From NCBI GenBank assembly GCA_018969975.1, contig JAGWXI010000002.1:1-64000 (forward strand): 64,000 bases of DNA, in the 5' to 3' direction. Positions 1-64,000 of the stretch are shown in pieces. The stretch is from Burkholderiales bacterium (GTDB lineage: Bacteria; Pseudomonadota; Gammaproteobacteria; Burkholderiales; Burkholderiaceae_C). Each line of letters begins with the position of its first letter. Positions within the stretch are counted from its first letter, which is position 1. Made by a program: the position numbers and the translations under genes. The notes beneath the pieces are model-generated. The model did not search any database. It was given only the letters and a program-made list of their open reading frames with translations, and was not told the DNA's origin.

Positions 1-159
1 AAAAGCCAGTCTGGCAGCATCAAGCTCACCCGCTTTCAAGCATTCGAGCAAAGCCAGTAATTTTTGACGACGACGCTGTTGCTTGTCACCCTGTGGCGAA
101 TGTTTGCCACCCCATTGCTTACCAGTGGCGTCAATTCGAAGCGCAAATGAAGTATCCAT
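1..159 (-). CDS. Conserved hypothetical protein, N-terminal part only
   Basis: An open frame runs from an ATG at 159 (minus strand) to the window edge, giving 53 codons beginning MDTSFALRID. It is too short for the ORF track because the rest lies outside the window. A purine-rich GGAAGGGG stretch lies about ten bases ahead of the ATG and can serve as ribosome binding site. The visible part contains a basic QQRRRQK segment followed by a predicted helix rich in Leu, Glu and Ala; no enzymatic motif is visible. I do not recognise a function. The coding call rests on the uninterrupted frame, the plausible binding site and the protein-like composition. Confidence 0.6.
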   Translation of the reverse strand, partial: MDTSFALRIDATGKQWGGKHSPQGDKQQRRRQKLLALLECLKAGELDAARLAF

Positions 160-627
160 GACACTTACCCCTTCCGATGAATTTGGTCTGTTCCGCTACA
201 CCTCTGCTTTTTTAATTATTTAGGATTCAAAATGAGTGATTGGTTGTCTCGTTTGACCTGATTTGAAAGGTTCAATAAAAATTGAATGTCAAGAGATCAA
301 CCAATCAGTTACTACCAAGCACAAAGAATGCCAGCCTGATGAAACTCATCAGCAGGCCATGGGGGAAGTTTTTTTAATCTAAAGTGGCAAGACCCACTTG
401 ATTCTCAAAGGTCAAACCGACCAATTGCTGCAAAAGCGCGCAACTTTGACATTGGCGAATTTAAGCACTAAGTGCAACTTTGAATAACTGATGGTTGGGT
501 GGCGGAGGATGTTTAGCATTCAAGGCTTCTTGACCCTTTACTTGAGCAAGATATAGATTTTTATCGTCGGACTCCAACAAAAAGAGGCTCTTTGAATAAG
601 AATCTTCTCACATGATAACCTTTTGAT
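160..627. other. Gene-free stretch, 468 bp
   Basis: No convincing gene is present. On the minus strand a short frame between about 590 and 470 reads like the end of a protein (ESDDKNLYLAQVKGQEALN, then a stop), but it has no start and I could not assign a family. It may be the tail of a decayed gene. The right end holds the downstream region of the transglutaminase gene. No terminator hairpin was found. Confidence 0.4.
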
Positions 628-1743
628 TCAAATATCGCGCAAAACAATATCACAGGTTTGAGGCCGCAAAAGCCGAGGTGACTCGCGAGTGGCATCGATA
701 CAGCCACCGTTTTCATAAACCCCCGAAGGCTCCCGGTATTTTTTCATGGCATACAAGATGGATTGCTGTTGTTGTGGGTCTGCCATGCTCTTGCTCACAT
801 GTTGGGCCACTAGCGCCTCATCCATGCACCACAGGCCTGCATCATCGACAAAAGCCCCATCACGCCAGTGAAACACTTCCAGACATTTTTTATCTAGCGT
901 AAATGGCGCTTTGCAGTTCCAAAAATTACTGAACAGGCCGGCACCCATATAGATCACCCAAGAACCCTCGTAGCCAGAGACATTGCTGGATCGGGGATCT
1001 GGATTGCGAAACCAGACACGGTCTCCTGGTATGTAATGCAGCATCGGAACAGGGGCATCCAAACTGCCGTGTTCGACCAAAAATGTATCGTGAAATGCCC
1101 CAGACGCAATAGCCTTGATTTGCCACTGTCGCTGCAAGTTTGCTAGCAGCAAAGGATTGCTGATTTGGGCCTCCTGCGCAATGCCCAACAAAATCACATA
1201 CTCGCTGGCTCGGTAGCAGGAAAAAGAAAATTCAGTGCCGGAAAACTTAGGCTGGGTCGCCAATTGCAAGGCTTCAATCAATGACCGGTCAGGTTTGAGC
1301 GTGAAGCCCAATTCTTCGTCATAAGCCCAATGAGACATGGGGCGATCAACAGCACGGGTATCAAATTTCAAAGAGGTGAATTGAGCAGCTTGGGCGATGA
1401 ATTTTCTGACACGCACATGGCTCAAAAGCTCATCGTGACTTGGAAATATTTGGGGATAAGGACTGCTCAATAAACCCAAACATATTTCATGCATCAAGGC
1501 TTGCTCTGGATCAGTATTTTGGAGATGAACGCTGTCTCTGATATGAAGCGTGTTGTGCTGTGGCGTGAATGTGGCCAGTCCTTGGCTGCTCAACTGATAG
1601 CAAACCTGGAGGTCACCGGTGGTGGTTTGGGTTCGAATCTTCAAGGCATCAACCCAGGGCGATTCGTGAACCCACCGAAGAAATTCTTCCTGCGCTTCAT
1701 GGTCTATGGCATTGGCAGATTGAATCAATATTCCATTTTTCAT
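628..1743 (-). CDS. tgl: Tgl-type protein-glutamine gamma-glutamyltransferase (bacterial transglutaminase)
   Basis: Predicted to crosslink proteins by forming isopeptide bonds between Gln and Lys side chains, as Bacillus Tgl does on spore coats. The central and C-terminal parts follow the Bacillus protein as I remember it. A basic helix (LLSHVRVRKFIAQAA, about 107-120) is followed by the segment FSFSCYRASEYVILLG (172-187), whose Cys176 aligns with the catalytic cysteine of Tgl. The block GDRVWFRNPD then EGSWVIYMG (about 240-270) matches the GDCLYFKNP and GENVILLG blocks. At 371 residues it is about 120 longer than the Bacillus enzyme, with an extra N-terminal domain of roughly 100 residues. 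In Bacillus the residue before the cysteine is Glu; here it is Ser. No signal peptide, so probably cytoplasmic. It stands alone, 153 bp from the acyl-carrier gene. The in vivo substrate is unknown. Confidence 0.65.
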   Translation of the reverse strand: MKNGILIQSANAIDHEAQEEFLRWVHESPWVDALKIRTQTTTGDLQVCYQLSSQGLATFTPQHNTLHIRDSVHLQNTDPEQALMHEICLGLLSSPYPQIFPSHDELLSHVRVRKFIAQAAQFTSLKFDTRAVDRPMSHWAYDEELGFTLKPDRSLIEALQLATQPKFSGTEFSFSCYRASEYVILLGIAQEAQISNPLLLANLQRQWQIKAIASGAFHDTFLVEHGSLDAPVPMLHYIPGDRVWFRNPDPRSSNVSGYEGSWVIYMGAGLFSNFWNCKAPFTLDKKCLEVFHWRDGAFVDDAGLWCMDEALVAQHVSKSMADPQQQQSILYAMKKYREPSGVYENGGCIDATRESPRLLRPQTCDIVLRDI

Positions 1744-1896
1744 GACGGCAACGAAAGGTGTCTTTATTGATTTAGAAAAAGCTATGAGCCATTAGGTTGA
1801 AAAACAATTCTCTTTGCAAGTGTGTCAATATAGCGCCAAATGAACCAGCCAAGCGAATTTGAGTCCACGGTAGTGTAAAGCGACAGCTCTGCGAAA

Positions 1897-2154
1897 TCAC
1901 ATCTTTTGATTTGAGTCGATAAATTTCTCAATATCATTTACTGTATCCAGAAAGCTAACGTCAAACTCAACTTTAGAAAAATCGATACCATAAGTTTTTT
2001 CTAAGTACATTACAACATTCATCATTGAGAATGAATCTAATAGCCCACTCATGAAAATTGACTCGTCATCAAGAATATTGCCTTGTCCTTTATGCTCTAT
2101 CAACATATTGATGAGAAATTCACGTAGCTTTGTTTTTGTAGTTACTTCCATCAA
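1897..2154 (-). CDS. Acyl carrier protein of a dlt-like operon
   Basis: An 85-residue phosphopantetheine-binding carrier protein. The attachment site is the segment FMSGLLDSFSM, with Ser41 as the residue that would carry the prosthetic group; this matches the DS(L/F) motif of carrier proteins, and the size is that of DltC/ACP. It is the last gene of a three-gene minus-strand operon, and its start overlaps the stop of the MBOAT gene by 4 bp, so translation is probably coupled. It should be loaded by the adenylation enzyme at 3653-5236 and hand its acyl or aminoacyl group to the membrane acyltransferase at 2151-3656. Whether the cargo is D-alanine, as in Gram-positive DltC, or another acid cannot be read from the sequence. 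Confidence 0.8.
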   Translation of the reverse strand: MMEVTTKTKLREFLINMLIEHKGQGNILDDESIFMSGLLDSFSMMNVVMYLEKTYGIDFSKVEFDVSFLDTVNDIEKFIDSNQKM

Positions 2155-3656
2155 TTTACTCCAAAAAGACTTTGTAAAAATAATAGACGATCACCAAGAG
2201 AATGATTGATAGAATCAACGCTAAAGACATGCATACAGGTTACAAATGACCAAACTAATATAAAAGAATAAATTCTACCTAATTTGGTAGATGATGGACG
2301 AATTCCCATTGAAACTCTTACTTGAGAAATACCCACAAAAGTAGCTAATATTATGCAATAAAAAATATAACTTGCGAATGTACCAAAAGCATTAATAGGT
2401 CCCTGAGTTGCAATCAAGTCAATATCTCTGAAAAAATGCCAAAGACCATTACCAACACCAGCAGCCATAAAGGTTGCAAAAAACATTCGTAGGCGTGGAT
2501 GGTTTCGAAAATACTTAAAAAAAGTTGGTATGAAGAAGAAATCAACCAACAGTTCTTTAAAGTAGTATTGAAAACGATTGAAATACTCCATTAAATTTTG
2601 AGACTCTAATGGACGCCAGCAACCCCGCGGTAGTCGATACCCTGCAAGCCTTGCAATTCCAACAAATATTCCAATCCAAAATGCAATATTCAAAGAGTAA
2701 CTAGCAGTAGATAGCAATATGGCTAACCAACTTGTAAGCAAGGGCAGAGATTTTTCCATCAAAAAAGAATCAATTACTTTAGGTACGATGGGTATACCAA
2801 GGTGTTCGATAAATACCCAATTTAAGAAATAATTAAAGCTAAATAAGATATTTGCCCAAATAAGTAATTTGATAGCTTTAAGTTGAGTAACCGCAAGGTC
2901 AGTAGCGTTTTTTGATAAATGTTTTTGTAAAAATGTAGCGCCCTTGCCAAAAGGTAGATAGGTGGGACTCCAAAATGGGCGCAATGTAGACATTTGTAAC
3001 AGATACGATGGATAATTTTTTCCGCGTTGATCATTAATTGCATAAGGTAAGAACCAAATATATGGAGTGAGAACAAAGATTGCTGACCATAAAAATACTC
3101 TTGATGCTCCATGCAATAAATCGAAACTTCCAAATCCACACAATAATATTTCTAAACTTAAGACTGAAATCATGGGATGTTGAGCAAGAAAAGACTTAGG
3201 AAAGTAACGAACTTGATATAATACCGCGCTAGCTAAAACAAAGAAAATTAAAAGGAATCCTATAGAAAGAACAACTGGCGATATATTAGTTATATTTTCT
3301 TGCTGTAAAACAAGTTCGATATTTTCTAGCGTATCAACATCTCCAAGTCCAATTGCGAAAAGAGCAATTACCCAAGTCGTTACAAATAGTATTAGATCTC
3401 GTACTTTGGGAAAAGTGACTGCAAGCATAGCGCCCAAAATAGCACTGGCAGAATATAAATATCCAAGATGTGGAATAGTAGCCGCCATAGCAACTAATGC
3501 CATTATCAATATTCCAGTAGGTGTCTGCGCCAAGTTAATAAAAAATTTTTGTTCATCAATTGCTAAAAAAATGCGAAGCCACGAGGACTTAATAACTTTT
3601 TTATTGCTTTTCTGGGCCGCCAGTTCTTGTGCTGACAAATCTATATTTTTAGTCAT
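2151..3656 (-). CDS. MBOAT family membrane O-acyltransferase (DltB/AlgI-like)
   Basis: A 501-residue polytopic inner-membrane protein with about ten to twelve hydrophobic segments starting near residue 45. The MBOAT signature lies near residue 410 (GVGNGLWHFF), where the His is the conserved catalytic residue of DltB, AlgI and PatA-type enzymes. Just before it is the typical cytoplasmic loop with aromatic and basic residues (EYFNRFQYYFKELLVDFFF). It would transfer an acyl group from the neighbouring carrier protein across the membrane onto a hydroxyl of an extracytoplasmic acceptor. It overlaps both neighbours by 4 bp. The coding sequence is clearly more AT-rich than the genes to the right. 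No DltD-like or SGNH-hydrolase partner is encoded beside it, although related systems usually have one. Confidence 0.8.
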   Translation of the reverse strand: MTKNIDLSAQELAAQKSNKKVIKSSWLRIFLAIDEQKFFINLAQTPTGILIMALVAMAATIPHLGYLYSASAILGAMLAVTFPKVRDLILFVTTWVIALFAIGLGDVDTLENIELVLQQENITNISPVVLSIGFLLIFFVLASAVLYQVRYFPKSFLAQHPMISVLSLEILLCGFGSFDLLHGASRVFLWSAIFVLTPYIWFLPYAINDQRGKNYPSYLLQMSTLRPFWSPTYLPFGKGATFLQKHLSKNATDLAVTQLKAIKLLIWANILFSFNYFLNWVFIEHLGIPIVPKVIDSFLMEKSLPLLTSWLAILLSTASYSLNIAFWIGIFVGIARLAGYRLPRGCWRPLESQNLMEYFNRFQYYFKELLVDFFFIPTFFKYFRNHPRLRMFFATFMAAGVGNGLWHFFRDIDLIATQGPINAFGTFASYIFYCIILATFVGISQVRVSMGIRPSSTKLGRIYSFILVWSFVTCMHVFSVDSINHSLGDRLLFLQSLFGVN

Positions 3657-5236
3657 ACATTATCATTTTTAAGCAATGAGAGTAGAGCTCGTCTATCAAC
3701 TTTTCCGCTTGCATTAAGAGGCATTTCTTTTAAGGAGATGATGCGACTCGGAATCATATAGTATGGTAACTTGGCTTTTAAAGTTGCAATGATTTTATCT
3801 TCATCCACTTCATTCGCAACAAAACTTACAATGCCTTTAGCAGTGCCATCCGGCTGTAACAAGGCAATTGAACAAACCAAATCCTCACCACACGAAAGTC
3901 TGAGATGAGCATCAATCTCTTCTAATTCAATACGATAGCCATTAATTTTGACTTGGTTATCAATTCTTCCCAAACAATGAAAGTTTCCTGATATGTCTCG
4001 AAATGCCAAATCACCGGTAAGATACCAACGCTTTCCATCAATAACCGGAAAACGCTCCTCAGTAAGCTTCTCCATTCCCAAATAACCATCAGCAAGTTGC
4101 GAACCCGCAATTGCTAACTCGCCTTGAATATCGTCACCTAATCTCTGCCCTTGCTCATCCAATATGGCAGCCTCATTAAAAGGAAGAGCACCACCAATAG
4201 ATACAACGTGACGCCCTTTTGTAACTGGTATGCGCTCTTCAATTTCTTGTGACATACAAAATACAGTTGCTTCAGTAGGACCATATAAATTAAATATTTT
4301 GCTATTAGGGGCTGCCGCCTTCCAATTTACAGCAGTACCTTCAGGAAGTTGCTCACCGCCAAAAACAGTAATTCTTAAATGTGGCAAACAATTAGGTTGC
4401 AAAATCTTCATTTGACGCAACATACCTGCTAGAGAGGGAACAGAATTCCAAACAGAAAGTTCAGAGTTTTGTACAAATTTCACTGCATTCATGACCATCG
4501 TTGCAGGCAGAATATGTAGCGAAGCACCGGCTACCCAAGTTGAAAACATATTGTGTACGGAGAAATCAAAACTCAATTCACATGTTTCTAATGCCCTGTC
4601 ACTCGCTTTAAGCCCCAAATGTTCTTTAATAGTTAAAATATATTGATAGGCTGCGCCAACAGAAATCATTACCCCTTTTGGAGAACCAGTAGTACCTGAA
4701 GTAAATATAATATAAGCCAACTTATCCATTGACATAGGCGTAGGCGGCGTAATAGGCTCATTCTTTTCAAGAGAATCAACACTCGTTATCTGAGTTGATG
4801 AATGATGAAATGTAATTTGAGGTTTTTTTCCTAAATAAATTATTGTTTTAGGACAATGCTCCAGCACTTGCTCAGTAAGCAACTTTGCACCTTCATCATC
4901 CACAATAAGCGCAGTTAAATTACACAAAGAAAAAATTATCAAAACTCTATCTTTTGGTAATTTTGGGCTAATAGGGATATATGTTGCTCCTGCCCAACAA
5001 GCACCTATTAATCCAATACAAGCATCACTGTTACGAGAAGCAAGAATTCCAACTCGCGATGTTGTATTTGATCTGAGATTCCAATTGGGTATTTCTTTTA
5101 AATATAATGAAATTGCAAACGCTTTAGTAGCAAATTGTTTATAGGAGCAGGATTCACCCTTATAAACAATTGCAGGAGAATCTGGTTGCTTCTGAGAATA
5201 GCGAAATACAGAGTCAGCTAAGTTGTAGTGTCTCAT
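3653..5236 (-). CDS. Amino acid/acyl adenylation ligase (DltA-like)
   Basis: An ANL-superfamily adenylate-forming enzyme of 527 residues that activates a carboxylic acid with ATP and loads it on a carrier protein. Visible core motifs in order: A3 phosphate loop FTSGTTGSPKG (about 178-188), A5 NLYGPTEATV (316-325), A7 YLTGDLAF, A8 INGYRIELEEID, and A10 NASGKVDRRAL (508-518), which carries the catalytic lysine. The layout is that of a stand-alone DltA or NRPS A-domain with no built-in carrier. The carrier and the acceptor acyltransferase are the next two genes, joined by 4-bp overlaps. The residues lining the acid pocket cannot be assigned to D-Ala with certainty by eye. It is the first gene of the operon; a transposase scar begins 39 bp upstream of it. 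Confidence 0.8.
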   Translation of the reverse strand: MRHYNLADSVFRYSQKQPDSPAIVYKGESCSYKQFATKAFAISLYLKEIPNWNLRSNTTSRVGILASRNSDACIGLIGACWAGATYIPISPKLPKDRVLIIFSLCNLTALIVDDEGAKLLTEQVLEHCPKTIIYLGKKPQITFHHSSTQITSVDSLEKNEPITPPTPMSMDKLAYIIFTSGTTGSPKGVMISVGAAYQYILTIKEHLGLKASDRALETCELSFDFSVHNMFSTWVAGASLHILPATMVMNAVKFVQNSELSVWNSVPSLAGMLRQMKILQPNCLPHLRITVFGGEQLPEGTAVNWKAAAPNSKIFNLYGPTEATVFCMSQEIEERIPVTKGRHVVSIGGALPFNEAAILDEQGQRLGDDIQGELAIAGSQLADGYLGMEKLTEERFPVIDGKRWYLTGDLAFRDISGNFHCLGRIDNQVKINGYRIELEEIDAHLRLSCGEDLVCSIALLQPDGTAKGIVSFVANEVDEDKIIATLKAKLPYYMIPSRIISLKEMPLNASGKVDRRALLSLLKNDNV

Positions 5237-5274
5237 ACATATTTTCTATTATTTTCATTTCAATTTAAGCCGAT

Positions 5275-5412
5275 TCAAGTTCGAGGTGCAACGCGCTTGA
5301 GTGATTGATGAAATATCTCTGCGGGTGTTTTGAATCCCAATCTTTTTCTTGGTTTGTTATTCAATCTGTTTTGAATCATTCTAATTTCCTCCTCGCTGAC
5401 TGTGGGCTCGAA
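5275..5412 (-). pseudogene. IS30-family transposase, C-terminal fragment
   Basis: Read on the minus strand, about 45 codons end in a stop at 5275-5277 and give the characteristic IS30 tail with LNNKPRKRLGFKTPAEIF, the end of the catalytic domain where IS30 enzymes carry the (R/K)P(R/K)K.LGF.TP.E motif. The frame is open only to about 5412; beyond that the sequence changes to the remnant of a toxin gene on the opposite strand. The DDE triad is therefore gone. This is an insertion-sequence scar between the dlt-like operon and the dead HigBA module, and it may mark how the AT-rich operon arrived. Confidence 0.75.
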
Positions 5413-5414
5413 TT

Positions 5415-5537
5415 CTCATTTGCCTCGAGGGAGCCACCATGGTGATTCTTCATGGGTTTATCAAGAAGCAACAAGCCACACCCTAACAAGACTTTGATTT
5501 AGCCAAAGAACGTCTCAAGATCTTGAAAATGAAATGA
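5415..5537 (+). pseudogene. HigB-type (Gp49/RelE-like) toxin, C-terminal fragment with a stop codon
   Basis: In the frame with ATG at 5439 the plus strand reads VILHGFIKKQQATP, then a TAA at 5484-5486, then QDFDLAKERLKILK and a stop at 5535. This is the usual C-terminal part of phage-derived Gp49/HigB toxins (hydrophobic strand, GF.KK..KTP, then a charged helix). The N-terminal half is missing and the sequence runs into the IS30 scar. The stop interrupts the hinge before the last helix. A HigA-like gene begins one base after its final stop, in the normal toxin-then-antitoxin order. Confidence 0.65.
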
Positions 5538-5538
5538 T

Positions 5539-5826
5539 ATGTCAAAGAAAAATATTGGATCGAGTCTCGATGATTTTTTGCAAGAAAACCCCCTGCTTGA
5601 GTCCAACACTGCTGTTGCGCTGAAATGAATTATTGCTTGGCTGATAGACCAAGAAATGAAAGCTCAGAAATTGACCCAAACTGAGCTTGCTAAACGCTTA
5701 CACACAAGCCGCGCTACCTTAAATAGATTGCTTGATGAAAACGATGTAAGCCTGACCCTTACCACTCTCGCCAGTGCCGCTGCAGCACTGGGTAAAAAAG
5801 TCAACTTGCAACTTGCAGCTGCTTGA
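5539..5826 (+). pseudogene. HigA-type XRE antitoxin inactivated by one nonsense codon
   Basis: From ATG 5539 the frame gives MSKKNIGSSLDDFLQE, meets an in-frame TGA at 5626-5628 and then continues unbroken to a normal stop at 5824-5826 (95 codons in all). The second part is a clear helix-turn-helix: KLTQTELAKRLHTSRATLNRLL followed by SLTLTTLASAAAALGKKV, as in XRE antitoxins of the HigA family. The TGA sits where related proteins usually have Arg, so one C-to-T change in CGA would explain it. An internal ATG at codon 40 could still give a short HTH protein, so residual DNA binding is possible. Confidence 0.7.
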
Positions 5827-5867
5827 CCAAAGATCAGTTTTGCGCCAATTTATTTTTTCACTGTGAA

Positions 5868-5976
5868 GTTCGAGCACCTGCGAGGGAGTCGAACTTTTTA
5901 GGATGTCAAAGTTCAGTGTCCTGTCATGGAGTCGAATTTTGGGCTGTTTTTCGGTTCGAGTCCCGGTTGTGGAGTC
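5868..5976 (+). repeat. Imperfect direct repeat, copy A (left of the toxin-antitoxin cassette)
   Basis: About 109 bp that recur at 6708-6813 in the same orientation, with the same internal order of motifs: GTTCG(A/G)GCACC, GGGAGTCGAAC, TCAAAGTT(C/T)AGTGTCC, AGTCGAA, and finally CGGTTCGAGT(C/T)CCGG. The last piece looks like the T-arm of a tRNA gene. By eye the copies are roughly three-quarters identical. Together they bracket the DUF433/DUF5615 pair exactly. Confidence 0.7.
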
Positions 5977-6025
5977 AAGCTTTACGTTTTTCTGGTTCAA
6001 AAGCCAAACATCAAAATATCTAGAT

Positions 6026-6346
6026 CTAATCTATTGAAACAATTTGATATGAATTTAGCATAGCCACATCAATCGCACTCATGATTGCAGCGACGCTTTT
6101 CTGAATTCGGGGCCAGCTGGTGGTGCTAAGAACAACGATCGCAATCTTTCTATTGGATAAGTTCTGCTGATAGGCAAGGTTTGTATCTGTGGTGACAAAA
6201 ACATCAAACCCGTTACCTTCTGCAGCAGCAAGCAATTCACCGTTTTTTAACGTTGACCATCCCAGCTCATAAGCCGTTGACACATAGTGTGATGAGAAGT
6301 GGTTTCTTAATGGAACCGGTGTTCCCTGATCAAACAAGACTTTCAA
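6026..6346 (-). CDS. DUF5615 PIN-like toxin
   Basis: A 106-residue protein of the DUF5615 family, a PIN-fold group related to Mut7-C RNases and generally paired with DUF433 antitoxins. The start MKVLFDQGTP carries the first acidic residue of the family (Asp6), and FVTTDTNLAYQQN carries the second acidic centre. The spacing and length match the family. The gene lies 2 bp downstream of the DUF433 gene on the same strand, which is the canonical order for this toxin-antitoxin type. The predicted activity is ribonuclease; the RNA target is unknown. The pair is enclosed by direct repeats (5868-5976 and 6708-6813), which suggests a mobile cassette. Unlike the HigBA remnants on both sides it shows no inactivating change. 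Confidence 0.8.
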   Translation of the reverse strand: MKVLFDQGTPVPLRNHFSSHYVSTAYELGWSTLKNGELLAAAEGNGFDVFVTTDTNLAYQQNLSNRKIAIVVLSTTSWPRIQKSVAAIMSAIDVAMLNSYQIVSID

Positions 6347-6348
6347 GG

Positions 6349-6576
6349 CTAATGCACAGCCATTGCACTTTTAGCAGCATGTTCTAAAACGCTGCGTGCA
6401 TGAATTAACTCAACACCGGGAAATAGTTCAACAAACTCATTGATGGTGACGCCATCTTCTAAATTTTCAAATAAGGCCACAACTGGAACACGGGTGCCAC
6501 GAAAAACCCAGGCTCCACTAACCAGCTCGGGGTTGAGTTCTACAGAGGGGCAAGTGTTCCAATCAATCATGAGCAA
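6349..6576 (-). CDS. DUF433 antitoxin
   Basis: A 75-residue DUF433 protein (VapB45-like antitoxin) with the standard core: GAWVFRGTRVPV (about 21-32), then a winged-helix-like segment LFENLEDGVTINEFVELFPGV. It should bind and neutralise the DUF5615 toxin encoded 2 bp downstream and probably autoregulates the pair. Two start codons are possible; the annotated one gives MLMIDWN, and the third residue is another Met that most family members would use. No ribosome binding site clearly decides between them. The upstream region is short and leads directly to repeat copy B. Confidence 0.8.
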   Translation of the reverse strand: MLMIDWNTCPSVELNPELVSGAWVFRGTRVPVVALFENLEDGVTINEFVELFPGVELIHARSVLEHAAKSAMAVH

Positions 6577-6707
6577 ATGTTAATTCCTCAGGAGGATAAA
6601 AGCAACCGCAATACCCTAGAGCCCGGGTGTTGCTTTTCATTACTCGTTGTATTGCACGGCTTCGATGTTAGACGTCCAAGTATGGAGTCGAACTTTGGCC
6701 CTCCTCT

Positions 6708-6813
6708 GTTCGGGCACCAGCAAGGGAGTCGAACAAACGGAATTTCAAAGTTTAGTGTCCCTTCATAGAGTCGAACGTTGAGCTTTATCGGTTCGAGTTC
6801 CGGTTGTGTCGTC
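6708..6813 (+). repeat. Imperfect direct repeat, copy B (right of the toxin-antitoxin cassette)
   Basis: Second copy of the ~108-bp element described at 5868-5976, with the same order of motifs and ending in CGGTTCGAGTTCCGG. A short extra GGAGTCGAACTTTGG lies just left of it (about 6684), so the GAGTCGAAC unit occurs several times. No gene is encoded in it; the ORF-track entries here are in random frames. Confidence 0.7.
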
Positions 6814-6984
6814 GAAGTTTGGGGGTCAAAATTCGGGGGGACAAAACCTGAAAAACCAGGTTTTCACCCGTCCAGTTGCAATATGCAACTTTTGGCCAAT
6901 TACACGAAATATTACACGGCAGCTATTTTTTCGCGTAAGTCCCTGATTTATAAAAGTTTTTTACGAGCCTGGATTTCTGTTAAT
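6814..6984. other. Non-coding stretch between repeat B and the tRNA-like scar
   Basis: Holds no convincing reading frame. It continues the low-information sequence of the decay zone that spans 6577-7571 apart from the repeat, the tRNA-like scar, its terminator, the HigA remnant and the IS3 remnant listed separately. Confidence 0.4.
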
Positions 6985-7020
6985 ACGTAGGTCCGTGGAT
7001 CGAGCCCAGGTCGAGGAGCC
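6985..7020 (+). other. tRNA 3'-end-like scar
   Basis: The sequence GTAGGTCCGTGGATCGAGCCC followed by AGGTCGAGGAGCCA resembles the variable loop, T-arm and acceptor 3' strand of a tRNA, and like many tRNA genes it is directly followed by a rho-independent terminator. No matching 5' half (acceptor, D-arm, anticodon stem) is visible upstream, so it is not a functional tRNA. It could be an att-type duplicate left by an element that integrated in a tRNA gene. Confidence 0.45.
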
Positions 7021-7024
7021 AGCC

Positions 7025-7047
7025 AAAAGCCCTTGCAACTATGCAAG
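7025..7047 (+). terminator. Rho-independent terminator
   Basis: Stem AAAGCCCTTGCA / TGCAAGAGCTTT with one mismatch and the loop ACTA, followed by a run of T. It lies right behind the tRNA-like scar and probably once ended that transcript. Confidence 0.65.
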
Positions 7048-7060
7048 AGCTTTTTTTGTT

Positions 7061-7265
7061 TCATGCTGCCACTGCTTTGGATGCGAGCGCAGGATTGTTT
7101 TTGAATTTGATTTCAGCTGTCCAAAGATCCAAAGCCTCCTGCATGCGAAGTCAGCTCTCAGGTGTGCGACCTACCGTTCTTGCGATGCGAATAGCCATCT
7201 CAGCTGTCACTGCTTTTTTCTCGTGCAGTAAATCTGATACGGTTTGTCGACTGATTTCGATCACC
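7061..7265 (-). pseudogene. HigA-family XRE antitoxin, C-terminal remnant with a stop codon
   Basis: The minus strand reads ISRQTVSDLLHEKKAVTAEM, then AIRIARTVGRTPES, a TGA at 7151-7153, and LRMQEALDLWTAEIKF to a normal stop at 7061. This is the well-known second half of HigA/VapI antitoxins (SRQTVS...LHEK.A...MA.R.....G..PE.WL.MQ..YDLW). The TGA replaces the conserved Trp of PESWLRMQ. The N-terminal helices are missing and the frame breaks at an IS3-type remnant on the same strand. No toxin gene is next to it. Confidence 0.7.
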
Positions 7266-7281
7266 TTTCAATGCGTGGAAC

Positions 7282-7347
7282 TTACTGCACCAAGCGTATA
7301 GCGAGTTCGCGCACCTTGGGTGAAAAACAGCTTGGTTTCTTGCTCAC
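7282..7347 (-). pseudogene. IS3-family OrfA, N-terminal fragment
   Basis: On the minus strand a GTG at 7345-7347 begins VSKKPSCFSPKVRELAIRLVQ and meets a stop at 7282. This matches the N-terminus of IS3-family OrfA proteins (SKK.RRFSPE.RERAVRMV). Only the first helix is left. The upstream sequence (7371-7399) resembles an IS terminal repeat that recurs at 60841-60869. Confidence 0.6.
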
Positions 7348-7370
7348 AGATCCACCTTCTCAAAGGGTGG

Positions 7371-7399
7371 GGCCTCCACGATATTCGGGGCGATTCACA
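7371..7399 (-). repeat. IS3-type terminal sequence scar, copy 1
   Basis: Read on the minus strand: GTGAATCGCCCCG, then TCGTGGAGGCC, with only three differing bases over about 28 compared with 60841-60869. Its place directly upstream of an OrfA start identifies it as the left end of an IS3-family element. The element itself is gone. Confidence 0.55.
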
Positions 7400-7571
7400 T
7401 CTCACAAATATTTCCATCATATTTTCGTTTTCCGGATATCTATAGCGTCAAGTGGATAGCGCTGCGGTAAACAAGACATCAGAATTGTTTCTCAAACCGA
7501 GGGCGACCGAAAGGCCTGTGACACCGTTTCAGGAGGTCGTTTTTCCTACTTTTTAAACGAGGAACAGCAAC

Positions 7572-8801
7572 ATGGATACAGCAAACGCTAACAAGACGAG
7601 CAGGCGGGATCTTCTGAAATCTGGGGGCGTCGCAGGAGCGTCTATCTTGGCAGCCCCCTACATCCTGAGCAGTAAGGCTTGGGCACAAAAAGAGCCGGTA
7701 AGGGTGGCAGTGGTACAGGATATGTCCAAGACCTATGGACTCATCGGCGATTTACATGCCAAAGGTCTGAAGATGGCTTTTGATGAAGCCGGCAATGAGG
7801 TCATGGGCCGCAAAATTGAATTAGTCATTGAAGATACTGGGGGTGACGCCGCCGTGACTTTAAGCAAAACGAAGAAGGTTTTGTCAACGTTTAAACCCCA
7901 TTTCTTTACCGGTCCGATAGCTAGCAGCAACTATGCCGCAATCAAGGACGAAATGTTTCGATCCAGGGCCATCTGGTTGCTCTTGACCCAAGGCGCTGGA
8001 GCCGAAGACACGGTTCTACCGATATGCAACCGAAATGCATTCAGTGTTAGCTGGAACAACTGGCAGTTGAGCGCGCCATTTGCAGACTGGGCCTATAAAA
8101 ATATCGCCAAAGAGTTCTGGACCGGCTATGCCGATTACAACTGGGGACAAGGCGCTGCGGCGGTTTTCAAGGAACAGTTTGAAAAGAACGGCGGAAAAAT
8201 TACCGGCTCCATCGCCCCGCCTTTAGGCACTTCAGACTACTCACCCTATTTATCCAAGGTGCTGGCTGCAAAGCCGCCGGGCATCTTTTGCTTTTTTGCT
8301 GGAGGCGACGCCGTCAATTTTGTCAAGCAATGGCACCAATTCGGCCTTCACAAAGTCACCAAACTCACGGGTCAAGGCTTCATGATTGAAGAAGAAGTTC
8401 TACCAGCACAAGGCGAAGCAGCTGTCGGAACGATTTCGATTCTTAGTTGGGCGCGAACATTAAATAACCCCGCCAACAAAGCCTTCACCGAAAAATTCAT
8501 GGCCGCTTACAAAACGCCACCTGCGGTTTTCGCCATGTGCGCGTACGATGCCGGACGCGTCATGATGGCTGCAGTGAAATCAGCCAAATCTACAGACACC
8601 AATGGGCTGATCAAAGCCATTGAAACCATGAGTATTGATAGCCCTCGCGGCAACCTGAAGTTCGATCCAGTAACCCATGAGGCGACCCAAACTTTTTATG
8701 TGCGGGAAACCAAGATGGTCAACGGTCAACCCAGCAATGTGGTCATTGCCACCTTACCTACCGTGCCTACACCCGCTAAAGCCTGCCGCTTGAACGCCTA
8801 A
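7572..8801 (+). CDS. Branched-chain amino acid-type ABC transporter, substrate-binding protein (first Liv operon)
   Basis: A periplasmic binding protein of the Peripla_BP_6/HAAT family, 409 residues. The N-terminus carries a twin-arginine signal: SRRDLLKSGG followed by a hydrophobic stretch and AWA, so export is probably by Tat, which occurs in several HAAT binding proteins. The mature part begins PVRVAVVQDMSKTYGLIGDLHAKG, the family's first ligand-binding strand and loop. It heads a tightly packed operon with two permeases and two ATPases, followed by an isochorismatase-like hydrolase. The ligand cannot be named from sequence; such proteins bind amino acids, amides, urea, aromatic acids and others. 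The ribosome binding site GAGG lies about 10 bases before the ATG. Confidence 0.85.
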   Translation: MDTANANKTSRRDLLKSGGVAGASILAAPYILSSKAWAQKEPVRVAVVQDMSKTYGLIGDLHAKGLKMAFDEAGNEVMGRKIELVIEDTGGDAAVTLSKTKKVLSTFKPHFFTGPIASSNYAAIKDEMFRSRAIWLLLTQGAGAEDTVLPICNRNAFSVSWNNWQLSAPFADWAYKNIAKEFWTGYADYNWGQGAAAVFKEQFEKNGGKITGSIAPPLGTSDYSPYLSKVLAAKPPGIFCFFAGGDAVNFVKQWHQFGLHKVTKLTGQGFMIEEEVLPAQGEAAVGTISILSWARTLNNPANKAFTEKFMAAYKTPPAVFAMCAYDAGRVMMAAVKSAKSTDTNGLIKAIETMSIDSPRGNLKFDPVTHEATQTFYVRETKMVNGQPSNVVIATLPTVPTPAKACRLNA

Positions 8802-8816
8802 GTCAAGCAGGAGTGC

Positions 8817-9695
8817 GTGGTGTCAGACATTCTTATTCCGCAAATTCTCAATGGTCTGACCATCGGGGCGATTCTGGTTTTGATCGCCACCGGTCTGACC
8901 TTGATTTTCGGCTTGATGGGTGTAGTGAACTTTTCGCACGGCGCGATGTACATGCTGGGGGCTTACATTGCTATGCAGGTCCTCAGCACGACGGGCCACT
9001 ATGGCCTGGCCCTATTGGCTTCGCTGGTCGGCGTTGCGCTGCTGGGATTTTTACTTGAATATTTCATGATCCGGCGTTTGTATGGCCACGACCCTCTGCT
9101 GCAAGTATTACTCACTTTTGGTGTAGCGATCGTCATAAGAGAATCTGTAGAAATTGTTTGGGGGCCGCGCATCCAGGTGTTTTTACCACCGACCTCGCTT
9201 TCTGGATCTGCAGTGCTATGGGGGGTGCAATACCCGGTATACCGGCTCGCGGTCTTGGCGCTGTCAATCGTCTTAGCCGGCAGCATCTGGTTGACCTTAC
9301 GCTTCACGGATATCGGGTTGATAGTACGCGCAGGTTCGAGCGACCGCAACATGGTCGCGGCCTTAGGAATCAATGTTCGGCGTGTATTCACCAGCGTCTT
9401 TGTGATGGGTGCCATGTTGGCCGCTCTTGCCGGAATGCTGGTCGCGCCATTGCGAAGTGTCTATCCCGACATGGGCAACGACGTTATTTTGTATGCATTT
9501 GTGGCTGTGATAGTTGGCGGCTTGGGTAGTTACCAAGGGGCCATCGCGGGCGCGCTCTTGGTGGGCTTTGCGGAATTGCTCGGCGTCCTGATGTTTCCCG
9601 GCCTGGAACGCGCATTCGTTTACGTCCTCGTGGCGCTGGTGATGGCGCTCAAACCTTCCGGGCTGTTCGGGCGGCCCCGGGAGGGTAGCGCATGA
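8817..9695 (+). CDS. Branched-chain amino acid-type ABC permease (LivH-like)
   Basis: A 292-residue inner-membrane permease of the BPD_transp_2/LivH family with eight or so hydrophobic segments. The start MVSDILIPQILNGLTIGAILVLIATGLTLIFGLMGVVNFSHG is the classic LivH N-terminus, and GGLGSYQGAIAGALLVG near residue 235 is the family's coupling-loop region. Two adjacent GTG codons (8817 and 8820) can start it; an AGGAG lies just upstream. Its stop overlaps the start of the next permease by 4 bp (ATGA), indicating translational coupling. Confidence 0.88.
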   Translation: MVSDILIPQILNGLTIGAILVLIATGLTLIFGLMGVVNFSHGAMYMLGAYIAMQVLSTTGHYGLALLASLVGVALLGFLLEYFMIRRLYGHDPLLQVLLTFGVAIVIRESVEIVWGPRIQVFLPPTSLSGSAVLWGVQYPVYRLAVLALSIVLAGSIWLTLRFTDIGLIVRAGSSDRNMVAALGINVRRVFTSVFVMGAMLAALAGMLVAPLRSVYPDMGNDVILYAFVAVIVGGLGSYQGAIAGALLVGFAELLGVLMFPGLERAFVYVLVALVMALKPSGLFGRPREGSA

Positions 9696-10657
9696 AAAAC
9701 AAGCAGTCCTATTTTCTCATCCATTTCGCATGCCTCATGCTGTTGATAGTCTTGCCTTGGGGGTCAGACACTTTTTTCAGTAGCTATTTTTTAGATGTGG
9801 CAACCCGTGTTTTGATCATATGGATCGCCTTGCTGGGCTTTGATCTATTGGCCGGTTATGCGGGATTGGTGTCCTTGGGATATGCGATGTTTTTTGGCCT
9901 AGGTGCTTATGGCGCAGCCATGAGTTTGCAAGCGGGCCTGAGCATATTGCCGTTGGTGCTGTTGATTGGCATGGCCAGTGCAGGCCTGCCATCATTGCTG
10001 GTCGGTTATTTCAGTACCCGTTCTAGGGGGATTTATTTCATATTGGCAACCCTGGTATTTGCCGAAGCAGCGTTTCAATTGGTTTTAAACGGTGGCAGCG
10101 TTACCGGTGGTCGAAACGGCATCTTTAGCATCCCCAAAACGCCCTTCAACCTGGCATGGTGGCAAGTTGATTGGGCCGAACCCTTCAGTGCCTACTACCT
10201 CGCTTTACTGGTCTTTGCGATGGCTTACCTGACAGCTCGAAAAATTGTCGGCTCACCTTTCGGGTCCGCCTTGGCAGCGATCAAAAGTAATGAAGATCGA
10301 ACTGCGTTTTTGGGATATGACGTAGCGGCCGTTAAAAGGCGTATTTTTGTCGTCTCGAGTTTGTTTGCAGGTTTGGCCGGGGCTTTATGGGCGCATCACC
10401 AGTCTTATGTTTCACCGGAATTGCTGCATTGGACTTTTTCAGGGCAAATGTTAATCATGACCTGGTTGGGTGGTGCAGGAACCTTAGTCGGCCCCTTGAT
10501 TGGGGGTGCGGTATTGACGCTTATGGCCGATGTGCTCAGTTCGGTCATGAAAAACTGGCTGATCATTTTCGGGTTGCTGTACATCCTGGTCGTGATGTTT
10601 TCGCCCAAAGGTTTATGGGGCCTGCTTTTGAAATTGAACAACAGGCGGCGCCCATGA
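9692..10657 (+). CDS. Branched-chain amino acid-type ABC permease (LivM-like)
   Basis: A 321-residue second permease of the same transporter. It has the LivM pattern of about eight to ten membrane helices with GYAGLVSLGYAMFFGLGAYGAA (about 57-78) and GGAGTLVGPLIGG (about 268-280) as the conserved permease-ATPase coupling region. Together with the LivH-like protein it would form the channel heterodimer. It starts in a 4-bp overlap with the LivH-like gene and ends in a 4-bp overlap with the LivG-like ATPase gene. Confidence 0.88.
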   Translation: MKNKQSYFLIHFACLMLLIVLPWGSDTFFSSYFLDVATRVLIIWIALLGFDLLAGYAGLVSLGYAMFFGLGAYGAAMSLQAGLSILPLVLLIGMASAGLPSLLVGYFSTRSRGIYFILATLVFAEAAFQLVLNGGSVTGGRNGIFSIPKTPFNLAWWQVDWAEPFSAYYLALLVFAMAYLTARKIVGSPFGSALAAIKSNEDRTAFLGYDVAAVKRRIFVVSSLFAGLAGALWAHHQSYVSPELLHWTFSGQMLIMTWLGGAGTLVGPLIGGAVLTLMADVLSSVMKNWLIIFGLLYILVVMFSPKGLWGLLLKLNNRRRP

Positions 10658-11424
10658 TGATCTTGCAAACCAAGGGGCTAACTAAACGCTATGGTGAATT
10701 GACTATTGTCGACAGGGTCGATCTAAATGTCACTGCCGGCACCAGGCACGCAATTATCGGGGCCAACGGCGCAGGGAAATCATCACTGTTTCACCTGATT
10801 ACTGGCAGGTTGAATCCGACGTCGGGAAATGTCTTATTCAACGGTGAAGATATCACCGGCAGGAGTGCACATAAAGTCGTTAAGTGTGGACTATCCCGGT
10901 CATTTCAAATTACGAATATTTTTGTTGAGTTAACTGCTCGCGAGAACTTGCGACTCGCATTTCAAGCGGCTTACGCTTACACCAGCATCTGGTCCGGTCT
11001 GAAAATCATGCGCGCCAGCGCCGAAAAAGCACAGGCCTTGATTGAAAGCTTGCGACTGCATTCTGTCGCTGACCAAATCGCAGGCACTTTGTCCTATGGG
11101 GATCAGCGCCGTCTAGAAATTGGTCTTGCACTGGCAGCTGAGCCAAAACTTTTGCTACTTGATGAGCCCATGGCTGGGATGTCACAGTCGGCAGCGAATG
11201 AGATGCTCGCATTATTAAGAGCGATCCCACGAAGCATTACCTTGCTATTGATTGAGCACGACCTAGATATGGTGCTTAAACTTTCAGACCATATAACGGT
11301 GCTGCATCGGGGCCAGGTTCTCGCTGAGGGCGGACCCGCAGAAATACAGAACGATTCGCGCGTCCAAGAGGCCTACCTCGGAAAACCTATCGCGCCCGAA
11401 AACCTGAGTGCTCTCCATGCTTGA
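10654..11424 (+). CDS. Branched-chain amino acid-type ABC ATPase (LivG-like)
   Basis: An ATP-binding subunit of 256 residues. The ORF track extends the frame upstream into the permease; the ATG at 10654 is chosen because it overlaps the permease stop as ATGA and begins MMILQTKGLTKRYG. Motifs in order: Walker A GANGAGKSS, Q-loop region SFQITNIF, a degenerate signature LSYGDQRRLEIG, Walker [12 protein letters not shown], and the switch His in LIEHDLDMV. LSYGDQ in place of LSGGQ is usual for LivG. It energises uptake with the LivF-like subunit. Confidence 0.88.
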   Translation: MMILQTKGLTKRYGELTIVDRVDLNVTAGTRHAIIGANGAGKSSLFHLITGRLNPTSGNVLFNGEDITGRSAHKVVKCGLSRSFQITNIFVELTARENLRLAFQAAYAYTSIWSGLKIMRASAEKAQALIESLRLHSVADQIAGTLSYGDQRRLEIGLALAAEPKLLLLDEPMAGMSQSAANEMLALLRAIPRSITLLLIEHDLDMVLKLSDHITVLHRGQVLAEGGPAEIQNDSRVQEAYLGKPIAPENLSALHA

Positions 11425-12145
11425 ACTGACTAAGGTCAACGCTTTTCACGGCCTTAACCACGTGCTGCGCGACGTCAGTATGCGCGTGAACCAAGGCGAG
11501 ATCGTTTCTTTGCTAGGTCGCAATGGCGCAGGAAAAACGACAACGATCGAAACTATTGCAGGGTTAATTAAGCCTTCTGCGGGAAGCATACGAATGGGCG
11601 AACATCTGCTCTCCACTATGCATAGCTTCGCTATTTGTAAAAGTGGCGTTGGTTGGGTTCCGCAAGGTCGCCGCCTGTTCCCAGAACTCACGGTGAATGA
11701 CAACATTCGACTTGCGGTTTTAAAAATGCCTAGTACTGAACGTGCTTCTGGTCTGCAAAAAGCCTACGACATGTTTCCTGTGCTGGCTCAACGTATGACG
11801 ACACTTGCATCCAATTTGTCAGGTGGGGAACAGCAAATGCTTGCTATTTCGCGTGCTGTTATTGGCGAACCCAGATTGGTACTGATGGATGAACCCTCGG
11901 AAGGCTTGTCTCCGGCCATGGTGGCTGAATTGGCTGTAGTTATCAAAAGTGTGGCTGCCCAAGGTGTTGCCGTGCTGTTGGCGGAGCAAAACATACACAT
12001 GGCTTTGGCGATTGCAAGTCGCCACTACATCCTAGACAAAGGTCAGGTCTGTTACAGCACGCAGACCGATGAATTGAATCGGCGACCCGATGTTCTTTTG
12101 AATTTTTTAGGAGTAAGCACCAAATCTTTCGTTCCAGTTAGCTAA
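11408..12145 (+). CDS. Branched-chain amino acid-type ABC ATPase (LivF-like)
   Basis: The second ATPase of the transporter. Motifs: Walker A GRNGAGKTT, Q-loop PQGRRLFPELTV, signature LSGGEQQMLAISRA, Walker B LVLMDEPSEGLSP, and LAEQN, all as in LivF. Two starts are possible: GTG 11408 (used by the track) or ATG 11417, which gives MLELTKVNAFHG; either overlaps the LivG-like gene. It is the last transporter gene; the next gene begins about 75 bp on and may be in the same transcript. Confidence 0.88.
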   Translation: MLSMLELTKVNAFHGLNHVLRDVSMRVNQGEIVSLLGRNGAGKTTTIETIAGLIKPSAGSIRMGEHLLSTMHSFAICKSGVGWVPQGRRLFPELTVNDNIRLAVLKMPSTERASGLQKAYDMFPVLAQRMTTLASNLSGGEQQMLAISRAVIGEPRLVLMDEPSEGLSPAMVAELAVVIKSVAAQGVAVLLAEQNIHMALAIASRHYILDKGQVCYSTQTDELNRRPDVLLNFLGVSTKSFVPVS

Positions 12146-12221
12146 TCCGTCCAGCATCGCACCAGGGCAAAGAAGCAAATTGTCCGAAGTGCTTAACCCA
12201 TTTTTTTAACAGGAGAATCTC

Positions 12222-12854
12222 ATGGGCTATATCGTCAACTCAATTGATCCCCACAAAACTGCCATGATTGTGGTAGATATGCAAAATGATTTTGTCGCCA
12301 AAGGCGCACCCATGGAAACGCCGTTGGCACGCGCCATGGTTCCGGTGCTGGCGGACGCATTGAAGTTTTGCAGGGAAAAAGGAATCAAGGTTATTTACAC
12401 CACACATTGCCATCGCAGCGATGGGTCGGATATGGGCTTATTCGATGATCTTTATGCCCCTATAGCAACCCGAGCGGGTCTCGTGGACAACACCCCAGGC
12501 ATAGAAATTTACCCAGAACTAAAACCTGCACCCGGTGAGCACGTAGTAAAAAAACACCGCTATAGCGCCTTTTACGGCACGGACATGGACATCATTCTTC
12601 GCCAGTGGGGGATAGAGACCGTGATCGTGTCTGGTACCACCACGGAAAACTGCTGCCACGCGACCGCTCGCGACGCCATGTTCCACGACTATAAAGTGGT
12701 GTTTCTATCAGACGCGACAGCCACTTATGATTATCCAGATGTCGGCCAGGGCGGTATGAAAGCTGAAGATCTGCATCAGGCCTGCCTGATCGTTCTGGCT
12801 TTTTCCACTGCGGATGTGATGACAGTGGAAACCTTTAAGAGCCGAGTCTTGTAG
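12222..12854 (+). CDS. Isochorismatase-family cysteine amidohydrolase
   Basis: A 210-residue cysteine hydrolase of the isochorismatase/nicotinamidase/N-carbamoylsarcosine amidase superfamily, likely cytoplasmic. The catalytic triad is visible: Asp19 in IVVDMQNDF, Lys110 or Lys111 in HVVKKHRYSAF, and Cys144 in GTTTENCCHATARDA. Because it directly follows a Liv-type importer with a good ribosome binding site (AGGAG), I infer that it hydrolyses an imported amide, ureide or carbamoyl compound. The family hydrolyses nicotinamide, biuret, ureidoacrylate, maleamate and N-carbamoylsarcosine; sequence alone does not separate these. A convergent AraC-type regulator beyond it may control the locus. Confidence 0.82.
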   Translation: MGYIVNSIDPHKTAMIVVDMQNDFVAKGAPMETPLARAMVPVLADALKFCREKGIKVIYTTHCHRSDGSDMGLFDDLYAPIATRAGLVDNTPGIEIYPELKPAPGEHVVKKHRYSAFYGTDMDIILRQWGIETVIVSGTTTENCCHATARDAMFHDYKVVFLSDATATYDYPDVGQGGMKAEDLHQACLIVLAFSTADVMTVETFKSRVL

Positions 12855-12859
12855 AGGCG

Positions 12860-13861
12860 TTATTTGACAGGCTTGGGTGAGTGGCCGGAAGACCTTGAGC
12901 GACCGGCACCGGTCCACTTGCGAGAACGCACCAAGGTGTCATTGGGGCCCTCGCCAAATAGCTGCTTGTAATACTGGCTGAAGCGACCTAAGTGAAAAAA
13001 ACCAAATTGCAGCGCAATGTCTGTTACCTTGGTCTCTTGATCGGCATCAAGCAATACTTGGCGGACTTTGTGCAAACGAATATTACGCAAATATGCGCCT
13101 GGGGTCATGCTGTGCGCCTGCTGAAATCGGGCTTGCAAAGCACGCACACTCACGCCTAGTTCGGCTGAAATATCAGACACCGTAATGGGCTCACCTGCAT
13201 GCGCATGCATGAACTGCTCCGCCTGGCGTAACAGGCGCGGCTGGTAGCTGCGGTCTGGCTTGGACAAGGCATCGGAGTAGTTATGCGGGTGCCATTGCAA
13301 AACCAAGTTCAGAACATACTCTTGCAATCCTGCCAGCGCAGCTGTGGGAAATCCGCCTGAGTCATCAGAAAGTTTCTCAAGCAAGGGTAAGGTCAAGGCC
13401 CACGTCTGTTCTAATTTTGGATGGAACGTAGAGAGCTCAAACTGCAAGTCTTGATCGAGCGCATAGCCTAGATGTCGGCTGCAAAGTTCTTGCAGACGAT
13501 CAAAATCCAGTTGTAATGATGACTGTAAAAAACCGTCATCAAAATTCAGCTTGGTACCTATATTGGCAGACAAGGGCAAGGTCTTGCCCAGGGTCAAATG
13601 AGTTGTACGACTGCCCTGCTGCATCTTGCCGGACCCATTGATGCATTTCATCAATAAGAACAATTTGGGAAAGTGCCCAGCATCCACAGTCAGCCGCGAG
13701 TTGTAGCCCAAATGCGCAACCGGCAATTTGGACGAACCGATGAGTTTCAAGCTGCATTCAATATTGCGCGAAGTAGGATGCAGCCTTAACTCATGCGGAC
13801 AATAAATTTGCGCGATCGTATGTTTGGCAAGTTCTAAATCCTTGGTTCGCAACTCAAGCAT
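12860..13861 (-). CDS. AraC-family transcriptional regulator
   Basis: A 333-residue protein with an N-terminal ligand-sensing or dimerisation domain of the AraC_binding_2 type (about 20-200) and a C-terminal double helix-turn-helix (about 222-320): TVSDISAELGVSVRALQARFQ for the first HTH and KVTDIALQFGFFHLGRFSQYYKQLFGEGP for the second, ending with the family's typical P.. segment. It lies tail to tail with the hydrolase gene (5 bp apart), so it probably responds to the transported compound or its product. Its own promoter region (13862-14304) faces the oxidoreductase gene, which is the alternative target. Confidence 0.85.
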   Translation of the reverse strand: MLELRTKDLELAKHTIAQIYCPHELRLHPTSRNIECSLKLIGSSKLPVAHLGYNSRLTVDAGHFPKLFLLMKCINGSGKMQQGSRTTHLTLGKTLPLSANIGTKLNFDDGFLQSSLQLDFDRLQELCSRHLGYALDQDLQFELSTFHPKLEQTWALTLPLLEKLSDDSGGFPTAALAGLQEYVLNLVLQWHPHNYSDALSKPDRSYQPRLLRQAEQFMHAHAGEPITVSDISAELGVSVRALQARFQQAHSMTPGAYLRNIRLHKVRQVLLDADQETKVTDIALQFGFFHLGRFSQYYKQLFGEGPNDTLVRSRKWTGAGRSRSSGHSPKPVK

Positions 13862-14304
13862 CTTTTGACCTCATACAAAAAACACCGTGCAAAATGGCCT
13901 CTAGCAAATTCCATAAACATGGTCATTTAACAATCCATGATGCTGACACCTTAGCTTGGAGATGTATCCTAGGGTAAACCCGCGCGTTGATCAACATCAG
14001 TCAGCGGCATCGAACTTTTGATTTTTTCGAGTTTGAGCCCCGGGTTTGAAGAGGCCCCAAACTTCGAGAAGATGGCCCTATGAATAAGACATCGAATCGT
14101 TTTACACCCGAGTGCTGCGAACGCCGAAGAACTGGGTTCGCTGGTATGTGTGGATGCTGGCTTGCACAATGGCATCCGCTCTGAGGAGTAGGCCAAACAC
14201 GATGACACGTTGATGCCCAAGATCCAAACTCACTGGAACTTGGCTCGGCTCAAATTAAATAGACTTATCCATATTCAAGCGATTGATCTGGATGACGGTC
14301 AATA
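13862..14304. other. Intergenic region between divergent genes
   Basis: About 440 bp separating the divergent AraC regulator and FAD-oxidoreductase genes. It must contain both promoters. Two minor ORFs listed for it have no recognisable protein character. A GC-rich inverted motif CCCCGGGTTTGAAGAGGCCCC lies near 14040 but has no T-run. I see no clear regulator site. Confidence 0.35.
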
Positions 14305-15561
14305 ATGGGTCCCATGCAGAACAAATCAGTCGATGTTTTTATTCTGGGCGCAGGCATTGTGGGACTGAGTCTTGCGCTCAAATTGCAAGAGCAAGGTCGC
14401 CATGTGATCTTGGTTGACCGTGGCGCTCCAGGTGCTGCCACCAGCTTTGGCAATGCCGGTTTGATTGAGCGCAGTACTGTGTTTCCCTATGCTTTTCCGC
14501 GCGACCTCAAAACTTTATTGGCCTACGTACTTGGTCGACGTACTGCCGCCCATTACCACTGGCGTGCCTTGCCGTCATTGCTGCCATGGATGTGGCGTTA
14601 TTGGCAGCATTCCTCGCCTGCCCTGTATCCCAAGGCCATCGCAGGTGCCCTGCCCTTGATTGAGCACAGCTGGAGCGAACACCAACCGCTGATTGAAGCT
14701 GCGGGCGCCATGGCTTTGGTGAACGAGCAAGGTTGGATCAAGGTCTTTCGCACCGAAGAAAGCGCCCAAGAACATATTCGCATGGCCGAGCAAAGCCGCG
14801 CCCATGGGGTCAACGCCATGGTGTTGACAGCGCCACAACTTCTGGCCAAAGAGCCTGCGCTCAAATCTGGATTGATCGGAGGTGTCCACTATCCCGATGC
14901 GCGTCAAATCCAGGATCCCCAAGCATTGTCAACCGCTTATTTGCGCTTGTTTGAAAATCGAGGCGGCAAATTTGTGCACGGAGATGCTTCCACATTACAG
15001 AAGGACGCTAACGACTGGTCTGTGCAAACTCAATGGGGTCGCATCCATGCCCCGCAAGCTGTGCTGGCACTAGGACCATGGGGGGAAGACATGGCACGCC
15101 AACTTGGATACCGTTTGCCATTGGGTCGCAAACGAGGCTACCACATGCATTTTGAAATGGCTGAAACAACCTTGTCACACACCATTGTGGATGTTGAAAA
15201 TGGCTATGCCATTGCCCCCATGAAACAAGGACTGCGATTGACAACGGGCGCCGAGTTTGCCTTGCGTGATGCGCCTTCGACCCCTGTGCAGTTGAAACGT
15301 ATCGAGCCTGTGGCGCGTAACTTGACATATTTGGGTAAGCAGATCGATACCAAACCTTGGCTCGGGTCTCGCCCCTGCACTTCGGACATGCTGCCCTTGA
15401 TAGGTGCTGCGCCAAAGCACCCCGGGTTGTGGTTCAGCTTTGGTCATGCGCATCATGGGCTCACGCAAGCTGCTTCCAGCGGCCGGTTACTGGCAGAGGT
15501 GATGTGTGGTCAAACACCTTTTATTGATCCCACTCCATACCGTGTCGAGCGGTTTGGTTGA
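14305..15561 (+). CDS. FAD-dependent D-amino acid dehydrogenase-like oxidoreductase (DAO family)
   Basis: A 418-residue flavoprotein of the DAO/DadA family that would oxidise an amine or D-amino acid to an imino acid. The N-terminus has the dinucleotide-binding fold VFILGAGIVGLSLALKLQEQGRHVILVDRG (about 10-39), followed by PGAATSFGNAGLI, a DadA hallmark. Near the C-terminus are GSRPCTSDMLPLIGAAPKHPGLWFSFGHAHHGLT (about 352-385), the second FAD contact. No signal peptide. The alternative start at Met4 (MQNKSVD) is equally possible. It stands alone on the plus strand, divergent from the AraC regulator. The substrate is not determinable from sequence. Confidence 0.85.
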   Translation: MGPMQNKSVDVFILGAGIVGLSLALKLQEQGRHVILVDRGAPGAATSFGNAGLIERSTVFPYAFPRDLKTLLAYVLGRRTAAHYHWRALPSLLPWMWRYWQHSSPALYPKAIAGALPLIEHSWSEHQPLIEAAGAMALVNEQGWIKVFRTEESAQEHIRMAEQSRAHGVNAMVLTAPQLLAKEPALKSGLIGGVHYPDARQIQDPQALSTAYLRLFENRGGKFVHGDASTLQKDANDWSVQTQWGRIHAPQAVLALGPWGEDMARQLGYRLPLGRKRGYHMHFEMAETTLSHTIVDVENGYAIAPMKQGLRLTTGAEFALRDAPSTPVQLKRIEPVARNLTYLGKQIDTKPWLGSRPCTSDMLPLIGAAPKHPGLWFSFGHAHHGLTQAASSGRLLAEVMCGQTPFIDPTPYRVERFG

Positions 15562-15728
15562 GCGGCAACCTGACCAACAGGTCGGAACACATGTTGACAG
15601 GTCCGCTCAAGGCGTACTTGATTATTTTGGAAATCAGCATAAAAAATAAAACTCAAATCCGAGACAGGCCTCTACGGTATTGACCGCTTTCTTATGCCGA
15701 GTTCAATACCATCGACTGGCGCATTTGT

Positions 15729-16439
15729 TCATACCTGCAGGTACTGAGCAACCTCTGCAATATTGCACACTGTCCAGGGTTGAGGCGATTGATCTGCCCA
15801 AAGTTTTCCTTCTGGATTGATCCATGCTGTTTGCAAACCCGCCTCTTTTGCGCCCAAGATATCTGCGACAGCGTCGTCTCCAATATGGAGTACCAACTCA
15901 GGCTTCAAACCCAAATATGTTGTAGCGGCATGGTAGATTTTTGCATCTGGCTTCGCGACTCCGACCTCGTGCGCACTGAATGCCGCGGCAAAGTATGGTC
16001 CAGCCGGTGTAAGAAACACATTGGCAGTGCCATTGGATATTGCGACCAGGCGAAACTTCAAAGCAAGACGGGCCAATGCCTCTTGTACACCTTGATAAAG
16101 TGTTACGCGTTGTCTGGCTGTGTCAAAAACAACGTAAGCCATATCTGCCAGAGAGGGGTCGTCACCTGCACGACAAAGGCTTTCGCGAAGCATTTCACGC
16201 CTCAAAAAACCAAGATCGTGTGACCGAGCCTGGTGCATTGACATAACTTTTTGACGAATGGCTTGCTTAATGTCACTTTGTCTGGTCAATTCTGCCGTTT
16301 TGGGTGCGTGAGCACTTAACCATTCCAATAAATCCTGCTCAGCGCTTGCAATGGTCGGAGCAACAGGCCACAAGGTGTCGTCGAGGTCTAGGGTAATTGC
16401 TTCAACACGTGAAAAGTTTCTTTTAGTCAAGTCAGCCAT
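15729..16439 (-). CDS. HAD-superfamily hydrolase
   Basis: A 236-residue phosphatase-type HAD enzyme. Motif I is AITLDLDDTLWPVAP (nucleophile and acid Asp in DLDDT), motif II is LVAISNGTANV (Ser), motif III is VGVAKPDAKIY (Lys), and motif IV is VLHIGDDAVADILGAKEAG (acidic pair), so all four catalytic motifs are intact. A helical cap lies between motifs I and II, typical of C1-cap phosphoglycolate- or haloacid-type members. It is cytoplasmic and monocistronic. The physiological substrate is unknown. Confidence 0.85.
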   Translation of the reverse strand: MADLTKRNFSRVEAITLDLDDTLWPVAPTIASAEQDLLEWLSAHAPKTAELTRQSDIKQAIRQKVMSMHQARSHDLGFLRREMLRESLCRAGDDPSLADMAYVVFDTARQRVTLYQGVQEALARLALKFRLVAISNGTANVFLTPAGPYFAAAFSAHEVGVAKPDAKIYHAATTYLGLKPELVLHIGDDAVADILGAKEAGLQTAWINPEGKLWADQSPQPWTVCNIAEVAQYLQV

Positions 16440-16528
16440 CTGCCATTTGATTTCGGTCGATAAAGTCCATGTTTGCGCGTGGTCATCACGTTTATATCAG
16501 CATACACAGGTCTGGACATTTAACTTGG

Positions 16529-17155
16529 CTAGGCCGCCAAAACGAATCTAAAGAAAAAATCTGTACCTTTGGGTTCAAGCAATAACCGTGGATCAAAAAG
16601 AAAATCGCTTTTGTTACGCGCATGGTTTGGAAAGTAAAGCTGGGTGGTCAATACAGGTCCGTTTCTGCGCTGTACCTTGACATGCAAATGGCGGGTTCTA
16701 CCGGGGTACTCACCCGGCATCAGCGACTGAAGGACAAAACCACCTTTTTGGTTGGCAAATTGGTGTCCACGCAACTTGTCGCTCCGATTGTCGTAATTAC
16801 CGTTTTCATCGCACTGCCAAAAATCCAGCAATGCGCCAGGAACTGGTCTGCAAGCGCTGTCCACCACTTCGCCCGATAGTTGTATCTTGTGGGCTTTTTC
16901 TTGCGCGCCAATCAGCTTGCTTCGCTCGGGTGATCCAGGTGTAAAAAAAGGTCCCTCGAATTGGGCAGGTGTTTGGGTCCCGCAGTTAGGCGTGAGAGGT
17001 GCCTGGGCATGAGATTTTCGACTGGTCAAAACAGCGGCTGAACCAAGCCCAAAGTAAAGTGTGTACTTTGCGAAATCTTGCAGTGCGCGTCGACGTTGTG
17101 ATGGCGAGAAATGCATTGTGTGATCTGCCGGATGAATTAAATGTCTATGAGTCAT
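16529..17155 (-). CDS. Exported intradiol ring-cleavage dioxygenase-like protein
   Basis: A 208-residue member of the intradiol (protocatechuate 3,4-/catechol 1,2-) dioxygenase fold. The N-terminus has two close arginines (QRRRALQDF) and a weakly hydrophobic stretch ending in SHAQA, compatible with Tat or Sec export. The catalytic core begins EGPFFTPGSPERS and continues with LDFWQCDENGNYDN and LRGHQFANQKGGFVLQSLMPGEYPGRTRHLHVKV, where two Tyr and two His (RHLHV) would hold the non-haem Fe(III). It is shorter than true protocatechuate dioxygenase subunits and belongs to the secreted single-chain group whose substrates are poorly known. Monocistronic. Confidence 0.8.
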   Translation of the reverse strand: MTHRHLIHPADHTMHFSPSQRRRALQDFAKYTLYFGLGSAAVLTSRKSHAQAPLTPNCGTQTPAQFEGPFFTPGSPERSKLIGAQEKAHKIQLSGEVVDSACRPVPGALLDFWQCDENGNYDNRSDKLRGHQFANQKGGFVLQSLMPGEYPGRTRHLHVKVQRRNGPVLTTQLYFPNHARNKSDFLFDPRLLLEPKGTDFFFRFVLAA

Positions 17156-17274
17156 ACCTGTGAATGAAAATTTTTACCAAAACCGGGCTGCGAGTCGGGT
17201 ATTAAAAAAAATGTGTTTTGATAATGCTTTAGAGATATGATGAAGTTTAGTTTTATTTTTCATAGGAAATTGCC

Positions 17275-18192
17275 ATGAATAACCGTTTTCTTTCGATGAC
17301 CATGGTTTTATTGCTTGGTTTTTCCAGCCTGACGGCTGAAGCAGCCAGACGCATGGGCTCAGGAAAATCCATGGGGCAACAATCCAACAATGTGTCTCAA
17401 ACCCAAGGTACCAAGCCCGCACAAAATGCAACCCCTGCTTCCCCTGCCAACTCCGCAGCTGCTGCACCTCAAAGACGCCCTTGGGGCGCCATGCTAGGCG
17501 GTCTCGCAGCAGGCCTTGGTCTGGCATGGCTAGCCAGTTCATTGGGATTTGGTGAAGAGTTTGGACAAATCATCATGTTTGGCCTCATCGCGCTGGCAAT
17601 CATGATGGCTGTCGGATACTTTATGCGGCGCAAAGCTGCAGCCAACATGGGCTCATCCACCGGGTCACTTGCCTACCAAGGCGCCTCAACCTCTTATCCC
17701 GCCCAACAACCCACAACCATGTTCAAGGCGCAGCCAAACACCCAAGCCCTTCATACCAGCAGCATGATTGGTTCTGCTGTTTCTGGCTTTCAGCCCAATT
17801 GGTCTATACCTGCCGGGTTTGATGTTGATGGATTTTTGACCCAAGCCAAAGAAAACTTTGTGACCATGCAAGACGCCTGGGATCGCTCGGACACTTCCAG
17901 CCTGCGCCAAATGATGACAGACAGTATGTTGAATGAAATCAAAGCTCAAATTGCCGAGCGTGATGCAGCAAGCTCAGTCGGTCAGATGTCTATGACTGAT
18001 GTGGTTTCTCTGGAGGCCAAGTTATTGGGTATTGAAGAATCCCAAGACGGTTATTTGGCCAGCATTGAATTCACTGGAATGATTCGCGAAGAGCCCAACG
18101 CCCTTCCCGAATCATTCAAAGAAATCTGGAACATGTCCCGCAGTAAGCATGACAACAGTGGTTGGCTTTTGGCTGGTATCCAAGGTTTCTGA
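17275..18192 (+). CDS. Tim44-like domain exported membrane protein
   Basis: A 305-residue protein with an N-terminal signal peptide (MVLLLGFSSLTAEAA), a low-complexity Gln/Asn/Pro linker, a two-helix hydrophobic hairpin (about 70-120, LGGLAAGLGLAWLASS and IIMFGLIALAIMMAVGYFMRRK), and a C-terminal Tim44/MRPL45-like domain (about 180-305) with FDVDGFLTQAKENFVTMQDAWDRSD. Such proteins are widespread in betaproteobacteria; the role is unknown beyond the resemblance of the domain to the mitochondrial translocase peripheral subunit. GGAAATTGCC lies before the ATG as a weak ribosome binding site. Confidence 0.8.
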   Translation: MNNRFLSMTMVLLLGFSSLTAEAARRMGSGKSMGQQSNNVSQTQGTKPAQNATPASPANSAAAAPQRRPWGAMLGGLAAGLGLAWLASSLGFGEEFGQIIMFGLIALAIMMAVGYFMRRKAAANMGSSTGSLAYQGASTSYPAQQPTTMFKAQPNTQALHTSSMIGSAVSGFQPNWSIPAGFDVDGFLTQAKENFVTMQDAWDRSDTSSLRQMMTDSMLNEIKAQIAERDAASSVGQMSMTDVVSLEAKLLGIEESQDGYLASIEFTGMIREEPNALPESFKEIWNMSRSKHDNSGWLLAGIQGF

Positions 18193-18310
18193 CTCTGACA
18201 ACATTACTGTTCAACATTTAAGGGTCAGGTTTGGTTCGATATGAATCCATCCTTTCCCTGCATTGTGCAATGCCTAGCGTCACCGTGATGACAGCTCAAA
18301 AAGCTTTGTT

Positions 18311-18709
18311 TTATACCTCGTTAAGCCATGGCTGTAGGAATGCGAACCAGCCTCCAATGAAGTAAAGCACAACGCTGGCCGCATAAACGTTACTTGCGGT
18401 TTTGCGCGTCTTTAAACAAGCATCGCGCAATGCAGGATCTATTGGGCATGGCGCGGTCCGGTTACGCCACTGCAATGCGCCGCTGCCCATCATCAACAAG
18501 CCCGCGAAACCAAACAGTTGCTCTTTGTGCTCACTCAGCCAGACCATCTGTGGAAATATGGACACAAGGGACGAAAGTGCAGCCCCTGCCCCAAGAGTCA
18601 CAAGGAAAGCAGGAATCGCGCAGCAAACTAAAGTGCTTGAACTTGCGAACAGGCTAGCCAGAGCAGACAACATACCACTTCGCGATTCAGTCATACCGTC
18701 TGCACTCAT
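18311..18709 (-). CDS. MerT-like mercury/metal transport membrane protein
   Basis: A 132-residue inner-membrane protein with three hydrophobic segments. The first contains the vicinal cysteine pair in STLVCCAIPAFLVTLGAG (about 27-44), the hallmark of MerT/MerC-type metal-ion transporters, and two more cysteines (CPID and DACLK) lie between the second and third segments. It is the last gene of the metal cluster and starts in a 4-bp overlap with the MerP-like gene, an arrangement close to merT-merP except that the order is reversed. No merR or merA is nearby, so the metal is more probably copper or another thiophilic ion than mercury alone. Confidence 0.7.
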   Translation of the reverse strand: MSADGMTESRSGMLSALASLFASSSTLVCCAIPAFLVTLGAGAALSSLVSIFPQMVWLSEHKEQLFGFAGLLMMGSGALQWRNRTAPCPIDPALRDACLKTRKTASNVYAASVVLYFIGGWFAFLQPWLNEV

Positions 18710-19032
18710 TTGCGATTCTTTAATTCAGCCTTGATCTCGGCAATCGATTTCAGCACTGTCTCAAACTTGACCACGTCGTATCCTGCGTCAACAATCTGTG
18801 CGGATATGGCTTTGGCATCAAGTAATTGGCCATCCTTTGCTTCAACCACCACAGTTTTCTTTTTTAGGTCGACGAAGACCTCTTTGGTTGCAACCATCTT
18901 GGATAGACTTTTTTCGATCCCTTGCGCGCAGAAAGAGCAAACCATTCCGTTGACGGTGAACTTCATGCTGGTGGCGGCCGTAGAAGAAAGCGCAACAACA
19001 CCAAATGCCAAGGCGATAATAATTTTCTTCAT
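18706..19032 (-). CDS. Periplasmic HMA-domain metal-binding protein (MerP-like)
   Basis: A 108-residue protein with a cleavable signal peptide (MKKIIIALAFGVVALSSTAA) and one heavy-metal-associated domain. The metal-binding loop is GMVCSFCAQGIEKSL, the CxxC motif being CSFC. The rest has the beta-alpha-beta-beta-alpha-beta ferredoxin pattern ending VDAGYDVVKFE, and there is a short charged C-terminal helix. It should bind a soft metal in the periplasm and deliver it to the MerT-like protein encoded immediately downstream. A good AGGAG precedes the start. Confidence 0.82.
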   Translation of the reverse strand: MKKIIIALAFGVVALSSTAATSMKFTVNGMVCSFCAQGIEKSLSKMVATKEVFVDLKKKTVVVEAKDGQLLDAKAISAQIVDAGYDVVKFETVLKSIAEIKAELKNRK

Positions 19033-19046
19033 TCAGATACTCCTCT

Positions 19047-19697
19047 TCAAAAAATATACATAAAGTTCATTCGAGCTTGGGATGTATTGTTTACCCCGAG
19101 TTCAACGAAATAGCGGTTATGGATCAACCGCAGCATGGGCGTGACTTCGGTCTTATCCGTGAGCCCTCGCATGCGTCTGACCTCTAGGATAAACCATGGT
19201 TGCGTTTGGTCATAGTCCACCTCGAAAAAAGAGAATCCGGCTCGCGCCGAAGCAAAGTCGTGGTTGAGGCCTTGGGCTCTGTAAAGCCTGGCTGTAGCCG
19301 CAACATAGATGCGTGTTGTCTCGTAATCGACTTGTATTCCCGGTGCGACCATTGTCTTGGAGCCAGAAAAATCGTTACCTATTGTGTTTCCGATGCCGCC
19401 AATGAACCAAATGTTGGCCTGCGCCTCAGGCATGTTCCAACGTCGGACCAGTCTCGTATAGGTGGCTTCTGTGAATTGGCGCGTCTTGTTTCCATTGTCT
19501 GAGCGCATGACGAGTGCTGAAGCTCCAGCGGCGTCTCGTGCAGTGAAGGCATAGTTAACCAAGACCTCCTGCCAGTTTGGACTAACGTCGCCCATCGACA
19601 TCCAACTTTCCTTGAATCCCATCGGCCCACACAGTGCCGAAAAAGATACCAATGAGACGATCACACCCCAAGTGATCTTGGCGAGTTGCCGCCTCAT
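19047..19697 (-). CDS. Exported beta-barrel-like protein of the metal cluster
   Basis: A 216-residue protein with a signal peptide (VIVSLVSFSALCGP) and an alternating hydrophobic pattern typical of outer-membrane beta strands; it ends with an aromatic residue (NFMYIF), as outer-membrane proteins do. Related hypothetical proteins occur in copper and silver resistance clusters; I do not recognise a defined function. It sits between cusF and the MerP-like gene, with its start 4 bp inside the cusF stop, so it belongs to the same operon. Confidence 0.65.
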   Translation of the reverse strand: MRRQLAKITWGVIVSLVSFSALCGPMGFKESWMSMGDVSPNWQEVLVNYAFTARDAAGASALVMRSDNGNKTRQFTEATYTRLVRRWNMPEAQANIWFIGGIGNTIGNDFSGSKTMVAPGIQVDYETTRIYVAATARLYRAQGLNHDFASARAGFSFFEVDYDQTQPWFILEVRRMRGLTDKTEVTPMLRLIHNRYFVELGVNNTSQARMNFMYIF

Positions 19698-20074
19698 CGG
19701 TCAGTCTCTATGGATTTATTCGCCAGTTGCATACTTGTGACAACAAAGGCGCCGTCTAATTTTTCAATAACAAACTTGACTTTATCGCCTGCTTTGAATG
19801 TCTCCAATATAGAGGTATCGCGAATTTGAAAAACCATGGTCATGCTAGGCATGTCCAAACTTTTAATATCGCCGTGTTTGATCGTCATTTTTTTGTTGTC
19901 ACGATTGACCTTTTTGATCTCGCCATCGGCCATATGGCCAGCGGATACAGCATCCGCAGGCGAATGGTGTTTGTCTTGGGCATAGGCCGCTGTAAAGCAA
20001 AAAGCAGAAAAAACCAGCATGCGCTTTAAATTTTTTCTGATGGATAGATCAGTCACGTTGAATCTAAATGTCAT
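19694..20074 (-). CDS. cusF: Periplasmic copper-binding protein (CusF-like)
   Basis: A 126-residue exported protein whose mature part is a CusF OB-fold: GEIKKVNRDNKKMTIKHGDIKSLDMPSMTMVFQI (about 52-85). The copper site of CusF, one His and two Met with a neighbouring aromatic residue, is represented by His in IKHGDI and the DMPSMTM block. The start used by the track gives a long N-terminus; a Met 18 residues in (MLVFSAFCFTAAYA) would leave a short signal peptide. It lies in the metal operon next to a multicopper oxidase; here it may pass Cu(I) to that oxidase, since no CusAB pump is present. Confidence 0.82.
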   Translation of the reverse strand: MTFRFNVTDLSIRKNLKRMLVFSAFCFTAAYAQDKHHSPADAVSAGHMADGEIKKVNRDNKKMTIKHGDIKSLDMPSMTMVFQIRDTSILETFKAGDKVKFVIEKLDGAFVVTSMQLANKSIETDR

Positions 20075-20108
20075 GAGATTTACTTTCTTAAGGGTTGTTA
20101 AGAGACTG

Positions 20109-21521
20109 TCAATGACCCGAGTGGGCAGAGGGTTTGCGTATTTGCACTTCTATATCTTTTTTGGGTGGTGTTGCCAACGGCATGGACTCCCCGCTCTCAG
20201 CTTTAAATCGTGCAGGCTCAGGCATTGAACCTGTCCACTCAAAGGCCACGCTGCCGGGGGGATGCTTGTACCAATCGGGATTTTCATAATTTCCCGGTTT
20301 TTGATCTTTACGCACCTTCAACACAGAGAACATGCCGCCCATTTCAACGCCTCCGAACGGGCCTTGACCTGTCATCATGGGCACCGTATTGTCTGGAAGC
20401 GGCATTTCCATCTCGCCCATATCTGCCATGCCACGTTCTCCCATCACCATGTAGTCAGGGATGAGGTTGCTGATTTTTTTGGCAACACCCCGATGGTCTA
20501 CGCCAATCATGGTGGGCACGTTATGCCCCATGGCGTTCATGGTGTGATGGCTTTTATGGCAGTGAAATGCCCAGTCCCCTTCTTCGTCGGCCACAAATTC
20601 AATTTGACGCATTTGTCCGACGGCCACATCGGTAGTAACTTCATGCCAGCGTGCCCCTTTGGGTGTTGGACCGCCATCTGTACCGGTCACCTGAAACTCA
20701 TGCCCATGCAAATGGATCGGATGATTGGTCATGGTGAGATTGCCAAATCGAATCCGCACCTTGTCGTTCAAGCGCACATTCAGACTGTCAATACCAGGAA
20801 AGATACGGCTGTTCCATGTCCATAAATTGAAGTCCAGCATGGTCATGATTTTGGGCGTATAGCTACCCGGGTCAATGTCGTAGGCGTTGAGCAGAAAACA
20901 AAAATCACGCTGAACCTCATCAATGAGAGGGTGCTTTTCTTTGGGGTGCGTGACCCAAAAACCCATCATGCCCATTGCCATCTGAGTCATCTCGTCTGCA
21001 TGCGGGTGGTACATGAAGGTTCCGGGACGTCGCGCCACAAACTCATAGACAAAGGTTTTCCCGGGATGGATGCCGGGTTGGTTAAGCCCTGTGACACCAT
21101 CCATACCATTGGGCAGTCGCTGACCATGCCAATGCACACTGGTGTGCTCAGGAAGTTTGTTGGTGACAAAAATACGGACACGGTCACCTTCGACCACTTC
21201 AATAGTCGGTCCTGGGCTTTGACCGTTATAGCCCCAAAGATGGGCTTTCATGCCGGGGGCCATTTCACGCACCACAGGCTCAGCCACCAAATGAAACTCT
21301 TTGACGCCCTGGTTCATGCGCCAAGGCAGTGTCCAACCATTGAGTGTGACCACTGGGTTGTAAGGTCGGCCGGTGCTGGGGATCAATGGCGGCATCGTGT
21401 CGGACTGCGTTTGGATGACAGGCTCTGGCAGAGCGGCCATGGCCACGCGGCTCACCGCAGCCGCTGCGATCGCCCCGCCAGCGATACCGGCAGTTTTAAA
21501 AAAATCTCGTCTTGAATTCAT
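20109..21521 (-). CDS. Tat-exported multicopper oxidase (copper resistance)
   Basis: A periplasmic multicopper oxidase that would oxidise Cu(I) to the less toxic Cu(II). The ATG at 21521 (MNSRRDFFKTAGIAGG) is preferred over the track's upstream TTG because it gives a clean Tat signal and has GGGAA in front. All copper ligand motifs are present: HWHGQRLPNG, YHPHADEMTQ, NHPIHLHGHEFQ and HCHKSHHTMNAM; the last has the Cys, the His and the axial Met of the type 1 site. A Met-rich C-terminal part (GMADMGEMEMPLPD) probably gathers Cu(I), as in CueO. At about 470 residues it is a three-domain enzyme. It is directly downstream of the TolC-type gene. Confidence 0.88.
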   Translation of the reverse strand: MNSRRDFFKTAGIAGGAIAAAAVSRVAMAALPEPVIQTQSDTMPPLIPSTGRPYNPVVTLNGWTLPWRMNQGVKEFHLVAEPVVREMAPGMKAHLWGYNGQSPGPTIEVVEGDRVRIFVTNKLPEHTSVHWHGQRLPNGMDGVTGLNQPGIHPGKTFVYEFVARRPGTFMYHPHADEMTQMAMGMMGFWVTHPKEKHPLIDEVQRDFCFLLNAYDIDPGSYTPKIMTMLDFNLWTWNSRIFPGIDSLNVRLNDKVRIRFGNLTMTNHPIHLHGHEFQVTGTDGGPTPKGARWHEVTTDVAVGQMRQIEFVADEEGDWAFHCHKSHHTMNAMGHNVPTMIGVDHRGVAKKISNLIPDYMVMGERGMADMGEMEMPLPDNTVPMMTGQGPFGGVEMGGMFSVLKVRKDQKPGNYENPDWYKHPPGSVAFEWTGSMPEPARFKAESGESMPLATPPKKDIEVQIRKPSAHSGH

Positions 21522-21533
21522 GTCTATTCCCAA

Positions 21534-22946
21534 TCAGTGGCCAGCGGCCGTATTGCTTGTTGTGCTGCTGATCGCTGCCAAACCCATAGAAGTTGGTCGG
21601 CCAATGAGCGTGGCTTGCAAAGCTGCGTCAGCTAACCAGAACTGTTGCTCTGCTTCGATAGCCGAGATAACTGCGCCAATCTGGTCGCGTGAATCAGCCA
21701 GTAACTCAAAAACGCCAATGAGCATGCCGTTGTACCGAAGCACGTTCTCTTCTGAAATCACCTTGCGAAGTGGAATCACTTCTTCTTTGTAGTGCATAGA
21801 GATGTCATAAGCCGTTCGGTAGGCTGCATAGTTTTCACGCAAAGAAGATCCAGCCGAACGAATCGTTGCTTCGAGCTGATTGGCTGCGGCCAAGGTTTGT
21901 GCGTTCATGGCATCTCGCTGCATATCGCCCCAATCGAAGATGGGTAATTTCACGCCAACCTCATACCCACGACTTGAACTGTGGTTCGGTACGTTGCTAA
22001 GTATCACCGACAGTTCGATATCCGTCAGGCTTGTGACCCTATTTAAGCCCTGCGCTTTGGCAGCAGCATTCAACGCTGCTTTAGCTTGTTGAATATCCAG
22101 CCGCTCTTGGCTTAATTGTTTAGACACGTTCTCGGGAGTCATGGGTTGCTTTGGAAGGTCAGGTAACCGCTCAGGAAGCACAAGTTGTTTAGCTTGATCT
22201 TCATCTAAGCCCAGCAATCTGACTAATTCCTCTTTTCGTAATAAAGCTAATTGCTTAGCTGTTGCCAGTTGCGTCGCAGCATCTGCATAAAAAGCTTGAT
22301 GCCGTGCGCGGGTCAGTTTGTTGAAGTTGCCAACCGATTCCATGCGTCTGGCCAGTTCAGCACTCGCCTCTGCGCTGGCTAGCACTTGATCTGCGTATTT
22401 GTAGGACTGCGCGGCAGCAACTGCTCGTACCCACGATTGGCGTACTTGAGTAACTTGATCCACAACCTCGGCGGTCATGCGGATCTGAGCTTGTTCAATT
22501 TGGAAGTTTGCAATAGCCGATCGTTGAGGTAGGGTGATCAGATCCAGCAAACCAAATGTGAAGAAACGGGTCAACTCGGTCTCACTGCCCGTCACCACAC
22601 TTTCGAACGCGAATGTAGGATTTGATATACGACCTGATTGAGCAGCTCCTGCTGCCTGCGCCCAGTGTTTCGCCAGCAAGGCTTGGAACGCAGGACTGTT
22701 TGCCAGTAGCAACTGGACAGCTTCTTTTTGTCCTACAGGTTTGGCTAAAAGCTGATTTGTTGCAGCAAGACGCTTATCACGATCTTCCTTGTTCTTTGCA
22801 AAATTCAGATCGTTCTGCGTGAAGCCATTGGCGTCTCGGTTCACCCTACCTAAACCTTTGTTCAAATCATAACTGGCACAGCCAGACAATCCAATAACCG
22901 CTGTGACCAACACCAATGTTTTGATTTTTCGGAATCTGAAGTTCAT
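21534..22946 (-). CDS. TolC-family outer-membrane efflux lipoprotein (CusC-like)
   Basis: A 470-residue outer-membrane factor. The N-terminus carries a lipoprotein signal with lipobox LSGCASY. Two OEP repeats follow (about 70-260 and 280-460), with long heptad-rich helices such as QKEAVQLLLANSPAFQALLAKHW at the start of the first and VGVKLPIFDWGD at the second. It would form the trimeric exit duct of a tripartite metal pump. Neither a membrane-fusion protein nor an RND transporter gene is next to it, so the partner must be encoded elsewhere or was lost. The start overlaps the upstream small gene by 4 bp. Confidence 0.85.
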   Translation of the reverse strand: MNFRFRKIKTLVLVTAVIGLSGCASYDLNKGLGRVNRDANGFTQNDLNFAKNKEDRDKRLAATNQLLAKPVGQKEAVQLLLANSPAFQALLAKHWAQAAGAAQSGRISNPTFAFESVVTGSETELTRFFTFGLLDLITLPQRSAIANFQIEQAQIRMTAEVVDQVTQVRQSWVRAVAAAQSYKYADQVLASAEASAELARRMESVGNFNKLTRARHQAFYADAATQLATAKQLALLRKEELVRLLGLDEDQAKQLVLPERLPDLPKQPMTPENVSKQLSQERLDIQQAKAALNAAAKAQGLNRVTSLTDIELSVILSNVPNHSSSRGYEVGVKLPIFDWGDMQRDAMNAQTLAAANQLEATIRSAGSSLRENYAAYRTAYDISMHYKEEVIPLRKVISEENVLRYNGMLIGVFELLADSRDQIGAVISAIEAEQQFWLADAALQATLIGRPTSMGLAAISSTTSNTAAGH

Positions 22947-23254
22947 CGATGAGCTCCATGAGAAGGATTGGCGGAGGAAGGCTCAGTGTCCGGGTCCTGT
23001 GCTATTTCTTTCGCGTACTCGCGCCACCCTCCAATGTCTTTCACGGTGTCATTGGCCTGCTTCCAAGCTGCAATTTCGGAAGCGGAGTAGCGTTGGTAAT
23101 TGTTAAAAGACGACTGATAGACCAATTCGACAGGCTTTTCAGCGTTGGAGACTTCAGGTTTTATTTCAGACTGCGCCCAAGCACTGTTCAATTGAAAAGA
23201 GAAAAACAATATTGCAGAAACCAGTTGATAAAAATTTGAAGATTTGAGATACAT
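22943..23254 (-). CDS. Small exported protein of the metal cluster
   Basis: About 103 residues, starting at the ATG at 23254 (MYLKSSNFYQ), which has GAGG six bases upstream; the track start 18 bp earlier lacks this. A signal peptide (LVSAILFFSFQLNSAWAQ) precedes a hydrophilic mature part: SFNNYQRYSASEIAAWKQAND and GGWREYAKEI. Such short exported proteins commonly sit ahead of CusC-type genes in copper efflux loci; I know no biochemical role. Coupled to the TolC-type gene by a 4-bp overlap. Confidence 0.7.
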   Translation of the reverse strand: MYLKSSNFYQLVSAILFFSFQLNSAWAQSEIKPEVSNAEKPVELVYQSSFNNYQRYSASEIAAWKQANDTVKDIGGWREYAKEIAQDPDTEPSSANPSHGAHR

Positions 23255-23347
23255 AAATTCCTCATTAACCATGGATGAAACGTCGTGCGATGACTAGACA
23301 TCACAAGAAAAAAATGCAATCAACCAACCGTCAGACTACTTGATTGC

Positions 23348-23743
23348 TTAGGGGAGAAAGGAACGCGGAGGTCGTTCTAAATTAAGGGGTGAAATCGCCC
23401 CTAAGAGGACATTGCTAATTGCAACAAGGGTACCGGCTTCTTGATTAAAAACCGGGATTAACGGCGCAGGCAACAAGGCAGCGACAAAACCGCATTGTGC
23501 GCAAGAACTGCATTGGTGATTTGCGCTTTTAGCAATCTCTGCTTGGGTTATGGGGTGGTCCGGAGATTTGGTTTGATCTTCATGCTGATCAAGGGCTTGG
23601 TGATGTGAATGATCAGTAATTTTTGGGTTGACTGCAAAGACCGAACCACTCAGGTGACAGAAAATTTGAGTCGACGAGGCTATGCCTTGCAACGAAATTG
23701 CAAACGCTAGCAGAAACACCAGTAAATGTCTGAAAATTTTCAC
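23348..23743 (-). CDS. Cys/His-rich exported protein heading the metal cluster
   Basis: A 131-residue protein with a signal peptide (LLVFLLAFAISLQGIAS). The mature part contains a His-rich stretch (DHSHHQALDQHED), a CSSCAQC motif (about 88-94) and a hydrophobic segment with a proline (FVAALLPAPLIPVF). The composition points to metal binding and the layout to a membrane-anchored periplasmic protein, like the DUF2946-type proteins often found first in copper operons. It is probably the first gene of the operon running to 18311. I see no CopR/CusR-type box upstream. Confidence 0.6.
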   Translation of the reverse strand: MKIFRHLLVFLLAFAISLQGIASSTQIFCHLSGSVFAVNPKITDHSHHQALDQHEDQTKSPDHPITQAEIAKSANHQCSSCAQCGFVAALLPAPLIPVFNQEAGTLVAISNVLLGAISPLNLERPPRSFLP

Positions 23744-23799
23744 GTGGACAAGTTTAACCAGATTTCAAATTTTCTAAAAATCCCCTGACGTCAAATGGG

Positions 23800-23960
23800 G
23801 CGCACTTTGTCAAGTTTGTCCAGCGCGAGTGGGTGCGCATCATCCTTTTCCTTGCATACACCACTGGTTGTCGGGCTGAGGAGCTCTTGGAAACTGACTT
23901 GTGGCATGTGAAACGAATCTGCCAACCCGATCAATGGGTGTCTGCCAAAGACATGCGCTA
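23800..23960 (+). pseudogene. Tyrosine recombinase (integrase) fragment
   Basis: In the plus frame of the GTG at 23833 the sequence reads KFVQREWVRIILFLAYTTGCRAEELLETDLWHVKRI, which matches the region around the first catalytic Arg of phage-type integrases (ILLLAYTTGLRAEEL). The later catalytic His-x-x-Arg and Tyr boxes are absent and the frame ends in an unrelated gene. It is an integrase scar just upstream of the metal cluster's first gene. Confidence 0.6.
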
Positions 23961-24000
23961 CAAATATCCCGAGTATCTTTGTTTTTGGATTTTCAAAATA

Positions 24001-24456
24001 TCAGCGTTTAGATTTCAACTGCAAATCGATTGCAGATGCTTTGTTTTTGCAACCTATTTGTTCTTTTAATTGACACGCTTTGTCAAAATAAAATGCTGCT
24101 TGGGCGTAATCTCTTTCAACCCCATCGCCATACAAAATACCAAGGTTGTTGCAAGCTTGAGAATAGTTCGCATCACAAGCTTTCTTGTAGTATTCCAAAG
24201 CTTTGGCGTTGCTTTGTACTGAAGCGTCTCCAGTCTCATAAATTGTTGCTAAATGAAAGCAAGACTCGCTCTCTGCGTTTGCACAAGCTTGGTCATAAAA
24301 GAAAATCATCTTGGCAACCAATCCACCGTACCAAATCACTTTCTCGGAAGATTCATTTCTCAAAAAATGGCCAGATGGAGTCGTCACAATTTCTGCTCTG
24401 ACAAACAAACTAACGATGATTCCAAGCAAAAATAATGCTGCATTTTTGGTAGTCAT
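24001..24456 (-). CDS. Sel1-repeat exported protein
   Basis: About 151 residues with the preferred start at MTTKNAALFLLGIIVSLFVRA, which forms a signal peptide; the track start adds ten residues that would spoil it. Two to three Sel1-like repeats follow (about 55-130): ESCFHLATIYETGDASVQSNAKALEYYKKACDAN and a second repeat with ACNNLGILYGDGVERDYAQAAFYF. These alpha-hairpin repeats mediate protein contacts. The Cys in each repeat is typical of the Cys-rich exported Sel1 group (HcpA-like). Single gene; no operon partner. Confidence 0.75.
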   Translation of the reverse strand: MTTKNAALFLLGIIVSLFVRAEIVTTPSGHFLRNESSEKVIWYGGLVAKMIFFYDQACANAESESCFHLATIYETGDASVQSNAKALEYYKKACDANYSQACNNLGILYGDGVERDYAQAAFYFDKACQLKEQIGCKNKASAIDLQLKSKR

Positions 24457-24561
24457 AGTGATACAACTGCTTTCGAAGAATCCCATCTAATTCTTGGGAA
24501 AAAGTGATGAATTCCAAACGATCGTACGCCATTTTTAAATTTGAATCCACGTATGTCTGTA

Positions 24562-24590
24562 TTGCCCACCGACTGGCTAAGCTGTATAAA
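24562..24590 (+). promoter_or_regulatory. Candidate sigma-70 promoter of the crtI operon
   Basis: TTGCCC, then 17 bp, then TATAAA, ending 26 bp before the CDS start. Spacing and -10 box fit the consensus. No competing promoter is closer. Confidence 0.4.
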
Positions 24591-24616
24591 GCCCTCATGC
24601 CAAACGCTGTATCAAC

Positions 24617-26170
24617 ATGACTTTGCAAATGAATGCAAGCGCGATGGGAAATAGTCCACGTCATACTGACGCTAAAGCTCCTGTCGCATTGGTCATTGGC
24701 AGTGGTTTTGGTGGCTTAGCGGCAGCCATTCGCCTCAGCGCCAAAGGCTGGCGTGTTCAAGTACTTGAAAAAATGCATACGCCCGGCGGCCGAGCCCGCG
24801 TTTTTCGAAAAGATGGCTACACCTTTGACGCGGGCCCGACGATCATCACCGTACCCTTCTTACTCGAGGAACTGTGGGCTCTGGCAGGCCGCCGCATGGC
24901 GGACGATATTGAGCTGCGGCAACTCGATCCCTTCTACAGAGTTCGATTTGCTGACGGCGATCATTTCGATTACAGCGGTGACCCCGTGAAAATGCGCAAC
25001 GAAATCCTGCGTATGGATCCCGATGCGGGGCGCGGGTATGACGCTTTTTTGAAAGAAGCAGATATCTGCTATGAATTAGGCTTTGAAAACTTAGGTGCGC
25101 ATGCATTTGACAGAATAAGCGACATGCTGATGGCCTTGCCTTCCATGTCCAGAATGAAAGGTTGGCGAACCCTGTATGCGTTGGTTGCCAAACACATCAA
25201 GCATCCCAAGTTGCAACAAGTTCTGAGCCTGCAGTCGCTGTTGATTGGCGGCAATCCATTTTCGGTCACCTGTGTGTATTCACTCATCAATGCACTTGAA
25301 AGACGTTATGGTGTGCACTGGGCCATGGGCGGCACTGGTGTGTTGGTGAACGGCTTGGTGAGCCTGATTGAAGAGATGGGCGGCAGCGTCAAAACCAACG
25401 CACAAGTTCAACGCATCAACGTCAAAAATGGAAAGGCCTGTGGGGTGACCCTTTTATCGGGTGAAACAATTTATGCCGATGTGGTTGTATCCAATGCCGA
25501 CACCGCATGGACCTACAAATACCTTATTGATCCTCAGCACCGAAAAGTATGGAACAACGCCAAGATAGAACGCGGCAGATATTCCATGAGTTTGTTTGTT
25601 TGGTATTTTGGAACCAACAAGCATTTTGACGACGTGCCCCATCACATGATGTTGCTTGGCCCCAGATACAAAGGTTTGATGGAAGACATTTTCAACAACC
25701 ACCATCTGGCTGAAGATTTCTGTCTCTACTTGCACCGTCCAACGGCTTCCGATTCAAGCATGGCACCTGCTGGGTGCGATAGTTTTTATGTACTCGCTCC
25801 TGTACCTCACCTGGACAGTGGCACTGATTGGAAAGTTCAAGCAGAGCCTTACCGCGCCGCTATAGCCAAGGCTTTAGAAGAAACAGTTCTTCCACATTTG
25901 CAAGACCATCTGACCGTCTCGTTCATGACAACTCCGCAAGATTTTCAAGATGATCTCCTTTCATACAAGGGCGCTGCATTTGGTCTTGAACCGCTGCTGT
26001 TGCAAAGTGCTTGGTTTCGACCCCATAACCGCAGTGAAGACATTGAAAATTTGTTCATGGTGGGTGCCAGCACCCATCCGGGTGCTGGTATACCGGGGGT
26101 CTTGATGTCCGCCAAAGCCCTGGAAACTGTCATTCCCGATGCAGTCCGCTTTAAACCATCCACTCCATGA
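24617..26170 (+). CDS. crtI: CrtI-family phytoene desaturase-like FAD oxidoreductase
   Basis: A 517-residue carotenoid desaturase-type flavoprotein. The N-terminal nucleotide-binding fold is ALVIGSGFGGLAAAIRLSAKGWRVQVLEKMHTPGGRA (about 24-60), followed by FDAGPTIIT, and the C-terminal signature is LFMVGASTHPGAGIPGVLMSAKALE (about 480-505); both are diagnostic for CrtI. It would desaturate phytoene or a related isoprenoid at the membrane. The first codons are uncertain, as Met10 (MGNSPRH) is another candidate. Neither crtB nor crtE is in this window. The stop overlaps the start of an ABC-2 permease gene by 4 bp, an unusual partner that suggests its product or a linked lipid is exported. Confidence 0.85.
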   Translation: MTLQMNASAMGNSPRHTDAKAPVALVIGSGFGGLAAAIRLSAKGWRVQVLEKMHTPGGRARVFRKDGYTFDAGPTIITVPFLLEELWALAGRRMADDIELRQLDPFYRVRFADGDHFDYSGDPVKMRNEILRMDPDAGRGYDAFLKEADICYELGFENLGAHAFDRISDMLMALPSMSRMKGWRTLYALVAKHIKHPKLQQVLSLQSLLIGGNPFSVTCVYSLINALERRYGVHWAMGGTGVLVNGLVSLIEEMGGSVKTNAQVQRINVKNGKACGVTLLSGETIYADVVVSNADTAWTYKYLIDPQHRKVWNNAKIERGRYSMSLFVWYFGTNKHFDDVPHHMMLLGPRYKGLMEDIFNNHHLAEDFCLYLHRPTASDSSMAPAGCDSFYVLAPVPHLDSGTDWKVQAEPYRAAIAKALEETVLPHLQDHLTVSFMTTPQDFQDDLLSYKGAAFGLEPLLLQSAWFRPHNRSEDIENLFMVGASTHPGAGIPGVLMSAKALETVIPDAVRFKPSTP

Positions 26171-26946
26171 CGAGCACCCTTTTAGTATTGAATCAGACTT
26201 GGGCTGTTACGCAGCGACTTTTGCTTGAGCAATGGCGGCAAAAGAGAGGGCTGGTTTTCTGGGCTCTGTTCCCGGCGACCATGATGCTGCTTTTTGGTTG
26301 GGTTTATGCCAACAACATCAGCATGCGCGCTGGCTTAGATGCAGCTGCTGCAGGGATATTGGTAGGCGCAGCCCTGTTTTTCAGTTGCTTGGGCGGTACG
26401 GTTGCCATCATTGCGGCAGAGCGTGAACGAGGCACCCTCTCTCGCTTGCAAACCACACCTCTGCGCCCCGTCGCATATTTCTTCGGGGTATTACTGTCTC
26501 AACTGCTGCTGGCCTTGATGCAAGTGGTCATGCTCTATAGCATTGCTTTTTTGGTGGGCGCCCGATACCACGGTAGTCTGTTGTTGGGTGGCTTGGTCTT
26601 GCTACTTTGCGTGTTTTCCTATGTGGGTATGGGATTTTTTCTGGGTGTGCGATTTGCCAGACGAAGCGAAGAAGTGGTGGTTGCCTTGTCTGCCATTGGT
26701 GTTCCTATCTTGGTGCTCGGCGGTACTTTCTTTCCGCTTGAAATCATGCCGAAAGCCATGCAAAACCTTGCTCAAATCAACCCAATACTGCACATGAACC
26801 AGGCCTTCAAAGGTGTTGCAGCCTATGGCAAAAACTTTGTCGATATTCGCTTTGAATTGATATTTCTTTTGGGGTTTTGTGGTCTGTGCCTGACTTTAGG
26901 CATAGGTTCATATCAGCAACTGCTTGATTCGGACAAAAACCGATGA
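26167..26946 (+). CDS. ABC-2 type transporter permease
   Basis: A 259-residue inner-membrane exporter subunit with six hydrophobic segments. EQWRQKRGLVFWALFPATMMLLFG forms the cytoplasmic entry helix and first membrane helix, and AAERERGTLSRLQTTPLRPVAYFFG (about 80-104) is the typical ABC-2 cytoplasmic loop. It overlaps crtI and the following ATPase gene by 4 bp each, so the three genes form one translationally coupled unit. The homodimer with the ATPase would export a hydrophobic or polymeric compound; identity unknown. Confidence 0.82.
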   Translation: MTSTLLVLNQTWAVTQRLLLEQWRQKRGLVFWALFPATMMLLFGWVYANNISMRAGLDAAAAGILVGAALFFSCLGGTVAIIAAERERGTLSRLQTTPLRPVAYFFGVLLSQLLLALMQVVMLYSIAFLVGARYHGSLLLGGLVLLLCVFSYVGMGFFLGVRFARRSEEVVVALSAIGVPILVLGGTFFPLEIMPKAMQNLAQINPILHMNQAFKGVAAYGKNFVDIRFELIFLLGFCGLCLTLGIGSYQQLLDSDKNR

Positions 26947-27869
26947 CAACCGCATTGGAAATTAACGATATCCACAAGGCGTTTGGCAGACACAAGGTCC
27001 TTGACGGGTTTAGTCTTCGGTTAGAGCGCGGTGAAATTTTAGGACTGCTTGGCCCCAATGGTTGTGGCAAATCAACTGTTTTGAACATCATTTGCCGATT
27101 GCTGTGGCCAGACGTTGGACAGATCAGTCTGATGGGCCAACCGCTCAATCGAATGAATAACAAAGATCATTCGCTGGTTGGATTTTGTACTCAACGTTGT
27201 GCGCTTTATCCCGATTTATTTCCCGCTGAGAATCTTCATTTTTTTGGACGGATTCACGGTCTTTCGGCCCAAGAGTGTCAGCAACGTGTTGCTGAGCTGA
27301 TGCGCACATTTTCTCTGAATACTTTCGCTGAGACACGCGTTGGACAACTTTCGGGCGGTTGGCAACAACGTTTGCACTTGGCTGCAGCATTGATTCACCA
27401 ACCTGCCCTGTTGGTGCTTGATGAACCCACAGCAGCTGTTGATGTTGAAGCACGCTCGGGGCTTTGGCGACTGATAGAGGATTTGCGTGATCGCGGGGTG
27501 ACAATTTTGTTGACCAGCCATCATCTTGCAGAAGCTGAGAGGCTTTGTAACAAAGTGGCCCTGATGCGCAACGGCAAAGTGGTGGTCAGTGGTAGCGTGG
27601 CCGATTTGCTTGTTCGCATGCCAGGTCAAGCGGTAGCCAAGGTTCAGTCCGAAGACCCCGAAACCATATCCCAGCGTGCGATGCTGCGGGGATGGACTGT
27701 TAGACAGCAAGCGGGTCATATCAAGCTCTTTCTGCCGCAAAACTTGGATCTGCGTGACATCATGGAGGCGCTGGCCGGCGCCAAGCTGACATCACTGAGC
27801 GTTCAACCTGTCAGCTTGGATGATGCTTATCTGGAGTTCATTGGTGAAGATTCATTGATCCAAATCTAA
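26943..27869 (+). CDS. ABC transporter ATP-binding protein (ABC-2 exporter)
   Basis: A 308-residue ATPase. Motifs: Walker A LLGPNGCGKST (about 34-44), Q-loop FCTQRCALYPDL, signature LSGGWQQRLHLA, Walker B LLVLDEPTAAVD, and the switch His in LLTSHHLAEAERL. The last 80 residues form the DUF4162-like accessory region seen in polysaccharide, drug and lipid exporters (SVQPVSLDDAYLEFIG). The partner is the permease just upstream. Variants such as LSGGWQQR in place of LSGGQ are common in this group. Confidence 0.85.
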   Translation: MTTALEINDIHKAFGRHKVLDGFSLRLERGEILGLLGPNGCGKSTVLNIICRLLWPDVGQISLMGQPLNRMNNKDHSLVGFCTQRCALYPDLFPAENLHFFGRIHGLSAQECQQRVAELMRTFSLNTFAETRVGQLSGGWQQRLHLAAALIHQPALLVLDEPTAAVDVEARSGLWRLIEDLRDRGVTILLTSHHLAEAERLCNKVALMRNGKVVVSGSVADLLVRMPGQAVAKVQSEDPETISQRAMLRGWTVRQQAGHIKLFLPQNLDLRDIMEALAGAKLTSLSVQPVSLDDAYLEFIGEDSLIQI

Positions 27870-28110
27870 AGACACAAAAATCGCAGATTTTGGCTTTTGC
27901 CTACCTTAATGTTTCCCTACACTGCTGCAGCAACGAAGCCGCAGCCCTGTTGGGTCGAGTTTTGGAGAGACCTGTACTGTGGCTGCTGGTCACACTGTGC
28001 GTCAGTTCGGTAAGCATCCGCGACACCCGATTTATCCGTCATGTCAAACTACGCACAAGTGCAGTTTCAGCCTCAATATTTTGTATGCCCTGATTCATTG
28101 ACTTTCCACC

Positions 28111-29193
28111 ATGTCCATAGCCATACCCACCATTGTCGATCTGTACGACCAAGCATTGCACAGCGAATTGCAAAATGCCCTAGACAACAAAACCAAGCCC
28201 AAGGGCTCACTTGGTCGCATAGAAGCCCTGGCTGTACAAATCGGCCAAATTTTGGGTACAGACAAACCGATGTTGGCGAATCCGCAAATGGTGGTGTTTG
28301 CCGCCGACCATGGACTGACTGCGCAAGGTATCTCGGCTTTTCCTGCGGATGTGAGTGGGCAGATGGTAGAAAATTTTCTGGCCGGTGGCGCAGCCATCAG
28401 CGTTTTGGCGCGTCAACACGGTCTGGCTTTGACCGTGGTGGATTGCGGTGTGAATCGAGATTTCATGACGGTTCTGCCTGATGGCACGGAACGTCCAGGT
28501 TTGGTGGTGCGTAAAGTGGTGGGTGTTGAACACGGCACGGCGGACTCTTCTCAATGCGCGGCCATGACCCTATTTCAATGCGAACAAGCCATGCGTAACG
28601 GTATGGAACTGGTGAGTGGTCTACCGGGTAATGTTGTGTTGTTGGGCGAAATGGGGATAGGCAATACCTCAGCAGCATCTCTGTTGCTGGCGCGTCTGAC
28701 GAATTTGGATATTGAACTGTCTACGGGTGCGGGCACTGGCTTGGATGCGAAGGAGCAAGCGCACAAATGCGAGGTCTTGCGCAAGGTGCTTGCGCTGCAT
28801 GCACAAGCCACACAGCCACTGGATGCGCTGGCCTCTTTCGGCGGGTTGGAGATAGCCACCATGACTGGTGCGGTATTGCAGGCGGCTGCACAGCGGCGGG
28901 TGATTCTGGTGGACGGTTTTATTGCCAGCGTGGCCGTGCTGGTAGCTCATGCTTTGCAACCGCTGGTCTTACAGCGTTGCGTTTTTGCGCACAGATCGGA
29001 TGAGCGCGGCCATGAATTCATGTTGCAGCACTTGGGCGTACAAGCTTTGCTGGACCTTGGTTTGCGCTTGGGCGAAGGTTCCGGCGCAGCGCTGGCATGG
29101 CCGTTGTTGCAGTCGGCCTGCGCCATTCTTTGCGAAATGGCCAGTTTTGCCAGCGCCGGTGTTTCGGAAAAATCCATCTCTTCCGTTGTATGA
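28111..29193 (+). CDS. cobT: Nicotinate-nucleotide--dimethylbenzimidazole phosphoribosyltransferase
   Basis: A 360-residue CobT, which makes alpha-ribazole-5'-phosphate from nicotinate mononucleotide and a benzimidazole base for the lower ligand of cobalamin. Family blocks: NKTKPKGSLGRIEALAVQIGQIL (about 30-52), FAADHGLTAQGISAFP (about 68-83), GEMGIGNTSAASLLLARLT (about 188-206) and the C-terminal GEGSGAALAWPLL. Length is normal. The catalytic Glu region near the end is intact. First of three coupled cob genes; its stop overlaps the cobS start by 4 bp. No cobalamin riboswitch was found in the 240 bp upstream. Confidence 0.92.
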   Translation: MSIAIPTIVDLYDQALHSELQNALDNKTKPKGSLGRIEALAVQIGQILGTDKPMLANPQMVVFAADHGLTAQGISAFPADVSGQMVENFLAGGAAISVLARQHGLALTVVDCGVNRDFMTVLPDGTERPGLVVRKVVGVEHGTADSSQCAAMTLFQCEQAMRNGMELVSGLPGNVVLLGEMGIGNTSAASLLLARLTNLDIELSTGAGTGLDAKEQAHKCEVLRKVLALHAQATQPLDALASFGGLEIATMTGAVLQAAAQRRVILVDGFIASVAVLVAHALQPLVLQRCVFAHRSDERGHEFMLQHLGVQALLDLGLRLGEGSGAALAWPLLQSACAILCEMASFASAGVSEKSISSVV

Positions 29194-30053
29194 AAGCCTT
29201 GCGCCATTTTCTTTTGGCAATCCAATTTTTCACACGTATCCCGATTAACGGCAAGCTGGCCGATTGGGTGGGCTTTAGCCCGGCCATGCTCAGAGCCAGC
29301 GCAGCGTACTTCCCTGCGGTCGGCATAGTGATCGGAGGCTTGGCAGTGCTGTTGACTGCGGTGCTGATGAAGTATTTGACTACTGCGTATGCGCCACTGG
29401 TAGCAGCAGCACTGTGCACGGCCTGGAGTGTATGGTTGACCGGTGCTTTTCACGAAGACGGTTTGGCCGATGTGGCCGACGGCTTGGGGGGCAGTTATCA
29501 CCGTGAGCGTGCGCTCATGATCATGAAAGACTCTCGCGTAGGCGCCTTCGGTGCAATTGCTGTGGTGCTGGCCTTACTCAGCAAAGTTTCGCTGCTCGCC
29601 TTACTGGGAACGATAGGTACGTTGTGGATATGCTTTGCTTTGATGGCTGGTCACGTCTTATCGCGCACCTTTCCTTTGCTCATCATCCGATGGCTGCCTC
29701 ACGTAGGAGACGAAGCAGGCTCCAAGTCCAAACCACTGGCTGATCAAATAAGCGCGGGCCATTTGATGCTTGCTTTGCTGTGGTGTACTGTTGCGCTGGG
29801 TTTGAGTACATGTATCGCAGCGTCTGTGCTTTCAGGAACCGATATGCAAAGCCCTTCGCCAGTGCAAGTGTTGCTTGTCTTGAAAGTTTTGACCTTGGGT
29901 TGTCTTGCCAGCGCACTGTCTTTTATTTATCTGCTGCGTTTGTTTAAGCGGCGTTTACAAGGCTTTACCGGCGACTGTCTTGGTGCCACGCAGCAGTTGT
30001 GTGAAATTGCTTTTTACCTGGGCTGCGCTTTGGCTTTTGGCATCAACTTTTAA
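29190..30053 (+). CDS. cobS: Adenosylcobinamide-GDP ribazoletransferase
   Basis: Cobalamin synthase, joining adenosylcobinamide-GDP with alpha-ribazole or its phosphate at the inner membrane. The ATG at 29190, overlapping the cobT stop as ATGA, is chosen; the track's longer frame (29097) reads through cobT. The 287-residue protein begins MKALRHFLLAIQFFTRIPI, a standard CobS start, and carries the conserved acidic loop GAFHEDGLADVADGLGG (about 88-104), then KDSRVGAFGAIAVVL. Five to seven membrane segments follow. It is coupled to cobT and followed 20 bp later by cobC. Confidence 0.9.
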   Translation: MKALRHFLLAIQFFTRIPINGKLADWVGFSPAMLRASAAYFPAVGIVIGGLAVLLTAVLMKYLTTAYAPLVAAALCTAWSVWLTGAFHEDGLADVADGLGGSYHRERALMIMKDSRVGAFGAIAVVLALLSKVSLLALLGTIGTLWICFALMAGHVLSRTFPLLIIRWLPHVGDEAGSKSKPLADQISAGHLMLALLWCTVALGLSTCIAASVLSGTDMQSPSPVQVLLVLKVLTLGCLASALSFIYLLRLFKRRLQGFTGDCLGATQQLCEIAFYLGCALAFGINF

Positions 30054-30073
30054 CCAGCAAAACTTCTTTACAC

Positions 30074-30622
30074 ATGAAACTGTGGATAGTCAGACACGCC
30101 ATGCCGCTGATTGCCAGTGGTGTCTGCTATGGCAGCACGGATGTGGCAGCAGATACACATCAAACCTTGCTAGCCGCCAGTGCCTTGGCACAAACGCTAC
30201 CCAGCCAGTGCAATGTTTTGGGCTCACCATTGCAGCGTTGCATACAACTGACGCAGGCCCTGTCCGTTCTCAGGCCAGACCTGAAATTGCAAAACGAATC
30301 GCGCTTGCGCGAAATGGACTTCGGCTCATGGGAAGGCGTGGCTTGGGATGCGATTCCTCAAAAAGCCATGCAAGACTGGACGGATGACTTCGGCTCGCAC
30401 AGATTTGGTGGCGCAGAAAGCGCAAACGAGGTATTGACCCGGGTTGCCAGTCTGTGGGACGAGGCGCAGCAAAATAGGGATGAGAACCAGGTGTGGGTCA
30501 CCCATGCTGGCGTGGCACGCGCCGCGCACTTGCTATCAAAGGGGATTCGAAGGGTAGAGAGCCCCAGTCAGTGGCCTAAAGACGCGCCAGCGTATGGGCA
30601 GTGGTGGTGTGTGAATATATGA
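30074..30622 (+). CDS. cobC: Alpha-ribazole phosphatase, histidine phosphatase family
   Basis: A 182-residue histidine phosphatase. The phosphorylated His lies in IVRHAMPLIASGVCYGSTD (about 5-23), a start typical of CobC-type alpha-ribazole phosphatases, and a further catalytic His is in VWVTHAGVARAAHLL (about 147-161). The acid region LREMDFGSWEG is also present. With cobT and cobS this completes the lower-ligand assembly steps. The neighbourhood supports the CobC assignment over a generic phosphoglycerate mutase. Confidence 0.85.
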   Translation: MKLWIVRHAMPLIASGVCYGSTDVAADTHQTLLAASALAQTLPSQCNVLGSPLQRCIQLTQALSVLRPDLKLQNESRLREMDFGSWEGVAWDAIPQKAMQDWTDDFGSHRFGGAESANEVLTRVASLWDEAQQNRDENQVWVTHAGVARAAHLLSKGIRRVESPSQWPKDAPAYGQWWCVNI

Positions 30623-30664
30623 GTCAATAAGCTCTCAGCACCAGCATGATCTGTTCGCATGCAT

Positions 30665-31381
30665 TCATCGTCCGAGACTCTGAATGACCACCAGTCCTTT
30701 GGGTGTGTCTAAATGGACGGAAATATTCGCTTTGCCATGGGCTATATCTGCATCCTTGAAATGAATCGCTTCATAAGCAGTTCGCAATTTTTCAGCATCA
30801 GGATGCGAGACCGTGATTTTTTGCAAACCCACGCCTGAAAGAGGCAAGTTGTTGCACGGGTGCAGGCGCATGGGCTCAATGGCATTCGGCTTACCCCATT
30901 GGATCAAAGTCGGCAGTGCGCCATTGAATTGTCTTTGACCGTCATTACGCACGGTGATTTGCCAATCAAGCAGTCCTTTATCGGTTTGACGCTGGGCAAG
31001 TACGACCGGCCCGATGTCTAACCCCTGCCCTTTCCAAGTATTGCTTGCGGCATGAATATCTGTGGTGCTCACGACAAAATGTATCAAACTAGGCTGTTGA
31101 GCAATCGATGCTTGTAAAGCATCGTCATCCAGGTCGAACCAACGCTTGTGCGTACTGCTTTGGGGGGTGGAGGCGAAGGGATTGATTGCGATGATTTCAA
31201 AATAAGCCGAGGCAAAACGCGGCGTGGCAATTTTGAACAAACGATTGTGTGTACCGTATTGTTCATGTGCACCGCCCGCATGGGGTGTGATGCCCAAAGT
31301 GGCTTCGCACCAAGCGACGCCCTGTTCAAGGCTGCGGGCCGCAACCACCAAGTGGTCTATATTTGATTCAAGAATGGCCAA
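30665..31381 (-). CDS. VOC/glyoxalase-like domain protein
   Basis: A 238-residue protein of the Glyoxalase_3/VOC-like type: the start IDHLVVAARSLEQGVAWCEATLGITPHAGGAHEQYGTHN (about 9-47) is the first beta-alpha-beta module with its candidate metal-binding His, and a second module follows after residue 120. Such proteins are often annotated only as VOC family; no reaction is known. It is convergent with cobC and separated from it by 42 bp. Confidence 0.75.
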   Translation of the reverse strand: MAILESNIDHLVVAARSLEQGVAWCEATLGITPHAGGAHEQYGTHNRLFKIATPRFASAYFEIIAINPFASTPQSSTHKRWFDLDDDALQASIAQQPSLIHFVVSTTDIHAASNTWKGQGLDIGPVVLAQRQTDKGLLDWQITVRNDGQRQFNGALPTLIQWGKPNAIEPMRLHPCNNLPLSGVGLQKITVSHPDAEKLRTAYEAIHFKDADIAHGKANISVHLDTPKGLVVIQSLGR

Positions 31382-31705
31382 ATCTCACTGTGAGTAACAT
31401 ACCTTCATTTGTATCACACCCAAAGCAATGAACTAGGTAAACGAATTGCCAATGGAAACCTTCCCCTTGGGGAACCAATGCCAACCTTAGATCAAATAGA
31501 AATGAACCGAAAAAAATTCCTAAGTGCTCATGTGGAATCTTCACATTCACCACTGGGCTACAAACTTTAAACAGATGCAGCCCTATGCCAGAAATCGATG
31601 GTTTTTTACCTGATGTACGCATGCGCGATGGCATCAATGCCTACCAGCGCGCTCGCAGCAAAGACGTTTGAAATTGAACTCTGCGAAAGCCCATCTGAAA
31701 TATGG
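31382..31705. other. Gene-free stretch, about 320 bp
   Basis: No convincing coding frame. An 89-codon minus frame in the track (31368-31637) overlaps the start of the VOC gene and has no recognisable protein character. I see no repeat, RNA or terminator here. Confidence 0.4.
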
Positions 31706-32083
31706 TCAATGTTCTTGCTCAGAAATGGGGGGGCAATACCACCATAAAAACATCACCCAGACAGAGCACGCCACATATAGCCACAAAAAGAAACTGATTG
31801 GTAAGTCCCAGTACAACAAACGGCTGAGATGATGAGCCACAAAAGACTCTTGGGCCGCAGTACCTCGCAGATAAGCCTCAATGGTTGTGAGTGGACAGGT
31901 CATACCAATCACTGCCTCGGCCGCTACAAAAACCATTAGCCCTGCATGCACAGTGCGAAAAATTCTGTTGCGTACCCATTGCCAACTGCAAATAGCCCCC
32001 ACTGGAATCAATAGCAATCCCAACGTCACAAAAGCAGCCAATGCAAAGTGAATCGCTAGAACAAGATCTGCTAACCAAAACAT
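31706..32083 (-). CDS. DUF2784 family membrane protein
   Basis: About 125 residues using the ATG at 32083 (MFWLADLVLAIHFALAAFV), which has AGGAGC just upstream; the track start lies ten codons earlier without a binding site. Four hydrophobic helices and the family's conserved segments AICSWQWVRNRIFRTVH and EAVIGMTCPLTTIEAYLRG (about 62-80) identify DUF2784. Function unknown. Single gene at the inner membrane. Confidence 0.8.
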   Translation of the reverse strand: MFWLADLVLAIHFALAAFVTLGLLLIPVGAICSWQWVRNRIFRTVHAGLMVFVAAEAVIGMTCPLTTIEAYLRGTAAQESFVAHHLSRLLYWDLPISFFLWLYVACSVWVMFLWWYCPPISEQEH

Positions 32084-32319
32084 TTCTGCTCCTGATAAAA
32101 CAAGTTCTCTCACGCAAGATCTGACTATTCTTATTTGGCAACTTGCTCAGCAAAGCTGAACCCCGTTTTTCGCATATCAAAAAACAAGCATCACCCTGCG
32201 TTTTTCAATGGTCCCATGTATTTAATGATTACGTCTTTGGTTCTAGATAAAGTTGAACAATCCACACCATTGATCTGGAAACAAATTCTTCAAGCTGTGG
32301 GTGTAAGCTTGGCAACAAG

Positions 32320-32892
32320 ATGCATATGACGATTACCCTTCTCAGGTTTTTTTTAGGGGTTTGGTTCCTACCAGCCTTAGCCCATGCGGATGAAAATTTG
32401 CTGCGGGCGATAAGTCAACCCGGCGTGATCATCTTGATGCGCCATGCGCAGACGGATCCAGGTTTTGGCGATCCCCCAGGCTTTCAAATGGATGACTGCA
32501 AGACTCAACGCAACTTATCACAACAAGGCATTGCACAAGCCCGCAGGTTGGGTCGCTGGCTTGAACAACACCAACTTCATCCACAACGAGTGCGCTCTAG
32601 CCAATGGTGCCGATGTATTGACACCGCCCATGCTGCTTTTGGTCACCGAATAAAAGTGACGCCTTGGTCAGCTCTGAATTCGTTTTTTCAAGGACAAGGA
32701 GACCGTTTGGCTCAGTTGAGTGAAGCACGTGAGACCGCTTCAGGGATCAGTTCAGGTTTTGAAGTTTGGGTGACTCATCAGGTTGTGATCTCTGCGCTCA
32801 CCGATAAGAACCTAGCCATGGGTGAGTTTGTGGTTATTAAAGCCCAATCCAATGGCTTGATAGAAGTCCTTGCCCGTGGCCAGGTCAACTGA
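32320..32892 (+). CDS. Exported histidine phosphatase-family protein
   Basis: A 190-residue protein with a signal peptide (LLRFFLGVWFLPALAHA) and a histidine-phosphatase fold. The phosphohistidine motif is VIILMRHAQTDPGFGDP (about 35-51), the second basic site is RVRSSQWCRCIDTA (about 90-103), and the C-terminal His is VWVTHQVVI. All catalytic positions look present, so it is probably an active periplasmic phosphatase. It is smaller than SixA-like or acid phosphatase relatives. Substrate unknown. Confidence 0.8.
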   Translation: MHMTITLLRFFLGVWFLPALAHADENLLRAISQPGVIILMRHAQTDPGFGDPPGFQMDDCKTQRNLSQQGIAQARRLGRWLEQHQLHPQRVRSSQWCRCIDTAHAAFGHRIKVTPWSALNSFFQGQGDRLAQLSEARETASGISSGFEVWVTHQVVISALTDKNLAMGEFVVIKAQSNGLIEVLARGQVN

Positions 32893-32934
32893 ACACGTTG
32901 TCGTTGCAAACATGGGTTGAACCCGGTTCAACGG

Positions 32935-33309
32935 CTAAGGCTTTGGGGGCGACACCAAAGTCCAACCTCTTTTAGCCCATTCGCTCATTCCGCCACGAAC
33001 ATACTCCACGTTGGTAAATCCGCGAGAGCGCAGTTCTTTTGCAACAGCGCTTGAACGATTTTGTGTGTTGCAAATCAAAAGCACGCGAGAGTCAGGATTT
33101 CTGGGTATTTCATGAAGCCGAGACTCTAAGGTGCTCATGGGAATCAACTTCATACCTTTGGCCACACCCGTTGCATGCTCCTCTGGCTCACGAATATCTA
33201 AAACAGTCACTTTGTCATCGCCAACCAATGCGCGAGCCTCTTCCAAGCTGACTTGTGCATGCGCAACGCTCAGCAAGGTGACCAAAAAATAAATGGGTAG
33301 AAATTTCAT
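32935..33309 (-). CDS. Periplasmic rhodanese-like sulfurtransferase
   Basis: A 124-residue single-domain rhodanese with a signal peptide (IYFLVTLLSVAHA). The active-site loop is LLICNTQNRSSAVA, with the catalytic Cys and the Arg of the CX4R loop. Conserved VLDIREPEEHATG (about 36-48) and GFTNVEYVRGGMSEWAKRGW (about 94-113) frame it. It would transfer sulfane sulfur or handle persulfide in the periplasm. Monocistronic; no obvious partner. Confidence 0.85.
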   Translation of the reverse strand: MKFLPIYFLVTLLSVAHAQVSLEEARALVGDDKVTVLDIREPEEHATGVAKGMKLIPMSTLESRLHEIPRNPDSRVLLICNTQNRSSAVAKELRSRGFTNVEYVRGGMSEWAKRGWTLVSPPKP

Positions 33310-33431
33310 GTTGTGCGGACAGATCGATTCTTTATATCCCTGAATAACTATCTATTGTGGCAGACCTTTTCGATGTTTGACTCGCCGCATCACTCAAACC
33401 CAATGCCATTTCAGTGACGGGATTTCCAGCG

Positions 33432-34064
33432 TCAAACCACCTTATCAGAGATGGTTTGTGGGTAAGGCTGGGTGTGCTGAAAAGAGGGTCGCTGTTCTAG
33501 GATGGCAGAGTATTGAGCCAACGCGGGATACAAAATCTGCCAGTCAAACTCTTGGAACCGAACTTTCAAATAACCCAACACCGACCCGACGGCAATATCG
33601 CCCAGTCCAAACTGGTCGGCAACGGCAAATTTGCGGCTACCAATCAAACGCGCCAACGCAGACACCCCTGCCTCGATCTTGTGTGTTTGACGAGCAGTCC
33701 ATTCTGCACTTGCGCTTGCGCCGCGCATGCGTTCGAAAAACAGCAACACCACGGCATCGCACACGCCATCGGCCAATACTTCCAATTTTTTGGCCAACAA
33801 CCGATCGGCGATATCGCTGGGCAAAAGTGGCGTCTCAGGGTAAACCCACTCCAAGTAATCCAAAATATAACGAGAGTCAAAGATGCTGCTGCCGTCTTCT
33901 AGCAACATGACTGGAAGCTTGGCCAGTGGGTTGTGCAGCTCGGTCAAAGCACCTTGGTTCCATGGAACTTCAGTGATCAGCTCAAATGCAATATTTTTTT
34001 CAGCCAGTGCAATCCTCACCTTTCGAGCATAGGGGCTGGGTGTGGCGCTGATGAGTTTCAACAT
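33432..34064 (-). CDS. Glutathione S-transferase family protein
   Basis: A 210-residue GST. The thioredoxin-like N-terminal domain starts MLKLISATPSPYARKVRIALAEKNI with the glutathione-site Ser/Tyr in SPYARK, and continues with NPLAKLPVMLLEDGSSIFDSRYILDYL, where the cis-Pro and the ES/DS contact lie. The C-terminal all-helical domain covers about 90-205 and includes FGLGDIAVGSVLGYL. Cytoplasmic; single gene. Type and substrate not assignable. Confidence 0.87.
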   Translation of the reverse strand: MLKLISATPSPYARKVRIALAEKNIAFELITEVPWNQGALTELHNPLAKLPVMLLEDGSSIFDSRYILDYLEWVYPETPLLPSDIADRLLAKKLEVLADGVCDAVVLLFFERMRGASASAEWTARQTHKIEAGVSALARLIGSRKFAVADQFGLGDIAVGSVLGYLKVRFQEFDWQILYPALAQYSAILEQRPSFQHTQPYPQTISDKVV

Positions 34065-34203
34065 GGAAACATATTTTCGTTACCACTGAATACTTTGTGA
34101 TTCGGGTCTATAGGCATGTAGGAGCTGGGGTTTTTCATTGGTTCTGATCGGTTGGTTTCATTTAACTTACTATGAGGCTTATCTTCATCAAGGTTGAATC
34201 GCC

Positions 34204-35220
34204 ATGTTAATCAATTTACACACAAACCGCACAGCCCTCACATTGTTCGCTGTTAGCCAACTGCTGATGCTTTCTGCTGTCAATGCGCAAACCGTGGACC
34301 CCGTAACCATGGTGAATGCATTTGAAGCGGCCGGTGGAAAATTTGAAGGCTTTCGCCGCTCGGGTGCCAAAGGCATATGTGCCACGGGTGAATTCGTCGG
34401 TAGCGCTGATGGTCGCAACTTGTCCTCTGCTTCTGTTTTCAGTGGACAAAAAATACCTGTCATCGTTCGCTTCTCCGTTGGCGGCGGTAACCCCAAAGCG
34501 GTTGACAACGCCAAGAGTCAACGCAATATGGCGTTGCAATTCAACATTCCGGGCGGTGAAACGTGGCAAATGGGCAATATTTCTGCACCTGTTTTTGGTT
34601 CTTCCACACCAACCCAATTACTGGGTCGCTTAGAGTCACTCGCGCCTGACCCATCCACCAAAGCGCCCAATCCTGACAAGGTCAAAGCGTTTGCAGAAGC
34701 CAACCCTGAAGTGCTTTTGCAAGGCAAGTACTTTGCCAGCCAACCCGTGCCAGCCAGCTTTGCAACCGTCAACTACTGGGGCGTGCATGCCTTTGCTTTT
34801 GTCAATGCCAAGGGTGACAAGCAGTTTGGCAAATGGATTTTTGAGCCTGCCGGTGGCGTGATGGGCCTGAGCGATGAGGAAGCCAAGGCCAAGGGACCCA
34901 GTTTTCTGTTCGACGACCTGCGCCAGCGCGTCAAAGAGGGCCAAGTCTCTTTCAATTTCAATCTGCAATTGGCAGAACCCGGTGATCGTCTTGACAGTGC
35001 CACCGTACCCCTGCCCGAGAGCCGACGCAAAGTCACGCTTGGCAGTTTGAAAGTCACCGCAGTGTCGGAAGATTCTGGTGGAGCCTGTCGCGACATCACA
35101 TTTGTACCCACGGTCTTGCCCAAAGGGGTTGAACCCTCTAACGACCCGATGCTGGCTGCCCGCGCCGCGCCTTATGCCGTTGGCATTGGTCGCAGACTCT
35201 CAGAAGGTTCTAAACAGTGA
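34204..35220 (+). CDS. Catalase-related peroxidase (SrpA-like), exported
   Basis: A 338-residue haem protein of the small catalase-related group, with a signal peptide (LFAVSQLLMLSAVNAQ). Blocks typical of the family: NMALQFNIPGGETWQM, ASFATVNYWGVHAFAFVNAKG (about 181-201) and the C-terminal VLPKGVEPSNDPMLAARAAPYAVGIGRR, whose Tyr would be the proximal haem ligand. At the distal site, however, where relatives have the catalytic His in a (N/R)HAKG segment, this protein reads RRSGAKGICATG, so the His appears to be Gly. If so, it may bind haem without normal peroxide turnover. Single gene. Confidence 0.82.
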   Translation: MLINLHTNRTALTLFAVSQLLMLSAVNAQTVDPVTMVNAFEAAGGKFEGFRRSGAKGICATGEFVGSADGRNLSSASVFSGQKIPVIVRFSVGGGNPKAVDNAKSQRNMALQFNIPGGETWQMGNISAPVFGSSTPTQLLGRLESLAPDPSTKAPNPDKVKAFAEANPEVLLQGKYFASQPVPASFATVNYWGVHAFAFVNAKGDKQFGKWIFEPAGGVMGLSDEEAKAKGPSFLFDDLRQRVKEGQVSFNFNLQLAEPGDRLDSATVPLPESRRKVTLGSLKVTAVSEDSGGACRDITFVPTVLPKGVEPSNDPMLAARAAPYAVGIGRRLSEGSKQ

Positions 35221-35258
35221 CCCAGGGCTTAACAGATCTCACCTCTGGCTGACTGCAA

Positions 35259-35295
35259 GGGTGTTGCTTTTCGCAACAAAACGCAACAACACCCC
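35259..35295. terminator. Possible bidirectional terminator between convergent genes
   Basis: GGGTGTTG pairs with CAACACCC about 20 bp downstream, with a nested GTTGC/GCAAC hairpin between. The T-run is poor, so this is a weak call based on its place between two convergent genes. Confidence 0.35.
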
Positions 35296-35306
35296 ACTCG
35301 CTGTGC

Positions 35307-36257
35307 CTATGGTCGGGTTGCAGCCCGGGACAGGAAGCTCCTGTAGGCCGCCATGAAAGCGTCGATGTCTTCAAAATAAGGCATGGCCCCGGTCTGCATC
35401 ACCGTGACATGCCAATGGGGTCGATCACGAACCAACGCCAAAGCGCAGTAATCGGTGAAATCGCCCCGTGTGCCATGCACTACCCACACAGGCAAATTGA
35501 GGCTTTCGTATACGTTGTGGATATCAGCGCTGAACAAACCACCGCTGAGGAATGACAAAGGAGCTTGCTCGGCATGGGGTACGTGGGCTGTGCGCACCGC
35601 ATAAGCCCATAGCGTTTCATCGATCTGCTGGCCACCCCATGTGCGGCGCAAAAAATAACGCACCACCGAAGGACGCGACAACTGCCGAAACAAAAAGCGG
35701 CCCCAGGCTGGACCCGGGCGGCGTAAAAAGCGGTCGAACCCGGCCATGAAAAGTGTGCTGCCGTGCGGCTGACGCAATGTCTTTCCACCCCGAAAACCAG
35801 TGGGACTGACCAAGGCGATGGTGTTGAACAAGCCCGGTGTCTGCATCGCCTCACGGGCTAAAAATTCGCATGACAGCGACACACCTATGGCTTGAAGCGG
35901 TTGGCTTGGGTGCATGTGCGCCACCCACTGTGCCACCAACCGGACGGCGTTACACATGTCTGCCACCGAGTAAGCACGCGGTAAACGTTCAGACAAGCCA
36001 TAGCCTGGCAAGTCAATGGCATAGACGCTGTTGCCTTGTCGCAATGCGTCAAACAAAGGACGAACTTCAGCGGCAGATGCCAGCGCATTGATGCTGTGCA
36101 CCAACACCACGGGAGGCCCAGACCCACCAGCGTAAACAGCAACCGCACCAGCGGTGCCATTGAGCATGTGAAGATCGGCATTCAGCGGCTTGGGTAATCG
36201 ATCAGACTCGTCCATTTCTTCTGCGCTTCCAAAAAAATCAAACACCACACTCACCAA
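35307..36257 (-). CDS. Alpha/beta hydrolase fold protein lacking the usual catalytic His
   Basis: A 316-residue alpha/beta hydrolase. The oxyanion region is PPVVLVHSINALASAAEVRPLF (about 48-70), the nucleophile elbow AIGVSLSCEF with Ser in GVSLS (about 123-127), and the late strand LPVWVVHGTRGDFTDY with a candidate acid. The C-terminal motif that normally reads G(H)xPxxE is TGAMPYFED, so the catalytic His seems replaced by Ala. Either another His serves or the protein is not a normal hydrolase. Convergent with the catalase-related gene. Confidence 0.8.
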   Translation of the reverse strand: MVSVVFDFFGSAEEMDESDRLPKPLNADLHMLNGTAGAVAVYAGGSGPPVVLVHSINALASAAEVRPLFDALRQGNSVYAIDLPGYGLSERLPRAYSVADMCNAVRLVAQWVAHMHPSQPLQAIGVSLSCEFLAREAMQTPGLFNTIALVSPTGFRGGKTLRQPHGSTLFMAGFDRFLRRPGPAWGRFLFRQLSRPSVVRYFLRRTWGGQQIDETLWAYAVRTAHVPHAEQAPLSFLSGGLFSADIHNVYESLNLPVWVVHGTRGDFTDYCALALVRDRPHWHVTVMQTGAMPYFEDIDAFMAAYRSFLSRAATRP

Positions 36258-36355
36258 TTGCCATCCATGCGATCCGTATCCCAGTGTTGACCGGACTGCA
36301 GATATTCATTGGCTAACATCACAAACCACAGTTTGTATTTTTGAAAAGGATCACG

Positions 36356-36757
36356 ATGAGCACACTTTCTGTTTCTGAAAATATAGAAAACCATCCGCGC
36401 GTCAAGGCTGTGTTTGACGACATCAGACAAACCCGTCAAACCGATTTTGTCAACAATATGTGGCGCTATCTTGCATTTGACCCTGACTTGCTCGAGAGCA
36501 CATGGCGTGAAGTCAAAGCGGTCATGGTAACTCCCTCTGCTCTTGATCCACTGACCAAAGAAATGATTTATATCGCGGTATCCATCACCAATGCTTGCAG
36601 TTACTGTGTTCATTCGCATACGGCAGCGGCCAAAAGCAAAGGAATGTCCGCGGCTCAGTATGCCGATTTGCTGCGCGTGATCGCTTTGGCAGGAAAAACC
36701 AATCAGCTGGCCTCAGCGATGCAATTGCCAATTGATACAGTTTTCACCCATGATTGA
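36356..36757 (+). CDS. Carboxymuconolactone decarboxylase/AhpD-family protein
   Basis: About 133 residues from the ATG at 36356, which is preceded by AAAGGA; the track start lies 15 bp upstream. The AhpD-type redox motif is NACSYCVHSHTAAA (about 81-94), with two Cys in CxxC and the proton-relay His, embedded in the all-helical CMD fold (LDPLTKEMIYIAVSITN before it). It would act as a peroxidase or disulfide reductase-like protein. Single gene. Confidence 0.85.
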   Translation: MSTLSVSENIENHPRVKAVFDDIRQTRQTDFVNNMWRYLAFDPDLLESTWREVKAVMVTPSALDPLTKEMIYIAVSITNACSYCVHSHTAAAKSKGMSAAQYADLLRVIALAGKTNQLASAMQLPIDTVFTHD

Positions 36758-36792
36758 TTTATTTGTCTGAAAACATTCGCTTTTGAAAAAGG

Positions 36793-36834
36793 CTGCTGTC
36801 ATTTGCTTTGGATGCAAGCGCAGAATTTTTTGAA
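36793..36834 (-). pseudogene. Scrap of a HigA antitoxin 3' end
   Basis: About 42 bp closely resemble the 3' end of the HigA remnant at 7061-7110 (shared TGCTTTGGATGC(G/A)AGCGCAG). On the minus strand the residues read SKNSALASKA, against FKNNPALASKA in the other copy. Nothing else of the gene remains. Confidence 0.45.
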
Positions 36835-36863
36835 GCGTCGCATCCCAATAATGGCGTCGCATC

Positions 36864-37520
36864 CTAAAACAACGGAATTTGCCGCGAGCGCAGTAAATAG
36901 TCAGCGACAAATTGCGCCAACAAAACATGGTGCTGGTTGTCATGCCACTGGGGTTGCATGTATTTCTTGGTGTACCAATGCGCTTGGCTTTCCAAATGAC
37001 AGCCCACCAAGCCCACCGCACCTTGCACCATGGCCATAGGGTCGCCATTGGCATAAGTGGCCACCGTTTCAAATTCGCCATTGACGAAAGTCGGGCCGTC
37101 ATAAAAATACATGCGTTGCGCTTGCCCCCGCCATTGAACAGGGGCGGTGGTCCCATACGACGAGCGTATGTCAGCTCGCGGACGCTTGATGTATTGCACG
37201 CACCTTGTTGTTTTGAGAAAGTTGAAATAATAGGCATCAGCCCAATACGCGCCCATACAAATACCCAAGTACTTTCCACCGCGCTGCATAAAAGATCGCA
37301 CATCAGACATGTTTTGTTTGAGCAGGCCGCGAAACAGCATGGCTTCGCCGTCTCCGCCAGGAAATACCACGAGGTCAACATCATCGAAAAAACCCTCAGC
37401 GACTTTGTGTCGGGTAAACAACTTGATGTCAGCCAGTGGCGACAACGCTGCCATCACACCATTCACCGAATCGGTCGAACAGGTGGGATGGTGTATGAAA
37501 AGCGCGATGGTTTTCTTCAT
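36864..37520 (-). CDS. BPL_N-domain (class I glutamine amidotransferase-like) protein
   Basis: A 218-residue protein from the ATG at 37520 (MKKTIALFIHHPTCSTDSVNG). It has the amidotransferase-like fold found at the N-terminus of some biotin-protein ligases: VDLVVFPGGDGEAMLF (about 50-65) and the nucleophile-elbow-like GGKYLGICMGAYWADAYYFNFL (about 84-105), where Cys in GICMG is the potential nucleophile. No ligase domain follows, so it is a free-standing BPL_N protein, often found as a single gene in betaproteobacteria. Function unknown. Confidence 0.78.
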   Translation of the reverse strand: MKKTIALFIHHPTCSTDSVNGVMAALSPLADIKLFTRHKVAEGFFDDVDLVVFPGGDGEAMLFRGLLKQNMSDVRSFMQRGGKYLGICMGAYWADAYYFNFLKTTRCVQYIKRPRADIRSSYGTTAPVQWRGQAQRMYFYDGPTFVNGEFETVATYANGDPMAMVQGAVGLVGCHLESQAHWYTKKYMQPQWHDNQHHVLLAQFVADYLLRSRQIPLF

Positions 37521-37635
37521 GCCGAACATCACTCAGTATTTTTTCGCTTGGCGCTCTGGGGTTTCGCCAACACACCCATGCCGGGCTGGCTGCGCAAAAA
37601 TTCCCTGCAACGATCCCATAGGTGGGCGACCAAGG

Positions 37636-38124
37636 CTACCTGTTTCGGTAATCCCAAGGTGCCACCGGTCGAGGATCCGACCACAGGCCCAATTGCTGGC
37701 TTTGCGCAGATATTTCGCTGGCACTGTAGGCTTCCCGGTCCCTGATCGACTGCTCGTTTTGGTATTTTTTGTAATGCCAAGCCAAGCCTGATTTGATTTG
37801 TTGATGACAAATATCCAGCGCCCCCACAAACACTTGTCCAACGATACGTCCGTATTTGTCTTTTTTGTTGAAAACAATTCGTACGTTTTTGCCATGAGCC
37901 AATTCAACCAGCGATTGCTTGGATTTTTCGCCAAAGGCCTGCTTTTTTTCCGGGGCATCTATGCCCAGCAGCCTGACCTTGTATGAGGTTTGGCGGTTAT
38001 CCAGTACGGTGAGGGTATCTCCGTCCGCCACAGACACCACTTTCCCCTCCAACATCGTATTCGCATTGGCATCAAAAAATGCAATATTTGCCAACAATGA
38101 AATAAAACACAACATGAACTTCAT
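37636..38124 (-). CDS. Thermonuclease (SNase) family exported nuclease
   Basis: A 162-residue staphylococcal-nuclease homologue with a signal peptide (MLCFISLLANIAFFDANA). The catalytic residues line up: DGDTLTV for calcium binding, VRLLGIDAPEKKQ giving Arg and Glu, and KDKYGRIVGQVFVG giving the second Arg. The C-terminal helix QQIKSGLAWHYKKYQ is also present. It should cut DNA and RNA outside the cytoplasm. A minus-strand ORF in another frame (37533-37958) is a shadow of this gene. Confidence 0.88.
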   Translation of the reverse strand: MKFMLCFISLLANIAFFDANANTMLEGKVVSVADGDTLTVLDNRQTSYKVRLLGIDAPEKKQAFGEKSKQSLVELAHGKNVRIVFNKKDKYGRIVGQVFVGALDICHQQIKSGLAWHYKKYQNEQSIRDREAYSASEISAQSQQLGLWSDPRPVAPWDYRNR

Positions 38125-38257
38125 TAATGAAGTTTATGTTGTTTTTGGCGAATTTATGTATTTTGACCCCTGGCCTGTGTTGGCCGCCTGTTGGAATCTT
38201 GTTTGGAGGAATCACCGCGCCTACCCACACGCCTGGCCAGAGACGAACCCGGGGTGT

Positions 38258-39457
38258 CTAAGTCAGCCAGTTCAGCAGGCCGGTGATCAGCAATGCGTTG
38301 GTGAAATCGATGAAAAATGCACCCACGATCGGCGCCACCAAAAACGCACGTGGCGATGGTCCGTAACGCTGAACCACAGAGTGCATCACAGCCATGGCGT
38401 TGGCCGTGGTTCCAAGCATGAAGCCGGTGAATCCGCCACTCATTACGGCTGCATCGTAATCACTGCCCATGACTTTGAACACCACGAACCAGCAAAAAAC
38501 ACAAACCACGATCACCTGTATTACCAAATTCACCAGCAAGGGTAAGGCGATAGAGGACAACTCCCACAGCCGTAAATTCATCAACGCCACTGCCAGGAAA
38601 AGGGTCAAACAGACCACGCCGATCCGCTCGGTCACACCATGGGGAATCTTGAACCAACCCGTTTTGTCGTCTATGTTGCGAATGATCGAGCCGACGAGCA
38701 TGGCACCCACATAGCCAGGAAGCGTCAAGTCGGCAGACTTCATCACACCGCCCAACCAAGCTCCGATACCCATGGCGATGAGCAACACGCCAATCCCTTT
38801 GAGCACGGCCAGCATGCTGGCTTCATCGTCATTGAATACCTCCGAGGATGGGGATTGATCTGGTTTGCGCGACGCGGACACATTGGTTGAGCGCAGCTGG
38901 TGGCGCTCTAGCAATTTTGTGACAACAGGCCCGCCAACCAAGCCACCCAACACAATGCCAGACATGGCCGCCGCGATGGCCACAGACTCTGCAGCGGCAA
39001 CGCCCGCAGCTGCAAACTGCGGTGCGAATGCCAAGGCAGTGGCTGGCCCACCTGTCAAAGCGGCTGGCCCCATCAAAACACCGAGTAGCAAAGGCTGGTC
39101 AAAAAGCAGCGCAACCCCCATGCCAATCACGCTTTGGATCACCGCGATAAAGGTGGCCAAGGCAAGAAATACCAGCGCCTGGCGGCTGCCTGTTTGCAGC
39201 ATTTTCAGACTTGCGCTCAGTCCAATGGAGGTGAAAAAAGCCGTCATCAATGGCGCCTGCAGCGTGGTGTCAAACTTCACCGTGGCCACATGGAATTCGC
39301 GAAGCATGGAAATCAGCAGTGCCACCAAGAGTCCACCAAATACCGCGGCTGGAATGTTGTAACGCTTGAGCACGGGCAGCCGCTCCAGCATGTGTATACC
39401 GATGAATAAAGCCACGGCACCTACCGCCAGTGTCTGAATGAAATCCAGTGCCAACAT
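38258..39457 (-). CDS. gltS: Sodium/glutamate symporter
   Basis: A GltS-type inner-membrane carrier of about 399 residues that imports glutamate with sodium. Start at ATG 39457 (MLALDFIQTLAVGAVALFIG) avoids overlap with the upstream gene; the track's GTG lies 12 bp earlier. Two inverted structural repeats are visible, each with a Gly-rich re-entrant loop: MGPAALTGGPATALAFAPQFAA (about 127-148) and GGFTGFMLGTTANAMAVMHSVVQ in the second half. Ten or so membrane helices. Length normal for the family. Confidence 0.9.
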   Translation of the reverse strand: MLALDFIQTLAVGAVALFIGIHMLERLPVLKRYNIPAAVFGGLLVALLISMLREFHVATVKFDTTLQAPLMTAFFTSIGLSASLKMLQTGSRQALVFLALATFIAVIQSVIGMGVALLFDQPLLLGVLMGPAALTGGPATALAFAPQFAAAGVAAAESVAIAAAMSGIVLGGLVGGPVVTKLLERHQLRSTNVSASRKPDQSPSSEVFNDDEASMLAVLKGIGVLLIAMGIGAWLGGVMKSADLTLPGYVGAMLVGSIIRNIDDKTGWFKIPHGVTERIGVVCLTLFLAVALMNLRLWELSSIALPLLVNLVIQVIVVCVFCWFVVFKVMGSDYDAAVMSGGFTGFMLGTTANAMAVMHSVVQRYGPSPRAFLVAPIVGAFFIDFTNALLITGLLNWLT

Positions 39458-39458
39458 G

Positions 39459-39884
39459 TCAGTCCACACTGCTTCGGGGAATGCTGCAATAAAACTGTTC
39501 GCCGCCAGAGCCGCTGACTTCCAAAAATACTTGTCCCTGGTTGGCGTACAAATCCCGACGTACCACGCCCCCCATCATTTCAGCTTCGGTTTGGCAGCGC
39601 CAGTTTTGCGCGTCTTTGACGGTACAGCCCGACCATTGACGTTGCGTCAGCATGTCGGCACCACGCCAGGTTTTCTCGGAAACCACCTGTTGGTTGGCAT
39701 CCACCTCAAAGGAGCTGGGACTTGCGCCAAAGGGCGAGCATTCGCTGCGGCAAGCGGCAACATCGCTGGTACCCAGTGGGCGAGGACATTCTCGAAACTC
39801 GTAGTAAAGAGGTGAGGCATGGGCCAGACCGCTGAATAAAACAGGTAGAAGCCATGTGGTGGTGTTGGGCATGTGCAAAGTCAA
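39459..39884 (-). CDS. Small Cys-containing exported protein of unknown function
   Basis: A 141-residue protein with a signal peptide (TWLLPVLFSGLAHASPL); Met5 is an alternative start. The mature part has six cysteines (FRECPRP, VAACRSECSP, SGCTV, WRCQTE and YCSIP) that could form disulfides. Residues such as DANQQVVSEKTWRG and NQGQVFLEVSG suggest a small beta-rich periplasmic domain. I do not recognise a family. Its stop abuts the start of gltS, so the two may be co-transcribed. Confidence 0.6.
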   Translation of the reverse strand: MTLHMPNTTTWLLPVLFSGLAHASPLYYEFRECPRPLGTSDVAACRSECSPFGASPSSFEVDANQQVVSEKTWRGADMLTQRQWSGCTVKDAQNWRCQTEAEMMGGVVRRDLYANQGQVFLEVSGSGGEQFYCSIPRSSVD

Positions 39885-40046
39885 AACGCTCCCCTGTGAT
39901 GTCTGAAAGCCAGTCTAGCGCACGCGGCCAAACTGCGGCTCGACCACTTTGACCAAATTATCTGGTATTTTGTCCATGTATTGAATAGGTATTTCAAGAT
40001 ATTTTGAATTTATTTTATTTAATTCATGTTTTGTCCAATTTAAAGC

Positions 40047-40074
40047 TTGTCAAAATCTGAAACTCTGTTAATAT
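40047..40074 (+). promoter_or_regulatory. Candidate sigma-70 promoter
   Basis: TTGTCA, then 16 bp, then TAATAT, 34 bp ahead of the start of the small exported protein gene. Boxes are close to consensus. Confidence 0.45.
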
Positions 40075-40108
40075 TCGTTCATTGAATTTCAACAAACAGG
40101 AGCTTCAC

Positions 40109-40525
40109 ATGACCCACCAATTTACTCTCGCCGTATGCATTTTGGTATCAGCCGTTACCGCGTCAGGTATTGCCTCAGCGGCGACTGTGAATGCTGCCGA
40201 ACCCTCTGTGTTGATCGCCAGCAACCAAAGTACTTGGTCTTATGCTGCGCTGGACCGTGCGCAAGGTGTCACACAAGTCCGCGAATTCCATGACATGGGT
40301 GCCAGTGGCGTTCAGCAAATCGATTATGTTGTCAACTGCAGCAATCAAACCATGGCCATGTCTGGATTCCAAGTTCATACTGCCCAAGGCACTTTGTTGC
40401 CAAACGCTGCCTCTGCCTCTGGCCAAACACTTCGTTTTTATGCGCCTGTCATCGAGCACGACAAACAAATCGCCAGCAATGTGTGCGGAAAGTTAATGGC
40501 TTTGAATGCCTACTCAGACAACTGA
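40109..40525 (+). CDS. Small exported protein of unknown function
   Basis: About 138 residues from the ATG at 40109, preceded by CAGGAGC; the track's start 27 bp upstream has no binding site. The signal peptide is FTLAVCILVSAVTASGIASAA. The mature protein has a single pair of cysteines (VVNCSNQT and SNVCGKL) and repeats of small polar residues; no family recognised. A consensus promoter upstream and a strong terminator downstream make it a clean single-gene unit, so it is probably well expressed. Confidence 0.65.
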   Translation: MTHQFTLAVCILVSAVTASGIASAATVNAAEPSVLIASNQSTWSYAALDRAQGVTQVREFHDMGASGVQQIDYVVNCSNQTMAMSGFQVHTAQGTLLPNAASASGQTLRFYAPVIEHDKQIASNVCGKLMALNAYSDN

Positions 40526-40580
40526 TTTCAGGCCGTGAAGGCCTTTACCCGCTGAACAAATCACATTATTTGTTTACCCA

Positions 40581-40606
40581 AATGCCCCTTTCGGGGCATT
40601 TTTTTG
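40581..40606 (+). terminator. Rho-independent terminator
   Basis: AATGCCCC, loop TTTC, GGGGCATT, then a run of seven T. Ends the transcript of the small exported protein gene. Confidence 0.9.
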
Positions 40607-40730
40607 CGCGCTTCCAGCAGTCGCATACCTAGGGTTAATACTTAGAAAAAGCCTGAATGCCAACGCACTGGATGGGCTAGACTGACCGAAAATACTGATG
40701 AGTATTTTAATGTACTTACTAGAAGGTTCG

Positions 40731-42374
40731 GTGTGGTTCATGGAAAAAGCTGATGTTTTGGTGGTTGGGGCAGGTTTTGCAGGACTGCGGGCGCTGTACA
40801 AATTCCGCTCGCTGGGCTACAAAGTTCAAGTCATAGAGGCCAGTGCCGACGTTGGCGGTGTTTGGTATCACAACGGCTATCCCGGTGCCAGATGCGATGT
40901 CGAAAGTTACGACTATTCGTACAGCTTTTCACCTGAGCTGGAGCAGGAATGGCGTTGGACCGAGCGTTACGCCACCCAACCTGAAATATTGCGATACATC
41001 AACCATGTGGCAGAACGATTTGACCTGCGCAAAGACATCCAATTTCATACGCGAATGACCCAGGCCAATTACGATGAAAAGTCTGCCCAATGGGTGATCA
41101 CCACAGACACTGGCAAAGTATTTCAATCGCGGTTTTTGATGATGTGCGTGGGCCAACTCTCCGCGCCCAAGACCCCCGCATACCCTGGACTGGAATCTTT
41201 CAAAGGCGAAGTGATTCACAGTGGCAAATGGCCAAAGCGACAAGTGGAATATGCAGGTAAACGCGTGGCCATCATCGGTACCGGTTCCTCTGGCATGCAA
41301 ATGACACCTGTGATCGCCAACGAAGCCGCACACCTGACGGTGTTTCAACGCACGCCCAACTACAGCATTCCCGCGGCCAATGCACCTGTTTCTGATGACG
41401 AAGACAAATGGGTCAAAGCCAATTACCGTCAGCGCAGAGAGCGTGCTTGGAACTCTCCTACTGGTTTAGGGTTCATGCCCAACAAAACCTCTGCATTAGA
41501 GGTCACGCCCGATGAGCGTCAGAAAGCTTATGAAGCGTCATGGAACAGATTGGGCTTTGGATTTGCCCTCACCTACTACGACATATTGCTCAACAAGCAA
41601 GCCAACGACACTGCTGCGGAATTCATTCGCAAAAAAATCGCTGGCTTGGTGAATGACCCGGTATTGCGTGAAAAGCTGACACCGAAAGACCATCCGTTTG
41701 CGTCCAGAAGACCGTCGGTAGACAGCGGTTATTTTCAAGCGTTCAACCGCGACAACGTCGAGTTAGCAGATGTACGGGAATTTCCTATTTTGGAGTTCAC
41801 GCCAGAGGGCATCCGTACCCCACACAAGCATCACCAGTTTGACATGGTCATTTTCGCCACAGGTTTCGATGTTTTCACTGGCTCTTTGTTCAAACCGGAC
41901 ATCATTGGCAGACACGGCATGACATTGAAAAACAAATGGGCAGACGGACCTGTCACGCATTTGGGTATTGGGGTGTCTGATTTTCCCAATATGTTCATCG
42001 TGGTGGGACCGGGCAGCCCTTCGTTGCTGAGCAATGTGCTGGTTTCAACCGAAGAACAAATTGACTGGATGGCAGGTTTGGCACAAACCATGAAGAAACA
42101 AGGCGCAGTTGAGGTAGAAGTCGAACCGCAAGCCGAAAAAGCCTGGGGACAACATATCAATGACCGTGTCAAAGAAACGCTTTATCTCAGCACTGACTCT
42201 TACTACAACGGCGCCGAGGTGGCTGGTAAACCCCGTGTGTTCATGCCCTATTCAGGCGGTGTTCGAGGTTATCGAAGAATCCTGCAACAGTGCGCCAGCG
42301 AAGGCTATTCGGGATTTCGTTTTTATCCATCACCCGCTGCGCTGACCCGGGGCGAAGATCTTGCAAAAGCATGA
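40731..42374 (+). CDS. Baeyer-Villiger-type flavin monooxygenase
   Basis: A class B flavoprotein monooxygenase of about 547 residues that inserts oxygen next to a ketone, giving an ester or lactone. Motifs in order: FAD fold LVVGAGFAGLRALYKF, BVMO fingerprint FKGEVIHSGKWPK (F-x-G-x3-H-x3-W-P), NADPH fold VAIIGTGSSGMQ, and ATGFD in the C-terminal third. GTG 40731 is preferred because AGAAGG lies 4 bases before it; ATG 40740 is the next choice and the track's ATG at 40698 lies before the binding site. It stands at the head of the beta-oxidation cluster, next to its TetR regulator, and would open or oxygenate the ketone substrate. Related to cyclohexanone and phenylacetone monooxygenases. Confidence 0.87.
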   Translation: MWFMEKADVLVVGAGFAGLRALYKFRSLGYKVQVIEASADVGGVWYHNGYPGARCDVESYDYSYSFSPELEQEWRWTERYATQPEILRYINHVAERFDLRKDIQFHTRMTQANYDEKSAQWVITTDTGKVFQSRFLMMCVGQLSAPKTPAYPGLESFKGEVIHSGKWPKRQVEYAGKRVAIIGTGSSGMQMTPVIANEAAHLTVFQRTPNYSIPAANAPVSDDEDKWVKANYRQRRERAWNSPTGLGFMPNKTSALEVTPDERQKAYEASWNRLGFGFALTYYDILLNKQANDTAAEFIRKKIAGLVNDPVLREKLTPKDHPFASRRPSVDSGYFQAFNRDNVELADVREFPILEFTPEGIRTPHKHHQFDMVIFATGFDVFTGSLFKPDIIGRHGMTLKNKWADGPVTHLGIGVSDFPNMFIVVGPGSPSLLSNVLVSTEEQIDWMAGLAQTMKKQGAVEVEVEPQAEKAWGQHINDRVKETLYLSTDSYYNGAEVAGKPRVFMPYSGGVRGYRRILQQCASEGYSGFRFYPSPAALTRGEDLAKA

Positions 42375-42383
42375 GTTTGGTCC

Positions 42384-43019
42384 ATGAATACATCCGTTGA
42401 ACCTCAAGATCTTCGAGAAGCCATTTCACATCTGAAACGTGAACGGATTGTGGCCGCCGCTGTTGACCTGTTTTATCGCAACGGTTATGGAAAAACAACG
42501 CTGGAGCAAGTTGCCAACGAACTGCAAGTCACCAAGCCTTTTATATACGCACACTTTTCTTCAAAAAACGAATTGTTGGTAGAAATTTGTTCTCGTGCCA
42601 TTCGCTTAGCGCATGAATCTCTCAATCGCGCCATGGCACAAGACGCCTGCGCAACCGAACGTCTTGAAACTGTGGTCCGAGATTTTCTTCGCGCTGTTTT
42701 GAACCATCAGCCCCATGCCATGATTTTCAGCCGTGAAGAAAAAGAACTCGAACAAAAGGACCGTGAGGCCATCAATTTGCTTCGACGTGATTTCGACAGA
42801 CGCTTGGTGGAGTTGATCAACTTGGGCGTTTGCGCTGGAGAATTTGAAGTGGCAGATGTGCAACTTGCCGCTTTGGCGATCGGCGGCATAGTGGGTTGGG
42901 CTCCTGTGTGGTTCAGACAAAGCGGTCGTCTAACGCTGGAAGAAGTCGCCTCGCATTTGGCATCTTTGGCGTTGGGCATGGTTCGTTCACCAGCACAACG
43001 GGGTTCTCATGCAAGCTGA
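42384..43019 (+). CDS. TetR-family transcriptional regulator
   Basis: A 211-residue regulator. The N-terminal helix-turn-helix is RIVAAAVDLFYRNGYGKTTLEQVANELQVTKPFIYAHFSSKNELLVEI (about 24-71). The C-terminal domain (80-205) is the ligand-binding, dimerising half of the FadR/KstR-like group that senses acyl-CoA or lipid compounds. It starts 9 bp after the monooxygenase gene and overlaps the dehydrogenase gene by 11 bp, so it is part of the same transcript and probably represses the cluster until a pathway intermediate appears. Confidence 0.87.
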   Translation: MNTSVEPQDLREAISHLKRERIVAAAVDLFYRNGYGKTTLEQVANELQVTKPFIYAHFSSKNELLVEICSRAIRLAHESLNRAMAQDACATERLETVVRDFLRAVLNHQPHAMIFSREEKELEQKDREAINLLRRDFDRRLVELINLGVCAGEFEVADVQLAALAIGGIVGWAPVWFRQSGRLTLEEVASHLASLALGMVRSPAQRGSHAS

Positions 43020-43893
43020 TCACACGACCACCCGGCAACGCATGGCCGTCATAGGTGGCGGCACCATGGGTGTTGGTATTGCCTATGTATTTGCGGTTTC
43101 TGGCTGGCATGTTTGTGTTGTTGAGCCTCATGACGACAAACATTTGGCCATGCGTCAAACACTGAAGGACGCGGTCTCCAGTGGCCTCCAACGCGGAAAG
43201 CTCACAGACACCCAAGCCGAGGCAGTCTTGCATGGGATTCAACGCGTCACCTCGGTCGCAGAGTTACCCCTGCATCTGGATTTGGTGATTGAATCGGTTC
43301 CCGAACGATTGGCATTGAAATTACAAATTTTGGCGGATGCAGCCAAACTACAACCACGCGTCATTGCCAGCAATACCAGTTCAATGTCGATCAACCAACT
43401 CGCGGGCTCTGTGTCAGATGCTTCTGCATTTTTAGGGATGCATTTTTTCAACCCTGTGTGGTCATTGCCCATGGTCGAATTGATTCGGTCTGAGCACACG
43501 AGTGAAGAAACATTGGCTTTGGCCAAAACATGGTCGCAAGGTATTGGCAAAACCACCATCACGGTGCGTGACATACCTGGCTTTGCCACCAGTCGACTGG
43601 ACTTGATCGCCTCGTTGGAAGCCATGCGCATGCTAGAGGACAGAGTGGCCAGCGCTGAAGACATCGACCATGCCATGGTCACGGCATATCGTCACCCCAT
43701 CGGGCCTTTGCGTTTGAGTGACATCGTAGGTTTGGATGTAAGACTCGACATTGCCAGACAACTACACAAAGCGCTCGGCCCAAGGTACGCGCCTCCCCGA
43801 CTGTTGGAGAACATGGTTGCCAACGGAAAGCTAGGAAAGAAAACAGGCCAAGGATTTTTCAACTGGTCAGAAACCACATCTCAAAACCATTAA
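43009..43893 (+). CDS. 3-hydroxyacyl-CoA dehydrogenase
   Basis: A 294-residue NAD-dependent L-3-hydroxyacyl-CoA dehydrogenase. The Rossmann fold is AVIGGGTMGVGIAYVFAVSGW (about 13-33); SNTSSMSINQLAG and MHFFNPVWSLPMVELI (about 145-160) hold the catalytic Ser, His and Asn. The C-terminal helical domain includes YRHPIGPLRLSDIVGLDVRLDIARQL (about 225-250). It is the stand-alone type (not the FadB fusion). It is the third gene of the cluster and acts after the enoyl-CoA hydratase. Confidence 0.9.
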   Translation: MQADHTTTRQRMAVIGGGTMGVGIAYVFAVSGWHVCVVEPHDDKHLAMRQTLKDAVSSGLQRGKLTDTQAEAVLHGIQRVTSVAELPLHLDLVIESVPERLALKLQILADAAKLQPRVIASNTSSMSINQLAGSVSDASAFLGMHFFNPVWSLPMVELIRSEHTSEETLALAKTWSQGIGKTTITVRDIPGFATSRLDLIASLEAMRMLEDRVASAEDIDHAMVTAYRHPIGPLRLSDIVGLDVRLDIARQLHKALGPRYAPPRLLENMVANGKLGKKTGQGFFNWSETTSQNH

Positions 43894-43905
43894 ACCTCTA
43901 AGCTT

Positions 43906-45081
43906 ATGTCAAATATTTTTGGTTCCACCCTGGTTGATACCGCTGAACACCACCCTATGCTTCGCGACAGCGTGGCAAAGTTGGTAGGTGGCTTTGGCCG
44001 TCGCTATTTTCAAGACGTTGTCAAGCGAGACGCCAAGCCAGTTGAACTCTGGCAGGCCATGGGTGATGCAGGCTTTTTGGGCGTGCACATTGCCGAGGAA
44101 TACGGCGGCGGTGGCAGTGGCTTGGCCGACTACAACGTGATCGTGGAGGAAGCCGCTGCACAAGGCTGCCCCATGTTGTCATTGGTGATCAACTCCATTT
44201 GTGCGCCGATTATCCAAGCGCACTGCACGCCTGCACTCAAACAAGAATGGTTACCAGGATTGGCCAGCGGCAAACAACGAATGTCGTTTGCCATCACCGA
44301 ACCCAATGCAGGAACCAACACACACAAGGTCACCACGACAGCGCGTTCACATAGCAACGGCTGGGTTCTGAACGGCACCAAGTACTGGACCTCTGGGGTG
44401 GACGAGGCCGATGCCATCATGGTGGTGTGCCGCAGCGAAATGGTCGATGCCCAAGGCAGGCACCAATTGTCATTGTTCATCGTGCCCGCCAATGCGCCAG
44501 GTATCACGCGAACACCGATTGAAACGGCATTGCATGTTCCAGAAACTTCATTCACCCTGTTTTTTGACAATGTGCAACTCGGTCCAGATGCTTTGGTGGG
44601 ACAAGAAGGCCAAGGATTGCGTCATGTGTTTGCAGGGCTCAACCCAGAGCGGGTGTGCGCTGCTGCGATCAACAACGGCATTGCCCGATATGCGATTGAA
44701 AAAGGTTCGCAACAGGCCAAAGATCGTTCAGTGTGGAACACACCGATAGGCGCCCACCAAGGTATTGCGCATCCTTTGGCCAAATCGTACATTGCCGTGC
44801 AACAAGCGCGTTTGATGACTGCGCGGGCAGCTGCACTGTCCGATGCAGGATCTCCTGATGCCGGTGAGGTGGCCAACATGGCGAAATTCGCAGCGGCCGA
44901 TGCTTCTCTGGAAGCGCTTGACCAAGCGATTCAAATTCATGGCGGCAATGGACTGGCCATTGAATATGGACTGGCTGACTTGTGGTTCATTGCCCGGTTA
45001 CACAAAACCGCGCCAGTCAGCCGTGAAATGATTCTTAACTTTGTGGCACAGCACAGCTTGGGCTTGCCAAAGAGCTACTGA
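43906..45081 (+). CDS. Acyl-CoA dehydrogenase
   Basis: A 391-residue FAD-dependent acyl-CoA dehydrogenase catalysing the first oxidation in beta-oxidation. Domains: helical N-terminal (1-120), central beta domain with FAITEPNAGTNTHKVTTTA (about 126-144) and KYWTSGVDEAD (about 159-169), and C-terminal helical bundle with FAGLNPERVCAAAINNGIARYAIEKGSQ and IQIHGGNGLAIEYGLADLW (about 343-361). Length normal. The catalytic-base position cannot be fixed by eye, so acyl chain preference is unknown. Coupled in the cluster with the ligase gene 10 bp downstream. Confidence 0.9.
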   Translation: MSNIFGSTLVDTAEHHPMLRDSVAKLVGGFGRRYFQDVVKRDAKPVELWQAMGDAGFLGVHIAEEYGGGGSGLADYNVIVEEAAAQGCPMLSLVINSICAPIIQAHCTPALKQEWLPGLASGKQRMSFAITEPNAGTNTHKVTTTARSHSNGWVLNGTKYWTSGVDEADAIMVVCRSEMVDAQGRHQLSLFIVPANAPGITRTPIETALHVPETSFTLFFDNVQLGPDALVGQEGQGLRHVFAGLNPERVCAAAINNGIARYAIEKGSQQAKDRSVWNTPIGAHQGIAHPLAKSYIAVQQARLMTARAAALSDAGSPDAGEVANMAKFAAADASLEALDQAIQIHGGNGLAIEYGLADLWFIARLHKTAPVSREMILNFVAQHSLGLPKSY

Positions 45082-45091
45082 AGCGCACAAC

Positions 45092-46624
45092 ATGAACACC
45101 AGTTTTGCCCATCTTCTTCGAGAGCATGCGCGGGTCAGGCCGAACTCGCCCGCGCTGACTTTTGAAGATGAGACATGGACTTTTTCGCAACTTCACGCCA
45201 AAAGTTCGCAAGCAGCCAATGCCATGCTGGCTGCTGGCGTGAAAGCAGGTGACAGGGTCGCTTTGCTGTCCAAAAATTGTGCAGAGTGTTTTTTACTACT
45301 TTATGCATGCAACAAAATCGGCGCCATTTTCACTGGTCTCAATTGGCGTCTGGCCCCTGCTGAAATAGAAGCCATTGCATTAGACGCACAACCTGCATTG
45401 GTAGTGGTGTCACCCCACGAGTTGGCGCTGTTGACACCCGCGGTCAAAGCCATGCCGTGTATACGCCAAACCATGGTCCTGGGCGATGACTTCAAAGCAT
45501 GGTGCGATGCGCACAGCACCACAGATACAGGCTACGCAGGTGCGCCAACGGATGTCGCTTTATTGCTGTACACATCTGGCACCACTGGCTTGCCCAAAGG
45601 GGTGATGCTCACCCATCGCAACATGTCCTATACACCTCGGCTGGCGTCTGAATCGTGGGGCATGGGCCCCGACAGTGTCAATTTGGTGGCGATGCCCATG
45701 TTCCACATTGGTGGTTGTGGCTATGGTTCAAGCACCATGACCGTGGGTGGTCACACCGTGTTGATTCGCGAGGTCAATCCCGCTCGAATCATTGCATTGA
45801 TTGAGCAGTACAAAGTCACGCATACATTTTTGGTACCGACTGTGGTGCAGTCCTTGCTGGAAGTACCCGGTGTTCAACAGTCTGATCTCAGCAGTTTGTC
45901 GTTGCTGATGTACGGCGCTGCACCGATGGGCGATGTGTTGTTGCGCCGGGCCATGGACATATTGCCATGCCAGTTCATGCAAGCCTATGGCATGACAGAA
46001 ACAGCGGGCACGGTTGTGGTGTTACCGCCTGAGGACCATGCACCAGAAGGTCCAGGTTCCTCATTGCTCAAATCTGTCGGACGCGCCTTGCCTTGGGTTG
46101 AACTTCGTGTGGTAGATCCGGCCACCAACCAAGACACGCCCATAGGTGAAGTGGGTGAAATCTGGTTACGTACCGACATGAATACCGTGGGCTATTGGAA
46201 CAAGCCCGATGAAACCGCCCAAACCATCCAACAAGGAGGTTGGTTGCGCACTGGAGATGCTGCTTATCTGGACGACAAGGGTTATGTGTTTTTGTTCGAC
46301 CGGTTCAAAGATTTGATCATCTCTGGCGGTGAAAACATATACCCCGCTGAAGTCGAAAATATTTTGAATGGACATCCTGCCGTGCTGGAAGTGGCTGTCA
46401 TCGGTGTACCGCACGAGCGTTGGGGTGAAACGCCCAGAGCGGTGGTGGTGCTGCGCACCGGAATGCATGCCACCGAACAGGCATTGATTGATTACACGCG
46501 AGAGCGTTTGGCCCATTACAAATGCCCAACCTCGCTGGTCTTCACACAGACATTGCCGCGCAACGCTTCAGGAAAGCTTTTGAAGCGCGAACTCCGATTG
46601 ACCCAAAAGGCGCAAACCGCATGA
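45092..46624 (+). CDS. Acyl-CoA synthetase (AMP-forming)
   Basis: A 510-residue acyl-CoA ligase; the ATG at 45092 (MNTSFAHLLREHARV) is used because the track's earlier start reads inside the previous gene. Core motifs: phosphate loop LLYTSGTTGLPKGVMLTHRNM (about 166-186), YGMTETAG (about 306-313), WLRTGDAAYLDDKG (about 385-398), FDRFKDLIISGGENIYPAEVE (about 405-425) and the catalytic Lys near the C-terminus in RNASGKLLKREL. It would activate the imported or BVMO-derived acid as a CoA thioester, the entry step to the following enzymes. The TSGTTG loop is clean. Confidence 0.9.
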   Translation: MNTSFAHLLREHARVRPNSPALTFEDETWTFSQLHAKSSQAANAMLAAGVKAGDRVALLSKNCAECFLLLYACNKIGAIFTGLNWRLAPAEIEAIALDAQPALVVVSPHELALLTPAVKAMPCIRQTMVLGDDFKAWCDAHSTTDTGYAGAPTDVALLLYTSGTTGLPKGVMLTHRNMSYTPRLASESWGMGPDSVNLVAMPMFHIGGCGYGSSTMTVGGHTVLIREVNPARIIALIEQYKVTHTFLVPTVVQSLLEVPGVQQSDLSSLSLLMYGAAPMGDVLLRRAMDILPCQFMQAYGMTETAGTVVVLPPEDHAPEGPGSSLLKSVGRALPWVELRVVDPATNQDTPIGEVGEIWLRTDMNTVGYWNKPDETAQTIQQGGWLRTGDAAYLDDKGYVFLFDRFKDLIISGGENIYPAEVENILNGHPAVLEVAVIGVPHERWGETPRAVVVLRTGMHATEQALIDYTRERLAHYKCPTSLVFTQTLPRNASGKLLKRELRLTQKAQTA

Positions 46625-47418
46625 CGACGACACCATCGACCAACACACCAACACCCGTCACGCTGTTGCGCAGATGGGTGGTGGATTATTTCAACAGCCA
46701 TGACGCTTCTGTGGCCCACGAATTCATTGCACCCAGCTATGCATTGGAAATTGGCGATCATGTGTTTGCTGGACGTGATGAACAATGGCTACCAGCGGTT
46801 GCACAGCAAATGCAAACCTTTCCAGGCATGGGTATGACGGTGCACCAAATCGTCAGCACGCATGACAAGGTGGCTGCCTACTTCAGCGAACACGGAACTT
46901 CCAATGGGCGCACCGCTGTTTGGTCGGGAGTGGCTATTTACCGCAGCGATGGCCAGGTATTGACGGGTTGTGTGGCACAAGAGGATTACATGACACGCCA
47001 GCGCCAACTCAAAAGCGGTTTGTGCGATCCGGTGGAACCACCCTCCCCTGATCCTTGGGGCACAGCCATACTTCCCCCCAATATGACTGCGGAATCTGTG
47101 GTCCGCGAATGGTTGTCGCAAGCCTGGCCCAGTGACACAGTGCGATGTGACGACGAACACATCTCAGGTGTGCCTTTGGTTTTTGAAGTGCGCTCTACCG
47201 AGTTCACCGAGCTATTTTCTTGTGGTGACGATGTGGCATTTCATGTCCGACAAACTGGCTTGTACCTGTCAGGCATTGCAGGCCTTGATGCATGCGCAAC
47301 ACCCATGGTGCTCAATGGCAACGGTATTGTCAAAGTAGCCCAAGGGAAAGTGGTGTCAGGCCGTGTGATACGCGATCGACTCGGACTGAAAAGCCGTTTA
47401 CAAAAGGCCTTGGCATGA
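46621..47418 (+). CDS. SnoaL/NTF2-like double-domain protein
   Basis: A 265-residue protein using the ATG at 46621 that overlaps the ligase stop as ATGA. The N-terminal half is an NTF2/SnoaL-like domain with LLRRWVVDYFNSHDASVAHEFIAPSYALEIGDHVFAGRDE (about 15-55); the C-terminal half reads as a second, more diverged SnoaL-like domain with ESVVREWLSQAWPSDTVRCDDEHISG. Such proteins can be small isomerases, dehydratases or ester cyclases. Its tight packing between ligase and hydratase implies a step of the pathway. The exact reaction is unknown. Confidence 0.65.
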   Translation: MTTTPSTNTPTPVTLLRRWVVDYFNSHDASVAHEFIAPSYALEIGDHVFAGRDEQWLPAVAQQMQTFPGMGMTVHQIVSTHDKVAAYFSEHGTSNGRTAVWSGVAIYRSDGQVLTGCVAQEDYMTRQRQLKSGLCDPVEPPSPDPWGTAILPPNMTAESVVREWLSQAWPSDTVRCDDEHISGVPLVFEVRSTEFTELFSCGDDVAFHVRQTGLYLSGIAGLDACATPMVLNGNGIVKVAQGKVVSGRVIRDRLGLKSRLQKALA

Positions 47419-48185
47419 ACCCCATCCCTACTGTTCTTGTCACGCAAGAAGAAAACATTCTTGTCATCACCATCGATCGACCTGCGGTGCGAAACGCGAT
47501 TGACCACCGCACTTCGCAGGCCTTGGCTGATGCCATGGACAGATTGGACAACGACCCCACTGTCGCAGTCGGGATTCTGACCGGCGCGGGCGGTCACTTT
47601 TGTTCGGGCATGGACTTGAAAGCCTTCGTCAATGGCGAGCGGGTTGAACTGCCTGGCAGAGGACTGGGCGGCATGATTGAAACCCCTCCGCTCAAGCCCA
47701 TCATCGCTGCCGTGGAGGGCTATGCACTGGCGGGTGGATTTGAAATAGCTTTGGCTTGCGACTTGTTGGTCGCGTCTGAAAATGCAGTGTTTGGGTTGCC
47801 GGAGGTCAAAAGAGGTTTGATCGCAGGTTCAGGCGGGCTGATTCGTTTGCCCCAAAAAATTCCGCGCCAAATTGCGATGCAATATGCGCTCACTGGTGAC
47901 TTGATGACTGCCAGCGATGCCCGCCAATGGGGACTGGTGAATGAATTGACATCAGCCGGCCAAGCGTTGGCAGCCGCAAAAGTATGGGCCCAAAAAATCG
48001 CCGCCAACGGACCCGTGGCCGTCAAAATGGCCAAGCATGTCATGTCGCAATCTGTCTATTGGTCGATCGATGAACTGTGGACAAAGCAAAACCAGGTGCT
48101 TGAGACAGTGATCCAATCCCAAGATGCCCGTGAGGGCGCCATGGCTTTCAATGAAAAGCGAACCCCTGTTTGGGCTGGCCGCTGA
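47415..48185 (+). CDS. Enoyl-CoA hydratase/isomerase family protein
   Basis: A 256-residue crotonase-family enzyme. Start ATG 47415, overlapping the previous stop by 4 bp; the track's longer frame is not needed. The oxyanion loops are GAGGHFCSGMDLKAF (about 54-68) and PIIAAVEGYALAGGFEIALACDLLVAS (about 95-121); the active-site region GLPEVKRGLIAGSGGLIRLPQ carries a Glu where hydratases have one of their two catalytic acids. GLIAGSGGLIRLP differs slightly from the usual GxxPGxGGTQRLPR, so hydratase, isomerase or ring-opening activity are all possible. A Liv-type binding protein gene follows 38 bp later. Confidence 0.87.
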   Translation: MNPIPTVLVTQEENILVITIDRPAVRNAIDHRTSQALADAMDRLDNDPTVAVGILTGAGGHFCSGMDLKAFVNGERVELPGRGLGGMIETPPLKPIIAAVEGYALAGGFEIALACDLLVASENAVFGLPEVKRGLIAGSGGLIRLPQKIPRQIAMQYALTGDLMTASDARQWGLVNELTSAGQALAAAKVWAQKIAANGPVAVKMAKHVMSQSVYWSIDELWTKQNQVLETVIQSQDAREGAMAFNEKRTPVWAGR

Positions 48186-48223
48186 GACACTCGCAAACCA
48201 TCAAAAATTTTCCAGGAGACACC

Positions 48224-49456
48224 ATGCAAATTTTTCTCTCACAACACTTCAAAACCATACAACGCGCTTGTGTGTTTGCCTTGGCGTTTTCATCGATCAA
48301 CATGGCTGCAAGTGCGCAAGAATTGCCCCAAGACGGTGTTTACAAAGACCGCATCGATTGGGGGCTTTTGATGGATATGAGCGGACCCACCTCTGCATCG
48401 CAAGGTATTTGGGTCAATGGTTTTCGCGATCACATGCGAAAAATCAATGAGTCTGGTGGTATCAACGGCAGAAAAATCAATGTATTGGCAGAAGACAACC
48501 GCTTCAATCCCGCCACCGACAAAATTGCATTTGAAAAATTGGTCAGCCAAACACCCGTGATTGCCATCTCTGGCATGGGTTCTTCCGTGTCACAAGTGGC
48601 ATTGGCTCCCACTATCAAGGCCGGAAAAGTACCTATCGTAGGAACTTACACCGACACCAAAGCGCTGTCGGAGCCAGTCACACCCATGGTGTACAACGGC
48701 TTTTGCGGGTACAAGCAAATGGCGCAAGCTGGGGTGGGTTATCACGTAGACAAACTCAAGCTCAAGGCACCCAAGGTCGTCACACTGGCCGTTGAAACTG
48801 CAGGTGGCAAGGAATACCATGAGTATGTATCGAACATGGTGAACAAATACGGCGGCAGCACGCATTATGTGACGGTCAAAGTGACTGCGGTTGATGTGAC
48901 TCCGCAGATTTTGGAAATCATGAACATCAAACCTGACTTCATCACGATCTACGGTGTCTCCAACACCGCCATATTGACGATGAAAGCACTGATGCAATAC
49001 GGATTAAATATCCCAGTGTTTGGAATCACTTATTTGGGTTCACCGCAAATGTTCCAAAGCATGGGCCCACAAGCGGCAGCCAATTACAAATTTGTCAGTT
49101 GTTTCACACCCGGTGGCAGTGATCAAACCCCGGGCAACATATCGCTATCGGCCTATGCGGACAGCATTGGTCGCACAGAGATGAAACAAGATATCAACTA
49201 TGTGGCAGGCTGGGTCACCGCCCAAATGGCTGCTGAATCACTGGCGAAATTAGGGGCCAACCCTTCGCGTGCGCGTTTGGTAGAAACCTTATCGAAGGGA
49301 TTCAGCGTCAACACCCAAGGCTTGACAGCGCCCTTTAGCTATTCACCCAAGGACAACACAGGCCCTTCGGTTTTCAAAATGTTTGGCTATGACTTTTCAA
49401 GTAAGAAATTCAAAGCCTTTGGAGAATTTGCAGACTATGAAAAATACACACGCTGA
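48224..49456 (+). CDS. Branched-chain amino acid-type ABC transporter, substrate-binding protein (second Liv operon)
   Basis: A 410-residue periplasmic binding protein, with start at ATG 48224 (CAGGAGAC just upstream) rather than the track start. The Sec signal peptide is RACVFALAFSSINMAASAQ. The mature part begins DRIDWGLLMDMSGPTSASQG with the ligand-contact strand, then GGINGRKINVLAEDNRFNPATDK. It differs clearly from the Tat-exported binding protein of the first operon. Placed after the CoA genes and before four permease/ATPase genes, it is likely to bind the substrate of the catabolic pathway, perhaps an aromatic or alicyclic acid. Confidence 0.87.
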   Translation: MQIFLSQHFKTIQRACVFALAFSSINMAASAQELPQDGVYKDRIDWGLLMDMSGPTSASQGIWVNGFRDHMRKINESGGINGRKINVLAEDNRFNPATDKIAFEKLVSQTPVIAISGMGSSVSQVALAPTIKAGKVPIVGTYTDTKALSEPVTPMVYNGFCGYKQMAQAGVGYHVDKLKLKAPKVVTLAVETAGGKEYHEYVSNMVNKYGGSTHYVTVKVTAVDVTPQILEIMNIKPDFITIYGVSNTAILTMKALMQYGLNIPVFGITYLGSPQMFQSMGPQAAANYKFVSCFTPGGSDQTPGNISLSAYADSIGRTEMKQDINYVAGWVTAQMAAESLAKLGANPSRARLVETLSKGFSVNTQGLTAPFSYSPKDNTGPSVFKMFGYDFSSKKFKAFGEFADYEKYTR

Positions 49457-49491
49457 ATTGTCCAGGGCATGGCCCCACTGCAAAGGTCTGT

Positions 49492-50358
49492 ATGTTTGAG
49501 CAAGTTTTTTTCAGTGGCTTGGCGCTTGGCAGCATTTATGGCTTGGTCGCATTAGGCTTTGCAGTGATTTTCAAGGCAACCGATGTATTCAATTTCGCAC
49601 AAGGCATGTTTGTGGTGTGTGGCGCGTACCTGACGGTGGTGGCCACCTCCATACTCCATCTGCCTTTTGCATTGGCTCTGGTTTTTATAGTGGCCAGTTC
49701 GGCGTTGCTGGGAGTAGTGATTCACATGACCTTGATTCAGCCCTTGTCAGGTCGCCCGATGCTGTCTGTCATCATGCTCACGATTGCATTGTCCATTGCC
49801 ATGCGGGCCTTGATTGAAATGGTATTTGGTCCCCAAGGTCGCACACTGAACACACCCATGCCCGTTGGCGTGCTCATGCTCGGAGAAGTGCGTATTTCCT
49901 ATTTGCATCTGACTGCTGCATTGGTCAGTTGGGCCTGCATGGCAGGTTTTGGACTGTTTTTCCGTTTCACATCTGTCGGTTTGTTGATGCGTGCTTCAGC
50001 TGACAACCACGAAGCGGCTTTGGTCTCAGGTGTGCATGTCAACCGCATGAACCGCTTGGCTTGGGCGATTGGCACCACATTGGCTGCTGTGGGCGGCTTG
50101 TTTTTAGGACAATTGCAAATTGCGTCGACAGAACTGGAAACCATTGGGCTATTGGCCTTGCCTGCGGTGGTGATCGGCGGCATGCAAAGTATTCCGGGCG
50201 CCATCATTGGCGGACTGCTGGTGGGCATCATCGAACAAATGGCTGCCAGCTACATCTCACCTCAATCCAGCGACATCGTGATTTACGTCTTGTTGCTGTT
50301 GATTTTGTTGGTGCGTCCCTGGGGATTGTTTGGACAACGCGAATTGGGACGCGTCTGA
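49492..50358 (+). CDS. Branched-chain amino acid-type ABC permease (LivH-like)
   Basis: A 288-residue permease with the LivH start FFSGLALGSIYGLVALGFAVIFKATDVFNFAQGMFVVCGAYLTV (about 7-50) and the coupling segment VVIGGMQSIPGAIIGGLLVG (about 223-242). Eight membrane segments. It pairs with the following LivM-like subunit; the two genes are 2 bp apart. Confidence 0.88.
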   Translation: MFEQVFFSGLALGSIYGLVALGFAVIFKATDVFNFAQGMFVVCGAYLTVVATSILHLPFALALVFIVASSALLGVVIHMTLIQPLSGRPMLSVIMLTIALSIAMRALIEMVFGPQGRTLNTPMPVGVLMLGEVRISYLHLTAALVSWACMAGFGLFFRFTSVGLLMRASADNHEAALVSGVHVNRMNRLAWAIGTTLAAVGGLFLGQLQIASTELETIGLLALPAVVIGGMQSIPGAIIGGLLVGIIEQMAASYISPQSSDIVIYVLLLLILLVRPWGLFGQRELGRV

Positions 50359-50360
50359 CA

Positions 50361-51455
50361 ATGGCCAAGACACCAGACCAACCAGACTTGTCTTCGCTGA
50401 AGTCAAGCAGTCGCTGGCGTTGGCTGACGGTTGCCATCTTGGCTTGTATGGCTTGTTATCTGCCAACCGTGTTGACCGAACGTGCGATATTGGGCATGCC
50501 ATTGACCAACACCCAGTTGTTGAACCTGGGTTTGACACAAATCAATTTGATGTTAATCACCATGCTGGGTGCGTTGTCGCTGAATTACCTGACGGGTTGT
50601 GCCGGACTGATATCTATCGGACATGCTGCTTTTTTCGCCACAGGGGCTATGTCTGCTGCCATTTTTGATAACCAGTTGGGGTTACCTTTTCCCTGGGTGA
50701 TTTTGGCTTGTGGATTGACTGGTGCAATGGTTGGCACATTGGCAGGACTTCCATCGTTGCGTGTGCGGGGTTTGTATTTTGTGCTGTCTACGCTCGCCGT
50801 TCACTACATGGTGAGCTATGCATTTTTGGAATTCCAATTCAAATACTTCGATGTGGTGGGCATTCCTTACGCCACACCACGACTGGGCAGTTTTGAACTC
50901 AACAGTCCTACCCGCTGGTATGCCGTGTTGTTACCTCTGGTGGTTTTGGTTTACCTGGGGTTGCGGGCCAGCCTGAGCAGCCGAGAAGGTCGCGCCATGA
51001 TGGCAATGCGCGATAACGAATTGGCAGCCACGGCGGTAGGTATCGATGTTCGAATTTTGCGGCTCAAAGCCTTTGGATTGACATCCGCGATTGCATCTGT
51101 TGCGGGCGCATTGTTTGCGTACTACCTCACGAACGCCACCTCTGAAGCTTTCAACATCAGTTTTGCAATCCAATTCATAGCCATGATCATCATTGGTGGC
51201 ATGGGTTCATTGTCTGGTTCATTGGTAGGGGCCGCTGTTTGGCTGTTGCTTCCTTCCATGATTGGTGGCTTGTCACCCCAATCGGATGTCAATGACGGCT
51301 TTTTCAGCAAGTTATTGGTGGAACACCGCGCCCAACTGGTGCAATTCATTTTCAGTGTTTTGGTGATTGCATTCCTCATTTTTGCGCCGACAGGTGTAGC
51401 TGGATTGGTGAAGAAATGGCGACACCAATGGTCAGCCAGAGGAAGGTCTCAATGA
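50361..51455 (+). CDS. Branched-chain amino acid-type ABC permease (LivM-like)
   Basis: A 364-residue permease from the ATG at 50361; the track's frame extends 100 codons upstream inside the LivH-like gene. Conserved pieces: LNYLTGCAGLISIGHAAFFATGAMSAA (about 74-100), LPSLRVRGLYFVLSTLAVHYMV and IIIGGMGSLSGSLVGAAVW (about 275-293). It has nine or ten membrane helices and an N-terminal cytoplasmic extension of about 25 polar residues. Its stop overlaps the LivF-like gene by 4 bp. Confidence 0.88.
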   Translation: MAKTPDQPDLSSLKSSSRWRWLTVAILACMACYLPTVLTERAILGMPLTNTQLLNLGLTQINLMLITMLGALSLNYLTGCAGLISIGHAAFFATGAMSAAIFDNQLGLPFPWVILACGLTGAMVGTLAGLPSLRVRGLYFVLSTLAVHYMVSYAFLEFQFKYFDVVGIPYATPRLGSFELNSPTRWYAVLLPLVVLVYLGLRASLSSREGRAMMAMRDNELAATAVGIDVRILRLKAFGLTSAIASVAGALFAYYLTNATSEAFNISFAIQFIAMIIIGGMGSLSGSLVGAAVWLLLPSMIGGLSPQSDVNDGFFSKLLVEHRAQLVQFIFSVLVIAFLIFAPTGVAGLVKKWRHQWSARGRSQ

Positions 51456-52210
51456 GTGCAGAACTTCGGATTGAAGAACTCAGCGTCACCTACAACCGCA
51501 AAGGGCTGGCACTGGACCAAGTGAATCTGCATGTGCCACAAGGCGGCATAGTGGCATTGCTCGGCGCGAATGGCGCCGGAAAAACCACACTGATCCGCGC
51601 CGTCACTGGCCTGCTCGACTTACACCATGGGCAAATCACGAATGGACAAATCCATTTTGCAGGCACACCTGTGCGACATTTTCCGGCGCACAAACTGGTT
51701 CGCATGGGCATGGGCCAGGTGCCTGAAGGCCGTTTGATTTTCAAACACCTGAGCGTCGAAGAAAACCTGCGTGTCGGGGCCGCCATCTTGCCACGCCGTG
51801 CAGTGCAATCGCAATTGGCCATGGTCTATGAATTGTTTCCCCGGCTTTCTGAGAGACGACACCAAGCTGCTGGATTGATGTCAGGCGGAGAACAGCAAAT
51901 GCTGGCACTGGGTCGCGCCATGATTGGCAAACCCAAGCTGTTGTTGGTGGACGAACTATCGCTCGGACTGGCGCCCCTGATCGTTTCAGAAATTTACCAA
52001 CAACTGCAGGTGATTTGTAAAACCACAGGCACCTCGGTGCTGGTGGTTGAACAAAATGCCAAACTGGCACTTGAATTTGCACACACTGCGTATTTGCTTC
52101 AGCGTGGACAAGTGGTGTTGTCGGGCAGTGCGGCGGAAGTTTTGCACAGCCCCGACATCAAGTCGGCTTATTTGGGCGAGGCAAAGACAAGCACGGGCCC
52201 CACACCATGA
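51452..52210 (+). CDS. Branched-chain amino acid-type ABC ATPase (LivF-like)
   Basis: A 252-residue ATPase starting at ATG 51452, in a 4-bp overlap with the permease. Motifs: Walker [15 protein letters not shown]-loop GQVPEGRLIFKHLSV, signature MSGGEQQMLALGRA, Walker B LLLVDELSLGLAP (usual DEP is DEL here, a common LivF variant) and VVEQNAKLAL. Partner of the LivG-like ATPase encoded next. Here LivF precedes LivG, the reverse of the first operon. Confidence 0.88.
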   Translation: MSAELRIEELSVTYNRKGLALDQVNLHVPQGGIVALLGANGAGKTTLIRAVTGLLDLHHGQITNGQIHFAGTPVRHFPAHKLVRMGMGQVPEGRLIFKHLSVEENLRVGAAILPRRAVQSQLAMVYELFPRLSERRHQAAGLMSGGEQQMLALGRAMIGKPKLLLVDELSLGLAPLIVSEIYQQLQVICKTTGTSVLVVEQNAKLALEFAHTAYLLQRGQVVLSGSAAEVLHSPDIKSAYLGEAKTSTGPTP

Positions 52211-52977
52211 ACAACACCTTGCTCTCTGTTTCCCAGATGGTGATGCGCTTTGGTGGCATCACTGCATTGAATGGTGTGTCATTCGACATTCAGAAAGGCG
52301 CTATCACGTCTTTGATTGGCCCCAATGGCGCAGGAAAAACCACCTTGTTCAATTGTGTCACTGGCATGTACAAACCCACCGAGGGCTTGGTGACATTCAA
52401 CGGTCGAAATATCACAGGCATGGCGGCCCACAATATCGCTCGACAAGGTATTGCAAGGACTTTTCAAAATCTGGCTTTGTTTGGTGGCCTGACTGTTTTG
52501 GAAAACCTCATGACTGGCGCTTACCTGAAAGGTTCATCTGGGCTGTTGCAAGGCGTATTCCACACCCCGAGCACTCGTCAAGAAAATGCCAAAGCAACCC
52601 ACTCTGCCATGGAAATCCTGGCATTTCTAGGTTTAGAAAACACCCAACATCTCCTGCCGTCGGAGCTGTCATACGGCATGCAAAAGCAAGTGGAATTTGG
52701 CCGAGCTTTGATGCAAAAGTCCGATGTCATTTTGTTGGATGAGCCCATGGCGGGCATGAGCAGCACAGAAAAATCGCAAATGTCCGTATTGATACAACGG
52801 GTACGCCAAACCATGGGTATCACTTTTTTGATTGTTGAACATGACATTCCTGTGGTGATGGACATCTCCGACAAGATTGTTGTCCTCGACTTCGGTCAAA
52901 AAATAGCTGAAGGTACACCTGCGCAGGTGCAAAACGACCCTGCGGTCATCGCTGCCTATCTGGGTAGCGTCCACTGA
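52207..52977 (+). CDS. Branched-chain amino acid-type ABC ATPase (LivG-like)
   Basis: A 256-residue ATPase. Walker [40 protein letters not shown] for the Q-loop, signature [15 protein letters not shown], Walker [14 protein letters not shown], and [13 protein letters not shown] for the switch. LSYG in place of LSGG is characteristic for LivG. Overlaps LivF by 4 bp; the thiolase gene begins 29 bp after its stop, so transporter and pathway genes are probably one transcript. Confidence 0.88.
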
Positions 52978-53006
52978 TGAAAAACACTGTTACACAAAGG
53001 AAGACC

Positions 53007-54191
53007 ATGAGAGAAGCTGTCATTGTTTCAACCGCGAGAACCGGTATCGGGCGTGCATTCAAAGGCTCACTGAACCATACCAAGTCACCCAGCATGCTGG
53101 GGCATGTGATCGCCCGTGCAGTCGAACGGGCCGGTGTTGAAGGCGCTGAAATTGAAGACGTGGTCATGGGCACCGTGTTGACCTCTGGCACAGCAGGCAT
53201 GAACTTGGCACGCAACGCGGCTCTGGCAGCAGGCTTGCCTGTCACGGCATCCGGTCAAACCATGGATCGCCAATGTGCTTCCGGATTGATGGCGATTGCA
53301 ACCGCTGCCAAACAAGTGATGGTCGATGGCATGAATGTGGTGGTGGCTGGAGGACATGAAAACATCACTGCCGAACAAAAAGCATATTTTGAAAGTGCGA
53401 TGGCTGGCAAGGATGCAGCCCTGGAAAAACGCATACCTCACGTATACATGCCGATGTTGCAAACCGCTGAATTTGTTGCTCGCAAATACAACATCAGCCG
53501 TGAAGACCAAGATTTGTATGCTCTGCAATCGCAACATAGAACAGCACAAGCCCAACAAGCTGGCCGTTTTGACCAAGAGATTGTCCATTTCACGACCCAC
53601 ATGGCTGTCGCTGACAAGGCGACGGGCGCTATCAGTTACAAGGAAGTGATACTCGGCAAAGACGAAAGTAACCGCCCTGACACAGGGCTGGAAGGATTGA
53701 CATCGCTCAAGCCTGTGATTGAAGGCGGAGTCATCACAGCGGGTAATGCCAGCCAGCTTTCAGACGGTGCCAGTGCCTGTGTCGTGATGGAAGCAAGCTT
53801 GGCCCAAAAACGCGGTATGCAAGCGCTGGGCATTTACAGAGGCATGACAGTCGCTGGATGTGCGCCTGAAGAAATGGGCATTGGTCCCATTTACGCAGTT
53901 CCCAAATTATTAAAACAACACGGTTTGAACATCAGCGATGTTGGGCTGTGGGAACTCAACGAAGCATTTGCTTGCCAAGCTTTGTACTGTCGTGATCAGC
54001 TGGGCATCGACCCCGATATTTACAACGTCAATGGTGGAAGCATTTCGGTGGGACACCCCTACGGCATGACAGGTGCCAGGCTGGTGGGACACGCATTGAT
54101 TGAAGGCAAACGCCGCGGCGTCAAATATGTTGTGGTCACCATGTGCGTAGGCGGTGGTATGGGTGCCGCAGGTTTGTTTGAAGTGGCTTGA
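53007..54191 (+). CDS. Thiolase (acetyl-CoA acyltransferase)
   Basis: A 394-residue thiolase; ATG 53007 is preferred over the track's 52977 because AAGGAAG sits just ahead and the protein then starts [20 protein letters not shown] as thiolases do. Catalytic residues: Cys90 in [12 protein letters not shown], the C-terminal His in [17 protein letters not shown] and the second Cys in [11 protein letters not shown]. It would cleave the beta-ketoacyl-CoA produced by the upstream enzymes to acetyl-CoA plus a shortened acyl-CoA, closing the beta-oxidation spiral. Confidence 0.92.
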
Positions 54192-54220
54192 CGGTACACA
54201 TTCATCACAGGGGAAATCTC

Positions 54221-55024
54221 ATGTCACGCAGATTTGTAGATATATCTATCTTTTTAGAGAACGATGTCATCAGTGATCCCCCTGCCTATGCACCCCAAAT
54301 TGAGTACCTGACACACCAAAACACGGTCGGTCAAATCGAACCCTTTTTTCCGGGGCTGAAAAAGGAAGATTTGCCCGACGGCGAAGGCTGGGCGGTTGAA
54401 TTTGTCAAACTCTGTACGCACAACGGCACCCATCTGGATGCCCCCTACCACTACCACTCCACCATGGACAAAGCATCTGGTGAAAGCAAACCTGCGATCA
54501 CCATCGATGAAGTGCCACTGGAGTGGTGTTTTCAGCCAGGCGTGAAATTGGATTTTCGCCATCTGCCCAATGGTCATGTGGTGACTGCCCAAGAAGTTGA
54601 AGCAGAATTGCAACGCATTGAACACCACTTATCCCCTCTTGAAATTGTGGTGGTTAACACTGCAGCAGGCAAACGCTATGGCCACCCAGACTATGTTGCC
54701 ACAGGTTGCGGCATGGGTTATGAGGCCACGATGTATTTGTTAGAACGCGGTGTGCGACTCACTGGCACTGACGCTTGGAGTTGGGATGCGCCGTTTATTC
54801 ACACCGCTGAAAAATACGCGGCCACAGGCAATGCTGCGTTGATTTGGGAAGGCCATAAAGCAGGACGCGATATTGGCTACTGCCATTTGGAGAAATTGCA
54901 CAACCTGGAGGCCTTGCCTGCCACAGGTTTTTACATCAGTTGCTTTCCACACAAAATACGTGGTGCCTCAGCAGGGTGGACCCGTGCGGTGGCGATATTT
55001 GATGATGCGCTGTTATCGAATTAA
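54221..55024 (+). CDS. Cyclase family (kynurenine formamidase-like) metal hydrolase
   Basis: A 267-residue member of the Cyclase/KynB fold. The start used is ATG 54221 (MSRRFVDISIFLENDV), after AGGGGAAATC. The metal site is in LCTHNGTHLDAPYHYHSTMD, the HxGTHxDxPxH hallmark, with a further catalytic block near the C-terminus (EGHKAGRDIGYCHLEKLHNLEALP). Such enzymes hydrolyse formamides, lactones or cyclic diketones. Here, at the end of a cluster with a BVMO and CoA enzymes, a ring-opening hydrolysis or lactone opening is a reasonable inference. Last gene of the cluster. Confidence 0.82.
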   Translation: MSRRFVDISIFLENDVISDPPAYAPQIEYLTHQNTVGQIEPFFPGLKKEDLPDGEGWAVEFVKLCTHNGTHLDAPYHYHSTMDKASGESKPAITIDEVPLEWCFQPGVKLDFRHLPNGHVVTAQEVEAELQRIEHHLSPLEIVVVNTAAGKRYGHPDYVATGCGMGYEATMYLLERGVRLTGTDAWSWDAPFIHTAEKYAATGNAALIWEGHKAGRDIGYCHLEKLHNLEALPATGFYISCFPHKIRGASAGWTRAVAIFDDALLSN

Positions 55025-55067
55025 CCGTTGCTTTGAAAAATCTGCTCGCAAAAGTCATTGAAAGTCA

Positions 55068-55520
55068 TCAAGGTACCTTGGTTGCTTGCCAGGAAATCAA
55101 CTTCACCTTGCCCTGGCTTTTGTGCCAAATGCTGTGATAGCGAAGCAGCAAATTGAGAGGCTTTTGTGCAATTCGCACATCGTATTTGCCCAGCCCGGTC
55201 AATATGGCTACACAACCATGTATTCGCACTGAATCGTTGGTGTGCTCGATCAGCTCATAAATCGTGTGGCCTTTGCGCATGGATTCCAGGTAAGACGATT
55301 TGCTGTCCACCACGCCACTGTTGCGCACATAGACCAGTCGTTCATCCAGCAATTCCGACATACGGTCCAAGTTGTTTTGCATTTGCGAAGACAATCGCGA
55401 TTGCTCAGCCTGCAATACTTCTTCAGCTTGTACGGGTTCGCAATCTGCCGCAGACACTGTGAATACCGCACTGCACCAAACAGCCACGGTGCAAAAAACG
55501 TGTTTTAACAATCTATCCAA
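55068..55520 (-). CDS. Exported DUF4440/NTF2-like protein
   Basis: About 150 residues. The most plausible start is TTG 55520, which has AAGGAG eight bases upstream and yields a signal peptide (LLKHVFCTVAVWCSAVFTVSAA); the track's ATG at 55556 lies before this ribosome site. The mature domain reads as DUF4440 (NTF2/SnoaL-like): LSSQMQNNLDRMSELLDERLVYVRNSGVVDSKSSYLESM. Two cysteines (ADCEP and HGCVA) may form a disulfide. Convergent with the cyclase gene; function unknown. Confidence 0.65.
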   Translation of the reverse strand: MDRLLKHVFCTVAVWCSAVFTVSAADCEPVQAEEVLQAEQSRLSSQMQNNLDRMSELLDERLVYVRNSGVVDSKSSYLESMRKGHTIYELIEHTNDSVRIHGCVAILTGLGKYDVRIAQKPLNLLLRYHSIWHKSQGKVKLISWQATKVP

Positions 55521-55678
55521 TTCAGCGTCTCCTTGAATACATAGGGATTGAGCCATGTTGAAGAATGTTTTTGAAGGTATTACTCACAGTGCTTATGGGC
55601 AATTATCCATTGACGCACATGCCAATTACCCTTGAAGCCCGTGTGGAATTATGCAATTCCATGGTCTTTATCAACTAC

Positions 55679-55704
55679 AAAAAAAAGCATCAGCCGAAGC
55701 TGAT
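55679..55704 (-). terminator. Rho-independent terminator for the fasciclin genes
   Basis: On the minus strand: ATCAGC, loop TTCG, GCTGAT, GC and eight T. It lies 48 bp beyond the stop of the second fasciclin gene. Confidence 0.85.
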
Positions 55705-55752
55705 TCCCATGAAAGAGCCCTGTTCTTAGCAGCTCGACTTATGGATTCTGAA

Positions 55753-56163
55753 TCAGGCAGGAATCAAAACTGCATCAATCACATGGATCACGCCGTTGGT
55801 GCATTCAATGTCAGTCGCCGTGACATTGATCGCGCCGTTCAACTGAACTCCACTGGTGGTACTGACTTTGACGGAAGCGCCATTGATCGTTGCAGCATTT
55901 TGACCATCCATTTTCACTACATCTGCGGCCATGACTTTGCCAGCAACGACATGGTAGGTCAGTATGGCTGTGAGTTTTGGAATATCTGCCAGCAATGCCT
56001 CCACCGTGCCGGCTGGCAGCTTTGCAAATGCTTCATCACTTGGTGCGAACACAGTGAATGGACCAGCGCCCTTGAGGGTATCAACCAGACCAGCTGCTGT
56101 GACTGCCGCTGCCAAAGTTTTGAAAGTACCTGCCGCTACTGCGGTATCAACGATATCGTGCAT
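55753..56163 (-). CDS. Fasciclin-domain protein without signal peptide
   Basis: A 136-residue single fasciclin (FAS1) domain: H1 block [25 protein letters not shown] (about 34-58), then [15 protein letters not shown] and the C-terminal [12 protein letters not shown]. It begins directly with [17 protein letters not shown], so no export signal is visible, unlike the paralogue encoded 60 bp upstream. Fasciclin domains mediate adhesion or surface contact; an unexported copy is odd, and it may derive from a tandem duplication that lost its leader. It ends before a strong terminator. Confidence 0.85.
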
Positions 56164-56180
56164 TAAATTCCTTGTTATAT

Positions 56181-56220
56181 AAAAGACGGCAGGATTTACA
56201 AACTTCTGCCGGGAGTCTTT
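56181..56220 (-). terminator. Hairpin between the two fasciclin genes (attenuator or partial terminator)
   Basis: On the minus strand AAAGACTCCCGGCAG pairs with CTGCCGTCTTTT across a 13-base loop, followed by TAT. It may reduce read-through into the second fasciclin gene. Confidence 0.5.
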
Positions 56221-56223
56221 GTA

Positions 56224-56682
56224 TTACTTAGGCATGATCACGGTGTCGATCACATGAATCACACCATTGTCTGCCACGATATCGGTCTTGACCACTTTAG
56301 CCTTGTTAACCATCACACCGTTTTTGGTAGTTACAGTGATGTCAGAACCCTGAACTGTCTTGACTTTGCCAGCTTTGACGTCTGCGGCCATGACTTTGCC
56401 AGGAACAACGTGGTATGTCAGAACCGCTGTGAGCTTTGCCTTGTCTTTTAACAATGCTTCCAAGTCAGCCTTGGGTATTTTTGCAAAAGCCTCGTCTGTT
56501 GGCGCAAATACTGTGAAGGGGCCCTTGCCTTTGAGGGTCTCGATCAAGCCGGCTGCGCCAAGCGCTGTGGCCAATGTTTTAAAGCTGCCAGCATCTACAG
56601 CGGTATCCACAATGTCCTTGGCCTGGGCAGACATGACCAAGGCGGTAGCCAACAAAGTAGCAATGAGAGATTTTTTAATCAT
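56224..56682 (-). CDS. Exported fasciclin-domain protein
   Basis: A 152-residue FAS1 protein with a signal peptide ([21 protein letters not shown]). The domain has [31 protein letters not shown] (about 55-85), [15 protein letters not shown] and [13 protein letters not shown]. It is secreted to periplasm or surface. The downstream gene is a close paralogue without leader. Many bacterial homologues are adhesion proteins or matrix components; here the role is unproven. Confidence 0.9.
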
Positions 56683-56841
56683 CCGTTAAATCCAAAATAG
56701 TGAAGCCGTTAAATATGTAACGGTCACCTAATGTGCTCTACTTTGAAGAATATTCGATGACAAGGGTCATTCACGGCAATTTTGGATCCGGTCGTGCGCA
56801 ATGAAACACCGTGGCGCAGTTTGCATGCACTGCTGTGGGAA

Positions 56842-57816
56842 TTAATTCTTGAATCGTCTGACAAGTTGCCAAGCAATCGCAACAACCAAACCTGCCACCA
56901 AGCCAACGACCCCACCCGCCAAGTTGCTTAACAGGCCTGTGAGCCAGCCCATTCCCGACAACCCATTTTCTACAGCATGGCCAATCAACGGAATACCATG
57001 CAACAAGATGCCGCCACCGACCAAAAACATGGCTGCCGTGCCCAACACAGACAAGGTTTTCATCAACAACGGCGCAAAGGCCAACAATCCCTGGCCCAAA
57101 ACTTTGAGCGCTTTGTTACCTTGCTCGATCAGATACAAACCAGCATCGTCGATCTTCACAATGGCCCCAACCAGCCCATATACACCCACGGTCATGATCA
57201 GGGAGATACCCACTAATACGGCCAATTGCTGACCCAAGGAGGCGGCGGCAGCCGTTCCCAAACTGATCACGATGATTTCGGCAGACAAAATAAAGTCAGT
57301 GCGAATAGCGCCTTTGATTTTTTCTTTTTCAAATTCCAGCAAGTTGATTTCCTCATTGGCCACGGCTTGTGCCAACTGCTCATGGTGAGCTTGTTTGTCG
57401 TGTTGGCTTTGCAAGTAAATATGCAGCAACTTTTCTGCGCCTTCAAAGCATAAAAAAAGTCCACCCAACATCAGTAAGGGCGTGATCATCCATGGCGCGA
57501 TGGCGCTGATCACCAGCGCAGCTGGCACCAAGATGACTTTGTTGAAAAATGAACCTTTGGCCACTGCCCAAACGACAGGCAACTCACGATCAGCTTTCAC
57601 ACCGGTGACTTGTTGCGCATTAAGAGCCAAGTCATCGCCTAAAACACCTGCCGTCTTTTTTGCAGCCAGCTGCGTCATCGCCGCAACGTCATCTGCAGCA
57701 GTAGCGCTTTGCTTGGCAGCCACTTTGGTCATGGCGGCCACATCGTCTAAAAGCATGGCGATGTCATCGATCAAGGCCAACAAACTGGATCCAGCCATTT
57801 TCCGGTTCCCAAACAA
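56842..57816 (-). CDS. DUF808 (YedI-like) inner-membrane protein
   Basis: A 324-residue membrane protein. The hydrophilic N-terminus [29 protein letters not shown] (about 7-35), with a repeated DDVAAMT(K/Q)(V/L)AAK unit, is the DUF808 hallmark, and is followed by about eight membrane segments, including [20 protein letters not shown]. Function unknown. No partner gene. Confidence 0.87.
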
Positions 57817-57843
57817 TATGAAAAATCTATGCTAACAGCTTGA

Positions 57844-58013
57844 TCAGATACAAATCAAAGCTGACTCTTTCTTTGCCCTGGTCAGGGCCACATAAAGCAG
57901 TTTACGTTTACTGTCGGTTTCGATGGGATCACCCAAATACTCAGATGGGCTGACCACAACGACTTGGTCAAATTCCAAACCCTTGGCTCGATGCATGGAA
58001 GCCAGAGACTTTT
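57844..58013 (-). pseudogene. UvrD/Rep-type helicase C-terminal remnant
   Basis: In one minus-strand frame the sequence reads KSLASMHRAKGLEFDQVVVVSP and then KLLYVALTRAKKESALICI before a stop. These are motifs V and VI of superfamily 1 helicases (S.MHRAKGLEFD...LLYVALTRA+). The rest of the helicase is missing. Its frame enters directly at the end of the SNF2 helicase gene, shifted by one base, so the two were joined by deletion. See the SNF2 entry and findings. Confidence 0.75.
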
Positions 58014-59848
58014 TCAGCTTCTTTGTCGGGGTCATAGACGTTCAAGAAGGCTGAGGGGTCTCCTAGGTTGAGGTTGGCTTGGTTGTCTTTGTTTTGCAAG
58101 ATTTCAAGGATGCGCATGTCGCCCTTGATTTTTTCGTTCTTCGCTTCTGTGTAGAGGTACACAATTTCTGGCTTGTGCTTTTGCCCGTAGCGGTCCACCC
58201 GTCCATTGCGTTGCTGAAACACCATGAGAGACCAAGGCAAGTCGAAGTGCACTAACCGGTGGCAGAAGTAATGCAGGTTCAAGCCTTCGCTGGCCACGTC
58301 TGAACACAGCATGATGCGGATGGGGTCTTCTTGCCGACTAAAGCGATCTACCAAGTTGTTTTGCTCGGTGTCACTCATTTGCCCATCCAAGATTTCAATC
58401 TGTGGGGGCTTGAGCTTCAAGTCTTGCGTCAGCTGCGCTTTGAGCCAGCGCAGGGTTTCGATGCGCTCAGAGAACACCACCAAACGGTCGTGGGCGTTGT
58501 CCATCTGCCAACCAAACTCGGGGCTGCGAAGTTGTTGGACAAAACGTTGGTATTTGCTGAAGCTATTGGCTTTGCTGTCGTTGGTCATCACCTCCAAAGA
58601 CTGCGCCAGGGTTTGCAAGGCTTGCACCTCGGTGGTTTCGTCAGCCGTGACGCTGGTCTTGGTTTGCAAGAGTTGAATGCGCTTGGTGGTGGACTCTAGG
58701 GCCGCAGCGGGACTGGAGAACAAGGCCTTTTGCAAACCGATGCGTTGCAACTCTTGCTGCTTTCCGCCTTTGTGCTGGCCGCCTTGGGTGAAAGGAATAG
58801 CCAGCAAATGGCGGTATGCGGTTTCTTCTTCTGGTGAAGCGGCTTGGCGCAGCAAGGTGGTGACGCGTTCTTTGAAGTCGGCAGATACCTGGTCTTTGAT
58901 GTCTTTTTTGAAGCGGCGAATCACCAAGCCTTTGTCTTTGAAATCCTCAGGGGTGTAGTCGTCAGGGTCTGAAATGGCGGTGGGGTCGAGCAATGCCATG
59001 AGTGACGCAAAGCTGCGGGCCGAGCCGTCGTGCGGTGTGGCCGACAGCAAGATGAGCGTGTCGGAGCGTGTCGCCAGCAACCGTGCCAACTTGGCGCGTT
59101 TGGCCAAACCTTGCTCACCTGAACGCGCCGCTACGTTGTGGCACTCGTCGATGACGATCATGTCCCACCATGCGTTTTCCAAGTAGTTGCGGTATTCCAG
59201 ATTGCTCTTGAGCGTGTCGATGGAAATGATGCTTCGATCGAAGTGATTAAAAGGGTTGTGGTTGGCCGGTATGCGATTGCGCACCCTTGCCAAACCCAAT
59301 GAATCGAGGCGCACCAGCGGAATAGAAAAACGGCTCCACCACTCTTTTTGAAACTGCGTGAGCATGGACTTTTGCGTGACCACCAAGATGCGTTTGCCAC
59401 GACCACGGGCAATGAGCTCTGTGGCCAAGATCCCTGCTTCGAGTGTTTTACCCAAACCCACGGCATCGGCAATCAAAATGCGTGAGCGTGGTTGACGCAA
59501 GGCCTGTAGTGCGGGGTCTAACTGGTAAGGCACCAGGTTCATCACAGCGCGATGGCCCAAATGGATGCGCTCGTCATTAGGCACACTGCGCCGCCGCTGG
59601 CTCTCTAAATAGAGCATGGTGGCGTTGTAAGTGGGGCTGGTGTCGGGTACCAGTTGGGTTTTGGCGGGGTCTAGAACTTCTATGCTGTCTTCGAGCGCCG
59701 TCAAGAACAGCGATGATTGACCGCGCACAAGGTCAGAAATACCGTCACAGGTAAGCAACCAGCCTCCATCAGCCGATGGATCAACCCGCCGAATGAGCCA
59801 TTCTTCGTCTCTGATTTCTGCGCGTGATCCGGGGGCGTAGGGAAGCAT
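57968..59848 (-). CDS. SNF2-family helicase, C-terminally truncated (DrmD-like)
   Basis: A 626-residue DNA translocase fragment. Motifs: Walker A in ILIADAVGLGKTLEAG (about 124-139), the DECH box in MIVIDECHNVA (about 233), LLSATPHDGSARSF (about 272) and motif VI QQRNGRVDRYGQ (about 560). The N-terminus MLPYAPGSRAEIRDEEWLIRRVD is typical of the SNF2 group that includes DrmD of class 1 DISARM defence. Relatives are about 950-1050 residues, so roughly a third is missing. After DPDKEAEKVS the frame runs eleven residues into a UvrD-helicase tail and stops; the fusion is a deletion junction. No methylase or other DISARM genes are in the window. Probably non-functional. Confidence 0.8.
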   Translation of the reverse strand: MLPYAPGSRAEIRDEEWLIRRVDPSADGGWLLTCDGISDLVRGQSSLFLTALEDSIEVLDPAKTQLVPDTSPTYNATMLYLESQRRRSVPNDERIHLGHRAVMNLVPYQLDPALQALRQPRSRILIADAVGLGKTLEAGILATELIARGRGKRILVVTQKSMLTQFQKEWWSRFSIPLVRLDSLGLARVRNRIPANHNPFNHFDRSIISIDTLKSNLEYRNYLENAWWDMIVIDECHNVAARSGEQGLAKRAKLARLLATRSDTLILLSATPHDGSARSFASLMALLDPTAISDPDDYTPEDFKDKGLVIRRFKKDIKDQVSADFKERVTTLLRQAASPEEETAYRHLLAIPFTQGGQHKGGKQQELQRIGLQKALFSSPAAALESTTKRIQLLQTKTSVTADETTEVQALQTLAQSLEVMTNDSKANSFSKYQRFVQQLRSPEFGWQMDNAHDRLVVFSERIETLRWLKAQLTQDLKLKPPQIEILDGQMSDTEQNNLVDRFSRQEDPIRIMLCSDVASEGLNLHYFCHRLVHFDLPWSLMVFQQRNGRVDRYGQKHKPEIVYLYTEAKNEKIKGDMRILEILQNKDNQANLNLGDPSAFLNVYDPDKEAEKVSGFHASSQGFGI

Positions 59849-60134
59849 GTGAATGGGTTAAGTGATTTTTCAAGGATGACTCTATCATGGCGACCCTGAT
59901 GAAATAAAACTTTTTACCTCTTCATTGTCGTCATTTTTTTTGAAATAGTCTTACACACACAGTCAGACAACCGACAGTGGATAACCCGATAACGTAGACG
60001 GGCACCTAGATCGAACTGTGATTTATGGACACAGATAACTTGACCTGCCCCCCAAGCCAGATTGGCTGGTGAAATTGAGAAACGGGGAAAGTGAATGAAG
60101 CCGGAAAAGTCTGGGACTTGTCATTTTTCTTAAA
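59849..60134. other. Non-coding stretch between helicase and AbrB-VapC module
   Basis: It holds a 45-bp sequence (59967-60011) recurring at 61296-61340 and the promoter region of the vapBC-type operon. Minus-strand ORFs at 60006-60377 overlap the antitoxin antisense and look spurious. Confidence 0.4.
59967..60011 (+). repeat. Imperfect direct repeat, copy 1 (module-flanking)
   Basis: ACAACCGACAGTGGATAACC and onward matches 61296-61340 (ACAACCGATAGTTGGTAACC) at about two-thirds of positions over 45 bp. It lies left of the AbrB-VapC genes, the second copy right of DUF3024. Confidence 0.5.
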
Positions 60135-60156
60135 TTCCTTACAATATGGTAAGGAA
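60135..60156. promoter_or_regulatory. Inverted-repeat operator of the AbrB-VapC operon
   Basis: Perfect 8-bp inverted repeat TTCCTTAC-AATATG-GTAAGGAA just upstream of the antitoxin start; the downstream arm borders the ribosome binding site. AbrB-type antitoxins bind such palindromes to autoregulate. Confidence 0.7.
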
Positions 60157-60167
60157 AAGGAGAATTG

Positions 60168-60410
60168 ATGGCTACAGCGACTCTCACCTCTAAAGGGCAG
60201 ATCACGATACCTATTGCTGTTCGACAAGAACTCCAACTTGACACAGGAGACAGGGTAGAGTTTGTGCAAATAGCACCGGGCCGTTTTGAATTGATTGCCA
60301 ATACCAGTCACGTCACCGAACTCAAAGGAATGTTCGGCATTCCAAAAAAAGCCGTTTCTATTGAAACCATGAACCAAGCCATTGCCAAACGCGGGGCATC
60401 TGCCAAATGA
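60168..60410 (+). CDS. vapB: AbrB/MazE-type antitoxin
   Basis: An 80-residue SpoVT-AbrB DNA-binding protein, start ATG 60168 with AAGGAG seven bases ahead. The swapped-hairpin core is ATLTSKGQITIPIAVRQELQLDTGDRVEF (about 3-31). The C-terminal third (SHVTELKGMFGIPKKAVSIETMNQAI) is the extended arm that wraps the toxin. It overlaps the PIN toxin gene by 4 bp, and a palindromic operator lies upstream. It should neutralise VapC and repress its own operon. Confidence 0.88.
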   Translation: MATATLTSKGQITIPIAVRQELQLDTGDRVEFVQIAPGRFELIANTSHVTELKGMFGIPKKAVSIETMNQAIAKRGASAK

Positions 60411-60802
60411 CTGGCTTGGACACCAATGTTCTGGTGCGCTACATCATGCAAGACGATCCCAAGCAGTCGCCTAAGGCCAACCGCCTGATTGAATCACTGG
60501 ACGCCGACAACCCCGGATTCATATCTATCGTCAGCGTGATTGAACTTTTCTGGGTATTGACCAGTTGTTACGAACTCAGTCACGCACAAGTCACTCAAGC
60601 ACTTGAGATGATGTTGCGCACTAAATCATTTGTGATTGAACGTCCCGGGCAAGTAGCCAGAGCGATCAACATGTTCAAAGTCGGTAAGACCGATTTCGCT
60701 GATTGCTTGATTCATTACAGTGCCGTAGATGCGGGTTGCATTGAAACCATGACTTTTGATGTGAGTGCTGCTAAGCACGCTGGCATGACTCTGGTTCAAT
60801 GA
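60407..60802 (+). CDS. vapC: VapC-type PIN-domain ribonuclease toxin
   Basis: A 131-residue PIN toxin. The metal-binding acids are Asp5 in GLDTNVLVRY, Glu46 in SVIELFWVL, and Asp96 and Asp99 in KVGKTDFADCLIH. The fourth-acid region near the C-terminus is MTFDVSAAKHAGM. Length and overlap with the AbrB-type antitoxin are standard for VapBC. The predicted action is Mg-dependent cleavage of a specific RNA, often a tRNA; target unknown. Right of it the sequence turns into an IS3-type scar. Confidence 0.9.
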   Translation: MTGLDTNVLVRYIMQDDPKQSPKANRLIESLDADNPGFISIVSVIELFWVLTSCYELSHAQVTQALEMMLRTKSFVIERPGQVARAINMFKVGKTDFADCLIHYSAVDAGCIETMTFDVSAAKHAGMTLVQ

Positions 60803-60840
60803 GGCTCTAAAAACAAACACGAAAGTGCGTGCTTATGGTG

Positions 60841-60869
60841 CGTGAATCGCCCCGGGTTTCGTGGAGGCC
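60841..60869 (+). repeat. IS3-type terminal sequence scar, copy 2
   Basis: GTGAATCGCCCCG, GG, TTTCGTGGAGGCC; nearly the same as 7371-7399 read on the other strand. It marks a lost IS3-family element just downstream of vapC. Confidence 0.55.
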
Positions 60870-61015
60870 AGTTGGTTTAAGTTGAAGAACGCAATGGCTT
60901 GCCTTGGACAGCGAGTGGCTTAGAGTATTTCAAAATCACAATCTAAAAGCTTGACCCGTTGTAACGCCTAGCCTTGACATCATCATTCACCACAATAAAG
61001 CACCTTGATCAGCAA

Positions 61016-61306
61016 ATGACGTTCAGCATTGAACAACTTGGCGAAATTGACAGCATCATTGGGCAGTGGTGTGTGCTAAAGGTTCCACCGGAGATTAAAA
61101 ATCAAATTGACCATGACTACGAGGTGGATGGCCAAGCGGTGACTTTGCTCGAGGTTCGTCCAATGTGGCGCGGCCCACCCGGTCAATTTACTCGCTCACC
61201 TTTTGCGCGATTTCGCTTCGTCAAATCCTCTGCAATTTGGAAAATTTACTGGCGACGACAAACAGACCACAGTTTTGTTTCAGACGCGCAATTGGACAAC
61301 CGATAG
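61016..61306 (+). CDS. DUF3024 family protein
   Basis: About 96 residues from ATG 61016 (MTFSIEQLGEIDSIIGQW); the track's TTG start adds 14 residues that may or may not be used. The conserved DUF3024 core is DYEVDGQAVTLLEVRPMWRGPPGQFTRSPFARFRFVKSSAIWKIYW. The family is small, cytoplasmic and of unknown role, often beside mobile elements or toxin-antitoxin loci, as here. It is intact. The 45-bp sequence starting at its 3' end recurs left of the vapBC module. Confidence 0.78.
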   Translation: MTFSIEQLGEIDSIIGQWCVLKVPPEIKNQIDHDYEVDGQAVTLLEVRPMWRGPPGQFTRSPFARFRFVKSSAIWKIYWRRQTDHSFVSDAQLDNR

Positions 61307-61340
61307 TTGGTAACCCGAAGACTTGGCGGGACACTGGTCT
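61296..61340 (+). repeat. Imperfect direct repeat, copy 2 (module-flanking)
   Basis: Partner of 59967-60011, beginning in the last codons of the DUF3024 gene. It directly adjoins the next repeat family (61341-61403). Confidence 0.5.
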
Positions 61341-61403
61341 AAATTCACCAGGATGATTTGAAAAGTACTCCAGCATAATTTTTCGCAGCCCAATTTTTTT
61401 GAT
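61341..61403 (+). repeat. Imperfect direct repeat, copy 1 (around VbhA-Fic)
   Basis: A 63-bp stretch matching 63014-63076 at about three-quarters of positions, with a perfect 20-bp core CATAATTTTTCGCAGCCCAA. It sits left of the Fic module. Confidence 0.7.
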
Positions 61404-61479
61404 CTGTAGACCCTATTTGGGCTGCATCGATCGTGGCTTAGTACCCACAAAACCGCACTTCTTGGCAGGTGAAAACCCA

Positions 61480-61508
61480 GTGACAAAGTGGCCCTGGCAA
61501 GCTAAAAT
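61480..61508 (+). promoter_or_regulatory. Candidate promoter of the VbhA-Fic operon
   Basis: GTGACA, 17 bp, TAAAAT, about 27 bp before the antitoxin start. Confidence 0.4.
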
Positions 61509-61534
61509 ATTGTGAAAAATACACGGAACTTTCA

Positions 61535-61729
61535 ATGCCAAATCCAGTTCTAACTCAGGCTGCACGCCAAAAGAACGTTGCCAATATGCTGGCCACGCTA
61601 CGCATTGAAAAGCTCAGCCCCAGCGAAAGTCTCAAGCCCTCGCTGCAGGCCTATGTTGATGGGCATAAAACAACCACCGATTTGCTTAACGAAGTCAAAG
61701 CCAAATATGTCGCGCTACGACGCGGATGA
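61535..61729 (+). CDS. VbhA-family antitoxin of a Fic module
   Basis: A 64-residue protein of the VbhA antitoxin type: an N-terminal inhibitory helix NVANMLATLRIEKLSPSESL (about 14-33) followed by a second helix QAYVDGHKTTTDLLNEVKAKY. In VbhA the inhibition motif (S/T)xxxE(G/N) places a Glu in the Fic active site; here it reads TLRIEK (Thr21, Glu25), so the final Gly/Asn is Lys. The gene overlaps the Fic gene by 23 bp, as expected for this toxin-antitoxin type. Confidence 0.82.
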   Translation: MPNPVLTQAARQKNVANMLATLRIEKLSPSESLKPSLQAYVDGHKTTTDLLNEVKAKYVALRRG

Positions 61730-62291
61730 CGTCTATTGCATCCCTGGAACTGCTGTTCTCAAGAACAAAGCTGGAATAACGGATCAAAACCAGCTTGATG
61801 AATACGAAGGTGACTTTACAGCCATTCGCCTTCTCGAACTCACGCAAAGCCCAGTCGAAGGTTCTTTCGATCTAGCGCATCTTTGCAAAATTCATCAGTA
61901 CCTATTCCAAGACGTTTACGAGTGGGCTGGCGAAGTCAGAAGCGTAGACATCATCAGGGGTGATAGTCGTTTTTGTAACGTTCGCCATATCCAGTCCTAT
62001 TCAAATACCGTTTTTAGTGCCCTAGCAGCTGAGAAATATTTGGTCAACTTAGATCCCAAAGTTTTTGCAAACCGTTTAGCTCACTATTTGTCAGAGATCA
62101 ATGCTATCCACCCGTTTCGCGAAGGTAATGGCCGAGTACAAAGACTCTTTATTTCGCAATTAGCAGACCACGCCGGCTATTCCTTGGATTACTCTGCTTT
62201 GGATCAAGCTGAGCTTTACCCCGTGATGCAGGAATCATTTCTTGGGGACATACAGCCGCTAGCAGGCTTGATTTTGAAAATCATCGACTGA
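61707..62291 (+). CDS. Fic-domain adenylyltransferase (VbhT-like toxin)
   Basis: A 194-residue class I Fic protein using ATG 61707 (MSRYDADDVYCIPG); the track's earlier start lies out of frame inside the antitoxin. The catalytic motif HPFREGNGRVQR (135-146) matches HPFx(D/E)GNGRxxR completely, so AMP transfer should be possible. The N-terminal part includes TAVLKNKAGITDQNQLDEYE, typical of the VbhT and Bartonella BepA-type group, but without a BID domain or type IV secretion signal. It probably modifies a cellular target, in known cases topoisomerases, when VbhA is lost. Confidence 0.88.
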   Translation: MSRYDADDVYCIPGTAVLKNKAGITDQNQLDEYEGDFTAIRLLELTQSPVEGSFDLAHLCKIHQYLFQDVYEWAGEVRSVDIIRGDSRFCNVRHIQSYSNTVFSALAAEKYLVNLDPKVFANRLAHYLSEINAIHPFREGNGRVQRLFISQLADHAGYSLDYSALDQAELYPVMQESFLGDIQPLAGLILKIID

Positions 62292-62581
62292 GCGCTGAAA
62301 CCAAGCTGCATTCGGAAAGCAGGTTGCATCACCCGTAAAAAACCCACTGTTTTAAACGCCCTACAGCGCGTCGTTCGCATTCTCCGAATGCTTTGGGTGC
62401 TGAGCGCCCTGCTAAACGCTTGTAGGGCTGATTAGAAGCATGCACTTGCTGTGCACTCAATGAGTGCAAGGTCTTCGCGGAAATATATGAAAACACAACT
62501 TTCTCTGGATCTCAAGTTTTGAGCGTTGAAATCATTGGCGAAAAATTCCGCGCAAAAGTAATCCACAGAGAGTCTAATTCG
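62292..62581. other. Gene-free stretch with a structured inverted repeat
   Basis: No gene. It includes the inverted-repeat element at 62356-62429 described separately; the rest shows no clear coding or RNA feature. Confidence 0.4.
62356..62429. repeat. Nested inverted repeat (attC/REP-like)
   Basis: Outer arms ACGCCCTACAGCG (62356-62368) and CGCTTGTAGGGCT (62417-62429) pair imperfectly; inside is a perfect GCATTC-TCC-GAATGC hairpin (62377-62391). A related half-site AAAACGCTTGCAGGGCTTG occurs near 63170. The folded shape could be an integron-like attC, a REP element or an IS end; I cannot decide. Confidence 0.5.
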
Positions 62582-62866
62582 TCATGCTCTAACTCGGTAA
62601 TGGGAACTACAGTGCTGCGCCAACAGACGGCAGTGCGTTGACGAAAGGGAATTGCTCCCAGCGGGTTTTGCGCGGCGGATTTCGTGTTGCCAAGACACTT
62701 CCTTGAATCCTGTCATCCAAAAGCAAGCACCCTTCTCAGCCAAGTGCTTGGTGCCATCAGTCAGCAGATCCCTGCGACTGATTTTGTAATAGGCTGTTGT
62801 GCCTGTGAATCGAGACATTGTGTAAATGTCTAATCCTAACTTTTGAAGTTCTCTGTGTGTTTTCAT
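62582..62866 (-). pseudogene. DUF6876-like remnant
   Basis: A 94-residue minus-strand frame whose middle (MSRFTGTTAYYKISRRDLLTDGTKHLAEKGACFWM, about residues 17-51) matches the core of the DUF6876 family as I remember it (F.GT..YY.....LLTDG.KYLAE.A..YWL). After that the family's next segment is not found in the same frame, and the tail (REIRR to end) looks random, so a frameshift or truncation is likely. Function of the family unknown. Confidence 0.5.
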
Positions 62867-63013
62867 CTCTGTGTTCGTTTTGTTTCAGACCCGAAGATGG
62901 ATAGTCTTTAAGGAATGTTGTGGAAGTCTCCTCTCTACAAAATCGAGGTTTTGCCTAAAACCTCTTATGAATAGCATTTCATTTTTTATATTCATGTAAG
63001 TACCCATAGGCTA

Positions 63014-63076
63014 GAAATCACCAGGGTGAAATGCTAAGTACATCACCATAATTTTTCGCAGCCCAAATTTTTATGA
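63014..63076 (+). repeat. Imperfect direct repeat, copy 2 (around VbhA-Fic)
   Basis: Partner of 61341-61403, same orientation, sharing the CATAATTTTTCGCAGCCCAA core. The two copies enclose VbhA, Fic, the inverted repeat and the DUF6876 remnant. Confidence 0.7.
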
Positions 63077-63310
63077 GTAAAGGAACCCTTCTTGCAACGC
63101 ATGCGGGCATCAAATAAGCCATACAGCCACTTCATTTTTTGAAGCGCTGGGCTGAGTAGTTGGTGCAGGTTTAAAACGCTTGCAGGGCTTGTGTGCAAAT
63201 CGCTGCGTACTTCGCATTGAACACCCCCAATTGACATTGATTTCAGATATAAAAATCTATGAAAAGACTTAGAAAAATCTATGAAAAGTAGTGTACGAGC
63301 CCTACACTAC

Positions 63311-63345
63311 AAAAAAACTAAAGTAAAGCGCCTAAAAAAGCGCTT
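63311..63345 (-). terminator. Rho-independent terminator after tRNA-Val
   Basis: On the minus strand AAGCGC-TTTTTTAG-GCGCTT followed by TACTTTAGTTTTTTT. It is placed 28 bp after the tRNA 3' end. Confidence 0.6.
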
Positions 63346-63372
63346 AAGTCATTGAGAATATTGAGGAATTTT

Positions 63373-63447
63373 TGGTGCGTGGTGAGGGTTTCGAACCCCC
63401 GACCCCCGCCGTGTGAAGGCGATGCTCTACCACTGAGCTAACCACGC
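63373..63447 (-). tRNA. tRNA-Val (anticodon CAC)
   Basis: Complete cloverleaf: acceptor GCGTGGT/ACCACGC, D-stem GCTC/GAGC, anticodon stem TCGCC/GGCGG with loop TTCACAC (anticodon CAC, reading GUG), T-arm with TTCGAAA, discriminator A, and an encoded CCA end. It follows dnaQ on the same strand and is followed by a terminator. It borders the right-hand accessory zone and could be an integration site. Confidence 0.95.
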
Positions 63448-63531
63448 AAATATCTAAACTAATGCAGATATTTTGACACAAATACGGAGGGTTTCTTTGG
63501 AAATAAACGCCAAATCTCAGCTTCTGAAAAC

Positions 63532-64000
63532 TTAAGCAGAGGATGGCTGACGCCAAAGCGTTTTGCCGCCACTGGCTTTGTCAATCTCATCCAGCAATTT
63601 CTCGTGTTCTGCCATTTCTTCAGCTGTTGCGCGAATCACGGGCAGTTTGAAAGCGCTGTAATCCATGCGCACGGGGCTTGAACCATCGTGGCTGATTTCA
63701 TCTCCATCTATCAACAGCGCATCTTGGCCACGGGTCAAATGGATATACACATCAGCCAATAATTCTGCATCCAACAAGCCGCCGTGAAATTTACGTGCTG
63801 CATTGCTGACGCCCAATCTTTCGCACAAAGCATCCAATGAATTGCGTTTGCCGGGGTACAACTCTTTGGCCATTGCCAGGGTATCCAGCACATGTTTCAC
63901 ATGCTGTTTGAATGCTGGCTGATCTATACGCGTCAACTCAGCATTCAAAAAACCGACATCAAATGGGGCGTTGTGGATGATGATTTCTGCATCTTTGACA
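63532..64000 (-). CDS. dnaQ: DNA polymerase III epsilon subunit (3'-5' exonuclease), 5' part missing
   Basis: The last 156 codons of DnaQ; the gene begins beyond the window edge. The visible part starts in VKDAEIIIHNAPFDVGFLNAEL, the ExoII block with its catalytic Asp, and includes LDALCERLGV, then RKFHGGLLDAELLADVYIHLT, the ExoIII region with catalytic His and Asp. It proofreads DNA synthesis as part of the core polymerase. The track's Met at 63948 is internal. The C-terminal tail (ATAEEMAEHEKLLDEIDKASGGKTLW) is the segment that binds the alpha subunit. Confidence 0.93.
   Translation of the reverse strand, partial: VKDAEIIIHNAPFDVGFLNAELTRIDQPAFKQHVKHVLDTLAMAKELYPGKRNSLDALCERLGVSNAARKFHGGLLDAELLADVYIHLTRGQDALLIDGDEISHDGSSPVRMDYSAFKLPVIRATAEEMAEHEKLLDEIDKASGGKTLWRQPSSA

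Follow-up and report, generated by a model that had tools for sequence, protein, structure and literature searches.

Towards the right-hand end of the 64,000-nucleotide stretch of Burkholderiales DNA analysed here (the window), two families of imperfect direct repeats, R45 and R63, lie around toxin-antitoxin (TA) genes. These repeats are probably parts of the control and attachment regions of integrative elements that, in this genus, build up at the tRNA-Val(CAC)-dnaQ locus, and the window probably holds a collapsed island. This reading draws on what was observed: the homologies and the order in which they occur, the truncated sequences, and conserved arms next to tRNA halves. In kind the locus is ordinary, a decayed tRNA island.

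The first-pass annotation had reported a 63-bp repeat at 61341 and 63014 and a 45-bp repeat at 59967 and 61296. Both pairs exist, but their copies are less alike than it stated. The 63-bp copies are identical at 48 of 63 positions without gaps and share a perfect 20-mer, CATAATTTTTCGCAGCCCAA; a search of the window's own assembly found these two copies only (E 2.7e-10). Each 45-bp copy matches the genus consensus (E 2.8e-7 at 59967 and 5.5e-10 at 61296), with 23/27 and 20/27 core positions matching where 0.75 Mb of shuffled DNA gave 19/27 at most, but the two agree with each other at only 30 of 45 positions.

The leftmost R45 copy (59966..60009, + strand) is solitary, with diverged flanks and a near-palindromic 27-bp core at 59980-60006. 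D3 and R45 together occupy 61265..61340 (+), where an int190-type control region starts, 80-85% identical to the intergenic region found in relatives upstream of the recombinase gene int190. R63 of type a (61341..61428, +) comes next and comprises the 63-bp repeat and a short hairpin. It is separated by VbhA-Fic from H, a long imperfect inverted repeat (62352..62436, +), after which comes a remnant of the int190 leader (62442..62606, +) with the DnaA-box-like sequence TAATCCACA. Homology of this leader stops inside R45', and int190 itself is lost. A second D3 copy (62877..62901, +, an extra repeated block corresponding to 61272-61296) lies upstream of the second 63-bp repeat, R63 of type b (63005..63073, +), which is followed by a second H copy (63111..63192, +). 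A plasmid collection searched with R63 gave no match, and the tRNA was the sole Rfam match in the window. A canonical integron attC at R45 or R63 was rejected, the boxes being sought by eye only.

The gene content previously assigned to this region was confirmed with Pfam. An AbrB/MazE-type (VapB-like) antitoxin (60168..60410, +, PF04014) and a PIN-domain (VapC-like) toxin (60407..60802, +, PF01850) are followed by a dispersed-repeat piece at 60843..60885, formerly described as an IS scar, of which 95-100% identical copies occur in the same genome and in many genus genomes. Next comes a 3'-truncated DUF3024 gene (61019..61264, +, PF11225 profile positions 7-81 of 112), whose ORF extends into the repeat unit to 61306. 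Homology to a paralogue in the same genome (G000:C142; G-numbers denote genus genomes, G000 being the window's own assembly, and L-numbers denote loci) stops at 61263, and the paralogue goes on for about 42 residues. Since DUF3024 is cut exactly where the repeat unit starts, at D3, the repeat brackets no intact DUF3024 gene. The VbhA antitoxin (61535..61729, +, PF18495) and a Fic/VbhT-like AMP transferase (61716..62291, +, PF02661; NF045983 and PRK10347) are not bracketed by two complete repeat units; they lie within one unit, between R63 and H. The N-terminal remnant of a DUF6876 gene (62582..62866, − strand, PF21781 profile positions 7-44 of 117) follows; a literature search on DUF6876 found nothing.

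On the right are tandem TATAAAAATCTATGAAAAG motifs (D6; 63248..63295, +) of a type common beside tRNA-Val(CAC), then an intact tRNA-Val(CAC) (63373..63447, −), whose 3' half (63373-63418) serves relatives as att core, and a dnaQ-like exonuclease gene flanking the hot spot (63532..63999, −, PF00929). The tandem motifs occur near tRNA-Val also at sites without R63 (L032, L033). At 57968-59848, adjoining the island remnant, an SNF2-type helicase resembles DrmD of DISARM, but it scores under that family's cut-off and is shorter than the DrmD model (626 versus 1021 residues).

When 150 relatives were searched with 61250-63372, pieces of this region recurred in an order that differs from that of the window but is constant. 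In same-genus relatives (Limnohabitans and kin), the counterparts of 61265-61424, of 62352-62606 and of the DUF6876 remnant are joined in a single conserved unit, arranged as DUF6876 (antisense), D3, R45, R63, H, DnaA-box-like sequences, R45' and int190. The last encodes a 190-aa tyrosine recombinase made up solely of the catalytic domain: in the protein of a relative, the window having none, PF00589 spans residues 6-179 of 190 with no N-terminal domain, which is FimB/XerC-like, and the XerA and XerC models match below cut-off. R45 is a near-palindrome, GGTAACCCG-ATAACTTGGA-CGGGTACC; R45 and R45' stand at about −514 and −95 from int190, and a third R45-like copy is found near a DUF6641 gene. 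On the right, conservation stops at approximately the int190 stop codon. The arms of H, tested for RNA structure, were invariant and gave no covariation.

The int190 unit is multi-copy and mobile. It was found at 50 loci in GTDB genomes, Limnohabitans strains Rim11, Rim28, Bal53, 2KL-17 and 2KL-51 included, and 20 of the 84 genomes of the genus carry it, at up to six copies among the matches listed. Insertion of int190 elements into a tRNA was rejected, no tRNA being nearby and the right border not being directly repeated within 8 kb. An empty site, sought among 60 genomes via the flank of the int190 copy in G057, was not found. A protein of about 525 aa (cluster 2; L043 398-1900 and homologues) is conserved in int190 elements and belongs to no Pfam or PHROG family; possibly it is a replication protein, and the DUF6641 gene adjoins.

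R63 and H have a second context. In G006 and G038 they lie, in the same order, between the gene of a 455-aa integrase (int455) and tRNA-Val(CAC)-dnaQ. A truncated int455 precedes R63-H and tRNA-Val in G047, remains of int455 precede R63 in G033, and integrase-like C-termini, identified by eye, do so in G014 and G080; Pfam found nothing in the short G014 fragment. Homology between the int190-type and int455-type contexts starts in the right arm of R45. In the window, R63-H at 63005-63192 aligns with the int455-linked copies, the integrase-side arm beside the tRNA thus being present, and both kinds of R63 are retained, the int190-type (a) and the int455/tRNA-type (b). Neither int190 nor a close int455 relative was found in G000, an absence that is not certain because the assembly is 89% complete and in 167 contigs. 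Relatives have a tyrosine integrase beside the att site and neither the window nor its assembly has one, hence the window is a remnant.

When tRNA-Val and its flank were used as the query, solo 46-nt 3' halves of this tRNA, which stop at the anticodon, came to light in eight genomes (two each in G006 and G067, and others in G008, G035, G044, G047, G052 and G055). After most of them comes a conserved arm, arm2 (actatggcagtttgcc...aaagtagtatagttgtagtatag); a 190-bp profile of half plus arm2 found eight copies at scores of at least 83 bits, seven of which are its seeds. Such halves with their arm mark the far ends of tRNA-Val islands, and from this we deduced an attP of the form int455 - R63 - H - tRNA core - arm2. 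One contig of G006 carries int190 (166.6 kb) and, about 19 kb away, int455-R63-H-tRNA (184.5-186.1 kb), with two tRNA halves farther out. G047 has half plus arm2 at one end, together with int190, and the truncated int455 with R63-H-tRNA at the other, some 30-31 kb off. Neither an excised circle nor an exact empty site turned up. Large proteins (~1000 aa, 653 aa) of the G006 island (L037 8125-11899, L110 1548-8391) resemble, by eye only, a defence cluster, be it type III restriction-modification or another kind.

The window has no solo half and no arm2. Its only tRNA-Val is the intact one, so the 3' part of the tRNA does not recur as a direct repeat at the two ends, and the far island end is therefore missing there. 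VapBC homologues elsewhere touch the halves: in G035 a gap of 26 bp separates a VapC-like homologue from one of the solo halves, and another homologue, in G008, is truncated by such a half. These contacts support VapBC as hot-spot cargo.

An island history would account for the window as follows. Where islands are intact, int455 stops immediately ahead of R63-H, on the integrase side of the 46-nt tRNA-Val core, and the opposite end has the same tRNA half and then the conserved arm. The related R45-R63-H unit stands upstream of the second, catalytic-domain-only recombinase, int190. R63-H may bind the integrase or its accessory factors. An internal deletion would then have collapsed the interior and removed both recombinases, so that R63a (61341) and R63b (63014) now enclose no more than VbhA-Fic and fragments. 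The R45 copy at 59966 may be a further solitary remnant, and both VbhA-Fic and VapBC would have arrived as island cargo. Two junctions support the collapse: DUF3024 is cut at D3, and the leader (lead2) is cut inside R45'.

R63-H is also found away from tRNA genes, upstream of int190, and may therefore be a regulatory or replication region rather than an attachment arm. In a rival proposal, to which we give a small but real chance, R45-R63-H serves plasmid-like int190 elements as replication origin or operator and plays no part as a recombination site. In its favour are the GTTATCCACA DnaA boxes, the fixed offsets of R45 and R45' from int190, and the palindromic R45 copies that precede DUF6876, int190 and the DUF6641 gene. 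However, the R63-H copies at int455/tRNA-Val are without DnaA boxes or R45' and still keep R63 and H in order. It is unlikely, too, that R45-R63-H is an integron-like capture platform of int190, in which VbhA-Fic and similar cargo would be site-specifically inserted between R63 and H and the R45 palindromes serve as exchange points; combined with the TA-rich R58 cassettes described below, such a platform would shuffle TA modules without IntI.

The first-pass annotation had read R45 and R63 as the bounds of mobile two-gene modules, TA pairs moving between imperfect direct repeats. VapBC-DUF3024 and VbhA-Fic are indeed flanked by repeats here, and VbhA-Fic follows R63 at an identical 5' junction in the window, G067 and G020. 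But a common junction is a single event, to be counted once, and the repeat unit truncates DUF3024. Moreover, neither R45 nor R63 is near the homologues of VapBC at seven loci (L139-L145) or of VbhA-Fic at four (L012, L014, L017, L056), and R63 elsewhere is found with recombinases (int190, int455 and another two integrase-like genes) instead of TA genes. The rule of modules strung like beads between repeats therefore fails for R45/R63, and we regard the cassette interpretation as very improbable. The VapBC and VbhA-Fic modules belong to the tRNA-Val accretion hot spot, whose true boundaries are the solo tRNA 3' halves. At L056 (G021:C73), VbhA-Fic sits between identical 56-bp copies of the 3' part of a tRNA(CAT), at 2389-2444 and 3395-3450; the copies, about 1 kb apart, are accompanied by an 85% identical arm and enclose no integrase. 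Finally, that the repeats are due to chance or are simple dispersed intergenic sequences, as the 67% identity of the 45-bp pair might suggest, can practically be dismissed, given matches to the genus consensus with E values between 1e-7 and 1e-19, a conserved gene context, and a synteny that refutes it.

The beads rule fared better for the repeats at 5868 and 6708, which had been grouped with R45/R63. They are real (about 79% identity over about 100 bp, E 3.1e-17), but form an unrelated family, R58. Copies A (5868..5966, +) and B (6708..6804, +) enclose a DUF433 plus DUF5615-like TA module (6029..6576, −). With a sequence model, R58, about 100-130 bp long, was found in 31 copies in 18 of the 84 genomes. 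Among 68 ORFs within 700 bp of R58 were HTH_3 antitoxin-type (8), DUF433 (4), AbiEii (3), YdaS (3) and HigB (2) families, the HTH and YdaS counts overlapping; cupins, DUF2237 and SnoaL were other neighbours. The 25 families listed for 61 control ORFs, which were taken from two genomes and unmatched for island context, included none of the TA families. R58 copies enclose one and the same DUF433/DUF5615-like module in the window, in G000:C150 (11943-12791) and in G070:C26, and an XRE module in G011 (C82) and G067 (C10); homology of modules common to several loci stops at or within R58. This supports an enrichment of short TA modules next to R58, where the beads idea holds. Rfam gave only chance matches on the R58 region.

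R58 is reminiscent of integrons and CALIN in that TA and other small modules lie between ~100-bp repeats and shared modules end at the repeats. It differs by the absence of canonical RYYYAAC...GTTRRRY attC boxes (0 of 11 copies), and IntI (TIGR02249) gave no match at E<=1e-30 in the 84 genomes, the control genomes being silent as well. The R45/R63 locus, for its part, is comparable to tRNA-targeting integrative elements and genomic islands, with (in relatives) an integrase beside the tRNA and the tRNA 3' half as a direct repeat, tandem accretion, and accessory and TA cargo. It differs from them in that the window copy is without integrase and far att end, the crossover region is in the anticodon half, and a second, catalytic-domain-only recombinase also has the R63-H region. 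A similar description fits the tycheposons, elements with a tyrosine recombinase that are associated with tRNAs and have been reported in freshwater Methylophilaceae (PMC10872708): a tRNA-bordered cargo island and a tyrosine recombinase in streamlined aquatic bacteria. There, the fGI-3 case involves tRNA-Met and xerD (PMC10872708), whereas here the tRNA is tRNA-Val.

R58, with TA modules of several families beside the repeat and shared modules ending at it, is a more novel lead than the collapsed island and merits its own study. As for the island, what looked like a cassette array can be read as the history of a hot spot for integration at tRNA-Val in freshwater bacteria that are common. It yields a testable attP and a single-domain recombinase, present in multiple copies, whose upstream region is conserved, and it shows that repeats flanking TA genes need not be part of TA modules.
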